From Candidatus Sumerlaeia bacterium (GTDB lineage: Bacteria > Sumerlaeota > Sumerlaeia > SLMS01 > JAHLLQ01): a stretch of DNA of 64,000 nt. Each line of letters begins with the position of its first letter. The stretch's first letter is position 1. The DNA lies in contig JANQSL010000248.1 in the NCBI GenBank assembly GCA_028284075.1, forward strand, positions 1-64,000. Direction: 5' to 3'. Positions 1-64,000 of the stretch are shown piece after piece. Both the position numbers and the translations under genes were made by a program. Below the pieces are notes generated by a model. It searched no databases. It was not told the DNA's origin and saw only the letters and a list, made by a program, of their open reading frames with translations.

Positions 1-318
1 CACCACGGGGCGACTGACTCCGAACCAGACCAGCCCCGCGACTGCAGCCATGCGCAGCACCTGAGCTCCCGGCCCTCCGTCGCACAGCACTGCGCGAGCC
101 CATCCGGTGAAGCTGGCGGTGCTGTGAACGGCAAGGGGACTGAGTCCGCTTTGTTCGCGGATATCGAGAAGCATTCTCTGATAGCGCGAGTCTGTGGGGA
201 GGACGGGGCGATCAGCCTCACTCATGAGACCCACGATGCCTTCCCATGAGGCATCGGTGTCGTCGTTCGGAGACCAGTTCTCCGGAACCTCATGCTCATT
301 GTGCCGTTCATCAGTCAT
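1..318 (-). CDS. Putative anti-sigma factor, C-terminus cut by window edge
   Basis: An open frame begins with ATG at 318 and runs off the left edge after 106 codons without a stop. It starts MTDERHNEHEVPENW, is acidic and hydrophilic for about 85 residues, then enters an apparent membrane helix (QVLRMAAVAGLVWFGVS) just before the cut. It lies 7 nt downstream of the ECF sigma factor stop, the usual place for a cognate single-span anti-sigma factor. No zinc-binding anti-sigma motif (HxxxCxxC) is visible in the part present, so the assignment rests on position and the soluble-then-membrane layout. It could be any small anchored protein co-transcribed with the sigma gene. Confidence 0.55.
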   Translation of the reverse strand, partial: MTDERHNEHEVPENWSPNDDTDASWEGIVGLMSEADRPVLPTDSRYQRMLLDIREQSGLSPLAVHSTASFTGWARAVLCDGGPGAQVLRMAAVAGLVWFGVSRPVV

Positions 319-325
319 TGGGTGG

Positions 326-937
326 TTACTCCGCATGGCCGAACATGGGATTTCCCTCTCCATCCACGAACTGTCCCAGTCGTTCACGCAGCTTTCTGCG
401 ACCCTGGAACATATTGAATTTTACCGCTCCCTCGCTACAGCCAAGCTCCTCCGCGATCTGTCGAATCGACCATCCCTGGATGTCGAAGAGCATCACCGCG
501 GTTCGCTGCTTTGGGGGGAGATCCGAGATGGCCCGGTTGACGTGGTCGAGAACTTGGCTGCGGGATGCAGCCGTGCGGGGGTTGACTCGTCCAACGGAAC
601 CCTGGAGGGGAAGGGATTCTTCCTGCGCCTCGATGCCTTCTTCAAGATGATCGAGGCGGGTTCGTCTCACTTTGACGCGCCGGGTGTTAACCTGGTTGAC
701 GATCATTCGTGCCGCCCAGGAACCGAACCTGGAAGATTCCTTGAGGCGTGGGAGGTGACGAAAAATACGCACGCAACATTCCTGAAGGACTTCTTCGGTT
801 TCATCTTCGTTTCGCAGCATCGAGTAAATCCAGCGAAACATATCGTCGCGAATGGCAACAAACAATTCATCGAACGCGGCGTCTTCGCCGCGGCGACATC
901 GGTCCACCAATTCGGCGGGCACGTCCTTTAGAGCCAC
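326..937 (-). CDS. ECF-type RNA polymerase sigma factor
   Basis: A 203-residue sigma-70 family protein of extracytoplasmic-function type that would direct RNA polymerase to a dedicated promoter set. Region 2 spans about residues 20-90 (AAFDELFVAIRDDMFRW, then DETEEVLQECCVRIFRHL). Region 4 lies at about 135-190, with ISDLPPKQRTAVMLFDIQGW and a helix-turn-helix, IRQIAEELGCSEGAVKFNM. The linker between them is long and rich in Arg and Glu. The start is GTG at 937, preceded by GGAG with 7-nt spacing. The next gene in the operon is a probable membrane anti-sigma factor. Family assignment is firm; the regulon cannot be read from the window. Confidence 0.93.
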   Translation of the reverse strand: MALKDVPAELVDRCRRGEDAAFDELFVAIRDDMFRWIYSMLRNEDETEEVLQECCVRIFRHLPRLKESSRFGSWAARMIVNQVNTRRVKVRRTRLDHLEEGIEAQEESLPLQGSVGRVNPRTAASRSQVLDHVNRAISDLPPKQRTAVMLFDIQGWSIRQIAEELGCSEGAVKFNMFQGRRKLRERLGQFVDGEGNPMFGHAE

Positions 938-1016
938 TCACTCGCTCCGATCCCGGGCGATCTCACCGGGTTCATTGATCCGGACTGAACTGGCAGGAAG
1001 AAGGTTTGGCCCGGCA

Positions 1017-2582
1017 TCAAGGCCGGAGGACGGGGTCGCCACCGGGCTCGGGAACGGGAATATAGTGATCGCAATGGATGTAAACGGCGGGTTGCCGGGC
1101 GAGATCGAGCAGATCCTGCGGCTGTTCTTCAATTTTTATTCCGGGCTCAAGGCCGCGACAGAGTGCCCAATTCTGGTCTTCCGGGAAGTCCCAGATTGAT
1201 GGCTCCGCTGTCAGGTAGGGCAGCTGGGTGTCTGTTACGGGATATTCGCGGACCGGTAGACCGTCGATCGTGCCCTGGAAGCCAAGTCTCGGATCCATAT
1301 TCTGAAGGGTTCGAATTTGTGTTGTGGAGAAGAAGCGGGGGAGTATCTGGCCGTCTTCACCCTCGACTTCCGGAAAATAGACCCAGTGGCCTCCTGATCC
1401 GTCATCCGTCAGCCAGTTCAACATTTCATTATGGCTCGGAGCGATGCCGGTTTCGTTGATTTGACCGAAGATCATTTGCTGCGCTCTCAGCGCGATGGCA
1501 TCAAGTTCCTTGAGGGTTGCACTGTGGGAAACGATGTATCTGTGCTTCTGGTCGAGTTTGTCGGTTTCCGGCAATCCGGTGCGCCTGGTTTGCTCGATCA
1601 GCACGGAGGACAGATAGTACCATGTGCCGTTGGGCTCAGGCGGCAGGCCGACAAACTCGTGCATGGATTCCTCGCGAATTTCATCGATCTCACTCTTGAG
1701 GTCCACGCCGAAGGTTGCATGGCTTTGCAGGGATTTGAAAAGGTCGGCTTTCAGTGGCGCCCGGAAACGGGGAATATGCTCTGAAGCAAGCAGCTCCTCC
1801 GTGGAGTTCGGGATTCGCCCCTTGTTCTTGAGGAACTCGTCGCATGCCCGGGCTATTTCAAGGCGGTACCAACCGTCGAGAATGAGATCGAACTTGCGCA
1901 TGGCGACGTCCCGCTCAACGTCCATGCCGCGATCCACGTACTCCAGAAACTGACCGAGATTGACGTCAAAAGCGGCGTAGTACGCACCGGACTGACGGGC
2001 AATGTACTCTTCCATGCGGATGACGTGATCCGGAGTTGTGGGGTTGCGTTTGGCCGCCACGATGAATTCGCGGGCAAGCTCCGGTTCGTTCATTCCCCAA
2101 AGGGCTGTATACATTCCAAGGTAGGGGAGGCGCCATGCCGTGCGGTTCTTGGAGATCCCCTTTCGCAGGAGCTGGAGAGCCTGTTTGTGCCCGCGGTTTT
2201 CTCCGGATCCGTCGTCGCCGTTTTCGTCGGAAAGGACAAGATTGCTGAACTCGTAGATGTCCGGAAACCTGGGGTCCAGGGAGGTCAGGATATCGAAGTA
2301 ATTGTAGATGGGGTCAGTGGATTTGTTTTCGGCTTCCCAGGCGGCGCCAAACATTTGAACGGCGCGAAGCATCAGGAAGTCCGCATAAAGATTGTCGTAT
2401 CCGACGGCGGCGATTCTGATGGTGTTTTCATCGGGAATATTCACCCGCTGGATGTATTTGCCGGAACCCTGGTTCCATTTGCTGTAGTGGACAGTCTGAT
2501 GGTGGATTGTCACGGCAAAGAAGCCGAGAGCGATTGCTCCCAATGCCATGTCGCGCAGCGTTTTTCCGGTTCCGGCAGCCAT
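1017..2582 (-). CDS. Membrane-anchored protein of unknown function linked to an ABC exporter
   Basis: This 521-residue protein has one N-terminal hydrophobic segment (about residues 11-28, MALGAIALGFFAVTI). A long soluble part follows, whose central region (about 85-220) looks helical and repeat-like (LTSLDPRFPDIYEFSNLVL, ALQLLRKGISKNRTAWRLP), resembling degenerate TPR repeats. The C-terminal third is richer in Pro and Asp and I cannot assign it. The gene starts 2 nt after the stop of the ABC permease gene, and three genes (ATPase, permease, this one) are tightly coupled. It is therefore probably the extracytoplasmic partner of that exporter. I do not recognise a named family. Confidence 0.75.
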   Translation of the reverse strand: MAAGTGKTLRDMALGAIALGFFAVTIHHQTVHYSKWNQGSGKYIQRVNIPDENTIRIAAVGYDNLYADFLMLRAVQMFGAAWEAENKSTDPIYNYFDILTSLDPRFPDIYEFSNLVLSDENGDDGSGENRGHKQALQLLRKGISKNRTAWRLPYLGMYTALWGMNEPELAREFIVAAKRNPTTPDHVIRMEEYIARQSGAYYAAFDVNLGQFLEYVDRGMDVERDVAMRKFDLILDGWYRLEIARACDEFLKNKGRIPNSTEELLASEHIPRFRAPLKADLFKSLQSHATFGVDLKSEIDEIREESMHEFVGLPPEPNGTWYYLSSVLIEQTRRTGLPETDKLDQKHRYIVSHSATLKELDAIALRAQQMIFGQINETGIAPSHNEMLNWLTDDGSGGHWVYFPEVEGEDGQILPRFFSTTQIRTLQNMDPRLGFQGTIDGLPVREYPVTDTQLPYLTAEPSIWDFPEDQNWALCRGLEPGIKIEEQPQDLLDLARQPAVYIHCDHYIPVPEPGGDPVLRP

Positions 2583-2584
2583 GA

Positions 2585-3541
2585 CTATTTGAAGTTCCGA
2601 CGATTGAAAACGATGGTGGCGACGGCAAGTACCGCTCCGGCGTAGGCGAATGCATAGACGACCGAATAAGCGGTGATTTCGACGGACTGAAACTGGGAGA
2701 TGGCCTGGCGCTGGTCGAATACCGCGAGGTTCGGTGCCACATGAGATGCAAACAGGCTGAACCAGTAGGTCATGATCTGTCCGCCCTGGAGGTTCTCGAC
2801 TCCTCCGGCTTTGCGCTGGATCAGGTCCGCGAAGAAGTAGAGATCTTCGTTCGCCCTTCCCACGAGAAACACGATCACTGTCATGAATGCACTCAGGGTG
2901 GGGCTTGAGAAGGATGAAAAGAGGATCGCAAAGGCTGTGATGACGGCCATTTCCAGCATTGTCAGCAACGAGGCGCGCATGACGCCGGCCGTGACTTCGG
3001 AGCTGTGGAAACCGAGGGTGATGATGTTTGCAACGGAGTTCAGGAGTGCCTTGAAGAGGGAGCCGACATAGTAGAGGAGGGACTCCATGGCGGACGGGTT
3101 GCGATACGACCCGTCCGCCGCCGTCATTAAGGTCTCCGTCATCGTGCTTTCAGACGTGTAGTCCCGAAAATAGAGGACGGCGATGAAGAAGAACGTCATG
3201 AACAGGATGTTCACGACAATGGTCAGAAGAAGTCCGAGGAATTTCCCCACAAGAAACTGCCACCGGCTGATGGGCTTGGAAACGATCGTGTAGATGGTTT
3301 TCTTGTCGAGGTCGTTGTATACCAGCCCAACTCCCACGAATACGGCGATCAGGACTGAGATGATGTTGATGGATGCGACTCCAAAGTCGCGAACGATCTT
3401 GTCGGCTCCGAAGATTGCGAGACTGGAGACGACCCATGCGCCCAGAAGCACCAGCAGTGCGAAAAACAGCAGCACGTAGAGAACGCGATTACGGACGGCT
3501 TCCTTGAAGGTGTTGAAGGCGATTGCAAGGATCTTGCTCAT
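2585..3541 (-). CDS. ABC-2 type transporter permease
   Basis: A 318-residue polytopic protein with about six membrane segments. The first is at about residues 18-40 (VLYVLLFFALLVLLGAWVV), others include VASINIISVLIAVFVGVGL, FLGLLLTIVVNILFMTFFF and AYSVVYAFAYAGAVLAVA. It opens with MSKILAIAFNTFKEAVRNR, a typical start for ABC-2 permeases, and carries the cytoplasmic coupling stretch NDLDKKTIYTIVSKPISRW. A roughly 90-residue periplasmic loop separates middle helices. Its ATG overlaps the stop of the ATP-binding gene (ATGA), so the two are translated together and form one exporter. Substrate unknown. Confidence 0.9.
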   Translation of the reverse strand: MSKILAIAFNTFKEAVRNRVLYVLLFFALLVLLGAWVVSSLAIFGADKIVRDFGVASINIISVLIAVFVGVGLVYNDLDKKTIYTIVSKPISRWQFLVGKFLGLLLTIVVNILFMTFFFIAVLYFRDYTSESTMTETLMTAADGSYRNPSAMESLLYYVGSLFKALLNSVANIITLGFHSSEVTAGVMRASLLTMLEMAVITAFAILFSSFSSPTLSAFMTVIVFLVGRANEDLYFFADLIQRKAGGVENLQGGQIMTYWFSLFASHVAPNLAVFDQRQAISQFQSVEITAYSVVYAFAYAGAVLAVATIVFNRRNFK

Positions 3542-4527
3542 TGTGCCGCCCTCGCTTCTTCAGCCCGCTTGTCGCCGATTTCGCGAATGAAGTAGTCCTC
3601 AAGACTTTCGCGGCGGGGTGTAAAGGAGAGCAGTGTGCCCTGTCCCTCGAGAAGTCTCCGGGCGATTGCGTTTGCGGAGTCTTCAGTTGTGAATACGGCA
3701 AGGTATTCGGATTTGCCCTCAACGATTCGTTTCGCGCTCTTGCGAGCCTCCTGCAGCAGATCGTCGGTGGGAGCGGCCATTGCGACTTCATATTCATTCA
3801 CGCGCGTGGACAGCAGGTCGGCCATTGGTCCGTCGGCGATCTTTCGCCCCTTGTGCAGGATGGCGACCCGATCACAGATCATTTCGGCGTCTCCAAGGAT
3901 GTGGCTTGAGAACATGACGGTTTTACCTTCTTCCTTCAGCTGAAGGATGAGGTCGCGCACTTCCTTGCGGCCGAAAGGATCGAGACCCGATTGAGGCTCG
4001 TCCAGGATCACAAGTTTGGGGTCATTGAGGAGAGCCTGTGCGAGACCGACGCGCTGGAGCATTCCCTTGGAGTAACCACGCAGCGGAACACCGCCGGCAT
4101 GAGCGATGCCGACTTTCTCCAGCAACTCCGGAATGCGGCGCTTCAGTGTTCCCGAGTCCACTCCGTAAAGGTGTCCGTAGAAGCGAAGAAACTCCGACCC
4201 GGTGAGGTAATCATAGAAGAACGGGTTTTCCGGAAGAAATCCGATCCGGGACTTTACGTCATTGTCGCCAAGGGCTTTTCCCATGATCCGGGCGGTGCCC
4301 GAGGTCTGGAAGTGCAGGCCCATCAGGATCTTGATTGTGGTGGTCTTGCCGGCTCCGTTCGGTCCCAGGAGGCCGAATATCTCTCCCTGCTGGACATCAA
4401 GATTGAGATCTTCAAGGGCCACTCTCTTGCGATCTCTGAGGCGGATCTTGATTCGGCCGTGCTCGGTCCCGATGAAGTCCTGCACATAGACCTTGGTGAG
4501 CCCTCGAATTTCGATGACTGAGGACAT
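3538..4527 (-). CDS. ABC transporter ATP-binding protein
   Basis: A 329-residue nucleotide-binding subunit. Walker A is GPNGAGKTTTIK (about residues 56-67), the signature loop is YSKGMLQRVGLAQAL, Walker B is LVILDEPQSGLDP and the switch histidine is in VMFSSH. The signature (YSKGM) and PQSGLDP in place of PTSGLDP are mild variants seen in ABC-2 exporters. A C-terminal extension of about 80 residues follows the nucleotide-binding domain, as in CcmA/NatA-like ATPases. The first gene of a three-gene operon with the permease and the anchored partner; it supplies ATP-driven power to that exporter. Shine-Dalgarno pairing before the ATG is weak. Confidence 0.95.
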   Translation of the reverse strand: MSSVIEIRGLTKVYVQDFIGTEHGRIKIRLRDRKRVALEDLNLDVQQGEIFGLLGPNGAGKTTTIKILMGLHFQTSGTARIMGKALGDNDVKSRIGFLPENPFFYDYLTGSEFLRFYGHLYGVDSGTLKRRIPELLEKVGIAHAGGVPLRGYSKGMLQRVGLAQALLNDPKLVILDEPQSGLDPFGRKEVRDLILQLKEEGKTVMFSSHILGDAEMICDRVAILHKGRKIADGPMADLLSTRVNEYEVAMAAPTDDLLQEARKSAKRIVEGKSEYLAVFTTEDSANAIARRLLEGQGTLLSFTPRRESLEDYFIREIGDKRAEEARAAQ

Positions 4528-4619
4528 GGCTAGGAGTTTCCGTTCGTCATTGGCATGGTTCTGTTTCCGGAGAGAATGGCCTGCAGGTAATTAGCGACGG
4601 GGGTGCCAAAGCACTGGGA

Positions 4620-5318
4620 TCAGCGGCATTGCAAAATACCGGACGGGGTGGCTAGCCAGGCCACCGGGCGGTCACAATCCGAATCAACGGGTATGCTGTC
4701 CACGAGTTCAAAGGTGTAACAGAGCCCCAGGGTGATGGCGTTCGGGCGGATTCGGCCAAGAAACCGGTCATAGAATCCCTTTCCGCGGCCAAGCCGGTTA
4801 CCATCCCGGTCGAATCCCAGGCCGGGTACGAGAACGAGGTCGATGCGGTCTGGGTCTGAGACCGGGCAGACTCCGGGGTCGGGCTCCATTAGCCCCCATT
4901 TGCCCGCCTGTAACTGCGACAAACTGGCAACCTGTCTTGCCTCCATCAGGCCTTCGGAATCAGTAACCCTTGGGAGGCAGATGACTCGGCCTTCGGAAAG
5001 CCACCCGGTGAGGAGGCTTGTGGGGTCAGGTTCATTTCTCCGGGGGGCATAGCCCATGATGCAGCGGGCCTGCTGAACAGTCGGGTGTTGTCCGATCAGG
5101 CCGGTGATCCCGCGGGAGAACCTCTCGACGTCAGTCGAAGTCAGCTCCCTGCGCAGCTTTGTAAGATGTGTGCGCAGACGGGCTTTTTGCTGTGAAACGG
5201 ACTCGCCGATGACTGGTCTCCGGGAGTTTGGCGTTGCCCGGTAAAGCGTCCGCCTAAATGTTCGGAAACCATGATTTCCGAAGCGGACCGCATGCAACGT
5301 GCAATTGTGAGGAGGCAC
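4620..5318 (-). CDS. 5-formyltetrahydrofolate cyclo-ligase
   Basis: ATP-dependent conversion of 5-formyl-THF to 5,10-methenyl-THF in the cytoplasm. The family signature is clear near residues 165-195: DLVLVPGLGFDRDGNRLGRG followed by KGFYDRF. Basic N-terminal motif QQKARLRTHLTKLRREL (from about residue 43) matches where these proteins normally begin. The farthest start is GTG at 5318, but it has no Shine-Dalgarno and adds about 40 residues unlike the family. It also overlaps the ribosome site of the divergent oxidoreductase gene. The true start is probably inside (no good ATG/GTG/TTG was found near residue 40). Function secure, N-terminus not. Confidence 0.88.
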   Translation of the reverse strand: MPPHNCTLHAVRFGNHGFRTFRRTLYRATPNSRRPVIGESVSQQKARLRTHLTKLRRELTSTDVERFSRGITGLIGQHPTVQQARCIMGYAPRRNEPDPTSLLTGWLSEGRVICLPRVTDSEGLMEARQVASLSQLQAGKWGLMEPDPGVCPVSDPDRIDLVLVPGLGFDRDGNRLGRGKGFYDRFLGRIRPNAITLGLCYTFELVDSIPVDSDCDRPVAWLATPSGILQCR

Positions 5319-5323
5319 TGCTT

Positions 5324-6343
5324 GTGAAGGCTGTTATCGCCCACCGTGATGGTACTCCTCATGTCGTGGAACTGGATCAGCCGCCGGTTGGACCCGGCAC
5401 TGTTGCCATTCGCGTTTCTCACTCAGGAATTATGCTTCCACACGAGCTGCATCTGCTGCCGAGGGTTCCGTCGCGCCTGAAAAAAGGGCAGGACGGGCTT
5501 CCCGTCGGCTCCATGTGCAGCGGCATTGTGGACGAGGTTGGCGAGAGGGTTGAGGGCCTGAAGGCGGGGCTCAGAGTGGCGGCCTTTGGCTATCCGTATG
5601 TTTATCATGCCTCTCACCTGAGTGTGCCGGCCAACCTGGTGATGGAATTACCGAAGAAAGTGAACCATGAGGAAGGCGCGTTTGCGGGACAGGGAGCTGC
5701 GGTTGTGCATCTGGTTCGCAAGGCAAAGGTGACTCTTGGCGAGGTCCTGCTTGTTTTTGGTGCCGGGATGACAGGCATTCTTGCCGCTCAAATTGCACGT
5801 GCCGCAGGTGCAATCCCCGTCCTTGTTGATGGTGCGGAACAGAAGCTGACCAAGGCGCGCAACGTTGGAGTGACTTCAACGTTCGTTTCGGATGACAAGG
5901 CACTGGTTCGGGAAATCGATTCAATGACGGACGGTGAAGGCGCCGATGCAGCCATTGTCACCGCCGATGCGGATGACAAGGCGGGAGAGATGGCGGGCCT
6001 TTTTCTCAGGGAAGGCGGACGCGTCATCGTCGGTGCTGACGCAGGCGGCGGCATTCCGCCGGAGCTGATTGCCGAGAAGGAACTTTCAGTGGGGGCGGTG
6101 ACGGGGGTTGGGCCAGGGTTTGGCGATCGCGCCTGGGAACTGTCGGGACAGGGTTATCCGTCGAGCCTGGTGCGGTGGACTTTGCGCGGGAATCTTGGTG
6201 TGTTTCTGGGCCTCCTGGCGGAGCGGCGAGTTCAGATTTCGCCATTAATCTCCGAGCGAATGCCGATGGACCGCGCTGCATCCTGTTACGAGAGAATCGT
6301 TCGGTCGAACGGCGGTGTGATTGGGGCGCTCCTGACTGTTTGA
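5324..6343 (+). CDS. Zinc-independent MDR-family alcohol dehydrogenase-like oxidoreductase
   Basis: A 339-residue medium-chain dehydrogenase/reductase. The start is GTG at 5324 because GAGGAGG lies 8 nt upstream; longer in-frame starts would run through that site. A GroES-like N-terminal half (MKAVIAHRDGTPHVVELDQP) is followed by a Rossmann fold with nucleotide motif VFGAGMTGILAAQIARAAGA (about residues 142-161). The usual catalytic-zinc cysteine is missing: the segment aligned with GICGTD reads VSHSGIMLPHE. The structural-zinc four-cysteine lobe is also absent, so this is the zinc-free branch (quinone reductase or threonine dehydrogenase-like). Substrate unknown. Divergent from the folate cyclo-ligase gene with essentially no gap. 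Confidence 0.85.
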   Translation: MKAVIAHRDGTPHVVELDQPPVGPGTVAIRVSHSGIMLPHELHLLPRVPSRLKKGQDGLPVGSMCSGIVDEVGERVEGLKAGLRVAAFGYPYVYHASHLSVPANLVMELPKKVNHEEGAFAGQGAAVVHLVRKAKVTLGEVLLVFGAGMTGILAAQIARAAGAIPVLVDGAEQKLTKARNVGVTSTFVSDDKALVREIDSMTDGEGADAAIVTADADDKAGEMAGLFLREGGRVIVGADAGGGIPPELIAEKELSVGAVTGVGPGFGDRAWELSGQGYPSSLVRWTLRGNLGVFLGLLAERRVQISPLISERMPMDRAASCYERIVRSNGGVIGALLTV

Positions 6344-6439
6344 ATGGTTTTTTTGCCAGCGGTGGTAACGCACGCCCATCGTTGAGGTCACATGCTTCAC
6401 AAAGAACCCACTCGCACTGGTTTGACAGTAGTCTAAAGC

Positions 6440-7441
6440 TTAAACTCCTCGCGCTGCCTGGAACCGCTCTGTGATGACAGACCAGAGTTTCTTCGGATCG
6501 TCCGGCCGAATCCATCCCATATGGTCGCAGGCGTCGAAGCCCCACACAGCCATGCGTGAAACGCCGAGGGCGGCACCGATATCGATCGCCTCTCCCTGCA
6601 GGTGTTCACGGCCTGAATCGACGCGGAAACCCTGGTACCAGAGTTCGCTCTCAATGTTGTACTTTGCGGCCAGGTCGTGAATCACTTTGCCGTATTTTTC
6701 GACATGGCCAATGGGTTTCTTCTGTAGCTCGAAGTACGGATCGGTGCTGAGGATATCGAGTCCCGGAATTTTCGCGAATTCCTCCCAGTTGGTGACGGCC
6801 CCTTCCTCTCCTTCATCGTGAGGGAGCAGGCAGAGGCAGTTCTTTCCGCCACGCTCTTTGACGGCTCCGATGACGAATGCCAGGAAGTCGCGAATGCCCC
6901 ACTCGAGGTAGGCGTTTACTTCCGGGGTGCGTTGCGTTGGCATCTCATGGCCGAAGCGGTCATGGAAGTGTCCTTTGCAGACGTCACAGCGGCATCCCCA
7001 CTGGCCGGGGCGTCCGCCGATCCAGGATGAGAGAGAGAAGTGAGGCTCATCCCAGAAGATATAGTCGGGACCAAGCTCGAGTGCTTTCTCGATCCACTCG
7101 ATCATGAATTCTCGAAAGTGTGGATTCATCGGACAGGCCTGGCCGGCGGGCTTGCCGTCGCTCAGAACCTGGAGGCAGTCCAGGTTGCAGGCAATGAAGT
7201 TGGAGAAGGCTTCGCCGCCGAAGACTTTGCCGACTCCCCATGGATCGGCGTAAAATTCGAGTCCCGCTTCGCGAGTGATCCGGCCGATGTCCTTCATTGT
7301 CCGATGGTAGAAGAGCATGTCGTTTTCGCTGTACGTATGGCAGACGTACGTGAAGCCCTCGCGCACGAGTTGATCCATGTCCGCGGCGACATGGCGGAGA
7401 ATGCGATTGCCGAAGTATGATGTTCCGATTTTTGTGGTCAT
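6440..7441 (-). CDS. TIM-barrel, glycoside-hydrolase-like protein of unknown function
   Basis: This 333-residue soluble protein has no signal peptide. Alternating beta/alpha segments suggest a TIM barrel: KIGTSYFGNRILR, GFTYVCHTYSEND, LEFYADPWGVGKV, PDYIFWDEPHFSLSSW, GLDILSTDPYF, ESELWYQGFRVDSG, RMAVWGFDACDHMGW. Acidic residues at strand ends (FWDEPH, STDPY, GFDACD) are placed as in glycoside hydrolase-like barrels. A Cys cluster, GCRCDVCKGHF, may bind metal. Its ATG overlaps the spmB-like stop (ATGA), so it is the third gene of that operon. Exact family and substrate not recognised. Confidence 0.72.
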   Translation of the reverse strand: MTTKIGTSYFGNRILRHVAADMDQLVREGFTYVCHTYSENDMLFYHRTMKDIGRITREAGLEFYADPWGVGKVFGGEAFSNFIACNLDCLQVLSDGKPAGQACPMNPHFREFMIEWIEKALELGPDYIFWDEPHFSLSSWIGGRPGQWGCRCDVCKGHFHDRFGHEMPTQRTPEVNAYLEWGIRDFLAFVIGAVKERGGKNCLCLLPHDEGEEGAVTNWEEFAKIPGLDILSTDPYFELQKKPIGHVEKYGKVIHDLAAKYNIESELWYQGFRVDSGREHLQGEAIDIGAALGVSRMAVWGFDACDHMGWIRPDDPKKLWSVITERFQAARGV

Positions 7442-8001
7442 GTGGGAAGGAGATCTCTGAAGACGATTGAAGACAGAATCACTGCTGCGAGGAGACCGCC
7501 GAAGTCGCCGGCAAGGCCCGCGAGAACGGCATGACGCGATTTTTTGATGTTCACGGCCCCAAAGTAAACGGCGAGAATGTAGAATGTGGTTTCCGTGCTT
7601 CCCATCATGACGGATGCGAGCATGCCGTTATAGCTGTCGGGTCCGTATTCGATCAGGACACTGTTCATGTACCCGAGTGCGCCGCTGCCGGAGAGTGGAC
7701 GAATAACGGCCATGGGCAGAAGGTCTGCGGGCATTCCGATCAGGCCGGTGAAGGGCTGGAGTGCGCGAACAAAGACGTCCATCGCGTTTGAGTCCCGGAG
7801 GAGGCCGATGGCCACGAGGATGGCGACAAGATAGGGCATGATGGTGACGGCAACCTGAAAGCCTTCTTTGGCTCCTTCGACAAAGACCTCATACACTTTC
7901 ACGCCACGCAGGAGACCGACGACGGGAATCAGGAAGATCAGAAAGGGCACCGCCCAATCCGCGACAACGTTGATGTATCCGAGGATCTGCTCGAGACTCA
8001 T
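7438..8001 (-). CDS. spmB: Spore maturation protein B-like membrane protein (nucleoside-recognition Gate domain)
   Basis: A 187-residue polytopic protein matching SpmB in length and motifs: FLIFLIPVVGLLRGVKVYEV, EGFQVAVTIMPYLVAILVAI and the diagnostic RPLSGSGALGYM at about residue 100. The Gate fold is shared with nucleoside transporters. SpmA and SpmB act together in spore core dehydration in Bacillus, but the pair is widespread in non-sporulating bacteria with unknown role. No other spore gene is visible here. Start codon overlaps the spmA-like stop by 4 nt and the stop overlaps the next gene's start, giving a tight three-gene operon. Confidence 0.9.
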   Translation of the reverse strand: MSLEQILGYINVVADWAVPFLIFLIPVVGLLRGVKVYEVFVEGAKEGFQVAVTIMPYLVAILVAIGLLRDSNAMDVFVRALQPFTGLIGMPADLLPMAVIRPLSGSGALGYMNSVLIEYGPDSYNGMLASVMMGSTETTFYILAVYFGAVNIKKSRHAVLAGLAGDFGGLLAAVILSSIVFRDLLPT

Positions 8002-9146
8002 TCCTCCACCTCCTTCACGTCGTTCGGTTCAGCATCCGCCGGAATGGCAAAGACGGGAAGTTTCTCCAGAACCTTGCAGGCGATGACGGCGCAAAGCGTG
8101 GCACAGACCGTCGAGCCGAGCATCACGGGCCAGAATGCCATCAGGTTTGTGGAGCCGGAGGCGGCTCTGTACCCGATGACGGTTGCAGGGATGAGTGTGA
8201 CACTCGATGTATTGATGGAAAGCAGCATGCACTGGGCGTTGGATGCGTAGTCCCGGTACTTGTTCACCTTCTGCATCTCTTTCATTGCCTTGATGCCGAG
8301 GGGGGTTGCCGCGTTTCCAAGCCCCAGCATGTTTGCGGCAACGTTCATCAGAACCGCCCCCATGGCTTCTCCGTCCGGAGGAAGTTCCGGGAACAGGAAG
8401 ACCATGACGGGTTTCATGATTTTCGCCAGCATCTGAACCATGCCCGCCTTCTCGGCGATCCGCATCAGTCCTAGCCAAAGCATCATGATTCCAATGAGCT
8501 GAATCGCGAGTTCGATGGAGATCTCGGCCCACCGCGTTGCTGATTTTGTCAGCACTCCCATCCATGATTCCGCTTCAACACTTTCGCCCACATGAAGGAT
8601 GGGAGGGAACCCAAGTGTCAGCGTATCCAGTCGAAGTGATCCCGAAGCCGCCTGGCCGGCAATGGCTCTGACCTCGAAGCTCACGTTGTAGGGAACATCC
8701 GGTGTGGCTCCGGGATTGGCCAGTTCAGGTTCGAGCTGAGTCAGGTCGAAGGATGCTTTGTCTTCGGCGGTCATTGCCACAGGGTCCGCCCGGAACCGTT
8801 CACCATCCTTGTCGGTAATCAGGAGGTAGAGGAGTTGACGAATGTCTGCCGGGTCCTCGTGCCCGGCAGCTTCATATTCAACGATCAGTTCGCTGGCATT
8901 CTTCGCCTCTTCCTCGATGACGAAGGTGTGGGAGAGGAGGGCGGGGTCAGCGCTCGCCTCGTAATTCCAGACAAGCTTTCCATCAGCGATCTGCACGTCT
9001 GAATCGGAGTGGGCCGTTGTTTTTTCAAAGTCTTCAAGAACAACCGGAGGAACGTCCTCCTTTGGCGGATCGCCGGAGACCACATCGCGCCAGCCAGCAT
9101 AGAGAAAGGCGACGACAATCAGCCCCAGCCAAATATGATTGATCAA
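7998..9146 (-). CDS. spmA: SpmA-like Gate-domain membrane protein with an inserted extracytoplasmic domain
   Basis: This 382-residue protein is about twice the usual SpmA length. The first helix (INHIWLGLIVVAFLYAGWRD) and the core from about residue 205 (MLWLGLMRIAEKAG, LGNAATPLGIKAMKEM, SINTSSVTLIPATVIGYR) match SpmA. Between them lie about 160 residues of beta-rich sequence (DDF-type segments, VVLEDFEKTTAHSD to LRLDTLTLGFPP) that resemble a carbohydrate-binding or LamG-like sandwich and would sit outside the membrane. The start is TTG at 9146 with GGAG 9 nt upstream. First gene of an operon with spmB and a TIM-barrel protein, which may link the pair to glycan recognition (inference). Confidence 0.88.
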   Translation of the reverse strand: MINHIWLGLIVVAFLYAGWRDVVSGDPPKEDVPPVVLEDFEKTTAHSDSDVQIADGKLVWNYEASADPALLSHTFVIEEEAKNASELIVEYEAAGHEDPADIRQLLYLLITDKDGERFRADPVAMTAEDKASFDLTQLEPELANPGATPDVPYNVSFEVRAIAGQAASGSLRLDTLTLGFPPILHVGESVEAESWMGVLTKSATRWAEISIELAIQLIGIMMLWLGLMRIAEKAGMVQMLAKIMKPVMVFLFPELPPDGEAMGAVLMNVAANMLGLGNAATPLGIKAMKEMQKVNKYRDYASNAQCMLLSINTSSVTLIPATVIGYRAASGSTNLMAFWPVMLGSTVCATLCAVIACKVLEKLPVFAIPADAEPNDVKEVEE

Positions 9147-9294
9147 GTCTGAATGCTCCGTGATTTGGGATACACTGGACAGTTCCTCACCCTTGGGACG
9201 AACCGATGGGGCGTCCAGCGGATTGTTCGAATTTCCTCATGTTTCGCCAGGCATGTCTTGACAGTGTGCAGGGTATGGGAGTTTCAGGTTCGTT

Positions 9295-10680
9295 ATGTCT
9301 ACCGCCACTGCGCCTCTTGCGGCCCCGTCGGGCCGCCTGATGTCTCTGGATGTTTTTCGGGGCATTACGATTGCCGGGATGGTACTCGTTAACAATCCGG
9401 GTTCCTGGGGAGCGATGCATTCTCCCCTTCAGCATGCGAAATGGGACGGCTGGACGCCGACGGATCTGATCTTTCCGTTCTTTCTCTTCATTGTCGGCGT
9501 GGCGATGACCTTCTCTTTCGACAAGCGTCTGGCCCGGGGGGATAACAAGTGGGGATTGTTCGCTCAGGTTGTTCGCCGGACGATTATCCTCTTCGCTCTC
9601 GGGCTGATTCTCGGCGGATTTCCCGATTGGCGGCTGTGTGCGCCCTACATCCTGGTGATTGCCGGGCTCGGTTTGTTGTTCGCGGACGAGCCGGTCTTCA
9701 GCGTTCCACGGAATGTCTGGAGAGTGGTGCTTAAAATTCTGGGTGGTTTACTGACGCTGCTGGCCGTCGGGTGGTGGATTGGCGACTTCGGCTATTTTCA
9801 CTCCGACCAGAGTGGAAAGTGGCTTCGTGTGCCGGGCGTGTTGAAGCGCATCGCGGTTTGTTACTTTGCCGCATCACTCATCATGTTCTTTACGACCAAT
9901 CGCGGACGTGTCATCTGGACGGTTGCGTTGCTGGCGATGTACTGGTTCGCGATGGCTTCGTTCGATGCTCCTGAGAGCTATTCCACGCCGGGTCCGTCGT
10001 TTGTGGAAAATGCAGTCTGGGACGCGCCGGAGGATGCTCCTTTCCGCGGCAGGCTCAACGATCTTGTCGACGTGAAGTTGTTTGGCGCACACCTGTACCG
10101 CTTTCGCCCTGATCCGGAGGGGGCATTGTCTTCAATACCCGCGATTGCAACGATTCTGATTGGTATTCTTGTTGGAACATTGCTGAAAAGCGGTCAGAGC
10201 ATGGAGCGCAAGACGGCATGGATGTTTGTTGCAGGTGCGCTGTTGATGGTCGCGGGCTGGGTTGTTTCGTGGTGGTTTCCGATCAACAAGAAGATCTGGT
10301 CCAGTTCCTACGTTCTCTTTACCGGTGGCATGGCAATGCATTTCCTTGGGGTTTGCTACTGGCTCATTGACGTTCAGGGCTGGAAGCGCGGCTGGCTTCC
10401 GATGATGGTTTTTGGCACCAACCCGATTCTGCTCTTTTTCGCATCGGGTATCGTGGCCCGAATCATCGGGGGGATGATTAAAGTGGGTTCGGGGAGTGAC
10501 GCACTGGCTCTGAAGACCTATGTTTACCGCAATGCGTTTCTGGATCCGATCACGGGTTTGTTGGGCGAGGGAGCGACTTCCGCCGCCCATGCATCGTTTC
10601 TTTATTCCCTTGTCTATCTCAGCCTTTGGCTTCTTGTCATGTATCCGCTCTACAAGGCGAAAATTTTCCTGAAGGTTTAG
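9295..10680 (+). CDS. HGSNAT-like membrane acyltransferase (DUF5009/DUF1624 type)
   Basis: A 461-residue protein with about ten to twelve membrane helices. The N-terminus has the hallmark SLDVFRGITIAGMVLVNNPG, then HAKWDGWTPTDLIFPFFLFI (from about residue 43), in which the His is the proposed acetyl-carrying residue of heparan-alpha-glucosaminide N-acetyltransferase. A later segment, FGTNPILLFFASG, is also typical. Bacterial members are thought to acylate a sugar across the membrane, but their substrates are generally unknown. The gene stands alone between the spm operon (divergent) and mqnA. A second family member is at 24086-25393. Confidence 0.88.
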   Translation: MSTATAPLAAPSGRLMSLDVFRGITIAGMVLVNNPGSWGAMHSPLQHAKWDGWTPTDLIFPFFLFIVGVAMTFSFDKRLARGDNKWGLFAQVVRRTIILFALGLILGGFPDWRLCAPYILVIAGLGLLFADEPVFSVPRNVWRVVLKILGGLLTLLAVGWWIGDFGYFHSDQSGKWLRVPGVLKRIAVCYFAASLIMFFTTNRGRVIWTVALLAMYWFAMASFDAPESYSTPGPSFVENAVWDAPEDAPFRGRLNDLVDVKLFGAHLYRFRPDPEGALSSIPAIATILIGILVGTLLKSGQSMERKTAWMFVAGALLMVAGWVVSWWFPINKKIWSSSYVLFTGGMAMHFLGVCYWLIDVQGWKRGWLPMMVFGTNPILLFFASGIVARIIGGMIKVGSGSDALALKTYVYRNAFLDPITGLLGEGATSAAHASFLYSLVYLSLWLLVMYPLYKAKIFLKV

Positions 10681-10776
10681 TCTTTAAGTGGTTCAAAAAG
10701 AGTGTTCCGCGAAGTGACTGTGTGTTTGGCGATCAATCCGGAGCGTTTATTGCATTATTGAACCTCGAGGTGAAAA

Positions 10777-11640
10777 ATGTCTGCCATTCGTAGCATTCGC
10801 CTTGGAATTGTTTCCTACACCAACGTCCTGCCGTTGGTGGAGGGACTTGAAGCAAGTTTCCGGACTCCCGTTTCAGCAACACCTCGGGAGCTTGCCGAAA
10901 AACTGGCACATGGTGAGATTGATATCGCAACGCTGCCGGTTTTTGAGTTGTTGCGAAGTGGCTACGTCCTTCTGCCTCATTGTGCGATCGCCTGCGACGG
11001 GGCCGTGCGAAGCGTGCGGCTTTTCTCCCAAACGCCTCTCAACGCGATTCGATCGGTTCTTCTCGATCGGAGTTCTCTGACATCCTCACACCTGCTGCGT
11101 ATTCTCTGCAGCGAGCTGCTTCATATCAGCCCGGGCTACACCGTCTCCCGTGAGCCTCTCGGCCGGAACTTTGATATTGGTGCAACGAGGCATGACGCGG
11201 TTATGGTCATTGGTGACACGGCGCTGGCGTGGGAAAGCCGTTTCCAGTATTCACTGGACCTCGGCGAGGCGTGGAAGCAACTGACCGGTCTCCCGTTTGT
11301 TTTTGCCGGTTGGGTTGCAGGCAGTGATGTCGCGGTATCTCATGACATTGTGGATCGGTTGGTGGAGTGCCGGCAGGCGGGGGAGCGAAATGTTTATAAC
11401 ATCGCGGTTCGCGAAGCGGGGAGATACGATCGAGAGGTGCGCGATCTGGTGGACTATCTTTCGCAATCAATTCGCTACCGGTTGGGTGACCGAGAACTGC
11501 AGGCGATCGAACTTTATCGCTTGAAGCTGGTGGAGCACGGGCTGCTGCCGGCGGAAACGCCCTCCGTCAGGCTTTGGAATCCGAAGCCTGAGAAGGAGCG
11601 AAAAGAAGAGGATTCGAATGCTGCTGTTTGTGGCAGCTAG
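10777..11640 (+). CDS. mqnA: Chorismate dehydratase (menaquinone biosynthesis, futalosine pathway)
   Basis: A 287-residue MqnA, which converts chorismate to 3-enolpyruvylbenzoate as the first step of futalosine-dependent menaquinone synthesis. Family features: RLGIVSYTNVLPLVEGL at the N-terminus, LAHGEIDIATLPVFELLRSG, the SVRLFSQTPL segment, SSLTSSHLLRIL and VMVIGDTALAW, all on a periplasmic-binding-protein-like two-lobe fold without a signal peptide. ATG at 10777 follows GAGGTG with close spacing. The stop abuts the stop of trmD on the other strand with no base between. It implies menaquinone-based respiration; the other mqn genes are not in the window. Confidence 0.93.
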   Translation: MSAIRSIRLGIVSYTNVLPLVEGLEASFRTPVSATPRELAEKLAHGEIDIATLPVFELLRSGYVLLPHCAIACDGAVRSVRLFSQTPLNAIRSVLLDRSSLTSSHLLRILCSELLHISPGYTVSREPLGRNFDIGATRHDAVMVIGDTALAWESRFQYSLDLGEAWKQLTGLPFVFAGWVAGSDVAVSHDIVDRLVECRQAGERNVYNIAVREAGRYDREVRDLVDYLSQSIRYRLGDRELQAIELYRLKLVEHGLLPAETPSVRLWNPKPEKERKEEDSNAAVCGS

Positions 11641-12387
11641 TCATTTCCTTTTACGCCGCCGGCCCGCCACCGGAGGAGGGTTCCTGGCGAGCCATTTTTC
11701 GCAGAGGTCAGGCCTTCTTTCCTGAGTGATCCGGAGTGCTTCCTGCAGGCGCCAGTGATCGACTGCGGCATGATTGCCGGAAAGCAGAACGTCCGGAACT
11801 GAAAGCCCCTCGAAGACTTCCGGCCTGGTATAGTGCGGTGCTTCGAGCAGCCCGGTTGTAAACGAATCGTTCGCAGCGGACGATTCGTTTCCGAGGACGC
11901 CGGGAAGCAGGCGGATGACACTGTCCACGATTGCCAGCGCGGCGATTTCCCCACCTGTCAGCACAAAGTCGCCGAGTGAAATCTCTTCGTCCACCCGGGT
12001 GTCGATGATGCGTTGATCCAGTCCTTCGTATCGCCCGCACAGAATGACAATCGGTCCATCGAGAGCGGCGAATCGCTCTGCGTCCTGCTGGGACCATGGT
12101 TTGCCTCGAGGCGAGGTATAAACCACGAGAGCACGTCCGGGTGCGTGAGGCTTGCCGGCGGTGGCATCGAGGGCCGAAGCGACCGGCTCCGGTTTCATCA
12201 ACATGCCGCCGCCGCCTCCGTATGGCGAGTCATCGACTGTGCGGTGTTTGTCTACGGCCCAGTCGCGGATATCACGAACACCGATGGATACGAGATTCTG
12301 TTCGAGCGCCCGGCCGCAGATGCTCTCACGCAATGGTCCGTCGAACCATTTGGGAAAGAGCGTGAGGATTGTAAAATCGGTCGTCAT
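11641..12387 (-). CDS. trmD: tRNA (guanine-N1-)-methyltransferase
   Basis: This 248-residue SPOUT methyltransferase makes m1G37 in tRNAs reading CNN codons and prevents frameshifting. Trefoil-knot motifs are intact: LVVYTSPRGKPWSQQDAERF, ILCGRYEGLDQRIID, EEISLGDFVLTGGEIAALA and LSGNHAAVDHW. N-terminus DFTILTLFPKWFDGPL is canonical. Its ATG overlaps the deacetylase stop (ATGA). Usually trmD sits with rpsP, rimM and rplS; here it follows a deacetylase and a DHS-like gene instead, so the ribosomal operon has been broken up. Confidence 0.96.
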   Translation of the reverse strand: MTTDFTILTLFPKWFDGPLRESICGRALEQNLVSIGVRDIRDWAVDKHRTVDDSPYGGGGGMLMKPEPVASALDATAGKPHAPGRALVVYTSPRGKPWSQQDAERFAALDGPIVILCGRYEGLDQRIIDTRVDEEISLGDFVLTGGEIAALAIVDSVIRLLPGVLGNESSAANDSFTTGLLEAPHYTRPEVFEGLSVPDVLLSGNHAAVDHWRLQEALRITQERRPDLCEKWLARNPPPVAGRRRKRK

Positions 12388-13589
12388 CGAATAACCCAGA
12401 TGTCAGTGGGAGAGGAGACCTGGCGGATGCGAATGGCATCAGCGATAACGAAGCCGTCAGCGAGGTTTGAAAGTGAAACCGACCAGGTTGTTTCAGCCGG
12501 AAAACTCCACGTTCCAAGGGCGTTCCACTGACTGCCGTTGGAACGCTGATTCATTGGAAGAGTTGTTGTTCCTCCTGAATGACTGACTTTGAAAGGTGCA
12601 TTGGAAGCCCGGTTCGGATGAGCCGCCCACCATGCGGACACCTCATAGGTTCCGTCTGTTGGGACAGTGAATGTCCATTCCGCTGTGGAGCAACCGTTGC
12701 CCGCCACTGCGAGCGCATAATTTTCTCCGAACCAGCCTGGAGCACCCACGGACACTCCCCATTCAGTGCCCGGTACTGCGTCAAAGATGCGGGTAAAGGA
12801 AGAGCCGAGAGCCATGCTCGGCGTGACGTTGTATCTGCGTAACTCCAGAAGTGGCGTGTCCCGCGTGTTCAAGCCCTCGATCGTTGAGACGGCGGTTTCA
12901 TAACCCGCAAGTTCAAGCAGTTCCACTGTCTCGGCATTGTACTCGCCAAAGGGATAGGAAAAGTGGCGGACCGTTTTGCCCATTCCCTGCTCGATGTCGG
13001 ATTTCGACTGAGATATTTCGTTCCATTCCTGTTCAAAGGAAAGGGCTGTGAGGTTCGAGTGAGTGACCGTGTGTGACTCCGTGAACATGAGTCCGTCGGC
13101 TTCCATTTCGGCACACTCCGGGTAGTCCGCATGGTCAAAGGACGTGGGAGGCGGTCCGCCCGGCGGGACGCCCACGTAGAGTGAGTGAGCATAGTTGTAG
13201 CCGAAGAACGTCCGCCCTTCATCCCTGAGTGTTTGAAACATGGGGTAAGCCACGGAATAGACGGTGATGTAGACGTCGTCGAATGTGAGAATGACGGATT
13301 TTGACGGCGGCTCCGGTTCACCGGTTTTGATCCAGTCTTTCAGATCGTCGAGTGAAAGACACTGATAGCCGTTGTCTGCCAGCCATCTCATCTGAGTTCG
13401 AAAATCCTCCGGATCATGCCCATGAGGGCCGTCAAGCCCGTGATACATGAGGATGGGGACTCCGCGGGTGCACTCAATCCGGCTGTTGAAACCCGAATCC
13501 AGGTTGTCAATGATCAGATCAAATTCCGCTCCGTATGCGGCGCCCGCACCGAGAACGACCGTCATTGCGATCAGGGAGCGGTGACACAT
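12384..13589 (-). CDS. Secreted polysaccharide deacetylase with golvesin-like C-terminal domain
   Basis: A 401-residue protein with a signal peptide (RSLIAMTVVLGAGAAYG, cut near residue 20). The NodB/CE4 deacetylase domain covers about residues 40-250: MYHGLDGPHGHDPEDF, SVILTFDDVY with the metal-binding Asp pair, and SHTVTHSNLT with the H-x3-H metal motif. The last ~115 residues (WFGENYALAVAGNG, TDGTYEVSAWWAAHPNRASN, NALGTWSF) match golvesin C-terminal-like domains, thought to bind surfaces or glycans. It probably deacetylates an extracellular N-acetylated glycan. Start ATG 13589 has GGAGG 8 nt upstream, inside the preceding gene's end. Confidence 0.9.
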   Translation of the reverse strand: MCHRSLIAMTVVLGAGAAYGAEFDLIIDNLDSGFNSRIECTRGVPILMYHGLDGPHGHDPEDFRTQMRWLADNGYQCLSLDDLKDWIKTGEPEPPSKSVILTFDDVYITVYSVAYPMFQTLRDEGRTFFGYNYAHSLYVGVPPGGPPPTSFDHADYPECAEMEADGLMFTESHTVTHSNLTALSFEQEWNEISQSKSDIEQGMGKTVRHFSYPFGEYNAETVELLELAGYETAVSTIEGLNTRDTPLLELRRYNVTPSMALGSSFTRIFDAVPGTEWGVSVGAPGWFGENYALAVAGNGCSTAEWTFTVPTDGTYEVSAWWAAHPNRASNAPFKVSHSGGTTTLPMNQRSNGSQWNALGTWSFPAETTWSVSLSNLADGFVIADAIRIRQVSSPTDIWVIR

Positions 13590-13592
13590 CGG

Positions 13593-14579
13593 TTATTCCT
13601 CCATGACGTAGGAAAAGATCAGGGGCGCGACGATGGAGGCGTCCGAGTTGATCATGAATCTGGGTGTCTTGCCGTCCAGTTTGCCCCATGTGATCTTTTC
13701 ATTCGGCACTGCTCCCGAGTAAGATCCGTAAGACGTTGTACTGTCGCTGATTTGGGCGAAGTATCCCCAAAAGGGGACTTCCCTTTTCATGTCCTGGATG
13801 ATCATGGGGACGGCACAGATTGGGAAATCTCCGGCGATGCCGCCTCCGATTTGAAAGAAGCCGATGCTCGTGTTCTCTTCCGCTTTTTTCAGGTACCACT
13901 CCGCCAGAAACTGCATCATTTCCGTCCCGGATCGAACGGCGCGATGGTTTGCAATTCTCCCTGTCATGACGCTGGCGCAGAAAATGTTCCCATGAGTACT
14001 GTCTTCCCATCCCGGAGTCAGGATGGGAATGTTCTTTTCCTTTGCCGCAAGGACCCAGGAATGCTCCGGAGGAATCTGATAGTGTTGTCTCAGGGAAGGG
14101 TCATCCATCAGCCGATAAACGTATTCGTAAGGGAAAGCCGACTTTCCACTGCTCGCAGCTTCGGACCAGTAGTCCAGCAGGATTCCTTCCGTGTGCCGCA
14201 TGATGGTTTCCGGAATGCAGGTGTCCGTAACACGATTGAATCCTTCGCTGTACAGTTTGAGTTCATCCTCGACGGAGAGCGCGCGCCAGTCCTGGATGAC
14301 TTTGTATTCGTCGTGGGCGAGGAGGTTGAAAATGTCCTCCTCAAGATTTGCGGCTGTACATACAATGAACTGAACCTTGTCTTTGCGGATCATGTCGGCG
14401 AGAGTGATGCCGATTTCGGCAGTACTCATGGCACCCGCCATGGCCAGCAGCATTTCACCTCCGCTGTCCAGGTGATTCCGCCATGCCTTTGCGGCATCGA
14501 GGGTCTCACGGGCATTGAAGTGCAGGAAGTTTTTTTCCATAAAACTGCTGATGGTCATTTCGGTCTCGCTTTCGTTCAT
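13593..14579 (-). CDS. Deoxyhypusine synthase-like protein
   Basis: A 328-residue protein of the deoxyhypusine synthase family, which transfers the aminobutyl group of spermidine to a lysine or to putrescine. The catalytic-lysine region is intact: SGAVPNEKITWGKL, with the Lys of WGKL near residue 300 aligned to the active-site Lys of the eukaryotic enzyme, then FMINSDASIVAPL. NAD/substrate segments GGEMLLAMAGAMSTAEIG and IGGGIAGDFPICA are also present. Bacteria lack eIF5A, so a homospermidine-type or other reaction is likely. Start is ATG 14579 (or ATG 14558); a longer frame to 14768 would run through a terminator and is rejected. First gene of the operon with the deacetylase and trmD. Confidence 0.88.
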   Translation of the reverse strand: MNESETEMTISSFMEKNFLHFNARETLDAAKAWRNHLDSGGEMLLAMAGAMSTAEIGITLADMIRKDKVQFIVCTAANLEEDIFNLLAHDEYKVIQDWRALSVEDELKLYSEGFNRVTDTCIPETIMRHTEGILLDYWSEAASSGKSAFPYEYVYRLMDDPSLRQHYQIPPEHSWVLAAKEKNIPILTPGWEDSTHGNIFCASVMTGRIANHRAVRSGTEMMQFLAEWYLKKAEENTSIGFFQIGGGIAGDFPICAVPMIIQDMKREVPFWGYFAQISDSTTSYGSYSGAVPNEKITWGKLDGKTPRFMINSDASIVAPLIFSYVMEE

Positions 14580-14644
14580 TGTTCGGGAGGGCGAAGAGGA
14601 AAACACAGCTGAGGTGGGTTGCAAGCATGATGCTTGCAAGATGC

Positions 14645-14676
14645 AAAAGGCCGGTCGCCTTTTGGACGACCGGCCT
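14645..14676 (-). terminator. Rho-independent terminator of the metalloprotease gene
   Basis: On the minus strand a 10-bp perfect stem, AGGCCGGTCG pairing with CGACCGGCCT, encloses a 9-nt loop and is followed by a short T run. It begins about 28 nt after the metalloprotease stop and precedes the DHS-like gene, so it separates the two transcription units. Confidence 0.8.
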
Positions 14677-14703
14677 GCACACGGCTGAAACATCCCTCCG
14701 GGA

Positions 14704-17601
14704 CTAGTAGCTTCCCGGAGCGAGAGGTGTTCGGCGCATCGGGACTTGTCCCGCCGGCGTCGTGCCATTGGCGTCCGGATCGTTCCCCATGATCATGAAC
14801 ATGAAAGGCAGTCCTCCCTGATTGCCGCCGAGAGTAAAGACCGGCTCGAGAGCGCGAGCAATGCGGGTCCGGCTTTCGTCGAGATGAGCGGCAGTCCAGG
14901 CGTCGAGCTTTGAGGCGGATTTGTCCTCAAGGATGGCGTCGATCTCCTCGCGGATGTTCTTCAATTGTTTCCAGGCCAGTGTCCGGGCAACGGCGGGGTA
15001 ATAGCTGTCCTCTCCGGCAGTGGCGATTTCGACAAGCTGGCTCACGTATTCCCGTTGAAGGTTTCGTCGAAGGGTCGAGATCATCGGCTCGCGCAATGTG
15101 TGAGAACGGCCGATGCGTTTGGTGTCCTGCACTTCCGACCAGATCGAATCCGTCAGGGACTGCATCATTTCCGCAAGGGTCAGTATGTCGTCGCTCTTTG
15201 CAGCGTGAAATTCGGCATCGTACAAGTATCCAATACGATCGGTATTCAGCAACAGGAAGAGGACGCGGTTCTGGTAACGCAGAATCACATCCTGAACGCT
15301 TGGAGTCAGAGGTTCAAGCCAGTCGTAACTGCCCTGGTGATACCAGCGACCGGCTGCGAGGTGGTTCTGGATCTCAGGGGAGATTTCGATGGAGTCTTCC
15401 GCAAAGAGAACCTCGGTGATCAATTCCAGGGCCTCACGCTGTTGTTTGCCCGGAATGACGGTGATAGGCGGTCTGGCGTTCGGATCTCCTTTGTGATCAC
15501 GTCTCAGATCGTAACCGCCAACGTACTTGGCTGCCGCGAGGGCGGCACGGGCACGTTGCGCAATCAGGATCATGTAGGCATCCTTCGCTTTTGCCCAGCT
15601 TTCGTCTTCTTTCACAACGACTTCCAGAAGCTTTTCCGTAATTCTGTCGGCCAGCTCGACACGCGCCTTGAAGAAGGTCAGAGAATCGGATCCCAGATCC
15701 CAGCGTGTGATCAGTGGATCCGGGGAGGAAACGTCTTCGTCGGTACCGTAGTCATGTCCATCCTCCGTTACCTTGTCGAGGATGCCCGAGAGCATTTTTT
15801 CCTCGTTCGATTCGTAACCTGACGAGCCGGGGACGGAGTAACCGTACTCAATGGCCCAGATGTCGTAAGGACCGATGGTCGGAGTTATCCAGACGTCGGG
15901 CATTGAACCGTCTGCCCGCAGTGTGAACGGATTGTAGTCCATGACGGAACCGGATGTTGGTTCTTCCGGATCGGTCGCGTTGACGATTTCCTCATAGGAC
16001 TTCCATGAGGAAGCCTTGAAGTTGTGACGCAGGCCAAGCGAATGGCCGACTTCGTGGGCCACGATTTCGCGAACCAATGGACCTATGAACTCTTCCGGCC
16101 ATTCGTCCAGAAGGCTCTTTTGCTTTTCCTCTTTTGATTCTTCCTCGTCTTCTTCCTTCTTCTCTTCTTCATCGGAACCGTCTTTTGACTCGGACTCCTG
16201 CGCCCAGATTCCGAATTCGAGTCCCATGCCGGCGAGAGCGAGCTCGCGGCTCAATTCATGACCGATCGCGCACTGTGAACCGTGACGATGAAAAGCCCCG
16301 GTGGATTCTGAAGTGAGTTCCTCGGCAAAGAGTTTTTCCGGAGTCATTCCGGCCAGGGAGGGGTCGTTCTGAATGCGCAGGCTGTAGTCGAGAGCAATTT
16401 CATTCCAGAGTGGATGCTCCCACGGGTTGCGGGCCAGACGATGGCGCAGGCGCGGCGAGAGATCTCGTGTTTCGGGAACGGAGTCGACGAAGAGTTTGTA
16501 ATCCTGGATGTAGTAGCGCACCATGGATTCATCGAAGAGAATGTCAGAATCGAGTACCTGGCCTGTCCGGGGATTTACCCGGGAGGGTGCAATCGCGAAA
16601 GCCCGCTGCGAGGCAATCCACCGGAAGAAGTTGTAACGGGCGTCCTCGGGATCGAGATTCGCGAAATCATTGGTTTTCGTTTGCTGGCGAACCTCGATGG
16701 CATCGACGTAGCCGATGGCCTCAAAGGCCTTGTTCCATGATTCGATTCCCTCCCGAACCCAGCGCCTGTATTTCACGGGAACCGTGTGCTCGATGTACAT
16801 CACGATGGGTTCCTTCGGCGGCGACATCGACAATGAGGGGTCCTGTTTTTCCAGATGCCAGCGATTGATGAAGCGGTCGAACGTGGTGTCGGCTCTGTCG
16901 TCCTTCGAAAAATCGTGCTGTGCTGTCAGAAAGTAACCAACACGTGGGTCCGCCTTTCGGGGCTTGTATCCCGTGTCCTTGAGCTGGCCGATATTGAAGT
17001 AAATACCAGATGAGGAGGTTTCACCGCGGAACCGCAGCTCAACAACGCTGTTCGTCTCGAAGGACTTTGCTTTGGCCACCTCCACGAACGCTCCGGGAGG
17101 GGCGGCGTAAGCGAACGTGGAGGCTTCGGACTCGAGCAGCGACTTGAGATCGATCAGTACGTTGCCGTTCGGGTCCTGTCCGGTGATCTTCGTTCGGGCG
17201 AGAACTTCGTCAGGGTACGAATACTCCACCACATCGGCAAGGTCTCCGGAGGCCTTGTAAAAAATATTGGGCTTCATCAGGAGGAGCTCTTCGTCCCGCC
17301 GCTCAAACTTCAACACAAGATCGTTGGTCTGAAGTCCGGCCAGGGGGCCAAAGGAGAGGCTTGTGGCGACGAGGAACTCCTTGCCGAGGAGCTTTGAGGG
17401 AATTTCGGCCAACAGCTTGTTTTTCTTCTCGTTAGCCCACAGGATGAAGAAACCTTCTCGCTTTTCAAGGTCCTCCACTCCCTCCTTGATGGGAGGCGGG
17501 CCTTTTGGTTTTTCCGGCTTTTCGCCGTTGGGCTGGGCGTGGGCCGTCACGGCGAAGAGAGCCAAAACGGCCAGGATGCTGTGGATCAGGTGTCGTTTCA
17601 A
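14704..17601 (-). CDS. Secreted zinc-dependent metalloprotease (DUF5117/DUF5118 type)
   Basis: A 965-residue gluzincin/metzincin-like protein with signal peptide MKRHLIHSILAVLALFAVTAHA. The zinc site is HEVGHSLGLRH at residues 516-526. N-terminal segments GFFILWANEKKNKLLAEIP and KEFLVATSLSFGPLAGLQTN belong to the DUF5118/DUF5117 modules of TonB-era outer-membrane proteases. A charged Glu/Lys linker (DEEEKKEEDEEESKEEKQK) occurs before the zinc site. The start is taken as TTG 17601 because GGAGG lies 8 nt upstream and overlaps the alternative ATG at 17616. Divergent from ispH across a 219-bp gap that must hold both promoters. Terminator follows directly. Likely acts in the periplasm or at the surface. 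Confidence 0.9.
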   Translation of the reverse strand: MKRHLIHSILAVLALFAVTAHAQPNGEKPEKPKGPPPIKEGVEDLEKREGFFILWANEKKNKLLAEIPSKLLGKEFLVATSLSFGPLAGLQTNDLVLKFERRDEELLLMKPNIFYKASGDLADVVEYSYPDEVLARTKITGQDPNGNVLIDLKSLLESEASTFAYAAPPGAFVEVAKAKSFETNSVVELRFRGETSSSGIYFNIGQLKDTGYKPRKADPRVGYFLTAQHDFSKDDRADTTFDRFINRWHLEKQDPSLSMSPPKEPIVMYIEHTVPVKYRRWVREGIESWNKAFEAIGYVDAIEVRQQTKTNDFANLDPEDARYNFFRWIASQRAFAIAPSRVNPRTGQVLDSDILFDESMVRYYIQDYKLFVDSVPETRDLSPRLRHRLARNPWEHPLWNEIALDYSLRIQNDPSLAGMTPEKLFAEELTSESTGAFHRHGSQCAIGHELSRELALAGMGLEFGIWAQESESKDGSDEEEKKEEDEEESKEEKQKSLLDEWPEEFIGPLVREIVAHEVGHSLGLRHNFKASSWKSYEEIVNATDPEEPTSGSVMDYNPFTLRADGSMPDVWITPTIGPYDIWAIEYGYSVPGSSGYESNEEKMLSGILDKVTEDGHDYGTDEDVSSPDPLITRWDLGSDSLTFFKARVELADRITEKLLEVVVKEDESWAKAKDAYMILIAQRARAALAAAKYVGGYDLRRDHKGDPNARPPITVIPGKQQREALELITEVLFAEDSIEISPEIQNHLAAGRWYHQGSYDWLEPLTPSVQDVILRYQNRVLFLLLNTDRIGYLYDAEFHAAKSDDILTLAEMMQSLTDSIWSEVQDTKRIGRSHTLREPMISTLRRNLQREYVSQLVEIATAGEDSYYPAVARTLAWKQLKNIREEIDAILEDKSASKLDAWTAAHLDESRTRIARALEPVFTLGGNQGGLPFMFMIMGNDPDANGTTPAGQVPMRRTPLAPGSY

Positions 17602-17820
17602 GGGGATAACCTCCATCGCCCGCCCGCCCGGACGAGCATGCAAATCCGTGAGAATCAGTCTTTTCCCCTGGCGTCCCCGCGGCAAGGGCGAAAAGAATAG
17701 ACGGACCATGGAAGCGGCAAACATGCCGTAATCGGGCAAGTCTCCAGGCAGGGAGTCGATCTGTCCGTCCGGGTCCGTGTGTTGCGACTGCTGAAGACGA
17801 GTCGAATGACCGGAGGAAAG

Positions 17821-19077
17821 ATGAGTTCAGCGGCTGAAAAAACCTACTACCGGGCAAGTCTGGGACTGAAGGGTGAGATCTCCAGTCAGGTGGCCGCCGA
17901 CTATGCCAGCGGTCTCATTCAGTACTTTCGTGCTCACGGTAACCGGCTGGATGTGCCCGATGCGAAACTGACGTTCCATCTGGCGAAGGAATTCGGCTTC
18001 TGCTACGGTGTCGACAAGGCAGTGGACATGGCCTATGAGGCGCTCAGGAAGTTTCCGGACCGCCGGATTTTTCTCCTGACGGAGATCATTCACAATCCCC
18101 GCGTGAACAAAAGACTGATCGATCAGGGAATTGTTTTTCTGTCGGGTCAGTACAAACACCCCGAGCTCAAGTTCGAGGACATCACACCGCAGGATGTCGT
18201 GCTGATTCCCGCATTTGGAACTTCCGCGGAGGAACTTGAGAAGCTCAAGGGCATTGGTGCCATCATCGTTGATACAACCTGTGGCTCTGTCGTGCACGTT
18301 TGGAAGCGAGTGGAGCGCTATGCGAAGGACGGGTTCACGTCGCTGGTTCATGGCAAGTACTATCATGAGGAAACGATTGCGACAGTATCGATGGCTCGCA
18401 CACACGGCGGCCACTTCATCGTGGTTCGCAACAGGCAGCAGGCACAGGTTGTTTGTGATGCGATCGAAGGAAAGCGCTCCGCTTCGGAAGTGATTTCCAC
18501 TCTTCATGCCGATGCCGTTTCGAGGGGTTTCGATGCGGAGCATCATCTCAAGAGAATTGGCGTGGCCAATCAGACGACAATGCTGGCCAGTGAATCGCTG
18601 GAGATCGCGGCGATGGCGGGCGATGCAATCGCACGGCGTGAAGGTGTCTCCTCAAGGCGGGACTGTGAGTTCTTTCGAAGCTTCGACACCATCTGCAGCG
18701 CAACCCAGGACCGTCAGGATGCCATCAGCGATTTGGTTGCCGAAGCTGACCTGGACCTCGTGCTGGTCATTGGAGGCTATAACTCATCGAATACGGGCCA
18801 TCTCCTTGCCGTCGCCCGCCGGAATTGTCCCGCCTACCATATTGAGGATGCTTCATGTCTCCTGGAAGAGCAGGCGATCAGTCATCTTCCACGGGGAAAA
18901 ACGGAGCCGGAAACCACGAAGAACTGGCTGGGAAGCGGACAGCTGAATGTGGGGCTTACGGCAGGGGCGAGCACGCCAAACCGAGCCATTGCAGACACTG
19001 TTTTTCGGTTAATCGAACTCCGCGGACTCAATGCGGCGGATGTCCTGCCGGAGGAGGCGCTCAGTCAGGCTCGATAG
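17821..19077 (+). CDS. ispH: 4-hydroxy-3-methylbut-2-enyl diphosphate reductase, long form
   Basis: The last enzyme of the MEP isoprenoid pathway, an iron-sulfur reductase giving IPP and DMAPP. At 418 residues it is the long cyanobacterial/plastid type, not the ~310-residue common form. The three cluster-binding cysteines are C61 (FGFCYGVDKAV), C154 (DTTCGSVVHVWKR) and C292 (DTICSATQDRQDAI); the wording TICSATQDRQ is that of the long class. Start ATG 17821 has GGAGG 4 nt upstream. The last 13 bases overlap the 3' end of the convergent SPOR-domain gene. Confidence 0.95.
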   Translation: MSSAAEKTYYRASLGLKGEISSQVAADYASGLIQYFRAHGNRLDVPDAKLTFHLAKEFGFCYGVDKAVDMAYEALRKFPDRRIFLLTEIIHNPRVNKRLIDQGIVFLSGQYKHPELKFEDITPQDVVLIPAFGTSAEELEKLKGIGAIIVDTTCGSVVHVWKRVERYAKDGFTSLVHGKYYHEETIATVSMARTHGGHFIVVRNRQQAQVVCDAIEGKRSASEVISTLHADAVSRGFDAEHHLKRIGVANQTTMLASESLEIAAMAGDAIARREGVSSRRDCEFFRSFDTICSATQDRQDAISDLVAEADLDLVLVIGGYNSSNTGHLLAVARRNCPAYHIEDASCLLEEQAISHLPRGKTEPETTKNWLGSGQLNVGLTAGASTPNRAIADTVFRLIELRGLNAADVLPEEALSQAR

Positions 19078-21476
19078 ATTCGAATGTTATCGATCAGCAG
19101 TGACCCTGTCGTCGCGAGATTGTCCCGAATGGAAAGAGTGTTGAGGTGCTTGGGACAATTGTTGAGACGTGTTCCCATGGCGACGGGCTTGTCATCCACA
19201 TAGCCATCCACAATGTGTCGAGGCAGGTCGATTTCGAACCGGATGTGTGCCCACTTGCCGAACTCATAAGCTGTGGCCTCGTTCTGGAGGCGAAGCGTTG
19301 GCTTTGCGTTCGAATTTGTACGATGCACAATCGTGTGAATGGACTGGCGGAAGTCTTCGTCCTTCTCAATGTAGAAACCGAGGAGGTACTTGTTCTTGTC
19401 GTCACAGCGCATATCGAACTCGACGCCGATGCGTCCGGACGCGTTGGGGAAGCGGCATGCATAGTAAGCACTGCCGATTCCCTGCTTCTTTTCGAAGCGA
19501 AGAGAGCGGGAGCTGCCGCTTGCTCCCACGTCGTGAACAAGAAGCGACGCGTATTCGTAGTCGCCTTTCCAGTTTGCCGGAGCGGAGCCGGGTGATTCCT
19601 GTTCGAAGTCCTGGGTATAGAATTCCTCGGCGGAGGGCGGAGCGGCCACGGGAGGAGTGGGCTCGGCGCGTGGAACCTGGGGATCCGGTGTGGGAGGTTC
19701 CTTGAACTCCGTCGTGTCTTCCTTCACGGGTGTTGTGGCAGGAGGTTGTTGCTCTTCTTCAAAAAGAAAATCGAGTTTCACCCCGGACTCCTCCGTTTGA
19801 CCGGAGGCTGCCGGTGCCGGTGGCTGGGCCTGGGGTGGAGGAGCCGCCGGTGGTGCGGGTGCGGGTGGTTGCTGTGCCTCAGCGACTTCGCCGGCCCGCG
19901 AGACCGTTCCCGGGCGAATACGAGCTTCCGGACCAACTTCCTGTTGTGGTGCCGCCTGGGGTTGAGCAGGCGGCTGCGAGGGGGCCGCCACCTGCTGAGC
20001 GGGACGAGCTGCGGGTGCGGGAATCCCGAGGCTGCCGACGTTTGTGGAACTTCCTGAGGTTGCCGGTGTGGAGGACTGCAGCTTTCTGAGTCGTTCCTGG
20101 TCCTTCTTTTTGCCGCGAGTAATGACAAAGAAAACAGCTCCTCCAACCACAAGAATCCCCGCGATCACTCCACCAATCAGTCCGAGTGGAAGGCCGTCGT
20201 CCTGAGCGAGAGGAGTTACAAACCCATCGGGAGGAGGGGCGCTCGCCAAACGCTGGTTCAGGCTTCGAATCTTCTCATCCGCCTCCTGCCAGCGTGCTGT
20301 GCTGCGGTCGGCTTTGACCTTAACATCCGACCAGATATCCAGAGCCCCGGTCAGATCGCCGCGTTCTTCCGCCCGCTGAGCGGTCAAGGCCAGCTGGCTC
20401 AACTCTTCTTGAAGAATTGCCTGCTGTGAAACAGTTGGACTCGGTGCCGGAATGCCAAGGTCGATGGGAGCAGGGGTGGATGTTGCGACGGGAAGAGGGG
20501 TTGATGTGGCGACCGAGGGCTCGGAGGGCGCCGTGAATTGACGGGGACTGGGATCAGCGAGCAGGAACCCTTCGTTTTGGAGTTGGCTGGCAACAGTCGA
20601 CGCCTGACTGGCAGAGGTGAACTGGCCAACATAGACGGAGTAGCCGCTGCCTTCTGATACCACGTTGACGACCGGGTAATCGCTGAGTTGCTCGGCAAGA
20701 CTGTCGGCAACGTTGCGTGGACTGCCCTCTACAACAAGTATTCGATAAGCGGTTTGGCCCGCCGAAGACGAAGCACCTGTCGAACCGACAATGACGCTTG
20801 AACCCGGGTCGAATGCGGTGGAGACGCGCAGGTTATCGAAGTAAACTTCGTTGTACTCCTGACCGAGAGCGATCGTTCCCTCTGCAAACTCGGGATCGCT
20901 CGCCGTCAGGACCTGTTGTCCGTTTACGAAGGCACGGAGGTTTGAGCCCTCAACCTGGAAATCGAGACGTGTCGGAGGTCCCGCAGGAGTGTTCCCGTAA
21001 AAACGGGGTAAAGACGCCCTCGTGCTCGTCAGGGATGTCGAACGCCCGTTCGAAATCTTGAAGATTTGAATCTGGGTTGTGATGCTGCCGCCACCCGCGG
21101 GGGTAAGAGCTTCGAGAGAGACATAATAACAATTCTCGTTATCAATCCAGCGAGCAGCGAGCGTTACGACTCCGGAATCCTGAACCATTCGAAGATCGAC
21201 GCCGACGGTGTAGTTGCTCCATGAGTCCGAACCGGGTTTCTCGAGAACCGCCCACGCCAGACCCGGATCGTAATCATCGCCGTTACCCGTATAAAATCGG
21301 CCGTCCCGGATAATCCAGAAGGAGGTGTCGATGGCTCCATAGGAGACCCAATTGGGAGGGCGGGTCCCGTTGGGTCCGTCGAAAGAGTCGCCATGCTCTT
21401 GCGCGAAGGAAGGGACGCTCAGTGCCACCATGAGAGCCATGATGACTGGTAGCAATCGATTCGTTCGCAGACGCAT
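19065..21476 (-). CDS. Bitopic protein with SPOR domain and LamG-like domains on both sides of a membrane helix
   Basis: An ~803-residue protein. Signal peptide RLLPVIMALMVALSVPSFAQ. A LamG/concanavalin-like domain (about residues 25-220: SFDGPNGTRPPNWVSYG, VYFDNLRVS) is followed by a SPOR-like repeat (YRILVVEGSPRN, YSVYVGQFTSASQASTVASQ). Next comes a short TPR-like helix pair, then one membrane helix (LGLIGGVIAGILVVGGAVFFVI, about 425-447) flanked by RGKKK. A Pro/Ala/Gln-rich tract of ~150 residues leads to a second LamG-like domain at the C-terminus. Start ATG 21476 is preferred over ATG 21494 because AGGAG sits 10 nt upstream. SPOR domains bind denuded peptidoglycan; that fits the outside half. 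The cytoplasmic placement of the C-terminal domain is unusual. Confidence 0.8.
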   Translation of the reverse strand: MRLRTNRLLPVIMALMVALSVPSFAQEHGDSFDGPNGTRPPNWVSYGAIDTSFWIIRDGRFYTGNGDDYDPGLAWAVLEKPGSDSWSNYTVGVDLRMVQDSGVVTLAARWIDNENCYYVSLEALTPAGGGSITTQIQIFKISNGRSTSLTSTRASLPRFYGNTPAGPPTRLDFQVEGSNLRAFVNGQQVLTASDPEFAEGTIALGQEYNEVYFDNLRVSTAFDPGSSVIVGSTGASSSAGQTAYRILVVEGSPRNVADSLAEQLSDYPVVNVVSEGSGYSVYVGQFTSASQASTVASQLQNEGFLLADPSPRQFTAPSEPSVATSTPLPVATSTPAPIDLGIPAPSPTVSQQAILQEELSQLALTAQRAEERGDLTGALDIWSDVKVKADRSTARWQEADEKIRSLNQRLASAPPPDGFVTPLAQDDGLPLGLIGGVIAGILVVGGAVFFVITRGKKKDQERLRKLQSSTPATSGSSTNVGSLGIPAPAARPAQQVAAPSQPPAQPQAAPQQEVGPEARIRPGTVSRAGEVAEAQQPPAPAPPAAPPPQAQPPAPAASGQTEESGVKLDFLFEEEQQPPATTPVKEDTTEFKEPPTPDPQVPRAEPTPPVAAPPSAEEFYTQDFEQESPGSAPANWKGDYEYASLLVHDVGASGSSRSLRFEKKQGIGSAYYACRFPNASGRIGVEFDMRCDDKNKYLLGFYIEKDEDFRQSIHTIVHRTNSNAKPTLRLQNEATAYEFGKWAHIRFEIDLPRHIVDGYVDDKPVAMGTRLNNCPKHLNTLSIRDNLATTGSLLIDNIRIYRA

Positions 21477-21701
21477 TCCCGGCGCACTCCTCATTCAGAC
21501 GTGGTATTTTGTCACAACTCGCTGACCAATTTGCTTCAAGGGCGGCAACCAGGCGATTGTTTCCGCAAAGCGAATTTCTTCAGGCCCCTGAGGTCTGCGT
21601 GAAGGGGATTCACGAAGCGGAGGCAAAACCGGTCAAGGCGAAAGCCCGGAGGTTCACTCCAAGACATCCGTTGACCTCAGCAACGATGGGAGGGTTACTG
21701 T

Positions 21702-21904
21702 GACTATCGTCGGTTCGACGAGTTCGGCCGCTTGGCCGACTCGCCGTCACAAGAGGGAATCCGGTGGAAATCCGGAACTGCCCCGCAGCGGTCAGTGGAA
21801 ACGAAAGTCGCCTCACAAGCACTGGTTTGCAAGAACCGGGAAGCGGCGGCGAGTAGGCAACCCGAACAGGGTCCGTCCACAAGTCCGAAGACCTGCCGAT
21901 GGTC
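21702..21904 (+). promoter_or_regulatory. Cobalamin (adenosylcobalamin-type) riboswitch
   Basis: The conserved core is plain: GGTGGAAATCCGG at about 21763-21775, then CTGCCCCGCAGCGGTCAG (B12 box). The 3' block AAGTCCGAAGACCTGCC lies at 21881-21896. P1 closes perfectly: GACTATCG at 21702-21709 pairs with CGATGGTC at 21897-21904 (one U-G pair). It sits about 155 nt upstream of the secreted propeller-like gene, which implies repression of that operon when B12 is plentiful. The 21477-21701 stretch before it holds no gene and presumably the promoter; I could not pick a convincing -35/-10 pair. Confidence 0.95.
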
Positions 21905-22023
21905 CATCCGGTTCTTAAGCCGATGGAATTGCGGAATGCCTTCGAGGGAAAGGTGTGCCGGTCCATGTCTCGTAGAGATTGCCGCCCGGGCTCCGGACAA
22001 GATCCGGCTTGTTTATGCACTTT

Positions 22024-22051
22024 TCCTCGATCCGTTTCCGTATCGAGGAGG
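22024..22051 (+). promoter_or_regulatory. Hairpin masking the Shine-Dalgarno site downstream of the B12 riboswitch
   Basis: TCCTCGAT (22024-22031) is an exact complement of ATCGAGGA (22042-22049), giving an 8-bp stem with a 10-nt loop. The 3' arm contains most of the ribosome site GAGGAGG (22045-22051). No T run follows, so this looks like a translational rather than transcriptional expression platform for the riboswitch. Pairing seen; regulatory role inferred. Confidence 0.6.
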
Positions 22052-22060
22052 AATATTGGT

Positions 22061-23383
22061 TTGCATTCATCAAGTTCGATCCTGCTGCTCGCTCTTTGCG
22101 GAGTTGCGCCGGCCACTTTCGCACAAACCGCCTTTGAGCCGCCATTGAAGCTGACGGATTCGAGCACCAGGTATCGACTGACTCGAAATCCAGGGAGCAA
22201 TGCCGCGTTTGATTCTGACGGAACTTTGCATCTGGTTTATTGGGGCGGGGGAGACGCAACGCTCCCTTCTTCACCCTCGGCTGTTTACTACCGAAGCAGA
22301 TCGGCATCAGATGTCTGGTCCGTGGCGGAGGTTGTTGACGACTCTTTCCACGATTCAGGATCAGGACTCGTTCGTTTCGGAGGCAGGCAGCCGTCTCTCG
22401 CTGTCGATGCAGATAATGGTGTGCATGTAGTCTGGCACGACCATCGCCATTCCAATCCCGATCCTCCTGCCGGCGGAATCGATAACATCGAAATTTACGC
22501 GGACTATCGTCCCTTTGGAGGGTCTTTTTCGACAACCGACATTCGCTTGACGGAAACCTCCGCCGGTCATCTTGGCGATAACGGATATCTTCCCGGAATC
22601 GCGGTGGCACCCAGTGGTGTGCTGTCTGTCGTGTGGCATGACTTCAACGCCGACTTTGACGTTTCAGACATTTATGTTCGCCGCTCAGACACCTCGGGCA
22701 ACTTTACGGCGGTTACGGGACTGGGTTCGTTTCGTTTGACGAATCTTTCGAACCGGGCGGGGCTTCCGGCATATGTGACTGCCGACATTGCGGTAAACCC
22801 GACAGGTGATACGGGTGTGGTATGGACTGAGAATTTTGGCGGAACCAGTGCGGCGACGTTTGCTATTGTCACCGATCCTGTCACAACAGCCAGCGAGATC
22901 GTCGCCAGCTCCACAACCGCCGGTTTCTTTGACCCTCCAAAGCTGATTGTCGCACCTGACGGTTCGTTCTGGGTAATCTACACGGATGAGTCAGGTGCCA
23001 CAAGGGATGTGGTTGCAGTCCGGTACGATTCGAGTTCCGGCACATTCGACTCGCCGGTTGCCATCAGTGCGGAACCCACTTTCGACGAGTCTGCATGCGA
23101 TGCGGAGTTCTCGTCCGATGGCCGCCTTCACGCTGCGTGGGTGGATCGCCGGTCGGGACGTCATGTTTACTACGCCGAAATCGATCTCACAGGGCCGGTG
23201 AAGGTGCAGGAAACCCGGCTCACGACAGCAGCCGCAACATGGGAAAGACCTTCGCTTGCGCTTGATGGAAGCAGCCTTCCGCATGTGTTTGCGGAGGAAT
23301 TTGTCAACGCAGCCACCGGCGATGTCTGGTACTTTCAGCCACAAACGGTCTCGTCCGTTTCCAGCTGGGGGATTTGGCAATGA
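22061..23383 (+). CDS. Secreted seven-blade beta-propeller-like protein under B12 riboswitch control
   Basis: A 440-residue protein starting at TTG 22061, the first start codon after GAGGAGG (9-nt spacing). It has a signal peptide (MHSSSSILLLALCGVAPATFA). Seven spaced copies of a G-x-(h)x(h)-W/Y-x-D-like strand are visible: LHLVYWGGG, VHVVWHDHRH, LSVVWHDFN, TGVVWTEN, FWVIYTDE, LHAAWVDRR, PHVFAEEF. They indicate a sialidase/BNR-like propeller fold without obvious catalytic residues. The stop overlaps the pseudopilin ATG (ATGA), so both are co-translated and share the riboswitch. Possible roles are binding or exporting a corrinoid or a surface partner; none can be proven from sequence. Confidence 0.8.
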   Translation: MHSSSSILLLALCGVAPATFAQTAFEPPLKLTDSSTRYRLTRNPGSNAAFDSDGTLHLVYWGGGDATLPSSPSAVYYRSRSASDVWSVAEVVDDSFHDSGSGLVRFGGRQPSLAVDADNGVHVVWHDHRHSNPDPPAGGIDNIEIYADYRPFGGSFSTTDIRLTETSAGHLGDNGYLPGIAVAPSGVLSVVWHDFNADFDVSDIYVRRSDTSGNFTAVTGLGSFRLTNLSNRAGLPAYVTADIAVNPTGDTGVVWTENFGGTSAATFAIVTDPVTTASEIVASSTTAGFFDPPKLIVAPDGSFWVIYTDESGATRDVVAVRYDSSSGTFDSPVAISAEPTFDESACDAEFSSDGRLHAAWVDRRSGRHVYYAEIDLTGPVKVQETRLTTAAATWERPSLALDGSSLPHVFAEEFVNAATGDVWYFQPQTVSSVSSWGIWQ

Positions 23384-24069
23384 GGCGCTGCCGGGCTTTT
23401 ACACTGATTGAGCTGCTCATTGTTGTGGCGATTATCGCGGTGCTCGCGGCGATTGCGACGGTGAACTTTCTAGAGGCAAAAGAACGCGCCCTCAAATCGT
23501 CCAACGCCGCAAACATGAAGACTATAGCGGCAGCGCTGCAGTTCTACTACACCGACTACAATCATCTGCCTCCGGGTGACCGTCAGGCGGGTCCTTATCC
23601 TTCTCACACCACGGCGTTTGCCGCCGTTGGGGACGGGCCGGCCGCCGGAGGATCATGGGACGGTGTTCCATGGCTCCTGGTGGAGCTTCGCTACGTTGAG
23701 AACTGGCGCACACTTTTTAATCCAAAGTATCTTCAACTCTATCGCAGTGAGGGAACCGTTGGTGGCCAGCAATGGCCGCGGTTTCATAACTTTCGCTACG
23801 CATGGAACAGCGCGGCACTCTCAAGTGGTGGACACCTGGGTGGCACGGCTCATATTGAGAACGGAGATACATGGCTGATGCGCGACCTGTGGGTCGGTCC
23901 ACGCTCCGGTTTTTACGGTTCATCCTGGCCTGATTATCCTGCGGATTACAGGTATCCCTGGGGATACGGCAAACTTGAAGGGCAGGTGGAGAACGTGATG
24001 TATTCAGATCTTGCCGTCAGGGAAGTTGTCGGCGGTACCGACCGGGTTCCCGACCCGGCAGAGTACTGA
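23380..24069 (+). CDS. Type II secretion-type pseudopilin (N-methylation/cleavage domain)
   Basis: A 229-residue prepilin. N-terminus MRRCRAFTLIELLIVVAII has the prepilin peptidase site after Ala6, the +5 Glu of the mature protein, and the N-terminal hydrophobic helix (FTLIELLIVVAIIAVLAAIA). The helix continues into NFLEAKERALKSSNAANMKT, typical of pseudopilins from PVC-like and candidate phyla. The globular part is rich in Tyr, Trp and Gly (GFYGSSWPDYPADYRYPWG). Start ATG 23380 overlaps the upstream stop; translation is coupled to the propeller gene and hence under the B12 riboswitch. No assembly ATPase or peptidase is nearby. Confidence 0.9.
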   Translation: MRRCRAFTLIELLIVVAIIAVLAAIATVNFLEAKERALKSSNAANMKTIAAALQFYYTDYNHLPPGDRQAGPYPSHTTAFAAVGDGPAAGGSWDGVPWLLVELRYVENWRTLFNPKYLQLYRSEGTVGGQQWPRFHNFRYAWNSAALSSGGHLGGTAHIENGDTWLMRDLWVGPRSGFYGSSWPDYPADYRYPWGYGKLEGQVENVMYSDLAVREVVGGTDRVPDPAEY

Positions 24070-24085
24070 AGGAGACCGTCTTTCC

Positions 24086-25393
24086 CTACAATTTCCAGTA
24101 CCATTTCTTTTTGTTAAAGTACCAGACGACAATCCATAACAGAGCCGTGTAAACGAGCCCCCAGAACACCCCCATCCATCCTCCTTTCCCAAAGAATGCA
24201 AGCACTGCATTTGACGGTTCGTCGCCGCCAATAAAGAGCGCCCAGTTGTGAACAAAGACGTTATCCTCTGTAATGCGATTGAACGCCCCAATCACGCCAA
24301 GTGATTCATAGGTTCGTCGAAGAACGATCATAAGGAAATACGCGACCAGCGGGTTTCGTCCAAAAGTATTGAGTGGAGTTGCCCAGGTACGAAAACCCAA
24401 CACGTCAATGACGTAGTAGAAGATCAGGAAGCACAGTGCTCCGAGTCCGCCTGTGAAGAACGCATAGGATGTTGAGACGTTTGGCTTGTCGAATGCCAGG
24501 CTATAGTTCGACGTGCTCATGCCGGTGAAATGAATGGCAAGACCGGCGATGGTGAAAACGCCGCCGACGAGAAGACACCGGCGAATGATCGAATCTTTGT
24601 CGCGTGTGATGATGGCCTCGCCGACAAGAACGCCGATCATGGTCATCACGCCGTAGGAAATTGAAAGCCACGGGAGGCAGTGAATTGTCAGGGGTTTGAG
24701 CCAGTTTTCATCCGGATTCAGAAGGGTTCCCAGCCCGCCCTGTTGCGGGCGAATGGCTCCTGTCCATGCAGGCCATACCTCCGTCAGCACGAGGTTGAGC
24801 AACCCGAGACCCACTGTGATTGCCCAACGAGCTTTCACGGGCGCTCGTACAAGGGCACATCCGCAAAAGTAAGCGACTCCGATAGCCTGGAGAACGCCCC
24901 ACCACCAGCTCATCTGCTTGATTACCAGAGAAATGTAAATCACTCCGGCAACAATCAGCATCAGGGTTCGAGAGAGAACGTGCCGCCACCATTCGCCGCC
25001 GCGGCGAGATCGCGAAAGAGGAATGCAGACACCCACGATAAAGACGAACCAGGGAGCGATGAGATCCGTGAATGTGACTCCAACAGTCTTGCGTGCGTGA
25101 TAGTCTTCATACTGCGGCAGGGCCCGGATTTCCTCTTCACTTAAACCGCTCTCGTGCTGCTTCAGTTCCCAGATGTCATATCCCACTTCCGCATGCCACC
25201 AGGTGGAGACGGGAAGACTTCCAAACCAACCGGTCGTGTGGGGGAGGGGGTTGGCGATGTCCCGCCAGTATCCTCCCGCGGCAATCGCGATGACAAAGAC
25301 CATGCCGAGGATGGTGAATCCCCGGAATGCGTCGAGAGATTCAATCCGTTTCTTTTTCGCCTGATCCTGAGGTTCCGGCTGACCGGGTGTCAT
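24086..25393 (-). CDS. HGSNAT-like membrane acyltransferase, second copy
   Basis: A 435-residue polytopic protein with RIESLDAFRGFTILGMVFV at the N-terminus, LPHTTGWFG (candidate catalytic His) and FTDLIAPWFVFIVGVCIPLS. Compared with the copy at 9295-10680, about 50 extra hydrophilic residues (WWHAEVGYDIWELKQHESG and onward) are inserted in the first extracytoplasmic loop. The C-terminal helices contain FGRNPLVAYFLMIVLRR. Start ATG 25393 follows GGAG with 7-nt spacing; the frame is open 69 nt further upstream without support. It probably transfers an acyl group from the cytoplasm to an extracytoplasmic sugar. Convergent with the pseudopilin, 16-nt gap. Confidence 0.85.
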   Translation of the reverse strand: MTPGQPEPQDQAKKKRIESLDAFRGFTILGMVFVIAIAAGGYWRDIANPLPHTTGWFGSLPVSTWWHAEVGYDIWELKQHESGLSEEEIRALPQYEDYHARKTVGVTFTDLIAPWFVFIVGVCIPLSRSRRGGEWWRHVLSRTLMLIVAGVIYISLVIKQMSWWWGVLQAIGVAYFCGCALVRAPVKARWAITVGLGLLNLVLTEVWPAWTGAIRPQQGGLGTLLNPDENWLKPLTIHCLPWLSISYGVMTMIGVLVGEAIITRDKDSIIRRCLLVGGVFTIAGLAIHFTGMSTSNYSLAFDKPNVSTSYAFFTGGLGALCFLIFYYVIDVLGFRTWATPLNTFGRNPLVAYFLMIVLRRTYESLGVIGAFNRITEDNVFVHNWALFIGGDEPSNAVLAFFGKGGWMGVFWGLVYTALLWIVVWYFNKKKWYWKL

Positions 25394-25450
25394 GAGATGG
25401 CTCCGTCCGGCGTTGATGAGAGGGGCGACTGGGACGATGATTCTCCAGAA

Positions 25451-25716
25451 TTTTCCGGGCAAGCCGCTTCATACGCCCGGCAACGTTTCCTTGCCGGGCG
25501 ATTTCGACAAGTTCCATGAAGTGCGGATTCAGAAGGATTTCACCGTAATTCGAAAGTTCAACATGTTCAATCTTCGGATAGCCGCCTGAAAAGGGCTCGA
25601 AGTTCCTGGCATCAAGGTTCCTCGGCCGATTGATATTGAAGCGGTCTCGCGACGTCCCGTTGGACAGGCGGGACAAGGGAGTTGACAAATGCTGCCGGCT
25701 TCAAGGCGGACGGATG
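25451..25716 (-). pseudogene. Decayed radical-SAM-like remnant
   Basis: In the 415-bp gap between two genes, one minus frame reads FNINRPRNLDARNFEPFSGG and then IEHVELSNYGEILLNPHF, ELVEIARQGN. The second part closely resembles the GE motif region of radical-SAM/SPASM enzymes. The expected CxxxCxxC is lost: the stretch aligning with NRCNLDCRNC reads NRPRNLDARNF. A preceding piece, PSALKPAAFVNSLV, continues in a different frame. This pattern fits a truncated, frameshifted and mutated gene. The remaining bases of the gap hold nothing I can name. The reading relies on motif memory, so confidence is low. Confidence 0.38.
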
Positions 25717-25808
25717 TTATCTCGTGGGGTTGCGTTGATTCGATGTCATGGAACGGGAGGCGATGAAAAAGGCTGATGGGGTGTCATGAGAGGAACCCAT
25801 AATACGAT

Positions 25809-26243
25809 TCAGGCAACCGGAAGCTGCAGGTTTCTGATCTGTTGTCCGAGGTCTTCAACCCGGACATCATGGGGGTCGGTGCCCTGGGAGAGAGTGACGG
25901 CGAAAGCCGTCAACATCGATATTCCCAGTTGAATCCTTTCGCCGGAAGAAACGGCGGTTTCCAACAGAAGGCCGTGGCCGAAAGGGCCCCGGGCCGCGCC
26001 CATGCTGAGGGGCATGGCTCCGTCTTCGTCCTGATTCAAGCGATAAAGCATGGCTGTGTTTCCCGAGTTGGCGAGAAACTGGTGCAGCTCATACGCCCAG
26101 TGTCCTTCCAGATGCTCAAGAGCCGACCGAATGCAGTCGGAAATCCGCCTCGGTTCAAAGTCGCGGGTGGCTGTCCATATTCCCACGTCGAGATCGTCTT
26201 CGATACAGATGTTGCAGGCTGGTGTGATTCGCTCCGTTGTCAC
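25809..26243 (-). CDS. Conserved-looking hypothetical protein
   Basis: A 144-residue protein with no signal peptide or membrane segment. It begins at GTG 26243, with GGAGG 7 nt upstream and one base shared with the preceding stop (TAGTG), a strong coupling signal. It starts MTTERITPACNICIEDDLDV, has two Cys close together (ACNIC), a mixed alpha/beta character and an acidic tilt. Sequence pieces: ALEHLEGHWAYELHQFLANS, GHGLLLETAVSSGERIQLG. I do not recognise a family. It is translated after the unknown protein at 26243-26857 and likely works with it. Confidence 0.6.
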   Translation of the reverse strand: MTTERITPACNICIEDDLDVGIWTATRDFEPRRISDCIRSALEHLEGHWAYELHQFLANSGNTAMLYRLNQDEDGAMPLSMGAARGPFGHGLLLETAVSSGERIQLGISMLTAFAVTLSQGTDPHDVRVEDLGQQIRNLQLPVA

Positions 26244-26857
26244 TAGAACACCTCCTGCCGGCCGCCACTCGATTGCATCCAAAGCGTGACCGCTGATTTC
26301 TCGATGACCGGCAGAAGAAGTTCAATGGCACTTGCAAGGTCTTCGCTTCGCATTCCCGCGGGCAGATGCAACGGGAAGGGCACTTCAGCGACGCCGCATC
26401 GCAGCGTTGCCTCTTCCTCGGCGGGGTTGAGGGATTCATCCTCTCGAGCATCAAGACGCAGTGTGACAGAGGCGGGAGGAATATCCATGGAGAAGGTGAG
26501 CTGGAAGCCGACGCTTCGCTGGTAGACGTCGTAGTCGCCTCTGATGGCTTTCTCACAAGCCAGCCATGGAAGGTCTCGAGGACGGATTCCTCCCCGTTCA
26601 TTCATTGCCGCGGCATAATCCGGACGCATGGGAGTTGCCTCAATGGAGGTCCGGCCGAACCGGCCGGTGATCCGCTTGAAACGATTTGCGCGGCCTGCAA
26701 TCATGCCGGCCGTGGCGCTGGCCTGAGCCGCAACACGGCTGCTGGGCAGGCCTCGAATCCGGCGAAGACGCGCATTGTATTCTTCGGCGCGGTGAGCTGC
26801 CTTTTGAACGGTGTCTTCCGGAACGTTGGATTCATTGTCGAACTCGATAAAAATCAT
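26243..26857 (-). CDS. Hypothetical protein, partner of the downstream small gene
   Basis: A 204-residue soluble protein; the frame is open to 26899 but ATG 26857 (MIFIEFDNESNVPEDTV) is the first ATG and is used here. The N-terminal half is helical and basic (AEEYNARLRRIRGLPSS, AGRANRFKRITGRFGRTS). The C-terminal half alternates strands, some with Leu/Asp repeats (ASVTLRLDAREDESLNP), ending AIELLLPVIEKSAVTLW. No known domain recognised. Divergent from the alpha-mannosidase at 27069 over 211 bp, and overlapping by one base the next gene in its own operon. Confidence 0.6.
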   Translation of the reverse strand: MIFIEFDNESNVPEDTVQKAAHRAEEYNARLRRIRGLPSSRVAAQASATAGMIAGRANRFKRITGRFGRTSIEATPMRPDYAAAMNERGGIRPRDLPWLACEKAIRGDYDVYQRSVGFQLTFSMDIPPASVTLRLDAREDESLNPAEEEATLRCGVAEVPFPLHLPAGMRSEDLASAIELLLPVIEKSAVTLWMQSSGGRQEVF

Positions 26858-27068
26858 GCCTGGAGATTCTCCCACTCTGTATCCCGCCGCAGATCGCAAA
26901 CCAGGGGATCGGCCACGGTACCTCCAATTACGGGAATCGACCGGGACCGCGTCAATTGCATTTCAGGTTGTGGGAAACCCGGTTAACGTAACCGTTTTCC
27001 CTTGCCCTGAATTCCCCCCTTCGTGATGCGGGTCGGCGTCCACTCAATCCAGACAAAGTGAGCAGTTC

Positions 27069-29789
27069 ATGACAGCTGAACCCTCGGTTAAAACGCGCAC
27101 CGTCCATTACGTCCTCAGCACCCACTGGGATCGCGAATGGTATCAGGCGTTCCAGGATTACCGCGAGCGTCTGGTGCTTCTGATGGACCGCATCATTGCG
27201 GGAATCGAGGACGGACGGGTCCGTGGACCCTTTCAGACCGACGGGCAGGCCATCATTCTCGAGGATTACCTTGAAATTCGCCCGGAGAGAAGAGCTCAGG
27301 TCGAACAGCTCGTTCGAGACTGCAAGTTTGTCGTCGGTCCGTGGTATGTTCTGCCGGATGAATTCATTGTCAGTGGAGAATCCATTGTCCGGAATATCCG
27401 CCTGGGACGTCAAATCGCGCGAGAATTCGGTTCGGAGCCGTCCGGCGCCGGGTTTGCATGCGACCTTTTCGGTCATATCGGGCAGTTGCCACAGTTACTC
27501 AATGGATTTGGAATCGACAATGCACTCATCTGGCGCGGCATCAACCTCTATGACAAACGCAACTTCGTCTGGGAGGGCGTGGACGGTTCGGAAGTTGTCG
27601 CCTATGAATTTGCCAACATTGGCTATTGCGATTATGCGTTCAAGGTTCGCGATGCGGACAAGCGGGATCTGAAGTTTGACCTCGAGCGGAATCGCCGGCA
27701 ACTGAATGAATACATCGACTACGAGGCATCGCATACCGAAATCGACAGTGTTTTGATTTTCGATGGTGGCGATCACCAGGAATGGGACCCTGAGGCCTAC
27801 GACTTGTTGTGTCAGACCATGGACAGCGGTAAAGAAGGCTTTAACATACGTCACACGGATCTGGACACGTTTGTGCGCGAGATGGTCGATCAGAAGGACC
27901 GAATCACAACACGTCTCAAGGGCGAGTTGAGGGAGACGGGCAAGGTGCCCGGCAAGGCCGGGCACCAGATTCACGGCGTTCTTTCGAGCCGTGTCTGGAT
28001 CAAGCAACAGAATCAGCATTGCCAGAACATGCTCTGCCATTGGGCGGAGCCCATCAGCACTTTTGCAAACATGGCTCTTGAAACGGAGTACCCGGACGGG
28101 TTCCTGAATGTTGCATGGAAATGGCTGATCAAGAATCATCCGCATGATTCGATCTGCGGCTGCAGCATCGATCAGGTTCACGAAGACATGAAGTTTCGTT
28201 TCAGTCAGTCGAGGCAGATCGCGGAACTGCTGACGCGTGAAACGTCTTACCGGATTGGTGCGAGCATTGAAGAAGCCCCGGAAGAGAATGAGGTCCGTGT
28301 GGTTGTCTTCAATCCTCTGTCCACGGACCACAACGGTCCGGCGACAGTGGAACTGGAACTTCCAACCGACTATCCGGTCTTCCAGGAATTCTTTGGTTTT
28401 GAGCCTCTTCCCGTGTTCACGGTGCATGGTCCCGATGGTGAGGAAATCCCATATCAACGTGTCGGGCAGGACATGGGTCGCAAAAAGATGCGCATTCGTC
28501 CGACAAAGTTTCCGGATGATCTCATCGTGAACCGGATCACTGTCTGTCTTCCCCTGAGCATTCCGGCAATGGGTTACACATCACTGACTGTCAGACCCGC
28601 CGTGGACAAGGAGCCCCGGCGTTACTCTATGGTTCCTTCACTCGTGACGGGCAGTCAGGCCATTGAGAACGAAGGTCTCCGCGTTGAAGCGACACCCCAC
28701 GGAACTCTGAGGCTAACGGACAAGAAAACGGGAGAGGTTTACAACGATCTGCTTGTTTTTGAGGAACGGGCTGACATCGGCGACGGATGGTTTCACGGGG
28801 TTGCCGTCAATGATCAGGTTGTCTACTCGTCCGCGGCCGCATCGGATGTTTCCGTGATTGAAAACGGGAAATATCAGGCGGCGATCCGTATTCGCACAAC
28901 GATGCGGATTCCGGAGGAGTTCGATTTCGAGCACATGGTTCGATCGGAGCGACGAGTTGAGTTCGTAATCGATACTGTCGTTCGACTGAGAGCCGGCTCC
29001 GATCACGTCGAACTGAAGACCACAATCAACAACACGGCGAAGGACCATCGCGTCCGAGTCTTTTTTCCGTCAGGCGCGAAGGCAAAGACGTGGCTTTCCG
29101 ATCAGGCATTTGACGTTGTTCAGCGCAACATCGCTCTGCGTGAGGATAACCACGAGTGCTTCGAGCTGGAAGTTGACACGAAGCCGCAGCAGTCCTGGTC
29201 GGCGGTTCATGATGACAGGCGGGGCCTTGCCATTATCAGCACAGGATTGATCGAAAGCGCGGTTCCTGACGTTGAGGAGAAGCCTCTGGCGTTGACGTTG
29301 TTTCGAAGCACGCGCCGCACCGTGGCGACCGACGGTGAACCGGAAGGACAGATTCCCGGCACCATGTCCTTTACATATGCGATCAAGCCGCTCAGCGGTT
29401 CTCCCGGCCGCCGCCGACTGTTTGACATCGGCCAGGCGCTCGGAGCGGGACTGCGGACTGTCTGTATGCGTTGGCAGGATGTTGATATTCATCAGCAGGA
29501 AAATGTATTGCCGAGACAAGCCGGATTCCTTCGCCTTGATGGCGGCGCGGTTATGACGAGTTGCAGGACGGTTGGCGACTCCGTTGAGATACGTGTTTTC
29601 AATCCCGAGACAAAGGGCATTGAAGCGAGACTCGACTGGTCCGCCAATCCGGGTGCGATGAGGAAACTTTCCTCCGTGGCTGAGGTGGACCTCGAAAGCA
29701 AGCCCGTTAGCGAACCAAAAAAACTGACCGGCAAATCATTCGTTTTCGGTCTTGAACCGAAGAAAATTGTTACGTGGCGCTTTAGTTGA
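27069..29789 (+). CDS. Alpha-mannosidase, glycoside hydrolase family 38
   Basis: A 906-residue cytoplasmic-type GH38 (no signal peptide). Zinc ligands H19 and D21 lie in THWDREW; the nucleophile/zinc ligand is D132 in CDLFGHIGQLPQL; the late zinc His is in NHPHDSICGCSIDQVH (near residue 361). FDGGDHQEW carries the region of the acid/base. The central helical bundle and long C-terminal beta-sandwich are full length for bacterial enzymes. It hydrolyses alpha-linked mannose from glycans or oligosaccharides by a retaining mechanism. It heads a plus-strand run with a GH172 enzyme and a ChbG-like deacetylase. Confidence 0.94.
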   Translation: MTAEPSVKTRTVHYVLSTHWDREWYQAFQDYRERLVLLMDRIIAGIEDGRVRGPFQTDGQAIILEDYLEIRPERRAQVEQLVRDCKFVVGPWYVLPDEFIVSGESIVRNIRLGRQIAREFGSEPSGAGFACDLFGHIGQLPQLLNGFGIDNALIWRGINLYDKRNFVWEGVDGSEVVAYEFANIGYCDYAFKVRDADKRDLKFDLERNRRQLNEYIDYEASHTEIDSVLIFDGGDHQEWDPEAYDLLCQTMDSGKEGFNIRHTDLDTFVREMVDQKDRITTRLKGELRETGKVPGKAGHQIHGVLSSRVWIKQQNQHCQNMLCHWAEPISTFANMALETEYPDGFLNVAWKWLIKNHPHDSICGCSIDQVHEDMKFRFSQSRQIAELLTRETSYRIGASIEEAPEENEVRVVVFNPLSTDHNGPATVELELPTDYPVFQEFFGFEPLPVFTVHGPDGEEIPYQRVGQDMGRKKMRIRPTKFPDDLIVNRITVCLPLSIPAMGYTSLTVRPAVDKEPRRYSMVPSLVTGSQAIENEGLRVEATPHGTLRLTDKKTGEVYNDLLVFEERADIGDGWFHGVAVNDQVVYSSAAASDVSVIENGKYQAAIRIRTTMRIPEEFDFEHMVRSERRVEFVIDTVVRLRAGSDHVELKTTINNTAKDHRVRVFFPSGAKAKTWLSDQAFDVVQRNIALREDNHECFELEVDTKPQQSWSAVHDDRRGLAIISTGLIESAVPDVEEKPLALTLFRSTRRTVATDGEPEGQIPGTMSFTYAIKPLSGSPGRRRLFDIGQALGAGLRTVCMRWQDVDIHQQENVLPRQAGFLRLDGGAVMTSCRTVGDSVEIRVFNPETKGIEARLDWSANPGAMRKLSSVAEVDLESKPVSEPKKLTGKSFVFGLEPKKIVTWRFS

Positions 29790-29847
29790 CAGCGTCCGGT
29801 GCCGTAATTTTGACATCATCCCTTATTGGAAGATCAGGAGGAAGACC

Positions 29848-30942
29848 ATGCTTCCCTTTGGTTCACTGGGCCTTGGATCGATAGCCCTGCTCTCGAATGC
29901 GAAAACCCGATCGCTTAGTGCGGAAAACCCGACGGGTGAAAAAGGAAAGGGAGACATGGCGGGGGAGAGAGGCATTGCGTGGCAGTGCGCGAAAGACCTT
30001 GGCCCCGGCTGGAAATGCAATCCCGCCGTGATCGTAAAGCCTCTTCAGTTGTTTACCATGGCTGATGTTGAAGGGCCCGGCGTGATTCAGCACATCTGGC
30101 TGACGACGCATCACATGAACTGGAGAAAACTGGTTCTGAGAATGTACTGGGATGGAGAGGAAACGCCTTCCGTTGAAACGCCTTTGGGTGATTTTTTCTG
30201 CATGGGGTGGAATGAAAAGTCGAATGTCGCAAGCATCCCGATTTGTGTGAATCCTTCGTCCGGCATGAACAGCTACTGGCCAATGCCGTTCCGCAAGTCA
30301 GCACGTATCACAGTTGAGAATACCACCAATGATGAGCTCGGGGCGCTGTACTATCAGGTGACGTACGCCCTGACTGAAGTTCCGGACGATGCGGCATATT
30401 TTCATGCTCAGTGGCGCCGAAGCCATCCTCTCCGCCACAGGGAAGTGCACACGCTCGCGGAGGGAATTCGCGGAAAGGGCCATTACGTCGGAACTTATCT
30501 CGCCTGGCAGGCCAACAGCACGGGATGGTGGGGGGAAGGTGAGATCAAATTCTATTTGGACGGCGATACGGACTATCCCACGATTTGTGGCACGGGGACG
30601 GAGGACTACTTCGGCGGAGCATGGAACTGGGAGGAACCGCCGGGAACGCACAGACTCTACTCAACTCCTTTTCTCGGACTTCATCAGCATGTGACCGGTG
30701 ACGGACAGACAAAACAGGGCCGGCGGTTTGGCATGTACCGTTGGCACGTTCCGGATCCGATCCGTTTTGAAGAGGACCTGCGTGTCACGATTCAAGCGTT
30801 GGGGTGGCGCGAGCCGCGAGAAAATCGAGGGCGTTACCAGGCTCTTCAGGACGATCTTGCCTCGGTGTCATACTGGTATCAGGCGGAACCGCATGTTTCG
30901 TTTCCAGCACTGCCGGGAATTGATATTCTGGAGAACACCTGA
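29848..30942 (+). CDS. GH172-family (DUF2961) glycoside hydrolase-like protein
   Basis: A 364-residue DUF2961 protein. Diagnostic stretches are GPGVIQHIWLTTHH, LRMYWDGEETPSVETPLGDF, FFCMGWNEKSNVASIPICVN, FYLDGDTDYPTICGTGTEDY, FGGAWNW and FGMYRWHVPDPIRFEEDL. The Glu and Asp of GTGTEDYFGG are conserved positions of the family. Characterised members act on fructo-, arabino- or related furanosides. The ATG at 29848 has AGGAGG 6 nt upstream; a weak signal-like N-terminus (LGSIALLSNAKTRSLSA) may direct export. It follows the GH38 gene by 58 nt and probably shares its transcript. Confidence 0.88.
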   Translation: MLPFGSLGLGSIALLSNAKTRSLSAENPTGEKGKGDMAGERGIAWQCAKDLGPGWKCNPAVIVKPLQLFTMADVEGPGVIQHIWLTTHHMNWRKLVLRMYWDGEETPSVETPLGDFFCMGWNEKSNVASIPICVNPSSGMNSYWPMPFRKSARITVENTTNDELGALYYQVTYALTEVPDDAAYFHAQWRRSHPLRHREVHTLAEGIRGKGHYVGTYLAWQANSTGWWGEGEIKFYLDGDTDYPTICGTGTEDYFGGAWNWEEPPGTHRLYSTPFLGLHQHVTGDGQTKQGRRFGMYRWHVPDPIRFEEDLRVTIQALGWREPRENRGRYQALQDDLASVSYWYQAEPHVSFPALPGIDILENT

Positions 30943-31019
30943 AACGCTTCCCGCTTGACCACCGGTCGTGCACGGGTCTGCGACATAGGACTCAAGGAAA
31001 CCCACCGGGGAGTTTTTCC

Positions 31020-31961
31020 ATGAGTACGCACCAGTGGACCGTGCTTTCTCTTCTCATCAGCTGTACCGCCGTTTGGTCCTCGTTTGCGGCGGAAGAGCGG
31101 CAGGATCTTCAGAGTTACTCTGACGAGAAGATTCGTCTGATTGTCCGCGCTGACGATGTGGGCTTCAACCATGCCAGCAATATGGCAATCAAACGCATGC
31201 TGGAGGAAGGGTGTGTTACCGCTGTATCGGTCATGGTTGTGACGGACTGGCTTGATGAAGCCGTGGAGATCCTCAAGGAGCACCCTGAGGTCAGTGTTGG
31301 CGTTCACACGACACTGAACTCCGAATGGAAACTCTATCGCTGGGGCCCGGTTCTTCCGCCCAAGGAAGTGCCAACGCTGGTGGACGAGTGGGGAAAGTTT
31401 TTCGGAACGCGCGCGGATCTGATGGCCAACAACCCAAGCGTGGATGAGGTGGAGAAGGAAATTCGCGCCCAAATCGATCTCGCCATCGCCAAGGGGTTGA
31501 ATATCTCCTACATCGATCACCACATGAGTGCGGCCGTTGAGACGCCTGAGATGCGCAGGCGGTTCGAGTTGATTGCGGCGGACTATGGTGTCGCGATTTC
31601 ACGGTATTTCGGTGAACGTTACGAGCCGGTTATGTACTCTGTTCCGCCGGATGAGAAAGCTGACTTTTTCATTTCAGAGATCGCGAAACTACAGGAACCC
31701 GACATCTATCTGGCGGTTTCGCATCCCGGAGAGGATGTGCCTGAAATGCGCATTCTGAGAGATCTCAATGAAACCGGTCCGGCAAACATGTCGGAGCACC
31801 GGAAAGCGGAAACCGATGCGCTCTGTGACCCACGCCTTCGGGCACTTGTTGAAGAGCGTGGAATTGAGCTTGTTGGCTACGATACTTTGCGGGAGGATTT
31901 TCTGTCGGAGATGTTCCGGCCCGACGGCACACCGATTTACGGCAAGCCGTCGAAGCCGTGA
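31020..31961 (+). CDS. ChbG/HpnK-type carbohydrate deacetylase, exported
   Basis: A 313-residue YdjC/ChbG-fold protein. N-terminal signal peptide LLISCTAVWSSFAA. The metal site consists of D45-D46 (RADDVGFN), H97 (VGVHTTLNSEW) and H168-H169 (YIDHHMSA), followed by LAVSHPGED. ChbG removes acetyl groups from chitooligosaccharides, and HpnK-type relatives act on other N-acetylated sugars; substrates for exported members are largely unknown. It is the third gene of a likely run with GH38 and GH172. Short gap (6 nt) to the convergent amidase gene. Confidence 0.85.
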   Translation: MSTHQWTVLSLLISCTAVWSSFAAEERQDLQSYSDEKIRLIVRADDVGFNHASNMAIKRMLEEGCVTAVSVMVVTDWLDEAVEILKEHPEVSVGVHTTLNSEWKLYRWGPVLPPKEVPTLVDEWGKFFGTRADLMANNPSVDEVEKEIRAQIDLAIAKGLNISYIDHHMSAAVETPEMRRRFELIAADYGVAISRYFGERYEPVMYSVPPDEKADFFISEIAKLQEPDIYLAVSHPGEDVPEMRILRDLNETGPANMSEHRKAETDALCDPRLRALVEERGIELVGYDTLREDFLSEMFRPDGTPIYGKPSKP

Positions 31962-31967
31962 TATCCC

Positions 31968-33035
31968 TCATTCAACATTCACCCGCAGCGTTTGTGTGTC
32001 ATTCCAGCTCCCATCAATGCTGATGCGGGAGGCACCAATGCTGAAGCGGCCGGGAACGTCGCGCCGCAAGCCGATTTCGAATTGGACCAGTGTTTCGGAT
32101 ATGGTCTCACGCACCGGTTTCGACACGACTTCCAATCCCTCAATCACACTGAAGTCCGGGAAGACAATGTCCCCGATGCTGACACTGTTTACTCCGGGGC
32201 CACGCAAGGTGAGTTCGTAGGTAAACGGCTCGCCAGTGCCGATTCGCTCCTCTCTGATGCGAGCCGTTGCAAAAATGTCGGAACTCACAATCTCTTCCAC
32301 CGAGGGAAGTTCAATCGGTTCGACTCCGTATTCGCGAATGCGGAGTCGAACACGTTCACTGAACTCTTCCCAGGGAAAATGGTCACCCGGATCGCTCTTG
32401 TTCCAGGGTTGAACCTGATCGTGCCCGACCAGTCCCGGACCCGTGAACCGCTTGTTTTCCTCGTCGACGATCACGCTATAAGGTCCTTCATATGCCGTGC
32501 CTTCGGGATGGTATGCCGGAATATCCCACTTCACACAGAGATACGCACACAGTTTTATCAGCGATTCCATCAATTCCGGTGTCCAGGTTTCAGGTCGACG
32601 GCTCCACCCCGCACACTCGATTCCGAAAGCACGGCCATTGTAGTAGGTTTGCGTGTGAGCCACATCTCCCTCATTCACCATCTGGCAGATTTCTCCGTTT
32701 CGACCGATGATGTAATGGGCGCTCACATTTCGGTCGTTCTTTTTGAAGTAATTGATCACGTTGCGGAAGTTACGTTCCTGGTTCTCCGCATGGGTGAGGT
32801 CGTCGCTCCATCGTCCCTCCGTCGTGTGGATCACAATGGCAGTCACGTTATCGGGGGTCCGATCGGCTTTGCGGAAGGGTCCTGCGGGAACCCAGGCCAT
32901 GGGCGGCGGTGGAGGGGACGGGACCTCCCAGGCCCACCTCTCCATCGGATCGTGAGGTGCATTCTTGCGTGCACAGGAACTGACGATGACGGCGACAACC
33001 GCCATTGCCGGGAATGTGAAGAGACGTTTCATCAT
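31968..33035 (-). CDS. Lipoprotein N-acetylmuramoyl-L-alanine amidase (Amidase_2)
   Basis: A 355-residue peptidoglycan amidase. The start ATG 33035 has GGAG 8 nt upstream; a lipoprotein signal peptide ends VVAVIVSSCARK, with Cys lipidation. The T7-lysozyme-like amidase domain (about residues 65-235) has zinc ligands in AIVIHTTEG, in GLVGHDQVQPW and in SDPGDHFPWEEF, plus YNGRAFGIECAGW. A C-terminal beta-rich domain (about 245-355) is immunoglobulin-like (EPFTYELTLRGPGVN, GDIVFPDFSVIEG). Proline repeat SPPPPPM follows the lipobox. It likely remodels murein at the outer membrane. Divergent from the second GH38 gene across 197 bp. Confidence 0.9.
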   Translation of the reverse strand: MMKRLFTFPAMAVVAVIVSSCARKNAPHDPMERWAWEVPSPPPPPMAWVPAGPFRKADRTPDNVTAIVIHTTEGRWSDDLTHAENQERNFRNVINYFKKNDRNVSAHYIIGRNGEICQMVNEGDVAHTQTYYNGRAFGIECAGWSRRPETWTPELMESLIKLCAYLCVKWDIPAYHPEGTAYEGPYSVIVDEENKRFTGPGLVGHDQVQPWNKSDPGDHFPWEEFSERVRLRIREYGVEPIELPSVEEIVSSDIFATARIREERIGTGEPFTYELTLRGPGVNSVSIGDIVFPDFSVIEGLEVVSKPVRETISETLVQFEIGLRRDVPGRFSIGASRISIDGSWNDTQTLRVNVE

Positions 33036-33232
33036 AAGTCCCACTCCTTGAGGTTTTGGCAAAATGCGAAACAGGATTCAGTGAGTCCTCACAGGTGGAT
33101 GATGCTCAACCCTCAATGTGGCCTCAGCCATGCATTTCCGGGGGCGTCAAGTTCTCGCTGGACTCCAGCAGGAGGGTCTCTTCACGCTTCGCGCGCAAAT
33201 TGTTACACAGACTCGCCCGGATTGAATCTCTC

Positions 33233-35965
33233 ATGACCCCGTACCAAGCCCATGTGATTTCCAACACCCACTGGGACCGCGAATGGCGCTATCCGTTCCA
33301 GACCTATCGAATGGATCTGGTGGAAGCGATGGATCGCCTCCTTGAACTGCTGGAGCACAGGCCTGACTATCGCGCCTTTCTTCTGGATAGCCAGACGGTT
33401 ATTCTGGAGGATTATCTGGAAATCCGTCCCGAGAAACTGGATCAAGTCAGGAAACATGCAGCCGCTGGCCGCATCGAAGCCGGGCCCTGGTACACTCTGC
33501 CGGATGAGTGGGGCTGTCCCGGCGAGGCGTTGGTGCGAAATCTTCTGATGGGACATCGAACGGCAAAGGAGTACGGTCCGGTCTTCAAGGTGGGCTACAC
33601 GCCGTTCTCCAATGGCCAGATTTCACAGATGCCACAAATTTACCGCGAGTTCGGCCTGGACAGCATTTTCTTCTATCGTGGTATCAGCCGCGCTGATGCG
33701 AAATCCGAATATCAATGGGAGGGTCCTGACGGTTCGTGGATCTACGGATTTCGGTTTGGGATTTATGCCCGATACAATTATTACTACCTGGTTTACCGGC
33801 CCGGCCTTCTTGATCGTCAGCTGGCGGATCGTGAGTACTCATGGAACCCCGCCGAGCTTCCGTACCATGTGGCGAGTGAGCAGTCTCAGGATCGCCAGTA
33901 CGGCTGGATGAATCTTGAGCTGAAGGTTCGGCCGGAGAATCTGAAGGAGGCACTTGGGCAGTGCCTGAAACACACCGCTCAGGATGCCACAACGAGTCAG
34001 CTTCTCTACATGATGGGTCATGACCATTCGTTTCCTGACGAGATGGAGGTCCAGCTTATCAAGGCACTGCAGGAAGCAGCGGATCCCGGGGAGCAGGAGG
34101 TGATTCACGGATCTCTGGTCGACTACATGGAGAAGTTTCGGGCGGAGGAAAAGAACCTGGAGGTTCTCCGCGGAGAAATGAGGCATGTGCTGAAGGACGG
34201 CCTCTGGACCACCCTGATGGCCAACATTCTCTCCTGCCGTTTATATCTGAAACAGCGAAATGCCGCAGTCAATGCACAGCTTCTGCTCCAGACGGAGCCT
34301 TTGGCCGCTTGTGCATGGATGACGGGTTCGGATTATCCGAGGCGATACCTCGAACTCGCATGGAAGGACATTCTCAAGAACCAGGCTCACGACGCCATCG
34401 GCGGCTGCAGTGTCGATTCGGTTCACACGGAAATGCTGACACGCTGGAATTCCGTCGAGCAAATCTGTGACGGTATTTCGCGCCGAGCCATGACGGAACT
34501 TGTCCGGCGAATCGATGGACGTTCAGTTGGCGGAACAGATCTTCAGCTGACGGTTTTCAACACGCTTCCTTTTTATCGCGACGAGTTGGCGGAATCCATA
34601 ATCGATCTTCCCAATGCAAAGGCCGGTGAGGCGTATTCTCTGGAAACGACAGATGGCAAGCCGGTCGCATTTCAGGAACTATCGCGTGAGGAGTACACGG
34701 CAACGGTGGAGAGCGGGATCGAACTGTCGATGACTCTGCCTCTTCAGCGTTGTCGGGTTGCCGTTGAGCTGCGGGATCTGCCGGGAATGGGTCACGACGT
34801 GGTTGTTGTGCGCCGCGAGAAAAAACCACCCGTTGGCGAGACGGATCTGAAGATAACGGAAACGTTCATCGAAAATGAGTTTCTGAAGATCGAGATCACG
34901 CAGGACAATTCCATCACGCTGACGGACAAGCGCACGGGCCTTGTGATGCGAAATCTCGGGGTCCTGGAGGACACCGCCGAGTTTGGTGATCCGTGGAATC
35001 GGGTTCAGCCGGAAGGTGACCGCTCTTTACTCTCAACCGGAGTCCCGGGCCGCGTGACTCTTCTGGAGAACGGTCCGTTACGCGCGACTCTCCGTGTTGA
35101 ATATGAATTTCCCGTTCCCGCGGGAAAAGCCGGAGATGTCCGGAGCGATGACCTTGTCACCCTTCCCGTGACGATGGATGTCTCTCTCGTGGCCGGAGCT
35201 GAGACGGCGGAGGTCAAGCTGGCTCTCGACAACCGGGCGAAAGACCATCGTCTTCGCGTTCTGCTGCCGTCAGGTATTGCCGATGCCACCCACTCGACCG
35301 CGGACGGTCAGTTCGACGTTCTTAAACGCGAAATCGCTCTTCCTGACAGCACAAGGTGGCGTGAGCAACCGTTCGCCACTCATCCAATGTGGAATTGGGT
35401 CGATGTTTCCGATGGCCAAAACGGCTTTGGTGTCATCAGCGATGGCCTCATCGAGTACGAAGTCGTGGATAATCCGGAGCGAACCATCGCGATTACTCTC
35501 CTTCGGGCCTTTGGAAAGTTCGTGTATGAGCGCCCGACACCGGATGCTCAGTGCCCGGGGGAGCACACGTACCGGTTTGTTCTTTGTCCACACGAAGGAG
35601 ACTGGCGAAGGGCGGGCTTTATGCGGCGAGCCATGCGTCTTATGTCGCCGGTTCAGGCTGTTCTTTCCGCTCCGACCGTTGGTGAAAGGTCTACACGGCG
35701 TTCGTTTCTTGCCATTGATCCTGAAGAAGTTGTTTTTAGTGGCATCAAGGAAAGTGAAGACGGGGAAATGGCGGTTCTCCGCTTCTGGAACTCATCCGTC
35801 GAATCGCAGGATGTCACGATCAGTCTGGATACACCCGTTCGGGAAGCATGGCTCCTTACGATGGAGGAGAAAATCGTCGAAAAGTTGACCCTCGGCGGGG
35901 ATGGCTGGAACATTCGGCTCGCGGCCGGGGCGAAGAAGATCGTGACTCTTGGCCTTCGCTTCTAA
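33233..35965 (+). CDS. GH38 alpha-mannosidase homologue lacking the catalytic nucleophile
   Basis: A 910-residue GH38-family protein. Two zinc ligands are present, H13 and D15 in NTHWDREWRYPF, and the late zinc-site segment NQAHDAIGGCSVDSVH is intact. The nucleophile loop, however, reads GYTPFSNGQISQMPQI; aligned from MPQ/LPQ, the Asp that is D132 in the neighbouring enzyme is Phe125 here. Because that Asp is both nucleophile and zinc ligand, the protein is either catalytically altered or a binding protein. The start at ATG 33233 (MTPYQAHVIS) lacks a clear Shine-Dalgarno, though earlier in-frame codons look non-coding. C-terminal sandwich complete. Confidence 0.88.
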   Translation: MTPYQAHVISNTHWDREWRYPFQTYRMDLVEAMDRLLELLEHRPDYRAFLLDSQTVILEDYLEIRPEKLDQVRKHAAAGRIEAGPWYTLPDEWGCPGEALVRNLLMGHRTAKEYGPVFKVGYTPFSNGQISQMPQIYREFGLDSIFFYRGISRADAKSEYQWEGPDGSWIYGFRFGIYARYNYYYLVYRPGLLDRQLADREYSWNPAELPYHVASEQSQDRQYGWMNLELKVRPENLKEALGQCLKHTAQDATTSQLLYMMGHDHSFPDEMEVQLIKALQEAADPGEQEVIHGSLVDYMEKFRAEEKNLEVLRGEMRHVLKDGLWTTLMANILSCRLYLKQRNAAVNAQLLLQTEPLAACAWMTGSDYPRRYLELAWKDILKNQAHDAIGGCSVDSVHTEMLTRWNSVEQICDGISRRAMTELVRRIDGRSVGGTDLQLTVFNTLPFYRDELAESIIDLPNAKAGEAYSLETTDGKPVAFQELSREEYTATVESGIELSMTLPLQRCRVAVELRDLPGMGHDVVVVRREKKPPVGETDLKITETFIENEFLKIEITQDNSITLTDKRTGLVMRNLGVLEDTAEFGDPWNRVQPEGDRSLLSTGVPGRVTLLENGPLRATLRVEYEFPVPAGKAGDVRSDDLVTLPVTMDVSLVAGAETAEVKLALDNRAKDHRLRVLLPSGIADATHSTADGQFDVLKREIALPDSTRWREQPFATHPMWNWVDVSDGQNGFGVISDGLIEYEVVDNPERTIAITLLRAFGKFVYERPTPDAQCPGEHTYRFVLCPHEGDWRRAGFMRRAMRLMSPVQAVLSAPTVGERSTRRSFLAIDPEEVVFSGIKESEDGEMAVLRFWNSSVESQDVTISLDTPVREAWLLTMEEKIVEKLTLGGDGWNIRLAAGAKKIVTLGLRF

Positions 35966-35978
35966 GGAACCGTTTCAC

Positions 35979-36971
35979 ATGGGGCATTTGCGCGGTATTG
36001 GAGAAATCAAGTCGGAACATGCGGGCGACTTCATCGACCTGAAGTCGGCGGCGGATGGTATGTTTCATGTCGGTGAAGACGGCGTTGAGCGCATTCTGAC
36101 TCCGCGCGACCGCAAGGTGGAGTTTATCTGCTACCCCGACAAGACATTGACGTGGGTGAAGTCGGCGATGGGTTACCCCGCGCTTTATCCCCTGGAGGAC
36201 GCCTGCTACGAAGGTCCGGCGGAAGCGGTGCTCATGGATCTTGACGGTACCAGTGTCCATAGCGAAGAGTTCTGGATCTGGATCATTCAGGAGACCACTG
36301 CTCGTCTCCTGAAAAACAAGAACTTCGATCTTGAAGACGAGGATTTGCCTTATGTTTCCGGGCACTCGGTGGGAGAGCACCTTCAGTATTGTATCGACAA
36401 GTATTGTCCCGGTGCCACGGTTGAGCAGGCACGGAACCACTACTTCGAGATTACTCACCACGAACTGAAGGAAATTGCCGAGGGTCGCGGCAAACCCGAG
36501 GCATTCACACCGACACCTGGGTTGAAAGAGTTTTTGCTGGAACTCAAGAGTCGCGGCATTCGTATCGGTCTCGTGACGTCAGGGCTTTACGAGAAGGCAT
36601 GGCCGGAAATCATTTCCGCTTTTCGCACGATGAAACTGGGCGATCCGCTGGAATTCTACGACGCTGTCATCAGTGCGGGGCACGCCATCCGGCCGGGTCA
36701 GGCGGGCACTCTGGGCGAACTGGAACCGAAGCCTCATCCCTGGCTCTATGCGGAAACCGCTCGGGTTGGTTTGGGGCTCGACAAGTCAAAACGCGGCAAG
36801 GTGATCGGATTTGAAGATTCATCCGCAGGTGTTGTTTCCATCCGTCTCGCGGGCTTTGCCGCGGTCGGAGTCGGAGGCGGCAATATTGCGCAGAGCGGAG
36901 TCCGACCGCTTCTATACCGAGACATCACGGACCTCACGGAAGCTTTGCCTGTTATCCTTGGCGAAGCCTGA
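35979..36971 (+). CDS. HAD-superfamily phosphatase with N-terminal extension
   Basis: A 330-residue haloacid-dehalogenase-type phosphohydrolase. Motif I is VLMDLDGTSVHSEEF (near residue 86), motif II IGLVTSGLYEKAW, motif III EPKPHPWLYAE and motif IV VIGFEDSSAGVVSIRL: the beta-phosphoglucomutase/GPH subgroup. The first ~80 residues (MGHLRGIGEIKSEHAG, FHVGEDGVERIL) are not part of the HAD fold; they resemble a small leader domain that I cannot name. ATG 35979 follows AAGGA with 10-nt spacing. The gene is 13 nt after the GH38 homologue, so it may dephosphorylate a sugar made by that pathway. Confidence 0.85.
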   Translation: MGHLRGIGEIKSEHAGDFIDLKSAADGMFHVGEDGVERILTPRDRKVEFICYPDKTLTWVKSAMGYPALYPLEDACYEGPAEAVLMDLDGTSVHSEEFWIWIIQETTARLLKNKNFDLEDEDLPYVSGHSVGEHLQYCIDKYCPGATVEQARNHYFEITHHELKEIAEGRGKPEAFTPTPGLKEFLLELKSRGIRIGLVTSGLYEKAWPEIISAFRTMKLGDPLEFYDAVISAGHAIRPGQAGTLGELEPKPHPWLYAETARVGLGLDKSKRGKVIGFEDSSAGVVSIRLAGFAAVGVGGGNIAQSGVRPLLYRDITDLTEALPVILGEA

Positions 36972-36979
36972 GTCGTGAA

Positions 36980-37714
36980 TCAGAACCGCAGATACTCCGC
37001 CCCGTAGACGAGGATTGCCCCGAAGTGCCCTGCAATTCCGGCGAGAAATGCCCCGCCGATCAATGAGACAAGATAATACCGGCGCGCGGTTACGGGATAG
37101 TCTGATCGAACGGCTCCAATAAGCAGGACGACGCTGAGGCATGCGGAAACCGCCGTGGCAACTCCGAGCCAGCGGTGAACATCGAGAGCAATGGTCGTTT
37201 GATTATGGGACGCGGCGAGAAACCAGCCGCTGACGGCTGCCGGCAGGGCGCCCAGTGCCGCCAGGATCGTGCACCAGGCGGACGCCGCACGGAGACCTCG
37301 CCGTTGCCATCGCAGAGAAAGGACTTCCGCAGTTGCAGCGGCGATTAACAATGCGATGGGAAAGTGCACAAATGCGGGGTGAGAACGTTTGAAGAGGCGG
37401 AATGCACGCGCGACGAACGGTGGGGGAGGTTCCGGTTCAGTTGAAGAGACGACCTGTGCCTCGACCCACTCGACCTCTGCGGGAAGATTCGGCAGATAGT
37501 CATCAGGGGCAAATTCGAACAACTCACGCGCGGTTTCGTCAGCGAACCAGATTCGGCGCCCCTGATGGTCCAGGAAGATTTCCGGATCGATCCTGTCACC
37601 CACCATGACGGGGCACGTAGGATTTGTCGGCTCTTGTGGCTGGCTTGCCGCTTGAGCCGCAAACATGAGGATGAAGACTGCCAGCAGTGATTTATAGATC
37701 CAGTGAAGGGGCAA
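36980..37714 (-). CDS. Membrane protein with YHS-like domain and DUF2231 domain
   Basis: A 244-residue protein starting at TTG 37714, with GGAGG 6 nt upstream. Signal-anchor LLAVFILMFAAQAASQ, then a YHS-like metal-binding segment (TCPVMVGDRIDPEIFLDHQG, RIWFADETARELFEFAPDDY) at about residues 33-80. From about 110 it is a DUF2231 four-helix membrane domain (HPAFVHFPIALLIAAATAEV, GALPAAVSGWFLAASH, HRWLGVATAVSACLSVVLL) with conserved His pairs. DUF2231 domains are often next to copper or heme proteins. The fusion suggests a copper-handling or redox role, unproven. Divergent from recD2 with a 50-bp gap. Confidence 0.82.
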   Translation of the reverse strand: MPLHWIYKSLLAVFILMFAAQAASQPQEPTNPTCPVMVGDRIDPEIFLDHQGRRIWFADETARELFEFAPDDYLPNLPAEVEWVEAQVVSSTEPEPPPPFVARAFRLFKRSHPAFVHFPIALLIAAATAEVLSLRWQRRGLRAASAWCTILAALGALPAAVSGWFLAASHNQTTIALDVHRWLGVATAVSACLSVVLLIGAVRSDYPVTARRYYLVSLIGGAFLAGIAGHFGAILVYGAEYLRF

Positions 37715-37764
37715 AACAAGCCTCCGTGTTGACGTCCCTGGCTCACAGATCCACATAGGTACTC

Positions 37765-40041
37765 ATGGGCACTCAAGGCAAGAGCGACCGGCCCCGCTGG
37801 AAGCGGAGAAACGACCGGCCCAACGTACCACCTCAGTTGAGAAACGAACCTGAGCTGACCGGTCAGGTTCTGCGGATCGTTTATGCGTCCGAGGACGGGC
37901 AGTTCCAGGTGGCTCGTTTTCGCCCGAAAGGCGAGGAGGACTACGTTACCATCGCCGGAAATCTTCCGGGGGTGGCGGCGGGGGAGCCGTTGCACGTTCA
38001 CGGTGAATGGAAAACCCATCGCCAGTATGGAGCGACGTTCGATGTCGCCTCTTATGTTCCGATTATGCCCAACGACTCTGTTATGCTGCGGGAGTATCTT
38101 GGCAGTGGTCTCGTGAAGGGCATCGGGCCGTCCTACGCGAAACGAATCGTGGATCACTTCGAAGAGGAAACGCTTGATATCCTGGAGCACGCACCTGAAC
38201 GCCTCCTCGAAGTGAAGGGCCTCGGCCGCAAGCGTGCACAGGACATCAGTGCGGCGTGGGTGGATCATCGCCAGACGCATGAAGTCATGATGTACCTGTC
38301 GCGTTACGGGCTTTCTCCCGCGCTGGCTCGCCGGTTATATCGCCATTACGGAAACGACGCGGCAGCCGTTCTCAGGACGAATCCCTATCGCGTCAGCATG
38401 GACGTGCACGGGGTCGGGTTTTTCACGGCTGATAAAATTGCCGAGAACGCCGGTATTGCGCGCGATTCACATGACCGATTGCGTGCCGGCTTTCAGCATC
38501 TTCTCGTTCGCGCCTCCGATGAGGGGCACACTCATGTTCCCGAAGAGACATTGTTGACTCAGGCGGTCGAACTGTTGGGCCTGGAGGCTCAACCCGTCGA
38601 GGCGGCTTTGTCTCAGGAACTCCGGCGGGAAAAGGAAATACGCCTCTGTGAATTGCCGGAAGGCGTCCGTGCTATTTTCATGCGGAGCCTGTATCTTTCG
38701 GAAACCGGGGTTGCCCGCCGCATTCTGCGAATCGTGGACGATGCAAGGCCTGTCCTGGCGAAGGGGGTTGCGAAGCGCCTGCAAGCTTTTGAGGAACGTT
38801 ACCGGTTTGGACTGGCTCCATTGCAGCGAGACGCGATTCACAATATTGCCCAGGGCGGAGTCTGTGTCGTGACGGGCGGTCCGGGTACGGGAAAGACGAC
38901 ACTGGTTCGCGCACTGCTGTATTGTCTCCAGGACGAGTCGCTTCGTATTGCTCTCTGTTCACCGACGGGACGAGCCGCTCAGCGCCTTGCGGAAACAACG
39001 GGCCGGGATGCGACAACCATTCATCGCCTGTTGAAGTTCAATCCCCAGCAGGGCGGCTTTGTTCAGGATGCGTCCAACCCCCTTGAGATCGACCTGCTGA
39101 TTGTCGATGAGTCCTCCATGCTGGATATTCCTCTTGCGTGGCAGCTGCTTTCCGCAGTTCCCGCAGGCGCGACGGTTGTGTTTGTCGGAGACGTTGATCA
39201 GTTGCCGAGCGTGGGTCCCGGAAATTTCCTCCACGATGTTATAGAGAGCGGCCGGGCACGCGTCACGCGCCTGGATGTCATCTTTCGTCAGGCTGAATCC
39301 AGCGCGATCATCGTCAACAGCCACCGCGTTAATGCGGGCAAGCTTCCCGTGCAGCCGGAACCTGGGTCCGGAAAATCAGAGCCGGACTTTTTCTTTATTG
39401 ATCGTGATGAACCCGAAGGTGTTCGGCAGGCACTTGTCGAACTCGGTGCAAACCGTATTCCCCGAAAGTTCGGTTTTGATCCTGTTTCGGACGTCCAGGT
39501 TCTAACACCGATGCGACGTGGTGAACTCGGCACGAACGAGTTGAATCGCACGTTGCAGGAGACTCTGAATCCGGGCTCCGGGCCTTCGCTTCAGATGGGT
39601 GGCATGACTCTGTGCGCAGGTGACAAGATCATTCAAAATCGAAACAACTACGATCTGGATGTCTTTAACGGCGACGTCGGGGTCGTTCAGTCTGTCAGTC
39701 CGGGCTCAAGTACGTTCCGGGTTTTGTTCGGCCGCCGAACCGTGGAGTACACGTACGATGAAGCCGATCAGATATCGCTGGCTTATGCCGTGACCATTCA
39801 CAAATCTCAGGGCAGCGAATATCCGGCAGTCATCGTGCTGTTACACACCCAGCACTATATGATGTTGCGGAGAAACCTGCTCTATACCGCAATCACCCGG
39901 GGCAAGAAGCTGGTGATTCTGATCGGGAGCCGCCGCGCGCTGGGCATCGCCGTGCGCAATGCGACCGGCGGAGAACGGCTTTCCGCGCTGAAGGAATGGC
40001 TCATCCGGCCACCGGAAGCAACAGACCTTGTCGGGGGATAA
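37765..40041 (+). CDS. recD2: RecD2-type ATP-dependent DNA helicase
   Basis: A 758-residue superfamily 1B helicase. N-terminal OB-like domain, helix-hairpin-helix pair (LVKGIGPSYAKRIVDHF, LLEVKGLGRKRAQDI), Walker A VTGGPGTGKTTLVRAL (about residue 370), DESSMLDIPLAW as Walker B, motif III GDVDQLPSVGPG, and motif VI region TIHKSQGSEYPAVIVLL and NLLYTAITRGKK. Such stand-alone RecD2 proteins (not in RecBCD) unwind 5'-tailed DNA in replication and repair. Length and motif order are normal. A Lys/Arg-rich leader (SDRPRWKRRNDRPN) of ~25 residues precedes the family start. Confidence 0.94.
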   Translation: MGTQGKSDRPRWKRRNDRPNVPPQLRNEPELTGQVLRIVYASEDGQFQVARFRPKGEEDYVTIAGNLPGVAAGEPLHVHGEWKTHRQYGATFDVASYVPIMPNDSVMLREYLGSGLVKGIGPSYAKRIVDHFEEETLDILEHAPERLLEVKGLGRKRAQDISAAWVDHRQTHEVMMYLSRYGLSPALARRLYRHYGNDAAAVLRTNPYRVSMDVHGVGFFTADKIAENAGIARDSHDRLRAGFQHLLVRASDEGHTHVPEETLLTQAVELLGLEAQPVEAALSQELRREKEIRLCELPEGVRAIFMRSLYLSETGVARRILRIVDDARPVLAKGVAKRLQAFEERYRFGLAPLQRDAIHNIAQGGVCVVTGGPGTGKTTLVRALLYCLQDESLRIALCSPTGRAAQRLAETTGRDATTIHRLLKFNPQQGGFVQDASNPLEIDLLIVDESSMLDIPLAWQLLSAVPAGATVVFVGDVDQLPSVGPGNFLHDVIESGRARVTRLDVIFRQAESSAIIVNSHRVNAGKLPVQPEPGSGKSEPDFFFIDRDEPEGVRQALVELGANRIPRKFGFDPVSDVQVLTPMRRGELGTNELNRTLQETLNPGSGPSLQMGGMTLCAGDKIIQNRNNYDLDVFNGDVGVVQSVSPGSSTFRVLFGRRTVEYTYDEADQISLAYAVTIHKSQGSEYPAVIVLLHTQHYMMLRRNLLYTAITRGKKLVILIGSRRALGIAVRNATGGERLSALKEWLIRPPEATDLVGG

Positions 40042-40446
40042 AGTCTTCTCTCCAGACATCCCGTTCCGGCCGATGGACAGGTGGATTCTCCACTCGGGTC
40101 AGACTTCCTTCCCTGGGTGCCTCTCTTTTGACACGGCAGCGAGGCGGATTGAGCAAGAGACTGTTTGAAGTCTGTGACATGGCAGACACAGGCAAGGAAC
40201 GCAGGCGGTGTTCTTCCACTTTGCCATGTTATTCTCTGACAGCGCCACGCGGGAGACTGTATGGAGTCAGCTCTTAAGTCGCGACAGTGGGAATTGCTCT
40301 CGCGACTCGTAAATTCAATTTCTCAAAGGTTTTCTGCATAGTGGAGATACGTATTTTGATTGAGTTGCTTCCATGATAGTTGTCTTAACTGCGTTGCGAT
40401 TTTGGAAATCGAGGAAATTTTCAATCTCAAGGGAGGATCATCGTAC
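40042..40446. other. 405-bp intergenic region upstream of the acyl carrier gene
   Basis: No coding sequence is convincing in this stretch. It is more AT-rich towards the right end. It contains the inverted repeat at 40277-40307 and must carry the promoter of the ACP cassette. I found no sigma-54 type -24/-12 pair and no convincing -35/-10 pair, nor a terminator for recD2. Confidence 0.6.
40277..40307. repeat. Inverted repeat upstream of ACP cassette
   Basis: AGTCGCGA (40277-40284) and its exact complement TCGCGACT (40300-40307) flank 15 nt. No T run follows on either strand, so it is not a typical terminator. It may be an operator for the cassette starting 139 nt downstream. Confidence 0.5.
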
Positions 40447-40713
40447 ATGCCGGACAGGCAGCAAGTGATCGAAACCATGAAGGAGGCTCTGGAGTCGAGA
40501 ACCTACATGTCACTGAAGGTCGACGAAATTGGCGAGGATACAAGCCTGATCGACGATCTCGGCCTGGATTCGTTTGCGATTCTTCAATTGGTAACCGCCC
40601 TGGAGGAGTCCTTCAGTATTAAGATTGATTCCGACGACTTTGAACTTTCGCTCTTCAGATCGGTCGGAAAACTTGTCGACCTTGTACTGGAAAAGCATGG
40701 CGACAACGATTGA
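40447..40713 (+). CDS. Acyl carrier protein
   Basis: An 88-residue acidic ACP-family carrier. The phosphopantetheine attachment Ser42 lies in LIDDLGLDSFAILQL, followed by ALEESFSIKIDSDDFEL, the usual helix II/III wording. Start ATG 40447 has GGGAGGA 9 nt upstream. It overlaps the acyl ligase start by 17 nt. It carries an acyl or amino-acyl intermediate made by that ligase, and not necessarily fatty-acid synthesis, since no fab gene is near. The same gene order (ACP then AMP ligase, then two hydrolases) is known from exosortase A-associated clusters. Confidence 0.9.
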   Translation: MPDRQQVIETMKEALESRTYMSLKVDEIGEDTSLIDDLGLDSFAILQLVTALEESFSIKIDSDDFELSLFRSVGKLVDLVLEKHGDND

Positions 40714-42220
40714 ACTACTGGCAAGAAATGCCGCTGAGTATCCTCATGACCTTTTTCTGGTAGAAGGACCGCGGAAGTTCACTTTTTCGGACTTCCGGAG
40801 TCGGGTTCTTGACCTTGGAGAAAAACTTGCCTCTCTTGGGGTTGGAGAGGGTTCCGTGGTTGTCCTGATAATGACGAACTCAGTGGAGTTCGTTATCGGT
40901 CTGCTCGCATCTCATCACTGCGGTGCCGCGGTGTTACCATTTCCTCCGCGATCCACTCCCGCTGAGACGCGGGATATTCTGGAGCAGGCCAATTGCTCGG
41001 CGGTTCTGACAACTCCTTCCCTTCTTGAGCACAGTCATCTTGCAGGCGTGGCGAGTGAGGCGAGAATATCCCCTTTCGTGATAACGGTTCGAGCTGTCGA
41101 CCCGAAATCCCTCGAAGTCATGATCACGCTGGATGGCACAGTCCGCCGTGATCAAATGCTCAATGAAGTTTTGCTGTTGATGCCCACATCGGGAACGACG
41201 GGCGAGCCCAAGCTTGTCATGTTAAGCGAATATCACCTTCGCACAAACGCGAAGTCCTTTAGTACGGCAATGGAACTCAAGAGAAGGACAGAGGTCTTTT
41301 ACAGCGCCCTTCCTCTTTATCATATTTTTGCGATGTCAGTTCATCTGTTTCCCGCATTGATTCTGGCCGGGACTCTCATTGTTGATCCTGACCCCTTCTT
41401 CGTTCGAGATTTCGTCGACGGTATTAATCGGCATGAGGCGACGCTGACTGCCTGCGTCCCGTATATGGCCCGGCTCCTTGCGGATTCATCGCTGACTTTG
41501 AATCTCTCGGGGAAGAGTTTGCGATACATCATTCTCTCTGGTGACAACACTCCCGAAAAGGTCGTTTGCAGTCTCAGGCAGCATACGTCGACGATTCGAT
41601 ACGTCAGATCCTACGGTCTCACTGAAGCCGCGCCTCGCGTTGCTATAGCGCCACCCCGGGATTTTTCAGTTCCTGAAGGCAGTGTCGGGAAGCCTTTGCC
41701 TGGCGTTGATATCCGGATTATGTCGGAGAGCGGGTTTCCACAATCTTCAGGGCAGGAGGGAGAAATCCAGGTCAGAAGCCCATCCACCATGGCCGGTTAC
41801 TACAGGAACTCCGAGCTGACTGCGGAAACAGTTGTTGGAGAATGGCTCAAGACGGGAGATATGGGCTTTCTCGATGATCTGGGTTACCTTTTTGTCTCGG
41901 GACGGAAGAAGAACATTATCATCCGCGGAGGTGAAAACATCAGTCCGGAGGAGGTCGAGTCCGTTCTTCTTTCGATTCCCGGTATTCATGAAGCAGTGGT
42001 TGTTGGAAAGCCGGATCCGCTTTTGGGTGAGGTGCCTGTGGCTCTTGTTGCCGCTGATGCAGACTTCTCCCTGCCCGATGTCAGGCGTTATTGCCGCACT
42101 CATCTCAGTTCACTGAAACTTCCCGTCGATTTCATCTGCATCAATAGCATTCCCAGGCTCGCCAACGGAAAAATCGATCGTGTGAGGCTTCGCCGCGAGT
42201 ATTCTGAGATACGGACATGA
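40697..42220 (+). CDS. AMP-forming acyl-CoA/acyl-ACP ligase, exosortase A-associated type
   Basis: A 507-residue ANL-superfamily adenylating enzyme. P-loop-like A3 motif MPTSGTTGEPK (about residues 162-172), A5 SYGLTEAAPRVAI, A7 EWLKTGDMGFLDDLGYL, A8 FVSGRKKNIIIRGGENISP and the catalytic Lys492 of LANGKIDR are all present, so it should be active. It would activate a carboxylic acid as AMP ester and load it on CoA or, more likely here, on the ACP encoded just upstream. Substrate unknown. Followed by the first hydrolase-like gene with a 4-nt overlap. Confidence 0.92.
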   Translation: MATTIELLARNAAEYPHDLFLVEGPRKFTFSDFRSRVLDLGEKLASLGVGEGSVVVLIMTNSVEFVIGLLASHHCGAAVLPFPPRSTPAETRDILEQANCSAVLTTPSLLEHSHLAGVASEARISPFVITVRAVDPKSLEVMITLDGTVRRDQMLNEVLLLMPTSGTTGEPKLVMLSEYHLRTNAKSFSTAMELKRRTEVFYSALPLYHIFAMSVHLFPALILAGTLIVDPDPFFVRDFVDGINRHEATLTACVPYMARLLADSSLTLNLSGKSLRYIILSGDNTPEKVVCSLRQHTSTIRYVRSYGLTEAAPRVAIAPPRDFSVPEGSVGKPLPGVDIRIMSESGFPQSSGQEGEIQVRSPSTMAGYYRNSELTAETVVGEWLKTGDMGFLDDLGYLFVSGRKKNIIIRGGENISPEEVESVLLSIPGIHEAVVVGKPDPLLGEVPVALVAADADFSLPDVRRYCRTHLSSLKLPVDFICINSIPRLANGKIDRVRLRREYSEIRT

Positions 42221-42903
42221 GAGTTCTTTACTGCCCCTCTCTATTTGAAGAAAGAAAATCCGCCTATCGGTTTTCTTATTCGATGGATAGAGCCTTTTGT
42301 GAAAAAGGCCATGAATGCCAGCGGATGGATTATAGAGGGACTGGTGAGGCGGCGGGAAGCTTTGCAGAGGTCAGTCTGGAAACAATTTACGAGGATATTG
42401 CCCGATCTGTTCAGAAGGAGCCGGAGATTTTTGTCTGCGTGCGCTTCGGAGCCGCCCTTGTGTCCGGCTTTGTTTCCACGCGGAACGTTCGAACAGGAAC
42501 TCTTGTGATGATCGAGCCCGTCCTGGATGGAAAGGCTTTTTTGAATCACATGTTTCGCAAGCAGAGACTCAAGGATGCGATCAGCGGATCTCCTCCCGCC
42601 AATGATGAAGGATTTACAAATATCGAGGGCTACAAGACAAACAATGCTTTTCTTGAGCAAGTCAGGAACTTCGATTTTTCAAAGGCAACCGAAGGACTGG
42701 CCCGAATCGAAAGGATCTGTTTTGTGTTGATTTCAAAGCAGGCTCAGGAAGACGAGAAGCTTTGTTGTCTGCAAGAGTCACTGAGAGATAGATCCGTTAT
42801 GGTCGATTGTCTGAATTTGGATATTCCTCCCTTTTGGGAGCGTATCCCCATTGCGAATCACACTCAGGCTGCACGTTCAATTGTGGACTTGTGCTGTGAT
42901 TAG
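42217..42903 (+). CDS. Alpha/beta-hydrolase-like protein without nucleophile Ser (exosortase 'hydrolase 2' like)
   Basis: A 228-residue protein. It opens MRVLYCPSLFEERKSAYR, then MDYRGTGEAAGSF, the fold's typical second-strand turn. Where catalytically active relatives have G-x-S-x-G, it has C74-V-R76-F-G78: VCVRFGAALVSG. An Arg in this place is also how I recall the exosortase A-associated hydrolase 2 group. The usual His-containing C-terminal motif is not clear. It may be a structural or substrate-presenting partner of hydrolase 1 rather than an enzyme. Its ATG overlaps the ligase stop (ATGA). Family call by fold and context. Confidence 0.68.
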   Translation: MRVLYCPSLFEERKSAYRFSYSMDRAFCEKGHECQRMDYRGTGEAAGSFAEVSLETIYEDIARSVQKEPEIFVCVRFGAALVSGFVSTRNVRTGTLVMIEPVLDGKAFLNHMFRKQRLKDAISGSPPANDEGFTNIEGYKTNNAFLEQVRNFDFSKATEGLARIERICFVLISKQAQEDEKLCCLQESLRDRSVMVDCLNLDIPPFWERIPIANHTQAARSIVDLCCD

Positions 42904-43732
42904 AAAAATCGACACACTGCCAAGCGGGGATAGAGCCCTGAGCTTCTGTCTTGATGTGCCCGAGGGTGAGCACAAGATGATAGGGGCTTTGTTTGTGCAT
43001 GCCGCGGATGGAAACAGAACGGGTCCACACCGCCTTTTCGTGGAATTGTCAGAGTTGTTGTTACAGCTGGGTCTTCCAACGATGAGATTTGATTTCTCAG
43101 GGTGTGGTGACAGTGGCGGAAAGCCATCGCGAGACAATATTGATCAGGATTGTGATGACGTTCGCAGTGCAGCCGGGCATTTTCTCCGGCTGACAGGGAT
43201 TCAGAGGGTGTTGTTGATCGGAATCAGCAGGGGGGCGGAGGTTTGTTTCCGCTGTACCGTTCGGGGTTGGGTGCCGGCCGGAGGAATGATACTTCTCTCA
43301 CCACCGGTCGGATCCGCGAAGGCTTCTGTTCGTTTATTTGCCGATTCCCTCCGGCAATACGCACGGAAAGCCCTCGATCCGCGATGTGTCCGGAAGATTA
43401 TCTCGGGTAGAGTCAATTTGCGGCTCATTACACTCAACCTGTCAAGATCTCTTGGGCTGATGTTCCGGTATAAAAAGGAGCCAGTGCCGGAGAAAGCGGA
43501 ACCACAACATGATAGAGCACTCGCTCTGCTGATCTTTGGTTCTTCTGATCCGATTGCTGCCGATTCACTCCGTCATTATCGAACGGTCTGTGATGCGAGG
43601 GGGCTTGATTATGAAGACCTTGTTATTCCAAACGCAAACCACAGTTTTTTTCACTATAAATGGAAAGAACAGATTGGCCGGAAGACTGTCATGTGGCTTC
43701 ATGAAACAGGGCTGTTGGACGATACGCAATGA
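42896..43732 (+). CDS. Alpha/beta hydrolase (exosortase 'hydrolase 1' like)
   Basis: A 278-residue serine hydrolase. Start GTG 42896 overlaps the previous stop. N-terminal GPHRLFVELSELLL and TMRFDFSGCGDSGG are the family hallmarks, nucleophile Ser111 is in LLIGISRGAEV, the acid is probably the Asp in FGSSDPIAADS and the base is His in NANHSFFHYKW. All triad members are present, so it is likely an active thioesterase or transferase releasing a product from the ACP. In exosortase loci this hydrolase pairs with an ACP and ligase as here. Overlaps the PaaK-like gene by 4 nt. Confidence 0.82.
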   Translation: MIRKIDTLPSGDRALSFCLDVPEGEHKMIGALFVHAADGNRTGPHRLFVELSELLLQLGLPTMRFDFSGCGDSGGKPSRDNIDQDCDDVRSAAGHFLRLTGIQRVLLIGISRGAEVCFRCTVRGWVPAGGMILLSPPVGSAKASVRLFADSLRQYARKALDPRCVRKIISGRVNLRLITLNLSRSLGLMFRYKKEPVPEKAEPQHDRALALLIFGSSDPIAADSLRHYRTVCDARGLDYEDLVIPNANHSFFHYKWKEQIGRKTVMWLHETGLLDDTQ

Positions 43733-45039
43733 GTTCTTTTTTTTCAAAGGCGATGCTTGCATCTCGTACCTACTCCAGGGCTTTCGCCGGAATTCGGCGA
43801 GAGTCGGATCGACGCGCCCTTGAGACCTGCAGAGAGAGAAAGCTGCGCCTTTTGATTGAATATGCTTACGAATCGATACCATTTTATCGCGAGCTTTTTC
43901 ATGAGGCGCGCATCAAACCGGCAGACATCCGTTCAACGACGGATCTTTGCCGGATTCCGGTTCTGGAAAAAGACATGGTGCGGCAGCGATACTGGGATTT
44001 CTTTCCTGACGAGATTTCCGCCAGTAGAGTTAACAGAACGTCCGGCAGTACCGGAATGCCTCTTTGCATCCTTTCCGATGAAAGTTCACGAGAGAACAAC
44101 TCCGCTGCTGTTATTCGTGCAAGGCGGGCAGTCGGCATTCCTTTGGTTGGCACTCAAATCCTGAGTCCTCTGCGAACACTCGGACAACGCTCGAAGGCCT
44201 CACACTGGACATTCCTTCAGGGTCTTCACCGGACAAGTTATGTGAATCCGTACATTGATGATGATGAAATCATCCAGAATGGGATCGATGTTCTTGAATC
44301 CCTTTCACGGCACGCTGTTATCGGTCTGACCTCTGCGGTTCTTGCTCTCGCTTTGCGTATACAAAACGGTGTTTTTCCCCGAATCACTCCCGTGGCGGTC
44401 ATGACTATGGGAGAAGGATTGCAGGAGGGAACGCGCGAAGTCCTGAAGGCGGTGTTTCAATGTCCGGTTTCTGATATCTATGCCTGTAACGAGGCCGGAG
44501 ATATGGCTTTTCAGTGCGCTGTGCAGAAGGGCTATCATATCAACATCGATAACGTTGTTCTGGAAGTTGAGAAAAACGGCAAGCCTGCTGAATATGGAGA
44601 GGCAGGCGAGGTTATTATTACCAACCTCAATCGGTTCGCGATGCCTTTTATTCGCTATAGAACTGGAGACAGTGCCGTACTTGCAGGTGAACCATGTCCA
44701 TGCGGATCGAAACTTCCCCTGCTTCAGCAAATCGTGGGGCGCGTCAGCAACGACCTCAAGGTCCCGGGGGGCAAAGTTATTCCCTGGAAAGAAATTAGAG
44801 ACGCAATGGTATTGCCGGGAATTTGCAGATATCAGGTCCGGCAGGACCGGCAGGGAAACCTTCGTGTTCGAATTCAGGAAGTATCAAATCGTTCATCGCC
44901 TGAGATCCACAGAACTCTTTTGTCACGGTTCGAAAGAATCTTTGATGATAGTGTACAGATCGATTTCGAGAGCGTGGAAGATATTCCTCTCGCTCCCAGT
45001 GGAAAGACACACTATGTCGTTTCCGAGTACGCCGGGTGA
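43729..45039 (+). CDS. PaaK/CapK-type adenylate-forming ligase
   Basis: A 436-residue member of the phenylacetate-CoA ligase/CapK group. Motifs: LIEYAYESIPFYRELFHEAR at the N-terminus, RTSGSTGMPL (P-loop, about residues 103-112), VMTMGEGLQEGTREVL, IYACNEAGDMAFQC and FIRYRTGDSAVLAGEPCPCG. The C-terminal small domain with a late Lys is shortened, but APSGKTHYV near the end retains one. CapK relatives occur in polysaccharide clusters. It is the second adenylating enzyme of this cassette, so two different acids may be activated. ATG 43729 overlaps the hydrolase stop. Confidence 0.88.
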   Translation: MSSFFSKAMLASRTYSRAFAGIRRESDRRALETCRERKLRLLIEYAYESIPFYRELFHEARIKPADIRSTTDLCRIPVLEKDMVRQRYWDFFPDEISASRVNRTSGSTGMPLCILSDESSRENNSAAVIRARRAVGIPLVGTQILSPLRTLGQRSKASHWTFLQGLHRTSYVNPYIDDDEIIQNGIDVLESLSRHAVIGLTSAVLALALRIQNGVFPRITPVAVMTMGEGLQEGTREVLKAVFQCPVSDIYACNEAGDMAFQCAVQKGYHINIDNVVLEVEKNGKPAEYGEAGEVIITNLNRFAMPFIRYRTGDSAVLAGEPCPCGSKLPLLQQIVGRVSNDLKVPGGKVIPWKEIRDAMVLPGICRYQVRQDRQGNLRVRIQEVSNRSSPEIHRTLLSRFERIFDDSVQIDFESVEDIPLAPSGKTHYVVSEYAG

Positions 45040-45259
45040 TGTCTGTGGCAGAGTCCTTCAACCAGAGCACGAGATACGACGAATTCATCCCGAACAGACC
45101 GCTTTTGCCGCGCAGCGTCCCGAGACCAACACACGGGTGAATGCTGTTGCCGGTATGGTGAGCAGATGTTCCGTGGCTGGAGAATAACATCCGGCGGGAT
45201 AGTGTGGCAGGCTCAGCCGGAATATGGGTTCTCAAACTCGCTGAACCCTCTCATTCGAA

Positions 45260-45336
45260 TGGCGTCCCCGGCAGGATTCGAACCTGCGACCCCAGGATTA
45301 GGAATCCTGTGCTCTATCCAGCTGAGCTACGGGGAC
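45260..45336 (-). tRNA. tRNA-Arg (anticodon CCU)
   Basis: On the minus strand a full cloverleaf can be drawn: acceptor GTCCCCG with CGGGGAC, discriminator G and genomically encoded CCA; D arm GCTC-AGCTGGATA-GAGC; anticodon stem CAGGA/TCCTG with loop TTCCTAA, giving anticodon CCT (reads AGG); five-base variable loop; T arm GCAGG-TTCGAAT-CCTGC. All stems pair. Confidence 0.97.
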
Positions 45337-45355
45337 ATCGCCATCACTCTACAAG

Positions 45356-45383
45356 GTCATACCCTCGGGTCAGGGCGATGCAA
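45356..45383 (-). promoter_or_regulatory. Possible promoter of the tRNA-Arg gene
   Basis: On the minus strand TTGCAT (45378-45383) and TATGAC (45356-45361) are separated by 16 bp and lie about 20 nt before the tRNA 5' end. The match to the sigma-70 consensus is only partial. Confidence 0.3.
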
Positions 45384-45463
45384 CGAAAAGTCGTCGGATT
45401 GCCTTCCCTTGTTGCGGCTCCACACGCCGCTGGTTCAGTCACAACAGAGCGCGGAGTTTTCCT

Positions 45464-47416
45464 GTGTACCACCGGGCACTACTGCTGACGTCACTCATTC
45501 TCGCTCTTGCCGCTGTGGCACTTGCCCGGAATCGTTCGAGCGAGGGCAATGCCTCTGAGAGACCGTGGCTATGCGAGAGGCTGTGGTTCATTGCTCTCGG
45601 GGTTTACGGCTTCCGATTGATTTTCGAGCTTTCCAGTGGAGGCGGCTTGACGACTGTTGATGACTTCAATCGCGTGGGCTACGCGATGGAGTGGTCACAG
45701 CGACCGTTCTTTGCACAGGCCGATCATCTTTGGCTTACGGGCTCTCATGCGATACTCGGCTCTCTCATTTTTCTGTTCAGAGATCCTCTTGTCGCCACAA
45801 CGATTTGGTCCGCTCTTTCCTGGTCAATCCTGGCTCTTGGGATGTTTGCGATGGGACGTTGTGCTCAAATCAATTCATCGATCGTGGCGGTTGCGGTGGC
45901 ACTTCTCGTTCTTCTACCGGTATCCAAACCTCTTCTTGTAACAGGATTACCGGACGTTCTTCACACCGGCCTGATTCTTTTGGCAGTCGGCAGCATGACA
46001 GCAGTCTTTACACGAGGAGCAGGTTTGACATGGTCATGTCTGCAGAGCTCCGCCTGTCTGACTCTTGCCACAACACTTCGCTTCGAAAGCTGGCTTCTTG
46101 TACCGGTGTACATGGTTGCCTTGGTTGTGCTTGTGAGGCGTATCGGTGGTGAGTCAAAAGTCATTGCTCTTGGCCTGATTCCGTTTCTGTTTCCTGCTCT
46201 CTGGATGGCGAGTAGTTTGAGGAATTTCGGTGATTCTCTTGCTTTCTCCAGACCTCCTCTTAGTCCGTTGTTTCATCACTACACGTTTGGAGGGGAGCTC
46301 CGTCAGAACCCGCTGGCAGTCAATACCCCTGGTGGTCGAGTGATGGATGTCTGGTTTATGCTCAAGACGGGTGCCTGGGTCTTGCTTCCTTTTTTTGTGC
46401 TTGTCGCTGGTCTGGCAAGGCGGGAATTCCGCATCCTTCGTATCGTTCTGCCGGTGACGGGAGGATGGGTTCTGTTGTTGGCTGTTATTGCTTTCCGGAG
46501 TGGCGTTGCGGGTCACTCGCCGGAGCGGTTGTTCCTTCTTCCGCTGGCGGTTCTTCTTTCCGCGATTGTTCATTATATGATCCTTTTGAGGAGGACCTGG
46601 GCTGCAGTGGTTATTTTACTGTCACTGGCCACATATGCAACTTTATTGCATCAACGCTATGGAGGCAGGCCGTTCGAGAACATGGATGCTTCCGCTGTTG
46701 CTGCCGGTCAGCTTCTTCGTCGCGAGTTTGGCAACTCTGCAGTATACCTCGAGCATGTTGACGAACACGAACCGGTCTTCCTTTGGGCCTCTCTGGATCG
46801 CGCTCGCCAGGGCGAGCTTCACGCCATTGCCGCGCACTCGGGTGATCCACGCCGAATTCGTATGATTTGGAAAGACGATCTTCCGGAGGAAATTCTTCGG
46901 GATCCAGGAACTCGTCTTCTGGTGACAGCCGGACTTTCCAAGAAGGTTATTGATGTCGAAGAGTGGCGCCTTCTCGAAACGAATGGTTCGTGGGAGCTCC
47001 GGGCCCGGGAATCGCTTCTGATGTATCAGACTGACGATTCACTGGTTTCAGGTGGAACGGTCGCCGAGCCCACTCTCGTTAACGAATCTGCAGGTCTTGA
47101 GTGGGCAGTGGAAGCTTCGTCTTCTTCCATGACGTGGATTGAAGCGGATGAATTCACAGCGAGGCTGGAGTATGCAGGATACGAAGACTGGCGCATGCCG
47201 ACTCGAGATGAACTGTGGCTGTTGCGTGACACGGGTAGGCTGAACGAACCGTCGATGGACGCACGGTTTTATCCGGCCCATCGCTACGTGTGGTCCCAGG
47301 AAGAGGAGTCTTTTCGTAGTGCATGGCGGATGGATTTGACACGGGAATGGCTTGCTCCCGTCTCCAAGGACACAATTGGCGGAATTCGCCCCGTACGGAT
47401 TTTGGAGGTTAATTAA
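45464..47416 (+). CDS. GT39-like polytopic glycosyltransferase fused to an Lcl (DUF1566) domain
   Basis: A 650-residue protein. About ten membrane helices in the first ~410 residues and an early DDFNRVGYAMEW, with an acidic pair in the first extracytoplasmic loop, as in GT-C glycosyltransferases (GT39/ArnT-like). About 410-545 is a soluble region (AAGQLLRREFGNSAVYLEHV). The last ~100 residues form an Lcl/DUF1566 domain (GLEWAVEASSSSMTWIEADE, YEDWRMPTRDELWLLRDTG, RYVWSQEE, GGIRPVRILE). Start GTG 45464 has GGAG 7 nt upstream. DUF1566 is normally in surface lectin-like proteins, so this fusion is unusual. Sugar donor unknown, likely polyprenyl-linked. Confidence 0.82.
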   Translation: MYHRALLLTSLILALAAVALARNRSSEGNASERPWLCERLWFIALGVYGFRLIFELSSGGGLTTVDDFNRVGYAMEWSQRPFFAQADHLWLTGSHAILGSLIFLFRDPLVATTIWSALSWSILALGMFAMGRCAQINSSIVAVAVALLVLLPVSKPLLVTGLPDVLHTGLILLAVGSMTAVFTRGAGLTWSCLQSSACLTLATTLRFESWLLVPVYMVALVVLVRRIGGESKVIALGLIPFLFPALWMASSLRNFGDSLAFSRPPLSPLFHHYTFGGELRQNPLAVNTPGGRVMDVWFMLKTGAWVLLPFFVLVAGLARREFRILRIVLPVTGGWVLLLAVIAFRSGVAGHSPERLFLLPLAVLLSAIVHYMILLRRTWAAVVILLSLATYATLLHQRYGGRPFENMDASAVAAGQLLRREFGNSAVYLEHVDEHEPVFLWASLDRARQGELHAIAAHSGDPRRIRMIWKDDLPEEILRDPGTRLLVTAGLSKKVIDVEEWRLLETNGSWELRARESLLMYQTDDSLVSGGTVAEPTLVNESAGLEWAVEASSSSMTWIEADEFTARLEYAGYEDWRMPTRDELWLLRDTGRLNEPSMDARFYPAHRYVWSQEEESFRSAWRMDLTREWLAPVSKDTIGGIRPVRILEVN

Positions 47417-47658
47417 CCGCCGCTAACAGGGGGCATCAGAGCGAGAGTATCACCATTTTTCAGGGTCGCTCCACGTGAAACCCACTCCTCGTTGCGCGCA
47501 CACAAGAGGCTTTCACGATACGGTCCAAGGGCTGGATATTGATCCGTGAGGATATCGAGCGTTTTCCTGACGCTCGTTTCAGCGGGCAGATCAAGCATCA
47601 GTGCGCTTTCTCCGACAGCGTCCCGAAGCGCCTGAAAAAGCAGAACTCTCACGGTCAT
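47413..47658 (-). CDS. moaD: MoaD/ThiS-family sulfur carrier protein
   Basis: An 81-residue ubiquitin-fold protein, ending in MPPVSGG with the di-Gly that is activated as a thiocarboxylate. MTVRVLLFQALRDAVGESAL is the first strand and helix of the molybdopterin synthase small subunit family. Its ATG overlaps the NtrC-like stop by one base (TGATG) and its stop overlaps the convergent membrane gene by four bases. It would deliver sulfur to molybdopterin with MoaE, which is not here. The joining of this gene to a two-component operon is odd. Confidence 0.88.
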   Translation of the reverse strand: MTVRVLLFQALRDAVGESALMLDLPAETSVRKTLDILTDQYPALGPYRESLLCARNEEWVSRGATLKNGDTLALMPPVSGG

Positions 47659-49193
47659 CAGCCACGCACCCGTGTATCGATCTTCAGACCGTAGCGCACG
47701 ATCCGCTTTCGGAGCGTGCTGCGGGTGATACCCAGCATCTTTGCCGCCCGGACCTGATTGCCGCTCGTCTTGTTGAGTGCATGAACGATCAGAGCTCGTT
47801 CAAGCACATCGAAAGTGCTGTATTTGTCTCCACGGTCGCGGGCTGATACCAGAGTGTCGAACAGTGAGCGTACGGATGATTCAATGTCTCTAAATGCGCC
47901 GGAATCGATCACCGTGCCATCCGAACCGAAATCCTTGTTTTCAACGGAGTCCGCGTTCACCCGTCCCTCGTCCGGAGGGGAGAGTGTCGGAGATGGTGTC
48001 GACTCCTCAATTTCCAGCGATTCCCCTCGCAGCTTAATATCTGTCGCGAGAACAGTGTCGGTCTTTGCAGTCAGAACAAGACTGCGGACAACATTTTCCA
48101 GCTCGCGTACGTTTCCGGGCCAGTGGTATTCCATCAGTTTGTCCATGGCCGCCGAGGAGAAGACCGGCATCTCTTTATCTTCATCCTCACGCTGAACGCG
48201 ACGCAAAAAATACTCAATGAGAATCGGAATATCTTCACAACGATCTCGCAGCGGAGGGATCTCAATGTGCACAACATTCAGGCGGTAATACAAATCCGAT
48301 CGGAACTGAGCCTCGCGAATCATTTTCGGGAGGTCTCTGTTGGTTGCCGCAATCACACGCACATCAACTTTCATGGTCTCCGTTCCGCCGACCCGCTGGA
48401 AGGTTCCGTCCTGCAGGACTCGAAGAATCTTCGTCTGAGTCGAGAGCGACATGTCTCCGATTTCATCAAGGAAAATCACTCCGTTACGCGCGACCTCGAA
48501 CTTGCCCGGTTTTCTGCTGGCGGCTCCTGTAAATGACCCTTTCTCGTGGCCGAATAGTTCGCTCTCCAGAAGGTTCTCTGGAATTGCCGCGCAGTTGACG
48601 GCAATGAACGGTTTGTCGGCACGATTACTGTGATGATAGACCGCACGCGCGACCAATTCCTTGCCGGTTCCACTCTCTCCTGTAATCAGTACCGTGGCGC
48701 TGCTCGAAGCCACCTGTCCGATTGCCTTGTAAACAGCCTGCATGGGCTCGGAGTTTCCAACGATGGTTTCGCCCGCGCTGTCATCCTTGGACCGTGGACG
48801 CCAGGACACAACATTGTGCATGTCGCTCGCCACTTTGAGGGCCTTTGTGGCAAGCTCCCGAAGCCGTTGGCCGCTGAAGGGTTTTGCGATGAAATCAAAG
48901 GCGCCCGACTTCATCGCCTCGATCACCGTTCCCGTCGTGGTATGGGCGGTCATGAGAATAATGATAAGGCGCGAGTCCATCTCGCGCATTTTTTTCAATG
49001 TTGCCAGGCCATCCATACCCGGCATCCGGAGGTCCATGAAGATCACATCAGGCCTGTGACCATGCAGGAACCTGAGGGCCTCCTCGCCGCTGCCGGCGGA
49101 GTGAATCTCAAGATCCTCGCGGCCAAGGACTCGGGAGAATCCCGTTATGAAATCCGGCTCGTCGTCAACGACGAGAATGGATTGAAGCGTCAT
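47658..49193 (-). CDS. NtrC-family sigma-54-dependent response regulator
   Basis: A 511-residue response regulator: receiver domain with acidic pair D10-D11 and phospho-acceptor D54 (FMDLRMPGMDG) and switch Lys in FIAKPF; AAA+ domain with Walker A ITGESGTGKELVAR, sigma-54 contact loop ELFGHEKGSFTGA (Ser for Ala in GAFTGA), Walker B GVIFLDEIGDM and arginine-finger stretch RFRSDLYYRLN-like; C-terminal Fis-type helix-turn-helix (NQVRAAKMLGITRSTLRKRI). A variable linker of ~75 residues lies between AAA+ and HTH. It activates sigma-54 promoters, possibly those of nearby genes, but none could be found. Overlaps the kinase gene by 4 nt. Confidence 0.95.
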   Translation of the reverse strand: MTLQSILVVDDEPDFITGFSRVLGREDLEIHSAGSGEEALRFLHGHRPDVIFMDLRMPGMDGLATLKKMREMDSRLIIILMTAHTTTGTVIEAMKSGAFDFIAKPFSGQRLRELATKALKVASDMHNVVSWRPRSKDDSAGETIVGNSEPMQAVYKAIGQVASSSATVLITGESGTGKELVARAVYHHSNRADKPFIAVNCAAIPENLLESELFGHEKGSFTGAASRKPGKFEVARNGVIFLDEIGDMSLSTQTKILRVLQDGTFQRVGGTETMKVDVRVIAATNRDLPKMIREAQFRSDLYYRLNVVHIEIPPLRDRCEDIPILIEYFLRRVQREDEDKEMPVFSSAAMDKLMEYHWPGNVRELENVVRSLVLTAKTDTVLATDIKLRGESLEIEESTPSPTLSPPDEGRVNADSVENKDFGSDGTVIDSGAFRDIESSVRSLFDTLVSARDRGDKYSTFDVLERALIVHALNKTSGNQVRAAKMLGITRSTLRKRIVRYGLKIDTRVRG

Positions 49194-50944
49194 TCGTCTG
49201 TTCCGTTCATTGTTTTAGGTTCCACTCTGGTCGGAAGAAGGACGTCAAAACTGGCCCCGCCACCAGCTCGCGAGCGTGCTCTTATCCGGCCCTTGTGAGC
49301 CACGATCAATCTTCTCGAAATAAAGAGTCCGAGTCCGGTTCCCTTCTCTCGTGTGGTAAAAAAAGGCTCGAACAGCTGATCGATATGCTCCTTTGCAATT
49401 CCCGGCCCGGTGTCCTTGACGGTAACACAAACGGAAGGGCCGATCTCCTCGTCCTCGATGCTGCGGGTCTTGACGCTCAGGCGCCCGCCTTCCGACATGG
49501 ATTCAAGGGCGTTCATGACCAGATTGAGCAACACCTGCTGAACATGGCCTCGGTCCACGTGCAGTACCGGAAGGTCACTTGCCAGCGTTGGTTTAACTTC
49601 CACACTCCCCTTCACAAAGCGGTAGTTCATGAACGTCAGCATGTCTTCGATGAGTCCGTTGATCTCCACCGGCTCCCGGTTCGGGTCGCGGTCGCGAGCC
49701 ATGTTGAGGGTTTGGTCGATGATATGCTCGATTCGGTCGAGTTTTTCGCGGATAATTTCCAGATCGCCGCGTGCCTGCTCGTTATCACCTGCCGCTTCGA
49801 CGACCGATTCCATCAGGAGATTGATGATTGTGACGGGGTTTCGGATCTCATGAGCGATTTCCGCGGCGAGTGTTCCCAACAGCGAAAACCGTTCGGCTCT
49901 GTGAAGAGTCTCCTCCATTTGTAACATGCGGTCTCGCCGCCGTGCGTTTTCCAGCGCCACGGCAACCTGATTCGCCAGTAGCTCCAGCAAGCGGGCATCC
50001 AGGTCGGAAAAGTCCCGCGGTTGTGCCGTCAAGACTGCGAGAACTCCCTGGGTCCGGTCCTGGTATACGACCGGGACAGCCAGCAGCGATGTCACGCGAC
50101 CGATGTTGCGAACGCCCTGATGCCAGAATGCACGACGCTTTGTGATGTCAGGAACGATCATGACACGCTCCCGTTTCACGGTCGGAGCGAGGAGACTTTG
50201 GGCGACTCGCATTGGAGGCGAATCGAGAAACTCCCATGGTGCGCCTGACTGGGCTGACGGCTTGAGAAGCGCACCCTCTTCGTCGACGTCAAAGTAGACG
50301 CAACAATCCGCCGTCAGAAGCTTCCGGGCCTCACTCGTGGCATCCTTCAGAATCGTTGCCGGTGGGGTATGCGCCAGAAGGCGGCGGCTGAAGCCGAACA
50401 GGCCTTCCAGGTGGGAGGCATGGATTCTGGTTTTGTTGTAGAGGCGGGCGGTCTCAAAGATTCGCGAGGACTGCGCCGCGATTGCTGTCAGCAGCTTCTC
50501 ATCATCTTCCGTGAAGGCTGACTTGCGGGTGGAATCCACGTTGATGACGCCGAGGACCTTGCCTTTCAGCAGCATCGGGACAGCAAGTTCCGATCGGATG
50601 TCCGGCTTTACGGATACGTAGTGAGAGTCGCTTCGGACATCGTTGACCCGTACGGCCAGTCCTTTGTACGCCGCCCAGCCCGTAACGCCCACACCAAGTT
50701 GGAGCTTGAGCCGTCTCCACGTCTGTGTGGGGATGTTGATCGCGGTTTCAATGTTCAGGACCCCTCTTTTCTCGTCCAGAATTGCGATACTGCCGGATGT
50801 TGCCCCCGTGATGCGCACGACTTCCTTCAAAATGGCTTTGAGGACCTTGCCCCGCTCCTGAGTGGTCGTGATGATGTTCGAAATCTTGTACAGGACCTCA
50901 AGATCCTGCAGCCGCCTTCGAGTCTGTTTCGCCTGAACTGCCAT
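49190..50944 (-). CDS. Soluble GAF-domain sensor histidine kinase
   Basis: A 584-residue histidine kinase with no membrane segment. GAF domain 1 at about residues 30-165 (ILDEKRGVLNIETAINIP, LAVPMLLKGKVLGVINVD), GAF domain 2 at about 190-335 (FWHQGVRNIGRVTSLLAVP), HisKA with phospho-acceptor H365 in AEIAHEIRNPVTI, and HATPase (VLLNLVMNALESM, DTGPGIAKEHID, GTGLGLFISRRLI). The first GAF begins just after a coiled coil. It should sense a soluble ligand or redox cue and phosphorylate the NtrC-type regulator in the same operon. Confidence 0.95.
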   Translation of the reverse strand: MAVQAKQTRRRLQDLEVLYKISNIITTTQERGKVLKAILKEVVRITGATSGSIAILDEKRGVLNIETAINIPTQTWRRLKLQLGVGVTGWAAYKGLAVRVNDVRSDSHYVSVKPDIRSELAVPMLLKGKVLGVINVDSTRKSAFTEDDEKLLTAIAAQSSRIFETARLYNKTRIHASHLEGLFGFSRRLLAHTPPATILKDATSEARKLLTADCCVYFDVDEEGALLKPSAQSGAPWEFLDSPPMRVAQSLLAPTVKRERVMIVPDITKRRAFWHQGVRNIGRVTSLLAVPVVYQDRTQGVLAVLTAQPRDFSDLDARLLELLANQVAVALENARRRDRMLQMEETLHRAERFSLLGTLAAEIAHEIRNPVTIINLLMESVVEAAGDNEQARGDLEIIREKLDRIEHIIDQTLNMARDRDPNREPVEINGLIEDMLTFMNYRFVKGSVEVKPTLASDLPVLHVDRGHVQQVLLNLVMNALESMSEGGRLSVKTRSIEDEEIGPSVCVTVKDTGPGIAKEHIDQLFEPFFTTREKGTGLGLFISRRLIVAHKGRIRARSRAGGGASFDVLLPTRVEPKTMNGTDE

Positions 50945-51068
50945 TGAAACTCACAAGCCTCGCTCTGAGGTGGCTCTTTCTGACCACTCAGGGTCAACCT
51001 GAAGAGAATGCCATAAACGGGCCTAAACCGTCTGATTTCAACTCTGAAAACTCAAGGAACGCCATCCA

Positions 51069-52151
51069 ATGAGCCGTCCACCTCATGATCTGTCCAGAAT
51101 GCGGAAAATCGTTCACTTAGTCGAGGGCAGCGCCAATCCTCGATCTGCCAAGACCTCCCGTGGCGTACTGATGTATTCTCCTCATGAGTCGATGGGGTTG
51201 ATCGATTCGACCAATGTGGGCAAAACGGCTCACCAGCTGTTTGGCTGTGGAGGGGACATTCCGACCTTTTCCAGTATCGGAGACTTTCACCGCCACGGAA
51301 TTGAGCCCGACACGATGGTCGTTGGCGTGACTCCCGTGGGCGGACGTCTGCCGGAGAGCATGCGCCGCCACGTTCTGGAGGCCCTGGAGGCAGGCATCGA
51401 CGTCTGGAGTGGAATGCACCTTTTCCTGTCAGACGACCACGAGTTCCGCGTCGCTGCGGAGCAGGGAGAGGCTTCAATCTGGGATGTGCGCAAACCACCG
51501 GAGGATCTTCCCGTGGGGCAGGGCCACATGGTTGAGTCGAAGAGCTATTCGCTGCTTATGGTCGGAACGGACTGCGCCCTCGGCAAGATGACGGCAGGTT
51601 TGGAAGTGCAGCGTGCGGCGCAGAAGTCCGGGATGACCGCGGAATTTGTCGCCACTGGCCAGACGGGTATGATGATTACAGGATGGGGGCATCCCATTGA
51701 TGCGATTCCGGGCGATTTCATGACCGGATGTGTGGAGAAGGACTGCCTGAAGGTCGATGGTCGATGCGATCTTATTGTGGTGGAAGGGCAGGGGTCGTTG
51801 ATTCATCCGGGCTACTCGGCCGTCACCTATGGTCTCCTGCACGGCGCAATGCCGGATGGAATGATTATGTGCCATCAACCGACACGCACTCGGATTTCAA
51901 ACCGCGAGCACGTCAAGATTCCAAAGATGAGCGTTCTTGCGGAGCTCTATCTTCATACTCAGTTGCACCTGAAGCCGTCAAAATTCGTCGGTGTTTGTCT
52001 CAATACATATGGCATGGACGAGCAGGACGCCCTGGACGCGGTCAAGGCCGCGGAAGATGATATGCAGGTTCCCGCCACAGACCCTTGCCGGTTTGGCTGT
52101 GAACGCCTCATCGAGTCCGTTCGTCAACACCGCTCCGTGGTTGGGAAATGA
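51069..52151 (+). CDS. DUF1611 family P-loop protein
   Basis: A 360-residue DUF1611 protein. N-terminal half is a ligand-binding Rossmann-like domain (VLMYSPHESMGLIDSTNVGK, VVGVTPVGGRLPESM); from about residue 160 a P-loop NTPase-like domain appears, with VGTDCALGKMTAGLEVQ at 165-181, then GHPIDAIPGDFMTG and VVEGQGSLIHPGYSAVT. The founding characterised member (DgcN) is a D-glutamate N-acetyltransferase; others may be amino-acid acetyltransferases or kinases. ATG 51069 follows AAGGA at 10 nt. Overlaps the HisN-like gene by 4 nt. Confidence 0.88.
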   Translation: MSRPPHDLSRMRKIVHLVEGSANPRSAKTSRGVLMYSPHESMGLIDSTNVGKTAHQLFGCGGDIPTFSSIGDFHRHGIEPDTMVVGVTPVGGRLPESMRRHVLEALEAGIDVWSGMHLFLSDDHEFRVAAEQGEASIWDVRKPPEDLPVGQGHMVESKSYSLLMVGTDCALGKMTAGLEVQRAAQKSGMTAEFVATGQTGMMITGWGHPIDAIPGDFMTGCVEKDCLKVDGRCDLIVVEGQGSLIHPGYSAVTYGLLHGAMPDGMIMCHQPTRTRISNREHVKIPKMSVLAELYLHTQLHLKPSKFVGVCLNTYGMDEQDALDAVKAAEDDMQVPATDPCRFGCERLIESVRQHRSVVGK

Positions 52152-52915
52152 GCGAGCTGGCCGACATTCGCAAGCTGGCGGAGCGCCTTGCCGAGCAGGC
52201 GGGGGAGATCACGCTGCGTTATTTCCACTCTGAGATCGAAGTGGAGCACAAGGCTGACAAGTCTCCTGTGACAATCGCGGATCGTTCGGCGGAGCGGTTT
52301 ATTCGTGATCAGATCAACACCCACTATCCCGGCGATGCCATTCACGGAGAGGAATACGGTTCGACGCCGGGTACATCCGGGCGCCGATGGATCATAGATC
52401 CCATTGATGGAACGAAGTCTTTCATCCGTGGCGTTCCTCTTTATGGAACGATGATCGGTGTGGAACAGGACGGCGAATATGTTGCTGGCGCGATGCGTTT
52501 TCCCGCAACGGGTCAGACGATTTCCGCTCATGTCGGCGGAGGTTGTGCATTGAACGGCAAGCCCTGCAATGTCTCTCAAACCGCTGTTCTTTCAGAAGCC
52601 TTCTTCACGACAACCTCTCTGGAGCATTGGGTGGAGCAGCTTGGTTCTGAATCCATTGTGAAAGTCGTTCAATCGACAAGGCTTCAACGGACCTGGGGCG
52701 ATTGCTACGGATATCTGCTTCTCGCGTGCGGCCAGGTGGATGTCATGATGGATCCCATCCTGAGCCTTCATGATTTTGCCGCTCTGGTTCCAATTGTCGT
52801 TGAAGCGGGAGGACGAGTGACGGGTCTCGATGGCGGTCCGCCACGGGATCAGGGCGGTTTGCTGGCGACGAACGGTTTGCTTCACGAAGATATGCTCGCG
52901 GTCCTCTCCCAATAG
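52148..52915 (+). CDS. Inositol-monophosphatase-family phosphatase (HisN-like)
   Basis: A 255-residue Mg-dependent phosphatase. Metal ligands are E68/E69 (GEEYG) and D84, D87 (IIDPIDGTKSFI); the second metal site is IDGTKSF and the late ILSLHDFAALVPIVVEAGG holds the third Asp. The variant WIIDPIDGTKSFIRGVPLYG is the histidinol-phosphatase/inositol-monophosphatase wording of the HisN branch. Its ATG overlaps the DUF1611 stop (ATGA), so both probably act on the same pathway. No other his gene is close, so the histidine role is not certain. Confidence 0.9.
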   Translation: MSELADIRKLAERLAEQAGEITLRYFHSEIEVEHKADKSPVTIADRSAERFIRDQINTHYPGDAIHGEEYGSTPGTSGRRWIIDPIDGTKSFIRGVPLYGTMIGVEQDGEYVAGAMRFPATGQTISAHVGGGCALNGKPCNVSQTAVLSEAFFTTTSLEHWVEQLGSESIVKVVQSTRLQRTWGDCYGYLLLACGQVDVMMDPILSLHDFAALVPIVVEAGGRVTGLDGGPPRDQGGLLATNGLLHEDMLAVLSQ

Positions 52916-53022
52916 GTTAGAAGTCCGTTTCGATTCGCCCGCGTTTCGATTTTGACTTGTCGCGGGTTCCGATGTCGGGCACCCTGCTCCGCTTAGACTA
53001 CGAGGGAGCCTCAAAATCAGTC

Positions 53023-54765
53023 ATGCGGTTTTTTGCCTTACTTCTCCTGCTGACAGCCTTGTCCGCTGCGGCAGACGCCCAAACTCAGCGCATCCGTATT
53101 ATGGCCGCCAACACAACGAGCGGCAACAACCAGTCTTACCTGGCTCCGGGTAACCGGATTTTTCAGGGCCTCAAGCCTGATATTGTATTAATCCAGGAAT
53201 TCACGATTGGCAACGGCGCCTCTCAGGACACGTCCACGACAAACAGCTGGGTCGATGACAACTTCGGGCCTGAGTTCTCATGGTACCGTGAGCCCGGAAA
53301 CGAACAAATCCCCAATGGTATCGTAAGCCGCTGGCCCATCATTGAATCAGGTGAGGTGGTGGACAATAACGTGAGTAATCGTGACCACGCCTGGGCACGC
53401 ATTGATATTCCCGGCGAGAAGGACCTCTGGGTCGCAAGCGTCCATCTGCTCACCAGCAGTTCCGGCAACCGTAACAGCCAGGCTCAGGTTCTCGTCAGTG
53501 GTCTTAATGCACTCAACATACCGGCGGATGACTATGTGGTCATTGGTGGCGACTTCAATACCGACAGCCGGTCTGAATCCGCCGCAAACACGTTTCGAAG
53601 CTATCTTGGAGTGAGCTCCGGCCAGGAATTCGAGCCGGCTGATGGAAACGGCGATGACGACACCAACGCCAACCGGAACAAGCCATACGACTGGGTCCTC
53701 GTGGACAGCGATTTGAACGCTCTGCATGATGCCGTGAGAATTGGCTCCAACACCTTTGCCGAGGGACTTGTCTTCGACAGTCGCGTCTACAGCCCCTTAT
53801 CTGATGTTTCTCCCGTTCAAAGTGGTGATAGTGGCGTCTCAAACATGCAGCACATGGCGGTTATCAAGGACTTTGTCGTGCCTTCCGGCAATCCCGACTA
53901 TACTGTTACACCCGACAATATTGCTTTTGGTTCCGTGATTTTTGACAACTCACCATTTTCGGATAACAGTCTGGGACTGACCAGTCTGTCCGGCGAAATC
54001 ACCATCACGGATTTCGACTTCAGTGGTCCCTTTGCAGGTGAGTTCAGTCTCGGCTCTCCCGCCATACCGGTGGCGACCTCCGGCACTCAAAACTTCCAGA
54101 TTTTCTGGTCGCCGGACGGCAGCCCCGGCGTGCAGCGAAACGTGACTGCCACGATCACGACTGACGCTCAACCATCGACATTTGGTGTAACAATCACCGG
54201 CACACCCAACAACCAGGGAGGAGGCGGTGGAGATGGAGACCCCATCGATGTCAGTGGCTGGAAGATTTTCGACACATCAAACTTTGAGCGTCAGGTCACG
54301 TTACCGAACGGGACAGAGATTCCCGCCAACGGGTTTCTGGTCATTGCGCGGGAAGCGACGAAGGTGGCGTTTGAATCGTCCCACGGCGTGACCCTGGGAC
54401 CGAACGTTGTTTACATCAACGGCACGGACCTTCGTGCTCAGGGTTTTCCGCTTCTTAACGGCGGACAAAGCTTTCGCGTGGAGGATGGCTTTGGCATTCA
54501 GCAGGACCCACCGTTGGGTTCCATCCCGGCCAGCTTTTCAACCGACCGCACGTATCGTCGTGTTCGTTCAAACAGCACGACTCTTGTCGAGGAGAGCGAA
54601 AGCCTTCGTGATCCCGGAATCTGGGGAGGAATCCGGGACGAAACGGGAGAGGTGATCATTACCGAAATCTCTGATTCGCCGGATTTCATGACCGAGTACA
54701 TTGAATTGTATTACGATGCGATTCCGGTCACTGAGCCGGAAGGCGACTTTTGGATGATGCGATAG
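53023..54765 (+). CDS. Secreted endonuclease/exonuclease/phosphatase-family protein with accessory domains
   Basis: A 580-residue exported protein. Signal peptide MRFFALLLLLTALSAAADAQ, which fixes the start at ATG 53023 rather than the longer frame from 52957. The EEP domain (about residues 25-290) has the family motifs RIMAANTTSGNN, LIQEFTIGN (catalytic Glu), HAWARIDIPGEKDLWVASVH, VVIGGDFNTDSRSE and a late SNMQHMAVIKDFV with His. It is followed by an ASPM-SPD-2-Hydin-like domain (VTPDNIAFGSVIFD), a Gly/Asp linker and a lamin-tail-like beta domain (IDVSGWKIFD). Likely an extracellular DNase or lipid phosphatase. Confidence 0.88.
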   Translation: MRFFALLLLLTALSAAADAQTQRIRIMAANTTSGNNQSYLAPGNRIFQGLKPDIVLIQEFTIGNGASQDTSTTNSWVDDNFGPEFSWYREPGNEQIPNGIVSRWPIIESGEVVDNNVSNRDHAWARIDIPGEKDLWVASVHLLTSSSGNRNSQAQVLVSGLNALNIPADDYVVIGGDFNTDSRSESAANTFRSYLGVSSGQEFEPADGNGDDDTNANRNKPYDWVLVDSDLNALHDAVRIGSNTFAEGLVFDSRVYSPLSDVSPVQSGDSGVSNMQHMAVIKDFVVPSGNPDYTVTPDNIAFGSVIFDNSPFSDNSLGLTSLSGEITITDFDFSGPFAGEFSLGSPAIPVATSGTQNFQIFWSPDGSPGVQRNVTATITTDAQPSTFGVTITGTPNNQGGGGGDGDPIDVSGWKIFDTSNFERQVTLPNGTEIPANGFLVIAREATKVAFESSHGVTLGPNVVYINGTDLRAQGFPLLNGGQSFRVEDGFGIQQDPPLGSIPASFSTDRTYRRVRSNSTTLVEESESLRDPGIWGGIRDETGEVIITEISDSPDFMTEYIELYYDAIPVTEPEGDFWMMR

Positions 54766-54880
54766 CATACTCCTCCGCGTGGGGGGGAACCTCATCAGCA
54801 CTTGCATCGGTGGCGGCCGGTCGCATAACCCCACGCCTCCCAGAGAGGCCTTTGCCTCCGGATTTCGACTTGAGGTTACA

Positions 54881-56015
54881 ATGGAACTTTCCGATACGGT
54901 ATCTATCCTGAACGAAATCAAAGCTTCCTGCGAGCAGACAAGGGGGTTTCTTTGACTTCGACAGCAAAAAACAACAGGTTGCCGCTCTCGAGGTGGAGTC
55001 ACAGCATCCGGAATTCTGGAGTGATCAGGAACGGGCTCAGAAGACTCTTCGCACATTAAATGATCTTCGTGCTCTCGTTGAGCCGTGGGAAAAACTGGCC
55101 TCTGAGGCGAATGAAAATCTGGAGCTTGCGCAGCTCCTGAAGGAAGAGGGGCAGGGTGATTCGGAGGACGCCCAGTCACTTGGAGAGCTTGCACAGGAGC
55201 TCAGGAAGCGCCACGAGTCCCTTGAAATTCAGGCTTTGCTGACGCATGAGACGGATCGGCTTCCATGCTTCCTGCATTTCAACTCGGGAGCCGGTGGAAC
55301 GGAGTCGCAGGACTGGACCCAGATCCTCATGCGTATGTATGTGCGTTGGGCGGAGCGCAGGGGCTACAAGGTTGAGGTTCTGGATATCGCGGAAGGTGCT
55401 GAGGCCGGCATTGCCAGTGCCCAGATTCGCATCGAGGGCTTCATGGCATACGGCTATTTGAAAGCCGAAAGTGGAGTGCATCGCCTCGTGCGCATTTCGC
55501 CTTTTGATTCGAACGCTCGTCGCCATACGTCTTTTGCATCGGTTTTTGCCTCGCCGGAAATCGACGACTCCATTGAAATCGATATTGGAGTGAAGGACAA
55601 GGATTGGCGTATCGATACCTACCGAGCCAGCGGCAAGGGAGGGCAGAAAGTTAATAAGACATCGTCCGCCGTGCGCCTGGTTCACTTTCCAACAAACACC
55701 ATCGTTCAATGCCAGAACGAGCGTTCCTTTCATCAGAATCGGGACCTTGCGTTTCAGATGCTTCGCTCAAGACTCTATGCAATTGAAATGGAGAAACGCC
55801 GCGAAGCTGCCCAGGAAGCCGAAGCGGAAAAGGCTGATGTGAACTTCGGATCTCAGATTCGAAGCTACACTCTGCAACCGTATCAGCTGGTTCGTGATGA
55901 ACGCACCGGCATCAAAAACGGGGATCCCAATGCGGTTCTTGACGGCAATCTCGATGAGTTCATTGAAGGCTACCTGAAGATGAAGTTGCATGGGGCTCAG
56001 GGAATCGGGGCTTAA
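54881..56015 (+). CDS. prfB: Peptide chain release factor 2, with programmed +1 frameshift
   Basis: RF2 recognises UGA and UAA and releases the finished peptide. Frame 1 starts at ATG 54881 and meets TGA at 54953-54955 after 24 codons; frame 2 (from 54954) continues to 56015. Joined at the slip, the product is about 377 residues, near the family's normal length. SPF codon-recognition tripeptide is at residues 206-208 (RISPFDSNARR) and GGQ at 253-255 (SGKGGQKVNKTSS). Coding exons are 54881-54952 and 54954-56015. The gene has 2 nt to the following HAD gene. Call is certain. Confidence 0.97.
54941..54956 (+). other. RF2 programmed +1 frameshift site
   Basis: AGG GGG TTT CTT TGA C: a Shine-Dalgarno-like AGGGGG at 54941-54946, three bases before the slippery CTT (54950-54952), then the in-frame stop TGA. 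Skipping T54953 restores LDFDSKKQQ in the RF2 frame. This is the standard autoregulatory arrangement. Confidence 0.96.
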
Positions 56016-56017
56016 GA

Positions 56018-56716
56018 ATGAGAGTGACGACCGCAACTTTGCCCTTCATGTGGCTTGGCCGGCCGGTAGGCGCCGTTCTGTTGGACATGGACGGCACGAT
56101 GGCCGACACGAAGCACGCTCATGCTGAAGCCTGGGAACAGTGGGCGGAGCTTCATGGCATCGGGGTTTCGAAAGAGGAGTATCTGCGGGATCTGTTCGGT
56201 CGTTCCAACGAAGACGTTTTGCCACAGCTGTTCCCCGGCAAAACACTCGCTGAAATCCGGGCTTTGGCCGCGGAGAAGGAAGAGGTTTTTCTCAAGGCCG
56301 TTCGGGATGGTCTCGTTCAGCAAGTCGATGGCCTCGATGATTTCGTCGCACGCGCCATTGCCCGGAACCTGCCGGTGGCGGTGGCCAGTTCTGCTCCGAG
56401 AAGAAACGTGGAGACGATCGTTGAAGTCTTCGGATTGGCCAGTCTGATCCCTGTTCGGCTTGGCGTCGAGGACGTGGAGCGCGCGAAGCCGGCTCCTGAT
56501 CTCTTCCAAAAAGCCTCCGGTCTGCTGGGTGTTCCGGCGGAGCAGTGTCTTGTATTTGAAGACAGCCTCCACGGCCTCGAAGCGTCCCGTGCCGCAGGAT
56601 GTCGCAGCATTGCCATTACAACGCTGCATGCGGCTGAGTGTCTCGAAGGACATGCGGATCTTGCGGTGAAGGACTTCAGGGAGCTTCTTCGCCTGCCGGA
56701 CTGGAATTCCTTTTAG
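56018..56716 (+). CDS. HAD-superfamily phosphatase, beta-phosphoglucomutase type
   Basis: A 232-residue HAD enzyme. Motif I is AVLLDMDGTMADTKHAHAE (near residue 23), motif II VAVASSAPRRNVE, motif III ERAKPAPDLFQKAS and motif IV CLVFEDSLHGLEASRAAGC; a C2 cap of four helices lies between motifs I and II (EQWAELHGIGVSKEEYL). Normal length for GPH/PGMB subgroup. Starts 2 nt after prfB and so is probably co-transcribed. Substrate unknown; small sugar or alcohol phosphates are likely. MRVTTATLPFMW precedes the core, so Met11 is an alternative start. Confidence 0.88.
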   Translation: MRVTTATLPFMWLGRPVGAVLLDMDGTMADTKHAHAEAWEQWAELHGIGVSKEEYLRDLFGRSNEDVLPQLFPGKTLAEIRALAAEKEEVFLKAVRDGLVQQVDGLDDFVARAIARNLPVAVASSAPRRNVETIVEVFGLASLIPVRLGVEDVERAKPAPDLFQKASGLLGVPAEQCLVFEDSLHGLEASRAAGCRSIAITTLHAAECLEGHADLAVKDFRELLRLPDWNSF

Positions 56717-56786
56717 CAGGGAGTGGGCTTGCCCCTCGATTTCCCGCGTTCATCGTATTTTCAGCCCATGGGAAAAGGCGGTCCTG

Positions 56787-58100
56787 ATGCGCGAAAAACT
56801 CTTTCGCGATCCCGTCCATGATCTGATTGTTCTGGATCTCGATGAACCCGCTGATCAGTTGTTGTTCCAACTGATTGATGCACAGGAGGTCCAGCGGCTT
56901 CGGCGAATCCGGCAGATCGGAATGGCCCATCTGGCGTTCCATGGCGGCGAGCACAGCCGCTTTTCCCACAGCATGGGTGTCATGCACATCGCCCGCCGGT
57001 TTCTTGAGCGGCTCGACCGTGACCAGCGCATCGATCCACTCCTGCGAATTGCCGTGCAGTGCGCAGCTCTGCTGCACGATGTCGGCCACGGCCCCTTCAG
57101 CCATGTTATCGAAAAATTCTTCGAAGACCGTCACGAAGTGTGGACGAAGCGCATCATCCTCGACGAGCGTACAGAAGTTCATGCCGTGCTTGCCGCGTGC
57201 GATCCCGCACTGCCTCAACTCGTTGCGGATGTGATTGAAGGGCATGTTTCTCCGGGTTGGCCCGCATTGATTATCAGTAGTCAGCTTGATGCTGACCGTT
57301 TCGACTATTTGCTTCGTGACAGCCACATGACTGGCGTCAAATACGGTGTGTTCGACCTTGAGCGTCTGCTCATGCTCCTGCGGGTCAGCGAAACGGATGA
57401 TCGGATCGTGGTCGCGGGCAAAGGGTTGTTGCCGGTCGAAAAGTATCTTCAGTCCCGCTATCAGATGTATCGCCAGGTGTACTTTCACAAGACCGTTACG
57501 GCGGCCGAAGCCATGTTGATGGCCGTTCTTCAGCGTGCCTCCGACCTCGCCAGGGACGGAGGTGCCGTTCCTGGCGTGGACATGCCCTCTCCCTTTGCGC
57601 GAGTCCTGGCGGGGCGTCGGGACCTGAACGTCACCGACTACCTTCAGTTGGACGACTCCGTCGTGCTCGGAGCATTGAACGCCTGGACGCGGTGTGAGGA
57701 TGAAGTCCTTTGCGACATGGCCTCGCGGCTTCTCAACCGTCGGCTTTTCAAGAGCTGGGAGGTTGCCGACTTTGACGAACACGATCTGGAAATCAGCATG
57801 CGGATTGAGTCCGCGGAAACCCTTGTTCGCGATACCGGTTTGGACCCCCGTTACTATTTGCTCTACAGCAAAAGTGAGGACACGCCCTATCGCCCCTACA
57901 ACCCGCGGTCGGACCGCGCGGGTGGAACGATCTGGATCGAAAGTCCGGCAGGTTCCGGTGCACTTGTTGACGTCAAGGATGCCTCCCTGACCATCAAGGC
58001 GTTCACCGAATCGCCATACACAATCTGGCGAGCGTTCTTTCCGGATGAAGTCGCCGGAAAGCGGTTGCGAGAGGCGCTTCAGGGCGCTTTCTCGGACTAA
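56787..58100 (+). CDS. HD-domain phosphohydrolase (dNTPase/SAMHD1-like, YwfO type)
   Basis: A 437-residue HD-superfamily enzyme. Start MREKLFRDPVHDLIVLD is the diagnostic N-terminus of this subgroup. HD motif: H61 (RFSHSMGVMHIAR), H97-D98 (ALLHDVGHGPFSH) and a late Asp in SSQLDADRFDYLLRD complete the metal site. VEKYLQSRYQMYRQVYFHKT is the typical helix after the site. Members hydrolyse dNTPs, but some act on other nucleotides. Cytoplasmic. No obvious operon mates beyond the HAD gene 70 nt upstream. Confidence 0.92.
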   Translation: MREKLFRDPVHDLIVLDLDEPADQLLFQLIDAQEVQRLRRIRQIGMAHLAFHGGEHSRFSHSMGVMHIARRFLERLDRDQRIDPLLRIAVQCAALLHDVGHGPFSHVIEKFFEDRHEVWTKRIILDERTEVHAVLAACDPALPQLVADVIEGHVSPGWPALIISSQLDADRFDYLLRDSHMTGVKYGVFDLERLLMLLRVSETDDRIVVAGKGLLPVEKYLQSRYQMYRQVYFHKTVTAAEAMLMAVLQRASDLARDGGAVPGVDMPSPFARVLAGRRDLNVTDYLQLDDSVVLGALNAWTRCEDEVLCDMASRLLNRRLFKSWEVADFDEHDLEISMRIESAETLVRDTGLDPRYYLLYSKSEDTPYRPYNPRSDRAGGTIWIESPAGSGALVDVKDASLTIKAFTESPYTIWRAFFPDEVAGKRLREALQGAFSD

Positions 58101-58232
58101 CAAGCGCGCCTTCAAACGGCGAAAGGCTAACAAAAAGGGGTTGTGGCCCCTCCCGATGGACTTCAAACTCCGCCCCGTAAAAGCATGAAACCCGAGGGGT
58201 GGGACCACCCCAATTCTGACGGAGGTGTTGCC

Positions 58233-58997
58233 ATGGCTGCATCGGATGCCGGCAATGCGGATATTGTTCGCGAGTTGGAACGCCTCGAAACCAAACTTGC
58301 TGAGGCGGAACGGGCCAGCGCGAGCATCAAGACGGTCTCGCGAGCACTAACGGTCATTCTCGTTATTGTGATCGTTGCACTTGTTTACATGTTGCTGAAT
58401 CCACTCGTCAGCCTTGCTCGCAATCCCGAGCCGCTGCAGAGGGAACTTGCGACGGCCCTGGAGGAGCGTATCGTTCCCCAGCTTGAAGAAGAAGGAAAGG
58501 CGTTCGCCAACGAAATCGTTCCTGAGATTCAATTGATCGCAAAGAATGTAACGGACGAGCGACGCGCGGAGATTCTTGCCACCATTGAAACCGAGTACAC
58601 TCTGCTCTTCACAAATCTTCAGGATCAGGTTTCCGAGCACCTGGTGGAATACAGTCAGGACATGGCTCAGGAACAATATGATCGATTGGTCGCTGAGTTT
58701 CCTGAAATCGAACGACTTGATTCCTACACGGATCCGTCCCGCCCCGATACGACCAAGGCAAACCTGATTATTGGCAGCCTTGATGCGGTGGCCCAGCGGC
58801 TTGCTCAAGAATTTTTCGATTCTCACTTTCAGGGCCTCGCACGACTCGAGCTGGAGTTCGATCAATTCGTGGTTCCGGATGAAGTCACTCGAATGTCGGA
58901 CAAAGAGCTGCAGGACTACGCGTCGCGGCTTGCGGTGGAGTATTTCGCCGAGCGTCTCGACAAGGCCCTCGATGAGGGCACGCTGAACGAACTCTAA
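58233..58997 (+). CDS. Single-span membrane protein of unknown function, first of a similar pair
   Basis: A 254-residue protein; start ATG 58233 has GGAGG 7 nt upstream, and the open frame before it is not used. A coiled-coil leader (IVRELERLETKLAEAER, about residues 10-28) precedes one membrane helix (TVILVIVIVALVYMLLNPLV, about 42-62). The rest is acidic and mostly helical (ALEERIVPQLEEEGKAFANE, LQDQVSEHLVEYSQDMAQEQ). Layout equals that of the next gene. No family known to me. Probably an envelope protein in a large helical array; function not inferable. Confidence 0.72.
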   Translation: MAASDAGNADIVRELERLETKLAEAERASASIKTVSRALTVILVIVIVALVYMLLNPLVSLARNPEPLQRELATALEERIVPQLEEEGKAFANEIVPEIQLIAKNVTDERRAEILATIETEYTLLFTNLQDQVSEHLVEYSQDMAQEQYDRLVAEFPEIERLDSYTDPSRPDTTKANLIIGSLDAVAQRLAQEFFDSHFQGLARLELEFDQFVVPDEVTRMSDKELQDYASRLAVEYFAERLDKALDEGTLNEL

Positions 58998-59041
58998 GTC
59001 GCAACCTTCGACCGGCAGAAATCATTCAGGAGTCGACTGGC

Positions 59042-59719
59042 ATGGCTGACGCACAATCTGTCATTCAAAGACTGGATTCGAAGATATCGGACCAGATTCA
59101 TCGATCTGAAAACGCAAAGAAGACCACGATCGGTATTTACGTGGTACTGCTTATTGTTGTGGTGGGCTATTTCACTTTTCTGATTGGGATGGTGAAGGAG
59201 TTCAGTACCCCGGAAGCCCTCTCGGAGGTGGCGGTCGGTTACGCCGTTGAGGAAATACCACAGGCCCGTGAGGAGCTTGCCAGTTATATTGTTGATAACG
59301 CCGATGACTACATGAACGACTTCATCGACAAGGGATTGGAGCAGATCCCGAGGATACGGGCGGAGGTACAGCGGGTGGCGGTGCGCGAAGTGGACACACA
59401 GCTCCGGCTGGCCGACCAGGCTTTGAACGATTTTCTCGACTACGCCTACGCGAACAATGGCGAGATGATTCGTCCGTATGTTCAACAGCTTGACGAAGCG
59501 GAGACAATGGAGGAAATCGAGGAGATTCTTTATACACTCATCAAGGAACCCTTTGATCACCAGCAGCTCAAGGTTGAGCTGGAAACCTATGGAATGGCTC
59601 TGCAAAACCTTGCAGATCGCCTTCAGTACCTTAGGGAAGCTGATGACCTTTCAGAAATCGAGCAACTTGAGAAGGAAGTGATCGTCGTGCTTCGCGAGAT
59701 CAGCGAGCGTTCCGGCTGA
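59042..59719 (+). CDS. Single-span membrane protein of unknown function, second of a similar pair
   Basis: A 225-residue protein with AGGAG before its ATG. Short helical leader (VIQRLDSKISDQIHR), one membrane helix at about 28-47 (IGIYVVLLIVVVGYFTFLIG) and a long, acidic helical external part (EEIPQAREELASYIVD, QIPRIRAEVQRVAVREVDTQ). Domain layout and charge match the preceding gene, suggesting ancient duplication, though identity is low. A terminator follows (59749-59781), so the two form one transcription unit. Confidence 0.72.
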   Translation: MADAQSVIQRLDSKISDQIHRSENAKKTTIGIYVVLLIVVVGYFTFLIGMVKEFSTPEALSEVAVGYAVEEIPQAREELASYIVDNADDYMNDFIDKGLEQIPRIRAEVQRVAVREVDTQLRLADQALNDFLDYAYANNGEMIRPYVQQLDEAETMEEIEEILYTLIKEPFDHQQLKVELETYGMALQNLADRLQYLREADDLSEIEQLEKEVIVVLREISERSG

Positions 59720-59748
59720 TTATTTCTCCAACACTGATGAAAATAACG

Positions 59749-59781
59749 AACGCCGGCCAACATTCAGGGGTCGGCGTTTTT
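59749..59781 (+). terminator. Rho-independent terminator after the paired membrane genes
   Basis: AACGCCGGCC (59749-59758) pairs with GGTCGGCGTT (59769-59778) with one G-U pair, 10-nt loop, followed by TTT (59779-59781). It ends the unit of 58233-59719. Confidence 0.78.
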
Positions 59782-59821
59782 GTTGGCAGTGGAATTGCAT
59801 AACCGGATGCTTGCCGCCACT

Positions 59822-60208
59822 ATGAACCCTGACGCTCCCATCGACTACCCCTGGCAGTACCGAGAGTTTGTTCGCCTCTTCAACAGGCGCGATTATTTCG
59901 AAGCGCATGAGGTGCTGGAGGACTTGTGGGTGATGGAGGTGGGGGAGCTGAGAAACTACTACAAGGGTCTGATCATGGTGGCCGTCGCACTCTTGCACTG
60001 GCAGCGGGCGAATGCGCTGGGGGCGCTACGCCTGTATCGCGACGGGATGGCTTATCTTTCGGAGTATCCCGAAACACTGGAAGGCATCCGGCTCGAGCGG
60101 CTTCGCGATGAGCTGAATCTCTTGTTTCGGCCGCTTTGTTCCGATCCTTCCTCACCCTCGCCGGCGGTCAGCCGTCATCCCGTAATCTCAATATCTGACT
60201 CGGTTTGA
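59822..60208 (+). CDS. DUF309 domain protein
   Basis: A 128-residue protein. The core YREFVRLFNRRDYFEAHEVL followed by EDLWVMEVGELRNYYKG is the defining DUF309 motif (Phe-Asn-x3-Tyr-Phe-Glu-Ala-His-Glu, Trp). LIMVAVALLHWQRANALGAL is also typical. A longer start in the terminator tail at 59780 is unlikely; ATG 59807 or ATG 59822 are both possible and neither has a clear ribosome site. Role unknown. The 3' end overlaps the convergent rhomboid-like gene by 34 nt. Confidence 0.85.
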   Translation: MNPDAPIDYPWQYREFVRLFNRRDYFEAHEVLEDLWVMEVGELRNYYKGLIMVAVALLHWQRANALGALRLYRDGMAYLSEYPETLEGIRLERLRDELNLLFRPLCSDPSSPSPAVSRHPVISISDSV

Positions 60209-60963
60209 GTCTTCTTCGGTCTGTCGAGGAACTTGCGGGTTTCCATCCACAGGAAGGCAAAGCCTGCGCCGGACACCGTGAGCAACAGATTCCATGTCAG
60301 CGGCGTCAGACCGTCTTCGTGGACGGCCAGACCGAGGCTGCGCTCGGAACCATACCAGATCATCGACTGAGGGACCATGACGAGAAAATGTGCCGGGACC
60401 AGGAGAAACATCGATGGCATGGCCCAGACACCTCCACCGCCACCTCCCCAGAAGAACCAGGCAAAGTAGAGCACCCGGATGTCGTGTGCGAAGAAAAGGG
60501 TGTATGATGCACCAATAGCCGCGACGGTGGCGGCATGGCCGAGCCAGAAGACTCCCGTCATCGCGAAGCGCTCATCAAACCAGGCAAACATTAGTCCTGC
60601 AAGGGCCCCGAACAGATACAGAGTCATGAACCCGGCCCGGCCGAGCAGAGTTTCAATTCCCGCGCCAAACCCCGCCCAAAACAAAAGAGTGGCACCAACA
60701 CCGGTACAAATAAAGAAAATATGTTCGTCAGGGTTGATGCCCGGCAGCAGAACAGGTGTAAAGAGCGATTGCAGGATCATCGCGAGGAAGTCGGGAGACC
60801 AGTTCCCCACGGGGGGAACCGAAGCGATAATCTGCACCTGGATTTCCTTGAAAAACAACCCAAGGATGAAACGGTAGAGAATCAGTCCGACAATAACCCA
60901 GGTGAAGATGCCGCGCCGGCGGTCTTCCATCGAAAGACCTATGGGGAAAAGATAGAAGAACAT
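60175..60963 (-). CDS. Rhomboid-like membrane protein, catalytic serine motif absent
   Basis: A 262-residue protein with about seven helices. N-terminus FFYLFPIGLSMEDRR and the internal GFGAGIETLLGRAGF with MTLYLFGALAG match rhomboids of this clade (usual FGNNVEDALGR and FLLFYLL). Where GASG with the catalytic Ser is expected, it has GHAATVAAIGASYTLFFAHD; no Ser-His dyad can be seen. FFWGGGGGGVWAMP is a Gly-rich loop. It is therefore probably an inactive rhomboid (iRhom/derlin-like role). It lies 5 nt after the ammonia-lyase in the suf operon. Confidence 0.72.
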   Translation of the reverse strand: MFFYLFPIGLSMEDRRRGIFTWVIVGLILYRFILGLFFKEIQVQIIASVPPVGNWSPDFLAMILQSLFTPVLLPGINPDEHIFFICTGVGATLLFWAGFGAGIETLLGRAGFMTLYLFGALAGLMFAWFDERFAMTGVFWLGHAATVAAIGASYTLFFAHDIRVLYFAWFFWGGGGGGVWAMPSMFLLVPAHFLVMVPQSMIWYGSERSLGLAVHEDGLTPLTWNLLLTVSGAGFAFLWMETRKFLDRPKKTQTESDIEITG

Positions 60964-60968
60964 TCAGA

Positions 60969-61982
60969 TCAACTCACGAGGCCATACTCGCGAAACAGCT
61001 TTGCGGCTCTTTGAAAGTCCACATTGCCGCCGCACAGTAGGAGACCGACTCGAAGGCCACGCACGTTGACACGTTCATCAAGTATCGCAGCCAGAGGAAC
61101 GGCGCCCGTGGGTTCTATCACAAGCTTCATGCGCTCCCAGAGGAAATGCATGGCGCGGACGATGGCGGAGTCCGAGACTGTAACCATGTCATCGACCAGG
61201 TCCATGATGATTGGGAACGTCAGGTTGCCGAGAGATGATGTCCTGACACCGTCTGCAACGGTCTGAGGGTTATGAATGTGCTGAATGGAACCCGTTCGAA
61301 AACTGCGAGTGGCATCATCCGCAAGTTCCGGCTCCACACCGACAACACGGCAGCCGAAGCCGTTGCTTCCGGCGACAATGGCTGAACTTGAAAGCAGGCC
61401 GCCTCCTCCACAGGCGATCAACAGCAAATCGAGGTCAGGTATTTGTTCCAGCAGTTCCACGAGTGCCGTACCCTGGCCTGCAATGATGTCAGGATGGTCA
61501 TAAGGTGGGATGAGAGTGGAGCCTTTTTCGGTCGCAAGCGTTCTCCCGATCTCTTCGCGGTTTTCCGACTTTGGGTCGTAAAAAACAATGCAGCCACCAT
61601 ACGATTCCGTTCCTGAAACCTTGGCCGGATCAGCATCCGACGGCATCACAATCGTTACGTGGATACCAAGGAGTTTGCCGGCGAGCGAGAGCGCTTGAGC
61701 ATGATTACCGGAGGAGTACGCGATCACACCCCGTCTCCGCTCCGTCTCGTTCAGGCGGCAAAGCGCATTATAGGCGCCGCGAAACTTAAAGGATCCCGTG
61801 CGCTGGAAGTTTTCGCACTTCAGAAATACCTCCGAGCCGGTGAGCTCATTGAGCTGAGTGGAGGTCTGGACCGGCGTCCGATGGGCAACGCCTTGCAGGC
61901 GATTCATCGCCTCAAGCACCTCTCGAATGCCTGAACGTTGAGTGGGAGCTCGCCGGTCCGGTTGTTTGCAGTCCTCTGGCAC
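60969..61982 (-). CDS. PLP-dependent threonine/3-hydroxyaspartate ammonia-lyase-like enzyme
   Basis: A 337-residue fold-type II PLP enzyme. PLP-Lys is in TGSFKFRGAYNAL, the phosphate loop is CGGGGLLSSSA, and SSGNHAQALSLAGKLLG and ESYGGCIVFYD are family stretches. It lacks the C-terminal ACT domain of biosynthetic IlvA, so it is a catabolic threonine dehydratase, serine racemase or hydroxyaspartate dehydratase. Start GTG 61982 lies 4 nt beyond the sufT stop, with a weak ribosome site; the N-terminal ~15 residues are unusual. Placed inside the suf operon. Confidence 0.88.
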   Translation of the reverse strand: MPEDCKQPDRRAPTQRSGIREVLEAMNRLQGVAHRTPVQTSTQLNELTGSEVFLKCENFQRTGSFKFRGAYNALCRLNETERRRGVIAYSSGNHAQALSLAGKLLGIHVTIVMPSDADPAKVSGTESYGGCIVFYDPKSENREEIGRTLATEKGSTLIPPYDHPDIIAGQGTALVELLEQIPDLDLLLIACGGGGLLSSSAIVAGSNGFGCRVVGVEPELADDATRSFRTGSIQHIHNPQTVADGVRTSSLGNLTFPIIMDLVDDMVTVSDSAIVRAMHFLWERMKLVIEPTGAVPLAAILDERVNVRGLRVGLLLCGGNVDFQRAAKLFREYGLVS

Positions 61983-61986
61983 GGAA

Positions 61987-62325
61987 TTAGAACATGTTCA
62001 ATTCGAGCTTGGCATCTTCCGACATCATATCCGGATTCCAGGGCGGTTCCCACACGACATGAACCGTTGCACCCGTGACGCCTTCGGTTTCCGCAACCTT
62101 TTGCTCAACCTCCGGTGGGAGTGTCTCCGCCACCGGACATTGAGGAGAAGTCAGTGTCATCTTGATCTCAACGTCCGACTCTTCACTGATATCGATGTTG
62201 TAGATGAGGCCGATATCGTAGATGTTTACAGGAATTTCGGGGTCATAGATGGATCGGAGAGTCTGTAGGACATTCTCTCGAATTTCTTCCTTTGCCTGCG
62301 AGGGGTCGACCTGATCACTACTCAT
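61987..62325 (-). CDS. sufT: MIP18/DUF59 iron-sulfur assembly protein
   Basis: A 112-residue DUF59 protein. VLQTLRSIYDPEIPVNIYDI followed by GLIYNIDI and TLTSPQCPVAETLP with the conserved Cys are the SufT/MIP18 signature; VWEPPWNPDMMSEDAK ends it. SufT helps maturation of iron-sulfur proteins under high demand. ATG overlaps the sufE stop (ATGA). The Cys and DPEIP are intact. Confidence 0.93.
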   Translation of the reverse strand: MSSDQVDPSQAKEEIRENVLQTLRSIYDPEIPVNIYDIGLIYNIDISEESDVEIKMTLTSPQCPVAETLPPEVEQKVAETEGVTGATVHVVWEPPWNPDMMSEDAKLELNMF

Positions 62326-62783
62326 GCGTTCTGCTCCTTGCCATTACCAGCGTGAGACTTCTCCAGCTGCCCGTAGGCAACCGCATAGAGTTTGATCTGT
62401 TCAATCATTGAAGCGAGGCCGTTCGCGCGCCCCTGGGTGAGATGATCGTTTAATCCAAGTTCGTCGACGAACGCCGGAGGGGTCGAGGCAATCTCCGCCG
62501 GAGTGCGTCCGGAGTAGACTTTCATAAGGAGAGCAATCAGGCCGCGGACAATCATGGCGTCACTCGTTGCATGAAAATGAATTCTACCCTCTTTGAATTC
62601 CGGATAGAGCCAAACCGTCGACTGGCAACCTCTCACACGATACTTCTCCGATTTGTGGTCATCAGAAATGTCCATATGGGACTTCCCGAGTTCAATGATA
62701 TGCTCGAAGCGTTGCTCCCAGTCATCGAAGAATGCAAATTCCTCGACGATTTCCTTCTGAGCTTCGATAATTGACGGGGTCAT
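62322..62783 (-). CDS. sufE: Cysteine desulfuration protein SufE
   Basis: A 153-residue SufE. Persulfide-receiving Cys lies in RVRGCQSTVWLYPEF; EIVEEFAFFDDWEQRFEHII is the N-terminal helix pair. SufE takes sulfane sulfur from SufS and passes it to the SufBCD scaffold. ATG 62783 is preferred over TTG 62840, since MTPSIIEAQ is the family N-terminus; the ribosome site is weak either way. sufB, C and D are not in the window and may lie to the right. Confidence 0.92.
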   Translation of the reverse strand: MTPSIIEAQKEIVEEFAFFDDWEQRFEHIIELGKSHMDISDDHKSEKYRVRGCQSTVWLYPEFKEGRIHFHATSDAMIVRGLIALLMKVYSGRTPAEIASTPPAFVDELGLNDHLTQGRANGLASMIEQIKLYAVAYGQLEKSHAGNGKEQNA

Positions 62784-62844
62784 TTCGAGTCCGGTGCTGA
62801 AACTGAAAGTATCCTGACCGTGCAGGTGCGGTGTGTGCAACCCA

Positions 62845-64000
62845 TCACTTCAGCATACGAATCGCCTTGTACAATGCCTGAACAAAAAGATCCATATCCT
62901 CGGTATTGTTATAAAAGGCAAGAGAAGCCCGGCAGGTGGCCGGAATACCGAAATGCTGCATTACGGGTTGCGCGCAGTGATGGCCAACCCGGGTGGCAAT
63001 TCCCTCCATGTCCATAATGGATCCGAGATCGTGAGGGTGGATCCCGTCAACGTTGAAGGATAATACGCCGGCTTTGTCGGCAGCTGTTCCGTAGATGCGA
63101 AGCCCCTCAATTTCAGAAAGCCTTTCCGTTCCGTAGAGCAGCAGATTTGCCTCCTGCTGCTCGACGTTTTCAAAGCCTATGCGATGCATGTAGTCAATCG
63201 CGGCTCCCAGTCCGATCGCGCCGGCAATATGGGGTGTTCCCGCTTCAAACTTGTGCGGGAGGTCATTATAGGTGGTTTCCTCGAAAGTCACACGATCAAT
63301 CATGTCTCCTCCGCCTTGCCACGGAGGTGTTCTTTCCAGGAGATCGCGCTTTCCATAGAGCGCGCCGATTCCTGTTGGTCCCAGGACCTTGTGAGCTGAG
63401 AAGGTGTAAAAATCCGCGTCGAGCTCCCGCACATCAACCCGGGTGTGGGGAACAGCCTGGGCACCATCAACGAGAACCACAGCTCCCACACCATGAGCCG
63501 CATCAATGATTTCCTTCGCGGGATTGATGGTTCCAAGTGCATTGGAGACATGAACAAAGCTGACGATTTTCGTCCTCTTCGTCAGGAGTTTGTAAAAGTC
63601 TTCCATCAAGAGTTCGCCACGGTCATTCATCGGGATGACACGCAGTTTTGCTCCGGTCTGATTGCGAACCATCTGCCACGGAACGATGTTGGCATGATGC
63701 TCCATTTCGGAGATCAGGATTTCATCGCCCTCCCTCAGAAAGGTTCGACCGTAGCTCTGGGCGACGATATTGATCGCCTCTGTCGTCCCTCGGGTGAAGA
63801 TGATTTCCTTTTCCGACTCCGCACCGAGAAAATTCTTCACCTTTCCGCGGGCACGCTCGTAAGCGAAGGTTGCCCGCTGACTTAGCGAGTGAACTCCTCG
63901 GTGCACGTTTGAGTTATCATGTGTGTAATAGTGGTTCAGCGTGTCGATGACGATTCGTGGTTTCTGGGACGTGGCGGCGTTATCGAGATACACCACTGTT
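62845..64000 (-). CDS. sufS: Cysteine desulfurase SufS, 5' end outside window
   Basis: A class II cysteine desulfurase; about 385 residues are seen and the frame is open to the window edge, so the first ~15-20 codons lie outside. The start of the visible part, VYLDNAATSQKP, is normally preceded by a short helix. PLP Lys is in FYTFSAHKVLGPTG, catalytic Cys in IPATCRASLAFYNN with the SufS-type wording, and RVGHHCAQPVMQHFG. It provides sulfur for iron-sulfur cluster assembly. 3' end lies 61 nt from the sufE start. Confidence 0.95.
   Translation of the reverse strand, partial: TVVYLDNAATSQKPRIVIDTLNHYYTHDNSNVHRGVHSLSQRATFAYERARGKVKNFLGAESEKEIIFTRGTTEAINIVAQSYGRTFLREGDEILISEMEHHANIVPWQMVRNQTGAKLRVIPMNDRGELLMEDFYKLLTKRTKIVSFVHVSNALGTINPAKEIIDAAHGVGAVVLVDGAQAVPHTRVDVRELDADFYTFSAHKVLGPTGIGALYGKRDLLERTPPWQGGGDMIDRVTFEETTYNDLPHKFEAGTPHIAGAIGLGAAIDYMHRIGFENVEQQEANLLLYGTERLSEIEGLRIYGTAADKAGVLSFNVDGIHPHDLGSIMDMEGIATRVGHHCAQPVMQHFGIPATCRASLAFYNNTEDMDLFVQALYKAIRMLK

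Follow-up and report, generated by a model that had tools for sequence, protein, structure and literature searches.

The DNA analysed here (64,000 nucleotides, hereafter the window) belongs to a 4.9 Mb assembly of a Candidatus Sumerlaeia bacterium, which comprises 275 contigs and is estimated to be about 90% complete. Positions 40447-45039 on the forward strand carry five open reading frames, in the order of an acyl carrier protein (ACP), an AMP-forming acyl ligase (LIG), a hydrolase-2-like protein (H2), a hydrolase-1-like protein (H1) and a PaaK/CapK-like ligase (Table 1). Successive frames overlap by 17 nt (ACP/LIG), 4 nt (LIG/H2), 8 nt (H2/H1) and 4 nt (H1/PaaK). The coordinates, the gene order and the head-to-tail overlaps of 4-17 nt had been reported in a first-pass annotation of this DNA; we confirmed all of them and found the five frames intact. 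Judging from its anatomy, the block appears to be an operon, and scans for promoters and terminators gave no more matches than in shuffled sequence. A gene for a RecD2-like helicase (named by eye) lies upstream of ACP across a gap of 405 nt, and no sugar or glycan genes were seen directly beside the cassette.

Table 1. Features of the five-gene cassette and its surroundings, in window coordinates.
Feature	Position	Strand	Description and basis
Shine-Dalgarno-like AGGGAGGA	40430..40437	+	9 nt 5' of the ACP start; read from the sequence
ACP	40447..40713	+	stand-alone acyl carrier protein, 88 aa; phosphopantetheine Ser in GLDSF; PF00550
LIG	40697..42220	+	AMP-forming acyl ligase, 507 aa; PF00501; intact TSGTTGEPK, GRKKN and NGKIDR
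H2	42217..42903	+	hydrolase-2-like, 228 aa, N-terminally shortened; TIGR03101 best match; alignments
Arg76 codon, H2 nucleophile elbow (VRFG)	42442..42444	+	sequence and alignments
H1	42896..43732	+	hydrolase-1-like alpha/beta hydrolase, 278 aa, GTG start; TIGR03100 best match
Ser111 codon AGC, H1 nucleophile elbow (GISRG)	43226..43228	+	sequence and comparison with relatives
PaaK/CapK-like AMP-forming ligase	43729..45039	+	436 aa; intact SGSTG and SGK; NF045666 and PaaK models
tRNA-Arg (CCT)	45260..45336	-	probable integration neighbour
Possible co-transferred cargo	45464..47416	+	membrane protein with Lcl_C domain, resembles GT-C glycosyltransferase

Carrier protein and ligases

The ACP matched PF00550 (PP-binding) with 41.3 bits against a cut-off of 20.8. 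The search for a phosphopantetheinyl transferase (PPTase) that the first-pass annotation had proposed retrieved a PF01648 match on another contig of the assembly, which we judged from its length and motifs to be Sfp-type. The two parts of a carrier-protein pathway, a phosphopantetheine-binding ACP and a PPTase, are both encoded in the genome.

LIG is clearly an AMP-binding protein (PF00501, 230.6 bits; cut-off 29.9), and its motifs can be read intact from the sequence. Its score against TIGR03098, the ligase model of the exosortase-A accessory set, was 200 bits, one third of the cut-off (592.35); 16 other ligase models ranked above it, and generic acyl ligase models fitted LIG better (320 vs 200 bits). 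The nearest NCBIfam models were PRK06187 and MenE, and the nearest solved structures were those of MenE and acyl-CoA synthetases. In a tree, LIG was placed apart from the TIGR03098-type ligases found at other H2-H1 loci, a tentative position given its long branch. When LIG was searched against genome contigs, we recovered generic ligases alone (~24-32% identity), and at the thresholds used no H1 or H2 adjoined any of them; as this search needs exact 8-residue matches, it carries little weight on whether distant cassettes exist.

The product of the fifth gene shows sequence kinship with PaaK/CapK-type ligases. Its best match was NF045666 (DVU_1553 CoA-ligase family), with 144 bits against a cut-off of 300, and no named PaaK model reached its cut-off. 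Structural matches were to PaaK structures (4r1l and others), and the best relative within the phylum shared 31% identity.

H2 and H1: a probable pseudo-hydrolase beside a hydrolase-like protein

At E up to 0.01 in NCBIfam, H2 and H1 each matched TIGR03100 and TIGR03101 and no other model. The best match of H2 was TIGR03101 (59.1 bits; cut-off 202.75) and that of H1 was TIGR03100 (65.0 bits; cut-off 168.45). H1 also matched Abhydrolase_6 above the cut-off (37.2 bits), and the identities of the window H2 and H1 to their relatives were ~18-26%. By these profile matches, H2 and H1 are distant relatives of the exosortase-A hydrolase 2 and hydrolase 1, at scores below equivalog membership. The first-pass annotation had matched the first four genes to the accessory enzymes of exosortase-A loci and had proposed searches with TIGR03098, TIGR03100 and TIGR03101. 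All three models scored below their cut-offs; the proposed likeness survives for the two hydrolases, as best yet sub-cut-off matches, and fails for the ligase, which is not of the TIGR03098 type.

To place the pair among other genomes, H2 was searched for in 386 genomes, 22 further records and plasmids, giving 16 loci with a high-scoring H2, the window counted. H1 adjoined or was fused to H2 in 15 of these 16 loci, none being seen in the Rokubacteria locus (L140). Neighbour genes of the survey loci were assigned by Pfam and similarity. In the plasmid searches, the window H1 gave no match and the window H2 gave one weak match, in Methylobacterium, which led to a fusion: in Methylobacterium bullatum (L081), H2 and H1 occupy a single 576-aa frame. 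A tblastn search with this fusion recovered 53 plasmid records. Fourteen fusions, two of which were already in the survey, and the 16 survey loci make 28 distinct H2 loci, and H1 adjoined or was fused in 27 of them. That the two proteins are fused in Methylobacterium, Azospirillum, Rhizobium, Mycetohabitans and others counts as Rosetta-stone evidence and lends indirect support to an H2-H1 complex.

The window H2 lacks ~45 N-terminal residues and carries Arg76 where the nucleophile Ser is expected. In a profile alignment, the conserved H2 Arg occupies the very position of the elbow Ser (GLSMG) in S33 hydrolases of known structure. Arg was present at the elbow in all 16 survey H2s, window included; the profile that retrieved them at high score was itself built from Arg sequences, although it picked up Ser hydrolases too, with lower scores. 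The H2 halves of the 14 fusions had Arg (8), Gly (5) or Ser (1). The single Ser belongs to the Shinella fusion (L216), and we counted it against the acyl-transfer reading set out below. Across the distinct loci, the nucleophile was missing in 27 of 28 (Arg or Gly, the change being mostly from Ser to Arg). Ser is kept at the elbow of nearly all the unpaired hydrolases that these profiles brought up, and the loss of the nucleophile therefore goes with pairing. The separate H2s also lack the usual C-terminal His motif, most of them showing a Trp-containing motif there.

The triad of the window H1 is intact, with Ser111 (GISRG), His (NANHS) and Asp (SSD), so that a nucleophile-free H2 is directly followed by an H1 with a complete triad. 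All 14 fusions carry Cys at the H1 elbow, as do 14 of the 15 survey copies; among the 27 distinct H1s, 26 have it, and the window with its Ser is the sole exception. Asp and His are visible in the window H1 and in most relatives; the relatives pair Cys with His, and the window H1 pairs Ser with His. PHA synthases and some acyl-transferring relatives of thioesterases are known to use a Cys nucleophile in the alpha/beta-hydrolase fold. As H1 has Ser for Cys and H2 lacks ~45 N-terminal residues, the chemistry in the window may differ. Alignment-free structure predictions were poor (mean pLDDT 43 for H1 and 40 for H2).

The exosortase question

The first-pass annotation had seen no exosortase in the window. 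We extended this result to the whole assembly, about 90% complete, in which neither TIGR02602 nor PF09721 found an exosortase; none was found in the four nearest relatives, and of 40 genomes in the phylum 4 have one and 36 do not. The absence of PEP-CTERM proteins, also reported earlier, held as well. A search of the assembly gave one match, exactly at the 16-bit cut-off (E = 0.196). We rejected it as a real PEP-CTERM protein: the tail of this membrane protein contains no PEP and continues past the match, which is therefore at chance level. Neither a nearby exosortase nor hydrolases falling into unrelated families, the two outcomes named beforehand as speaking against the earlier annotation, was encountered.

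The cassette shares with the exosortase-A accessory set (TIGR03098, TIGR03100, TIGR03101 and a small ACP) the carrier protein, an AMP ligase, and overlapping H2 and H1 in that order. Two survey loci (L138 and L139) contain proper exosortase-A members (328 and 229 bits) in genomes that have exosortase, and in both Arg replaces the H2 nucleophile beside H1, as in the window; their H1 carries Cys at the elbow, unlike the Ser of the window. The window further differs from the exosortase-A set in that neither exosortase nor PEP-CTERM protein was found, the ligase is of another type, H2 is shortened, a PaaK/CapK-like ligase is added, all genes lie on a single strand, and the scores are far below the cut-offs.

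One could still suppose that the cassette is the accessory part of an exosortase-A system and that the exosortase itself is missing through incomplete assembly or recent loss, given that the exosortase-A models are the best matches of both H2 and H1 and that about a tenth of the genome may be absent from the assembly. Set against this are the failure of two models to find an exosortase, its absence from the four nearest relatives and from 36 of 40 genomes of the phylum, the lack of any credible PEP-CTERM protein and the type of LIG. In addition, H2-H1 pairs exist in genomes without exosortase: among 13 H2 genomes tested with PF09721, exosortase was found in 6 (one by a weak, partial match) and not in 7, of which three (G391, G087 and G261) are estimated to be 99-100% complete. 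A missing exosortase is thus a highly improbable explanation, and on the same counter-evidence we rejected an exosortase system hidden in the assembly gaps. The earlier description of the locus as an exosortase-like cassette without exosortase takes exosortase loci for the original setting and does not stand, as the H2-H1 pair is widespread outside them; the suggestion that the acyl pathway is an orphan one, offered alongside it, remains a fair label. Since H2-H1 has the look of a carrier-protein module, with exosortase loci as one of its users, we consider that the exosortase label should go.

Genomic settings of the H2-H1 pair

H2-H1 loci are found in several kinds of neighbourhood. An NRPS module (C-A-PCP) stands beside the pair in one locus (L173), and a ligase and an ACP lie near it in three others (L171, L175 and L178), with or without an acyl-CoA dehydrogenase. 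Two of the latter (L175 and L178) unite H2, H1, AMP ligase and ACP as in the window, and differ from it in the acyl-CoA dehydrogenase, the Cys of H1 and an exosortase elsewhere in the genome, with a GT2 in L178. Glycan settings were seen for five loci, namely L040 and L172 (glycosyltransferases), L174 (exopolysaccharide genes), L216 and L219; the exopolysaccharide locus L174 has two PaaK-like ligase copies near H2-H1. Among the fusions, those of Shinella (L216) and Rhizobium tumorigenes sit in glycan loci, and no carrier-protein or glycan context was seen around that of Peteryoungia.

In annotated regions, the fusion also recurs in a six-gene set consisting of ACP, acyl-CoA dehydrogenase, amino acid--[acyl-carrier-protein] ligase, DUF1839, glycoside hydrolase family 2 (GH2) and the fusion itself, which we saw in Azospirillum, Rhizobium rhizoryzae, Phyllobacterium and Mycetohabitans, and partly in Rhizobium NLR16a. 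The Methylobacterium ligase matched solved amino acid--[acyl-carrier-protein] ligases, Bll0957 included, with E = 6e-103 and 3e-99. These alpha- and betaproteobacterial plasmid loci share with the window a carrier protein, a loading ligase, H2 with H1, and a locus free of exosortase; they differ in their seryl-tRNA-synthetase-like loader, the fusion of H2 with H1, and three extra enzymes. No acyl-CoA dehydrogenase, Bll0957-type ligase, DUF1839 or GH2 was found among the five cassette genes (by models) or their immediate neighbours (by eye).

Three kinds of loading enzyme, namely AMP ligases, NRPS adenylation domains and seryl-tRNA-synthetase-like ligases, co-occur with H2-H1, which suggests that what the pair recognises is the loaded carrier protein and not any single ligase.

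Origin of the cassette

The GC content of the cassette is 50.8%, against 56.0 +/- 0.9% in stretches of equal length elsewhere in the window, and GC3 is 0.49-0.54 for every cassette gene but the short ACP gene (0.63), compared with 0.60-0.67 for thirteen other genes of the window. The gene at 45464..47416 has a GC3 of 0.53 and an Lcl_C domain (51.4 bits), may be GT-C glycosyltransferase-like to judge from its hydrophobicity and an early DD motif, and is absent at the corresponding site in a sister species. No close relatives of H1 or of the PaaK-like ligase were found in the same-genus genome (80% complete) or in genomes of the same family. In the same-genus genome, the MoaD and NtrC genes come immediately after tRNA-Arg, and the genes ahead of it are unrelated ones, among them one that resembles an AAA/TOPRIM ATPase. 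As other genes stand beside the same tRNA there, the flanks of tRNA-Arg vary. This variation agrees with a horizontal gain, although the sister contig with the RecD2 homologue ends right after it. The cassette was probably gained horizontally, as a low-GC segment beside tRNA-Arg.

The foreign composition, together with the missing N-terminal part of H2 and the Ser for Cys in H1, might indicate a decaying import that is no longer functional. Nevertheless, all five frames are open, the motifs of the ligase, ACP and PaaK-like protein are intact, the starts overlap, and enzymes of this fold do work with a Ser nucleophile, all of which makes decay an improbable account.

Proposed function

We infer that the window holds a horizontally acquired, exosortase-independent acyl-transfer cassette, a reading on which our belief and doubt are about evenly balanced. 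It would work as follows: (a) the Sfp-type PPTase of the host would prime ACP; (b) LIG would adenylate a carboxylic acid and load it onto ACP; (c) H2, as a non-catalytic partner, would hold H1, whose nucleophile (Ser here, Cys in the relatives) would take the acyl group and pass it to an acceptor; and (d) the PaaK/CapK-like ligase would activate a second acid, or a carboxyl of the acceptor, giving an amide or an ester. The likeliest acceptor would be an envelope or exopolysaccharide component, as suggested by the glycan setting of many H2-H1 loci; taken alone, a glycan acceptor seems possible yet rather doubtful, the acceptor otherwise being a small molecule. As no glycan genes stand directly beside the cassette, the acceptor is a guess.

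Alternatively, H1 and H2 could be a thioesterase hydrolysing acyl-ACP, either freeing an acid or amide as a small, diffusible metabolite or editing misloaded ACP, with no glycan involved. The Ser-Asp-His triad of the window H1 resembles that of ordinary hydrolases, an NRPS module adjoins H2-H1 in one locus (L173), and the cassette has no sugar genes directly beside it, all of which would suit hydrolysis. Nevertheless, the elbow Cys of the 26 other distinct H1s fits acyl transfer at least equally well, and many H2-H1 relatives are housed in glycan loci. We regard the thioesterase as unlikely, and prefer acyl transfer from the carrier protein.

The acyl-transfer reading may extend beyond the window. 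H2-H1 may be a general two-subunit acyltransferase for carrier-bound acyl and aminoacyl groups, composed of a Cys hydrolase (Ser in the window) and an Arg/Gly pseudo-hydrolase. It would act in NRPS, aminoacyl-carrier-protein and glycan pathways of different phyla and would have been mistaken for an exosortase accessory. Its leanest form, free-standing and with a second ligase, would then be the one in the window. For this generalisation, doubt slightly outweighs belief.

The names hydrolase 1 and hydrolase 2 are positional, taken from the place of the genes beside exosortases, and our literature search found no paper describing the pair. Haft 2006 mentions neither the hydrolases nor the ligases (PMC1569441), and N-acyl amino acid synthases have been linked to exosortase loci (Craig 2011, as cited in PMC7293339). 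A TIGR03100-type hydrolase, Bcam1334, belongs to the Bcam1330-Bcam1341 exopolysaccharide cluster of Burkholderia cenocepacia; the passages of PMC3584217 that describe this cluster name no exosortase and, unlike the window, no ACP or ligase.

The lost H2 nucleophile, the H1 Cys, the fusions and the carrier-loading neighbours give the pair a concrete role that can be tested, namely that it transfers acyl groups from a carrier protein, and the five genes of the window, to which no other pathway genes are attached, would offer a small system for doing so. The Bradyrhizobium-type amino acid:[carrier protein] ligases would gain a candidate downstream enzyme in H2-H1.

The tRNA-Arg site

The genes flanking the tRNA-Arg (CCT) in the window differ from those in the sister species, a genome of the same genus, and the location is therefore likely a variable site. 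An AAA/TOPRIM OLD-like ATPase, which may be a defence gene, is among the flanking genes in the sister species. The membrane protein gene of the window is absent from the corresponding site in that species, and its product is possibly a fusion of a GT-C glycosyltransferase with Lcl_C.

Positions of the features discussed
Feature	Source	Position	Remark
tRNA-Arg (CCT)	window	45260-45336	minus strand
Membrane protein, Lcl_C domain at C-terminal end	window	45464-47416	atypical GC3
tRNA-Arg flanking genes	L210, sister species	2611-4519	
Single hydrolase	L003	1477-2331	Gly elbow
Single hydrolase	L030	1264-2268	Gly elbow
NRPS module beside H2 and H1	L173	8773-13981	
H2-H1 fusion protein	L215	4905-8216	

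Hydrolases in other settings

In two unpaired hydrolases of phylum members, the nucleophile elbow has a Gly (sequences GHGYG and GAGTG); these proteins are perhaps further pseudo-hydrolases. Elsewhere, the hydrolase-2-like (H2) and hydrolase-1-like (H1) genes directly adjoin an NRPS module (C-A-PCP) at L173, in a genome where exosortase was not detected. A single contig of G345 carries two H2-H1 pairs (L171 and L172), one lying close to an exosortase accompanied by two AMP ligases and the other within a cluster of glycosyltransferase and DegT aminotransferase genes.

Both hydrolases are also fused in one polypeptide on plasmids. The version in Rhizobium sp. NLR16a sits within a ~1100-aa protein that has >500 extra N-terminal residues. 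In Azospirillum, Rhizobium, Phyllobacterium and Mycetohabitans, the fusion belongs to a conserved six-gene set (plasmid loci L213, L214, L217, L218 and L220) centred on an amino acid--[acyl-carrier-protein] ligase, and is a candidate downstream enzyme for the pathway of that ligase.
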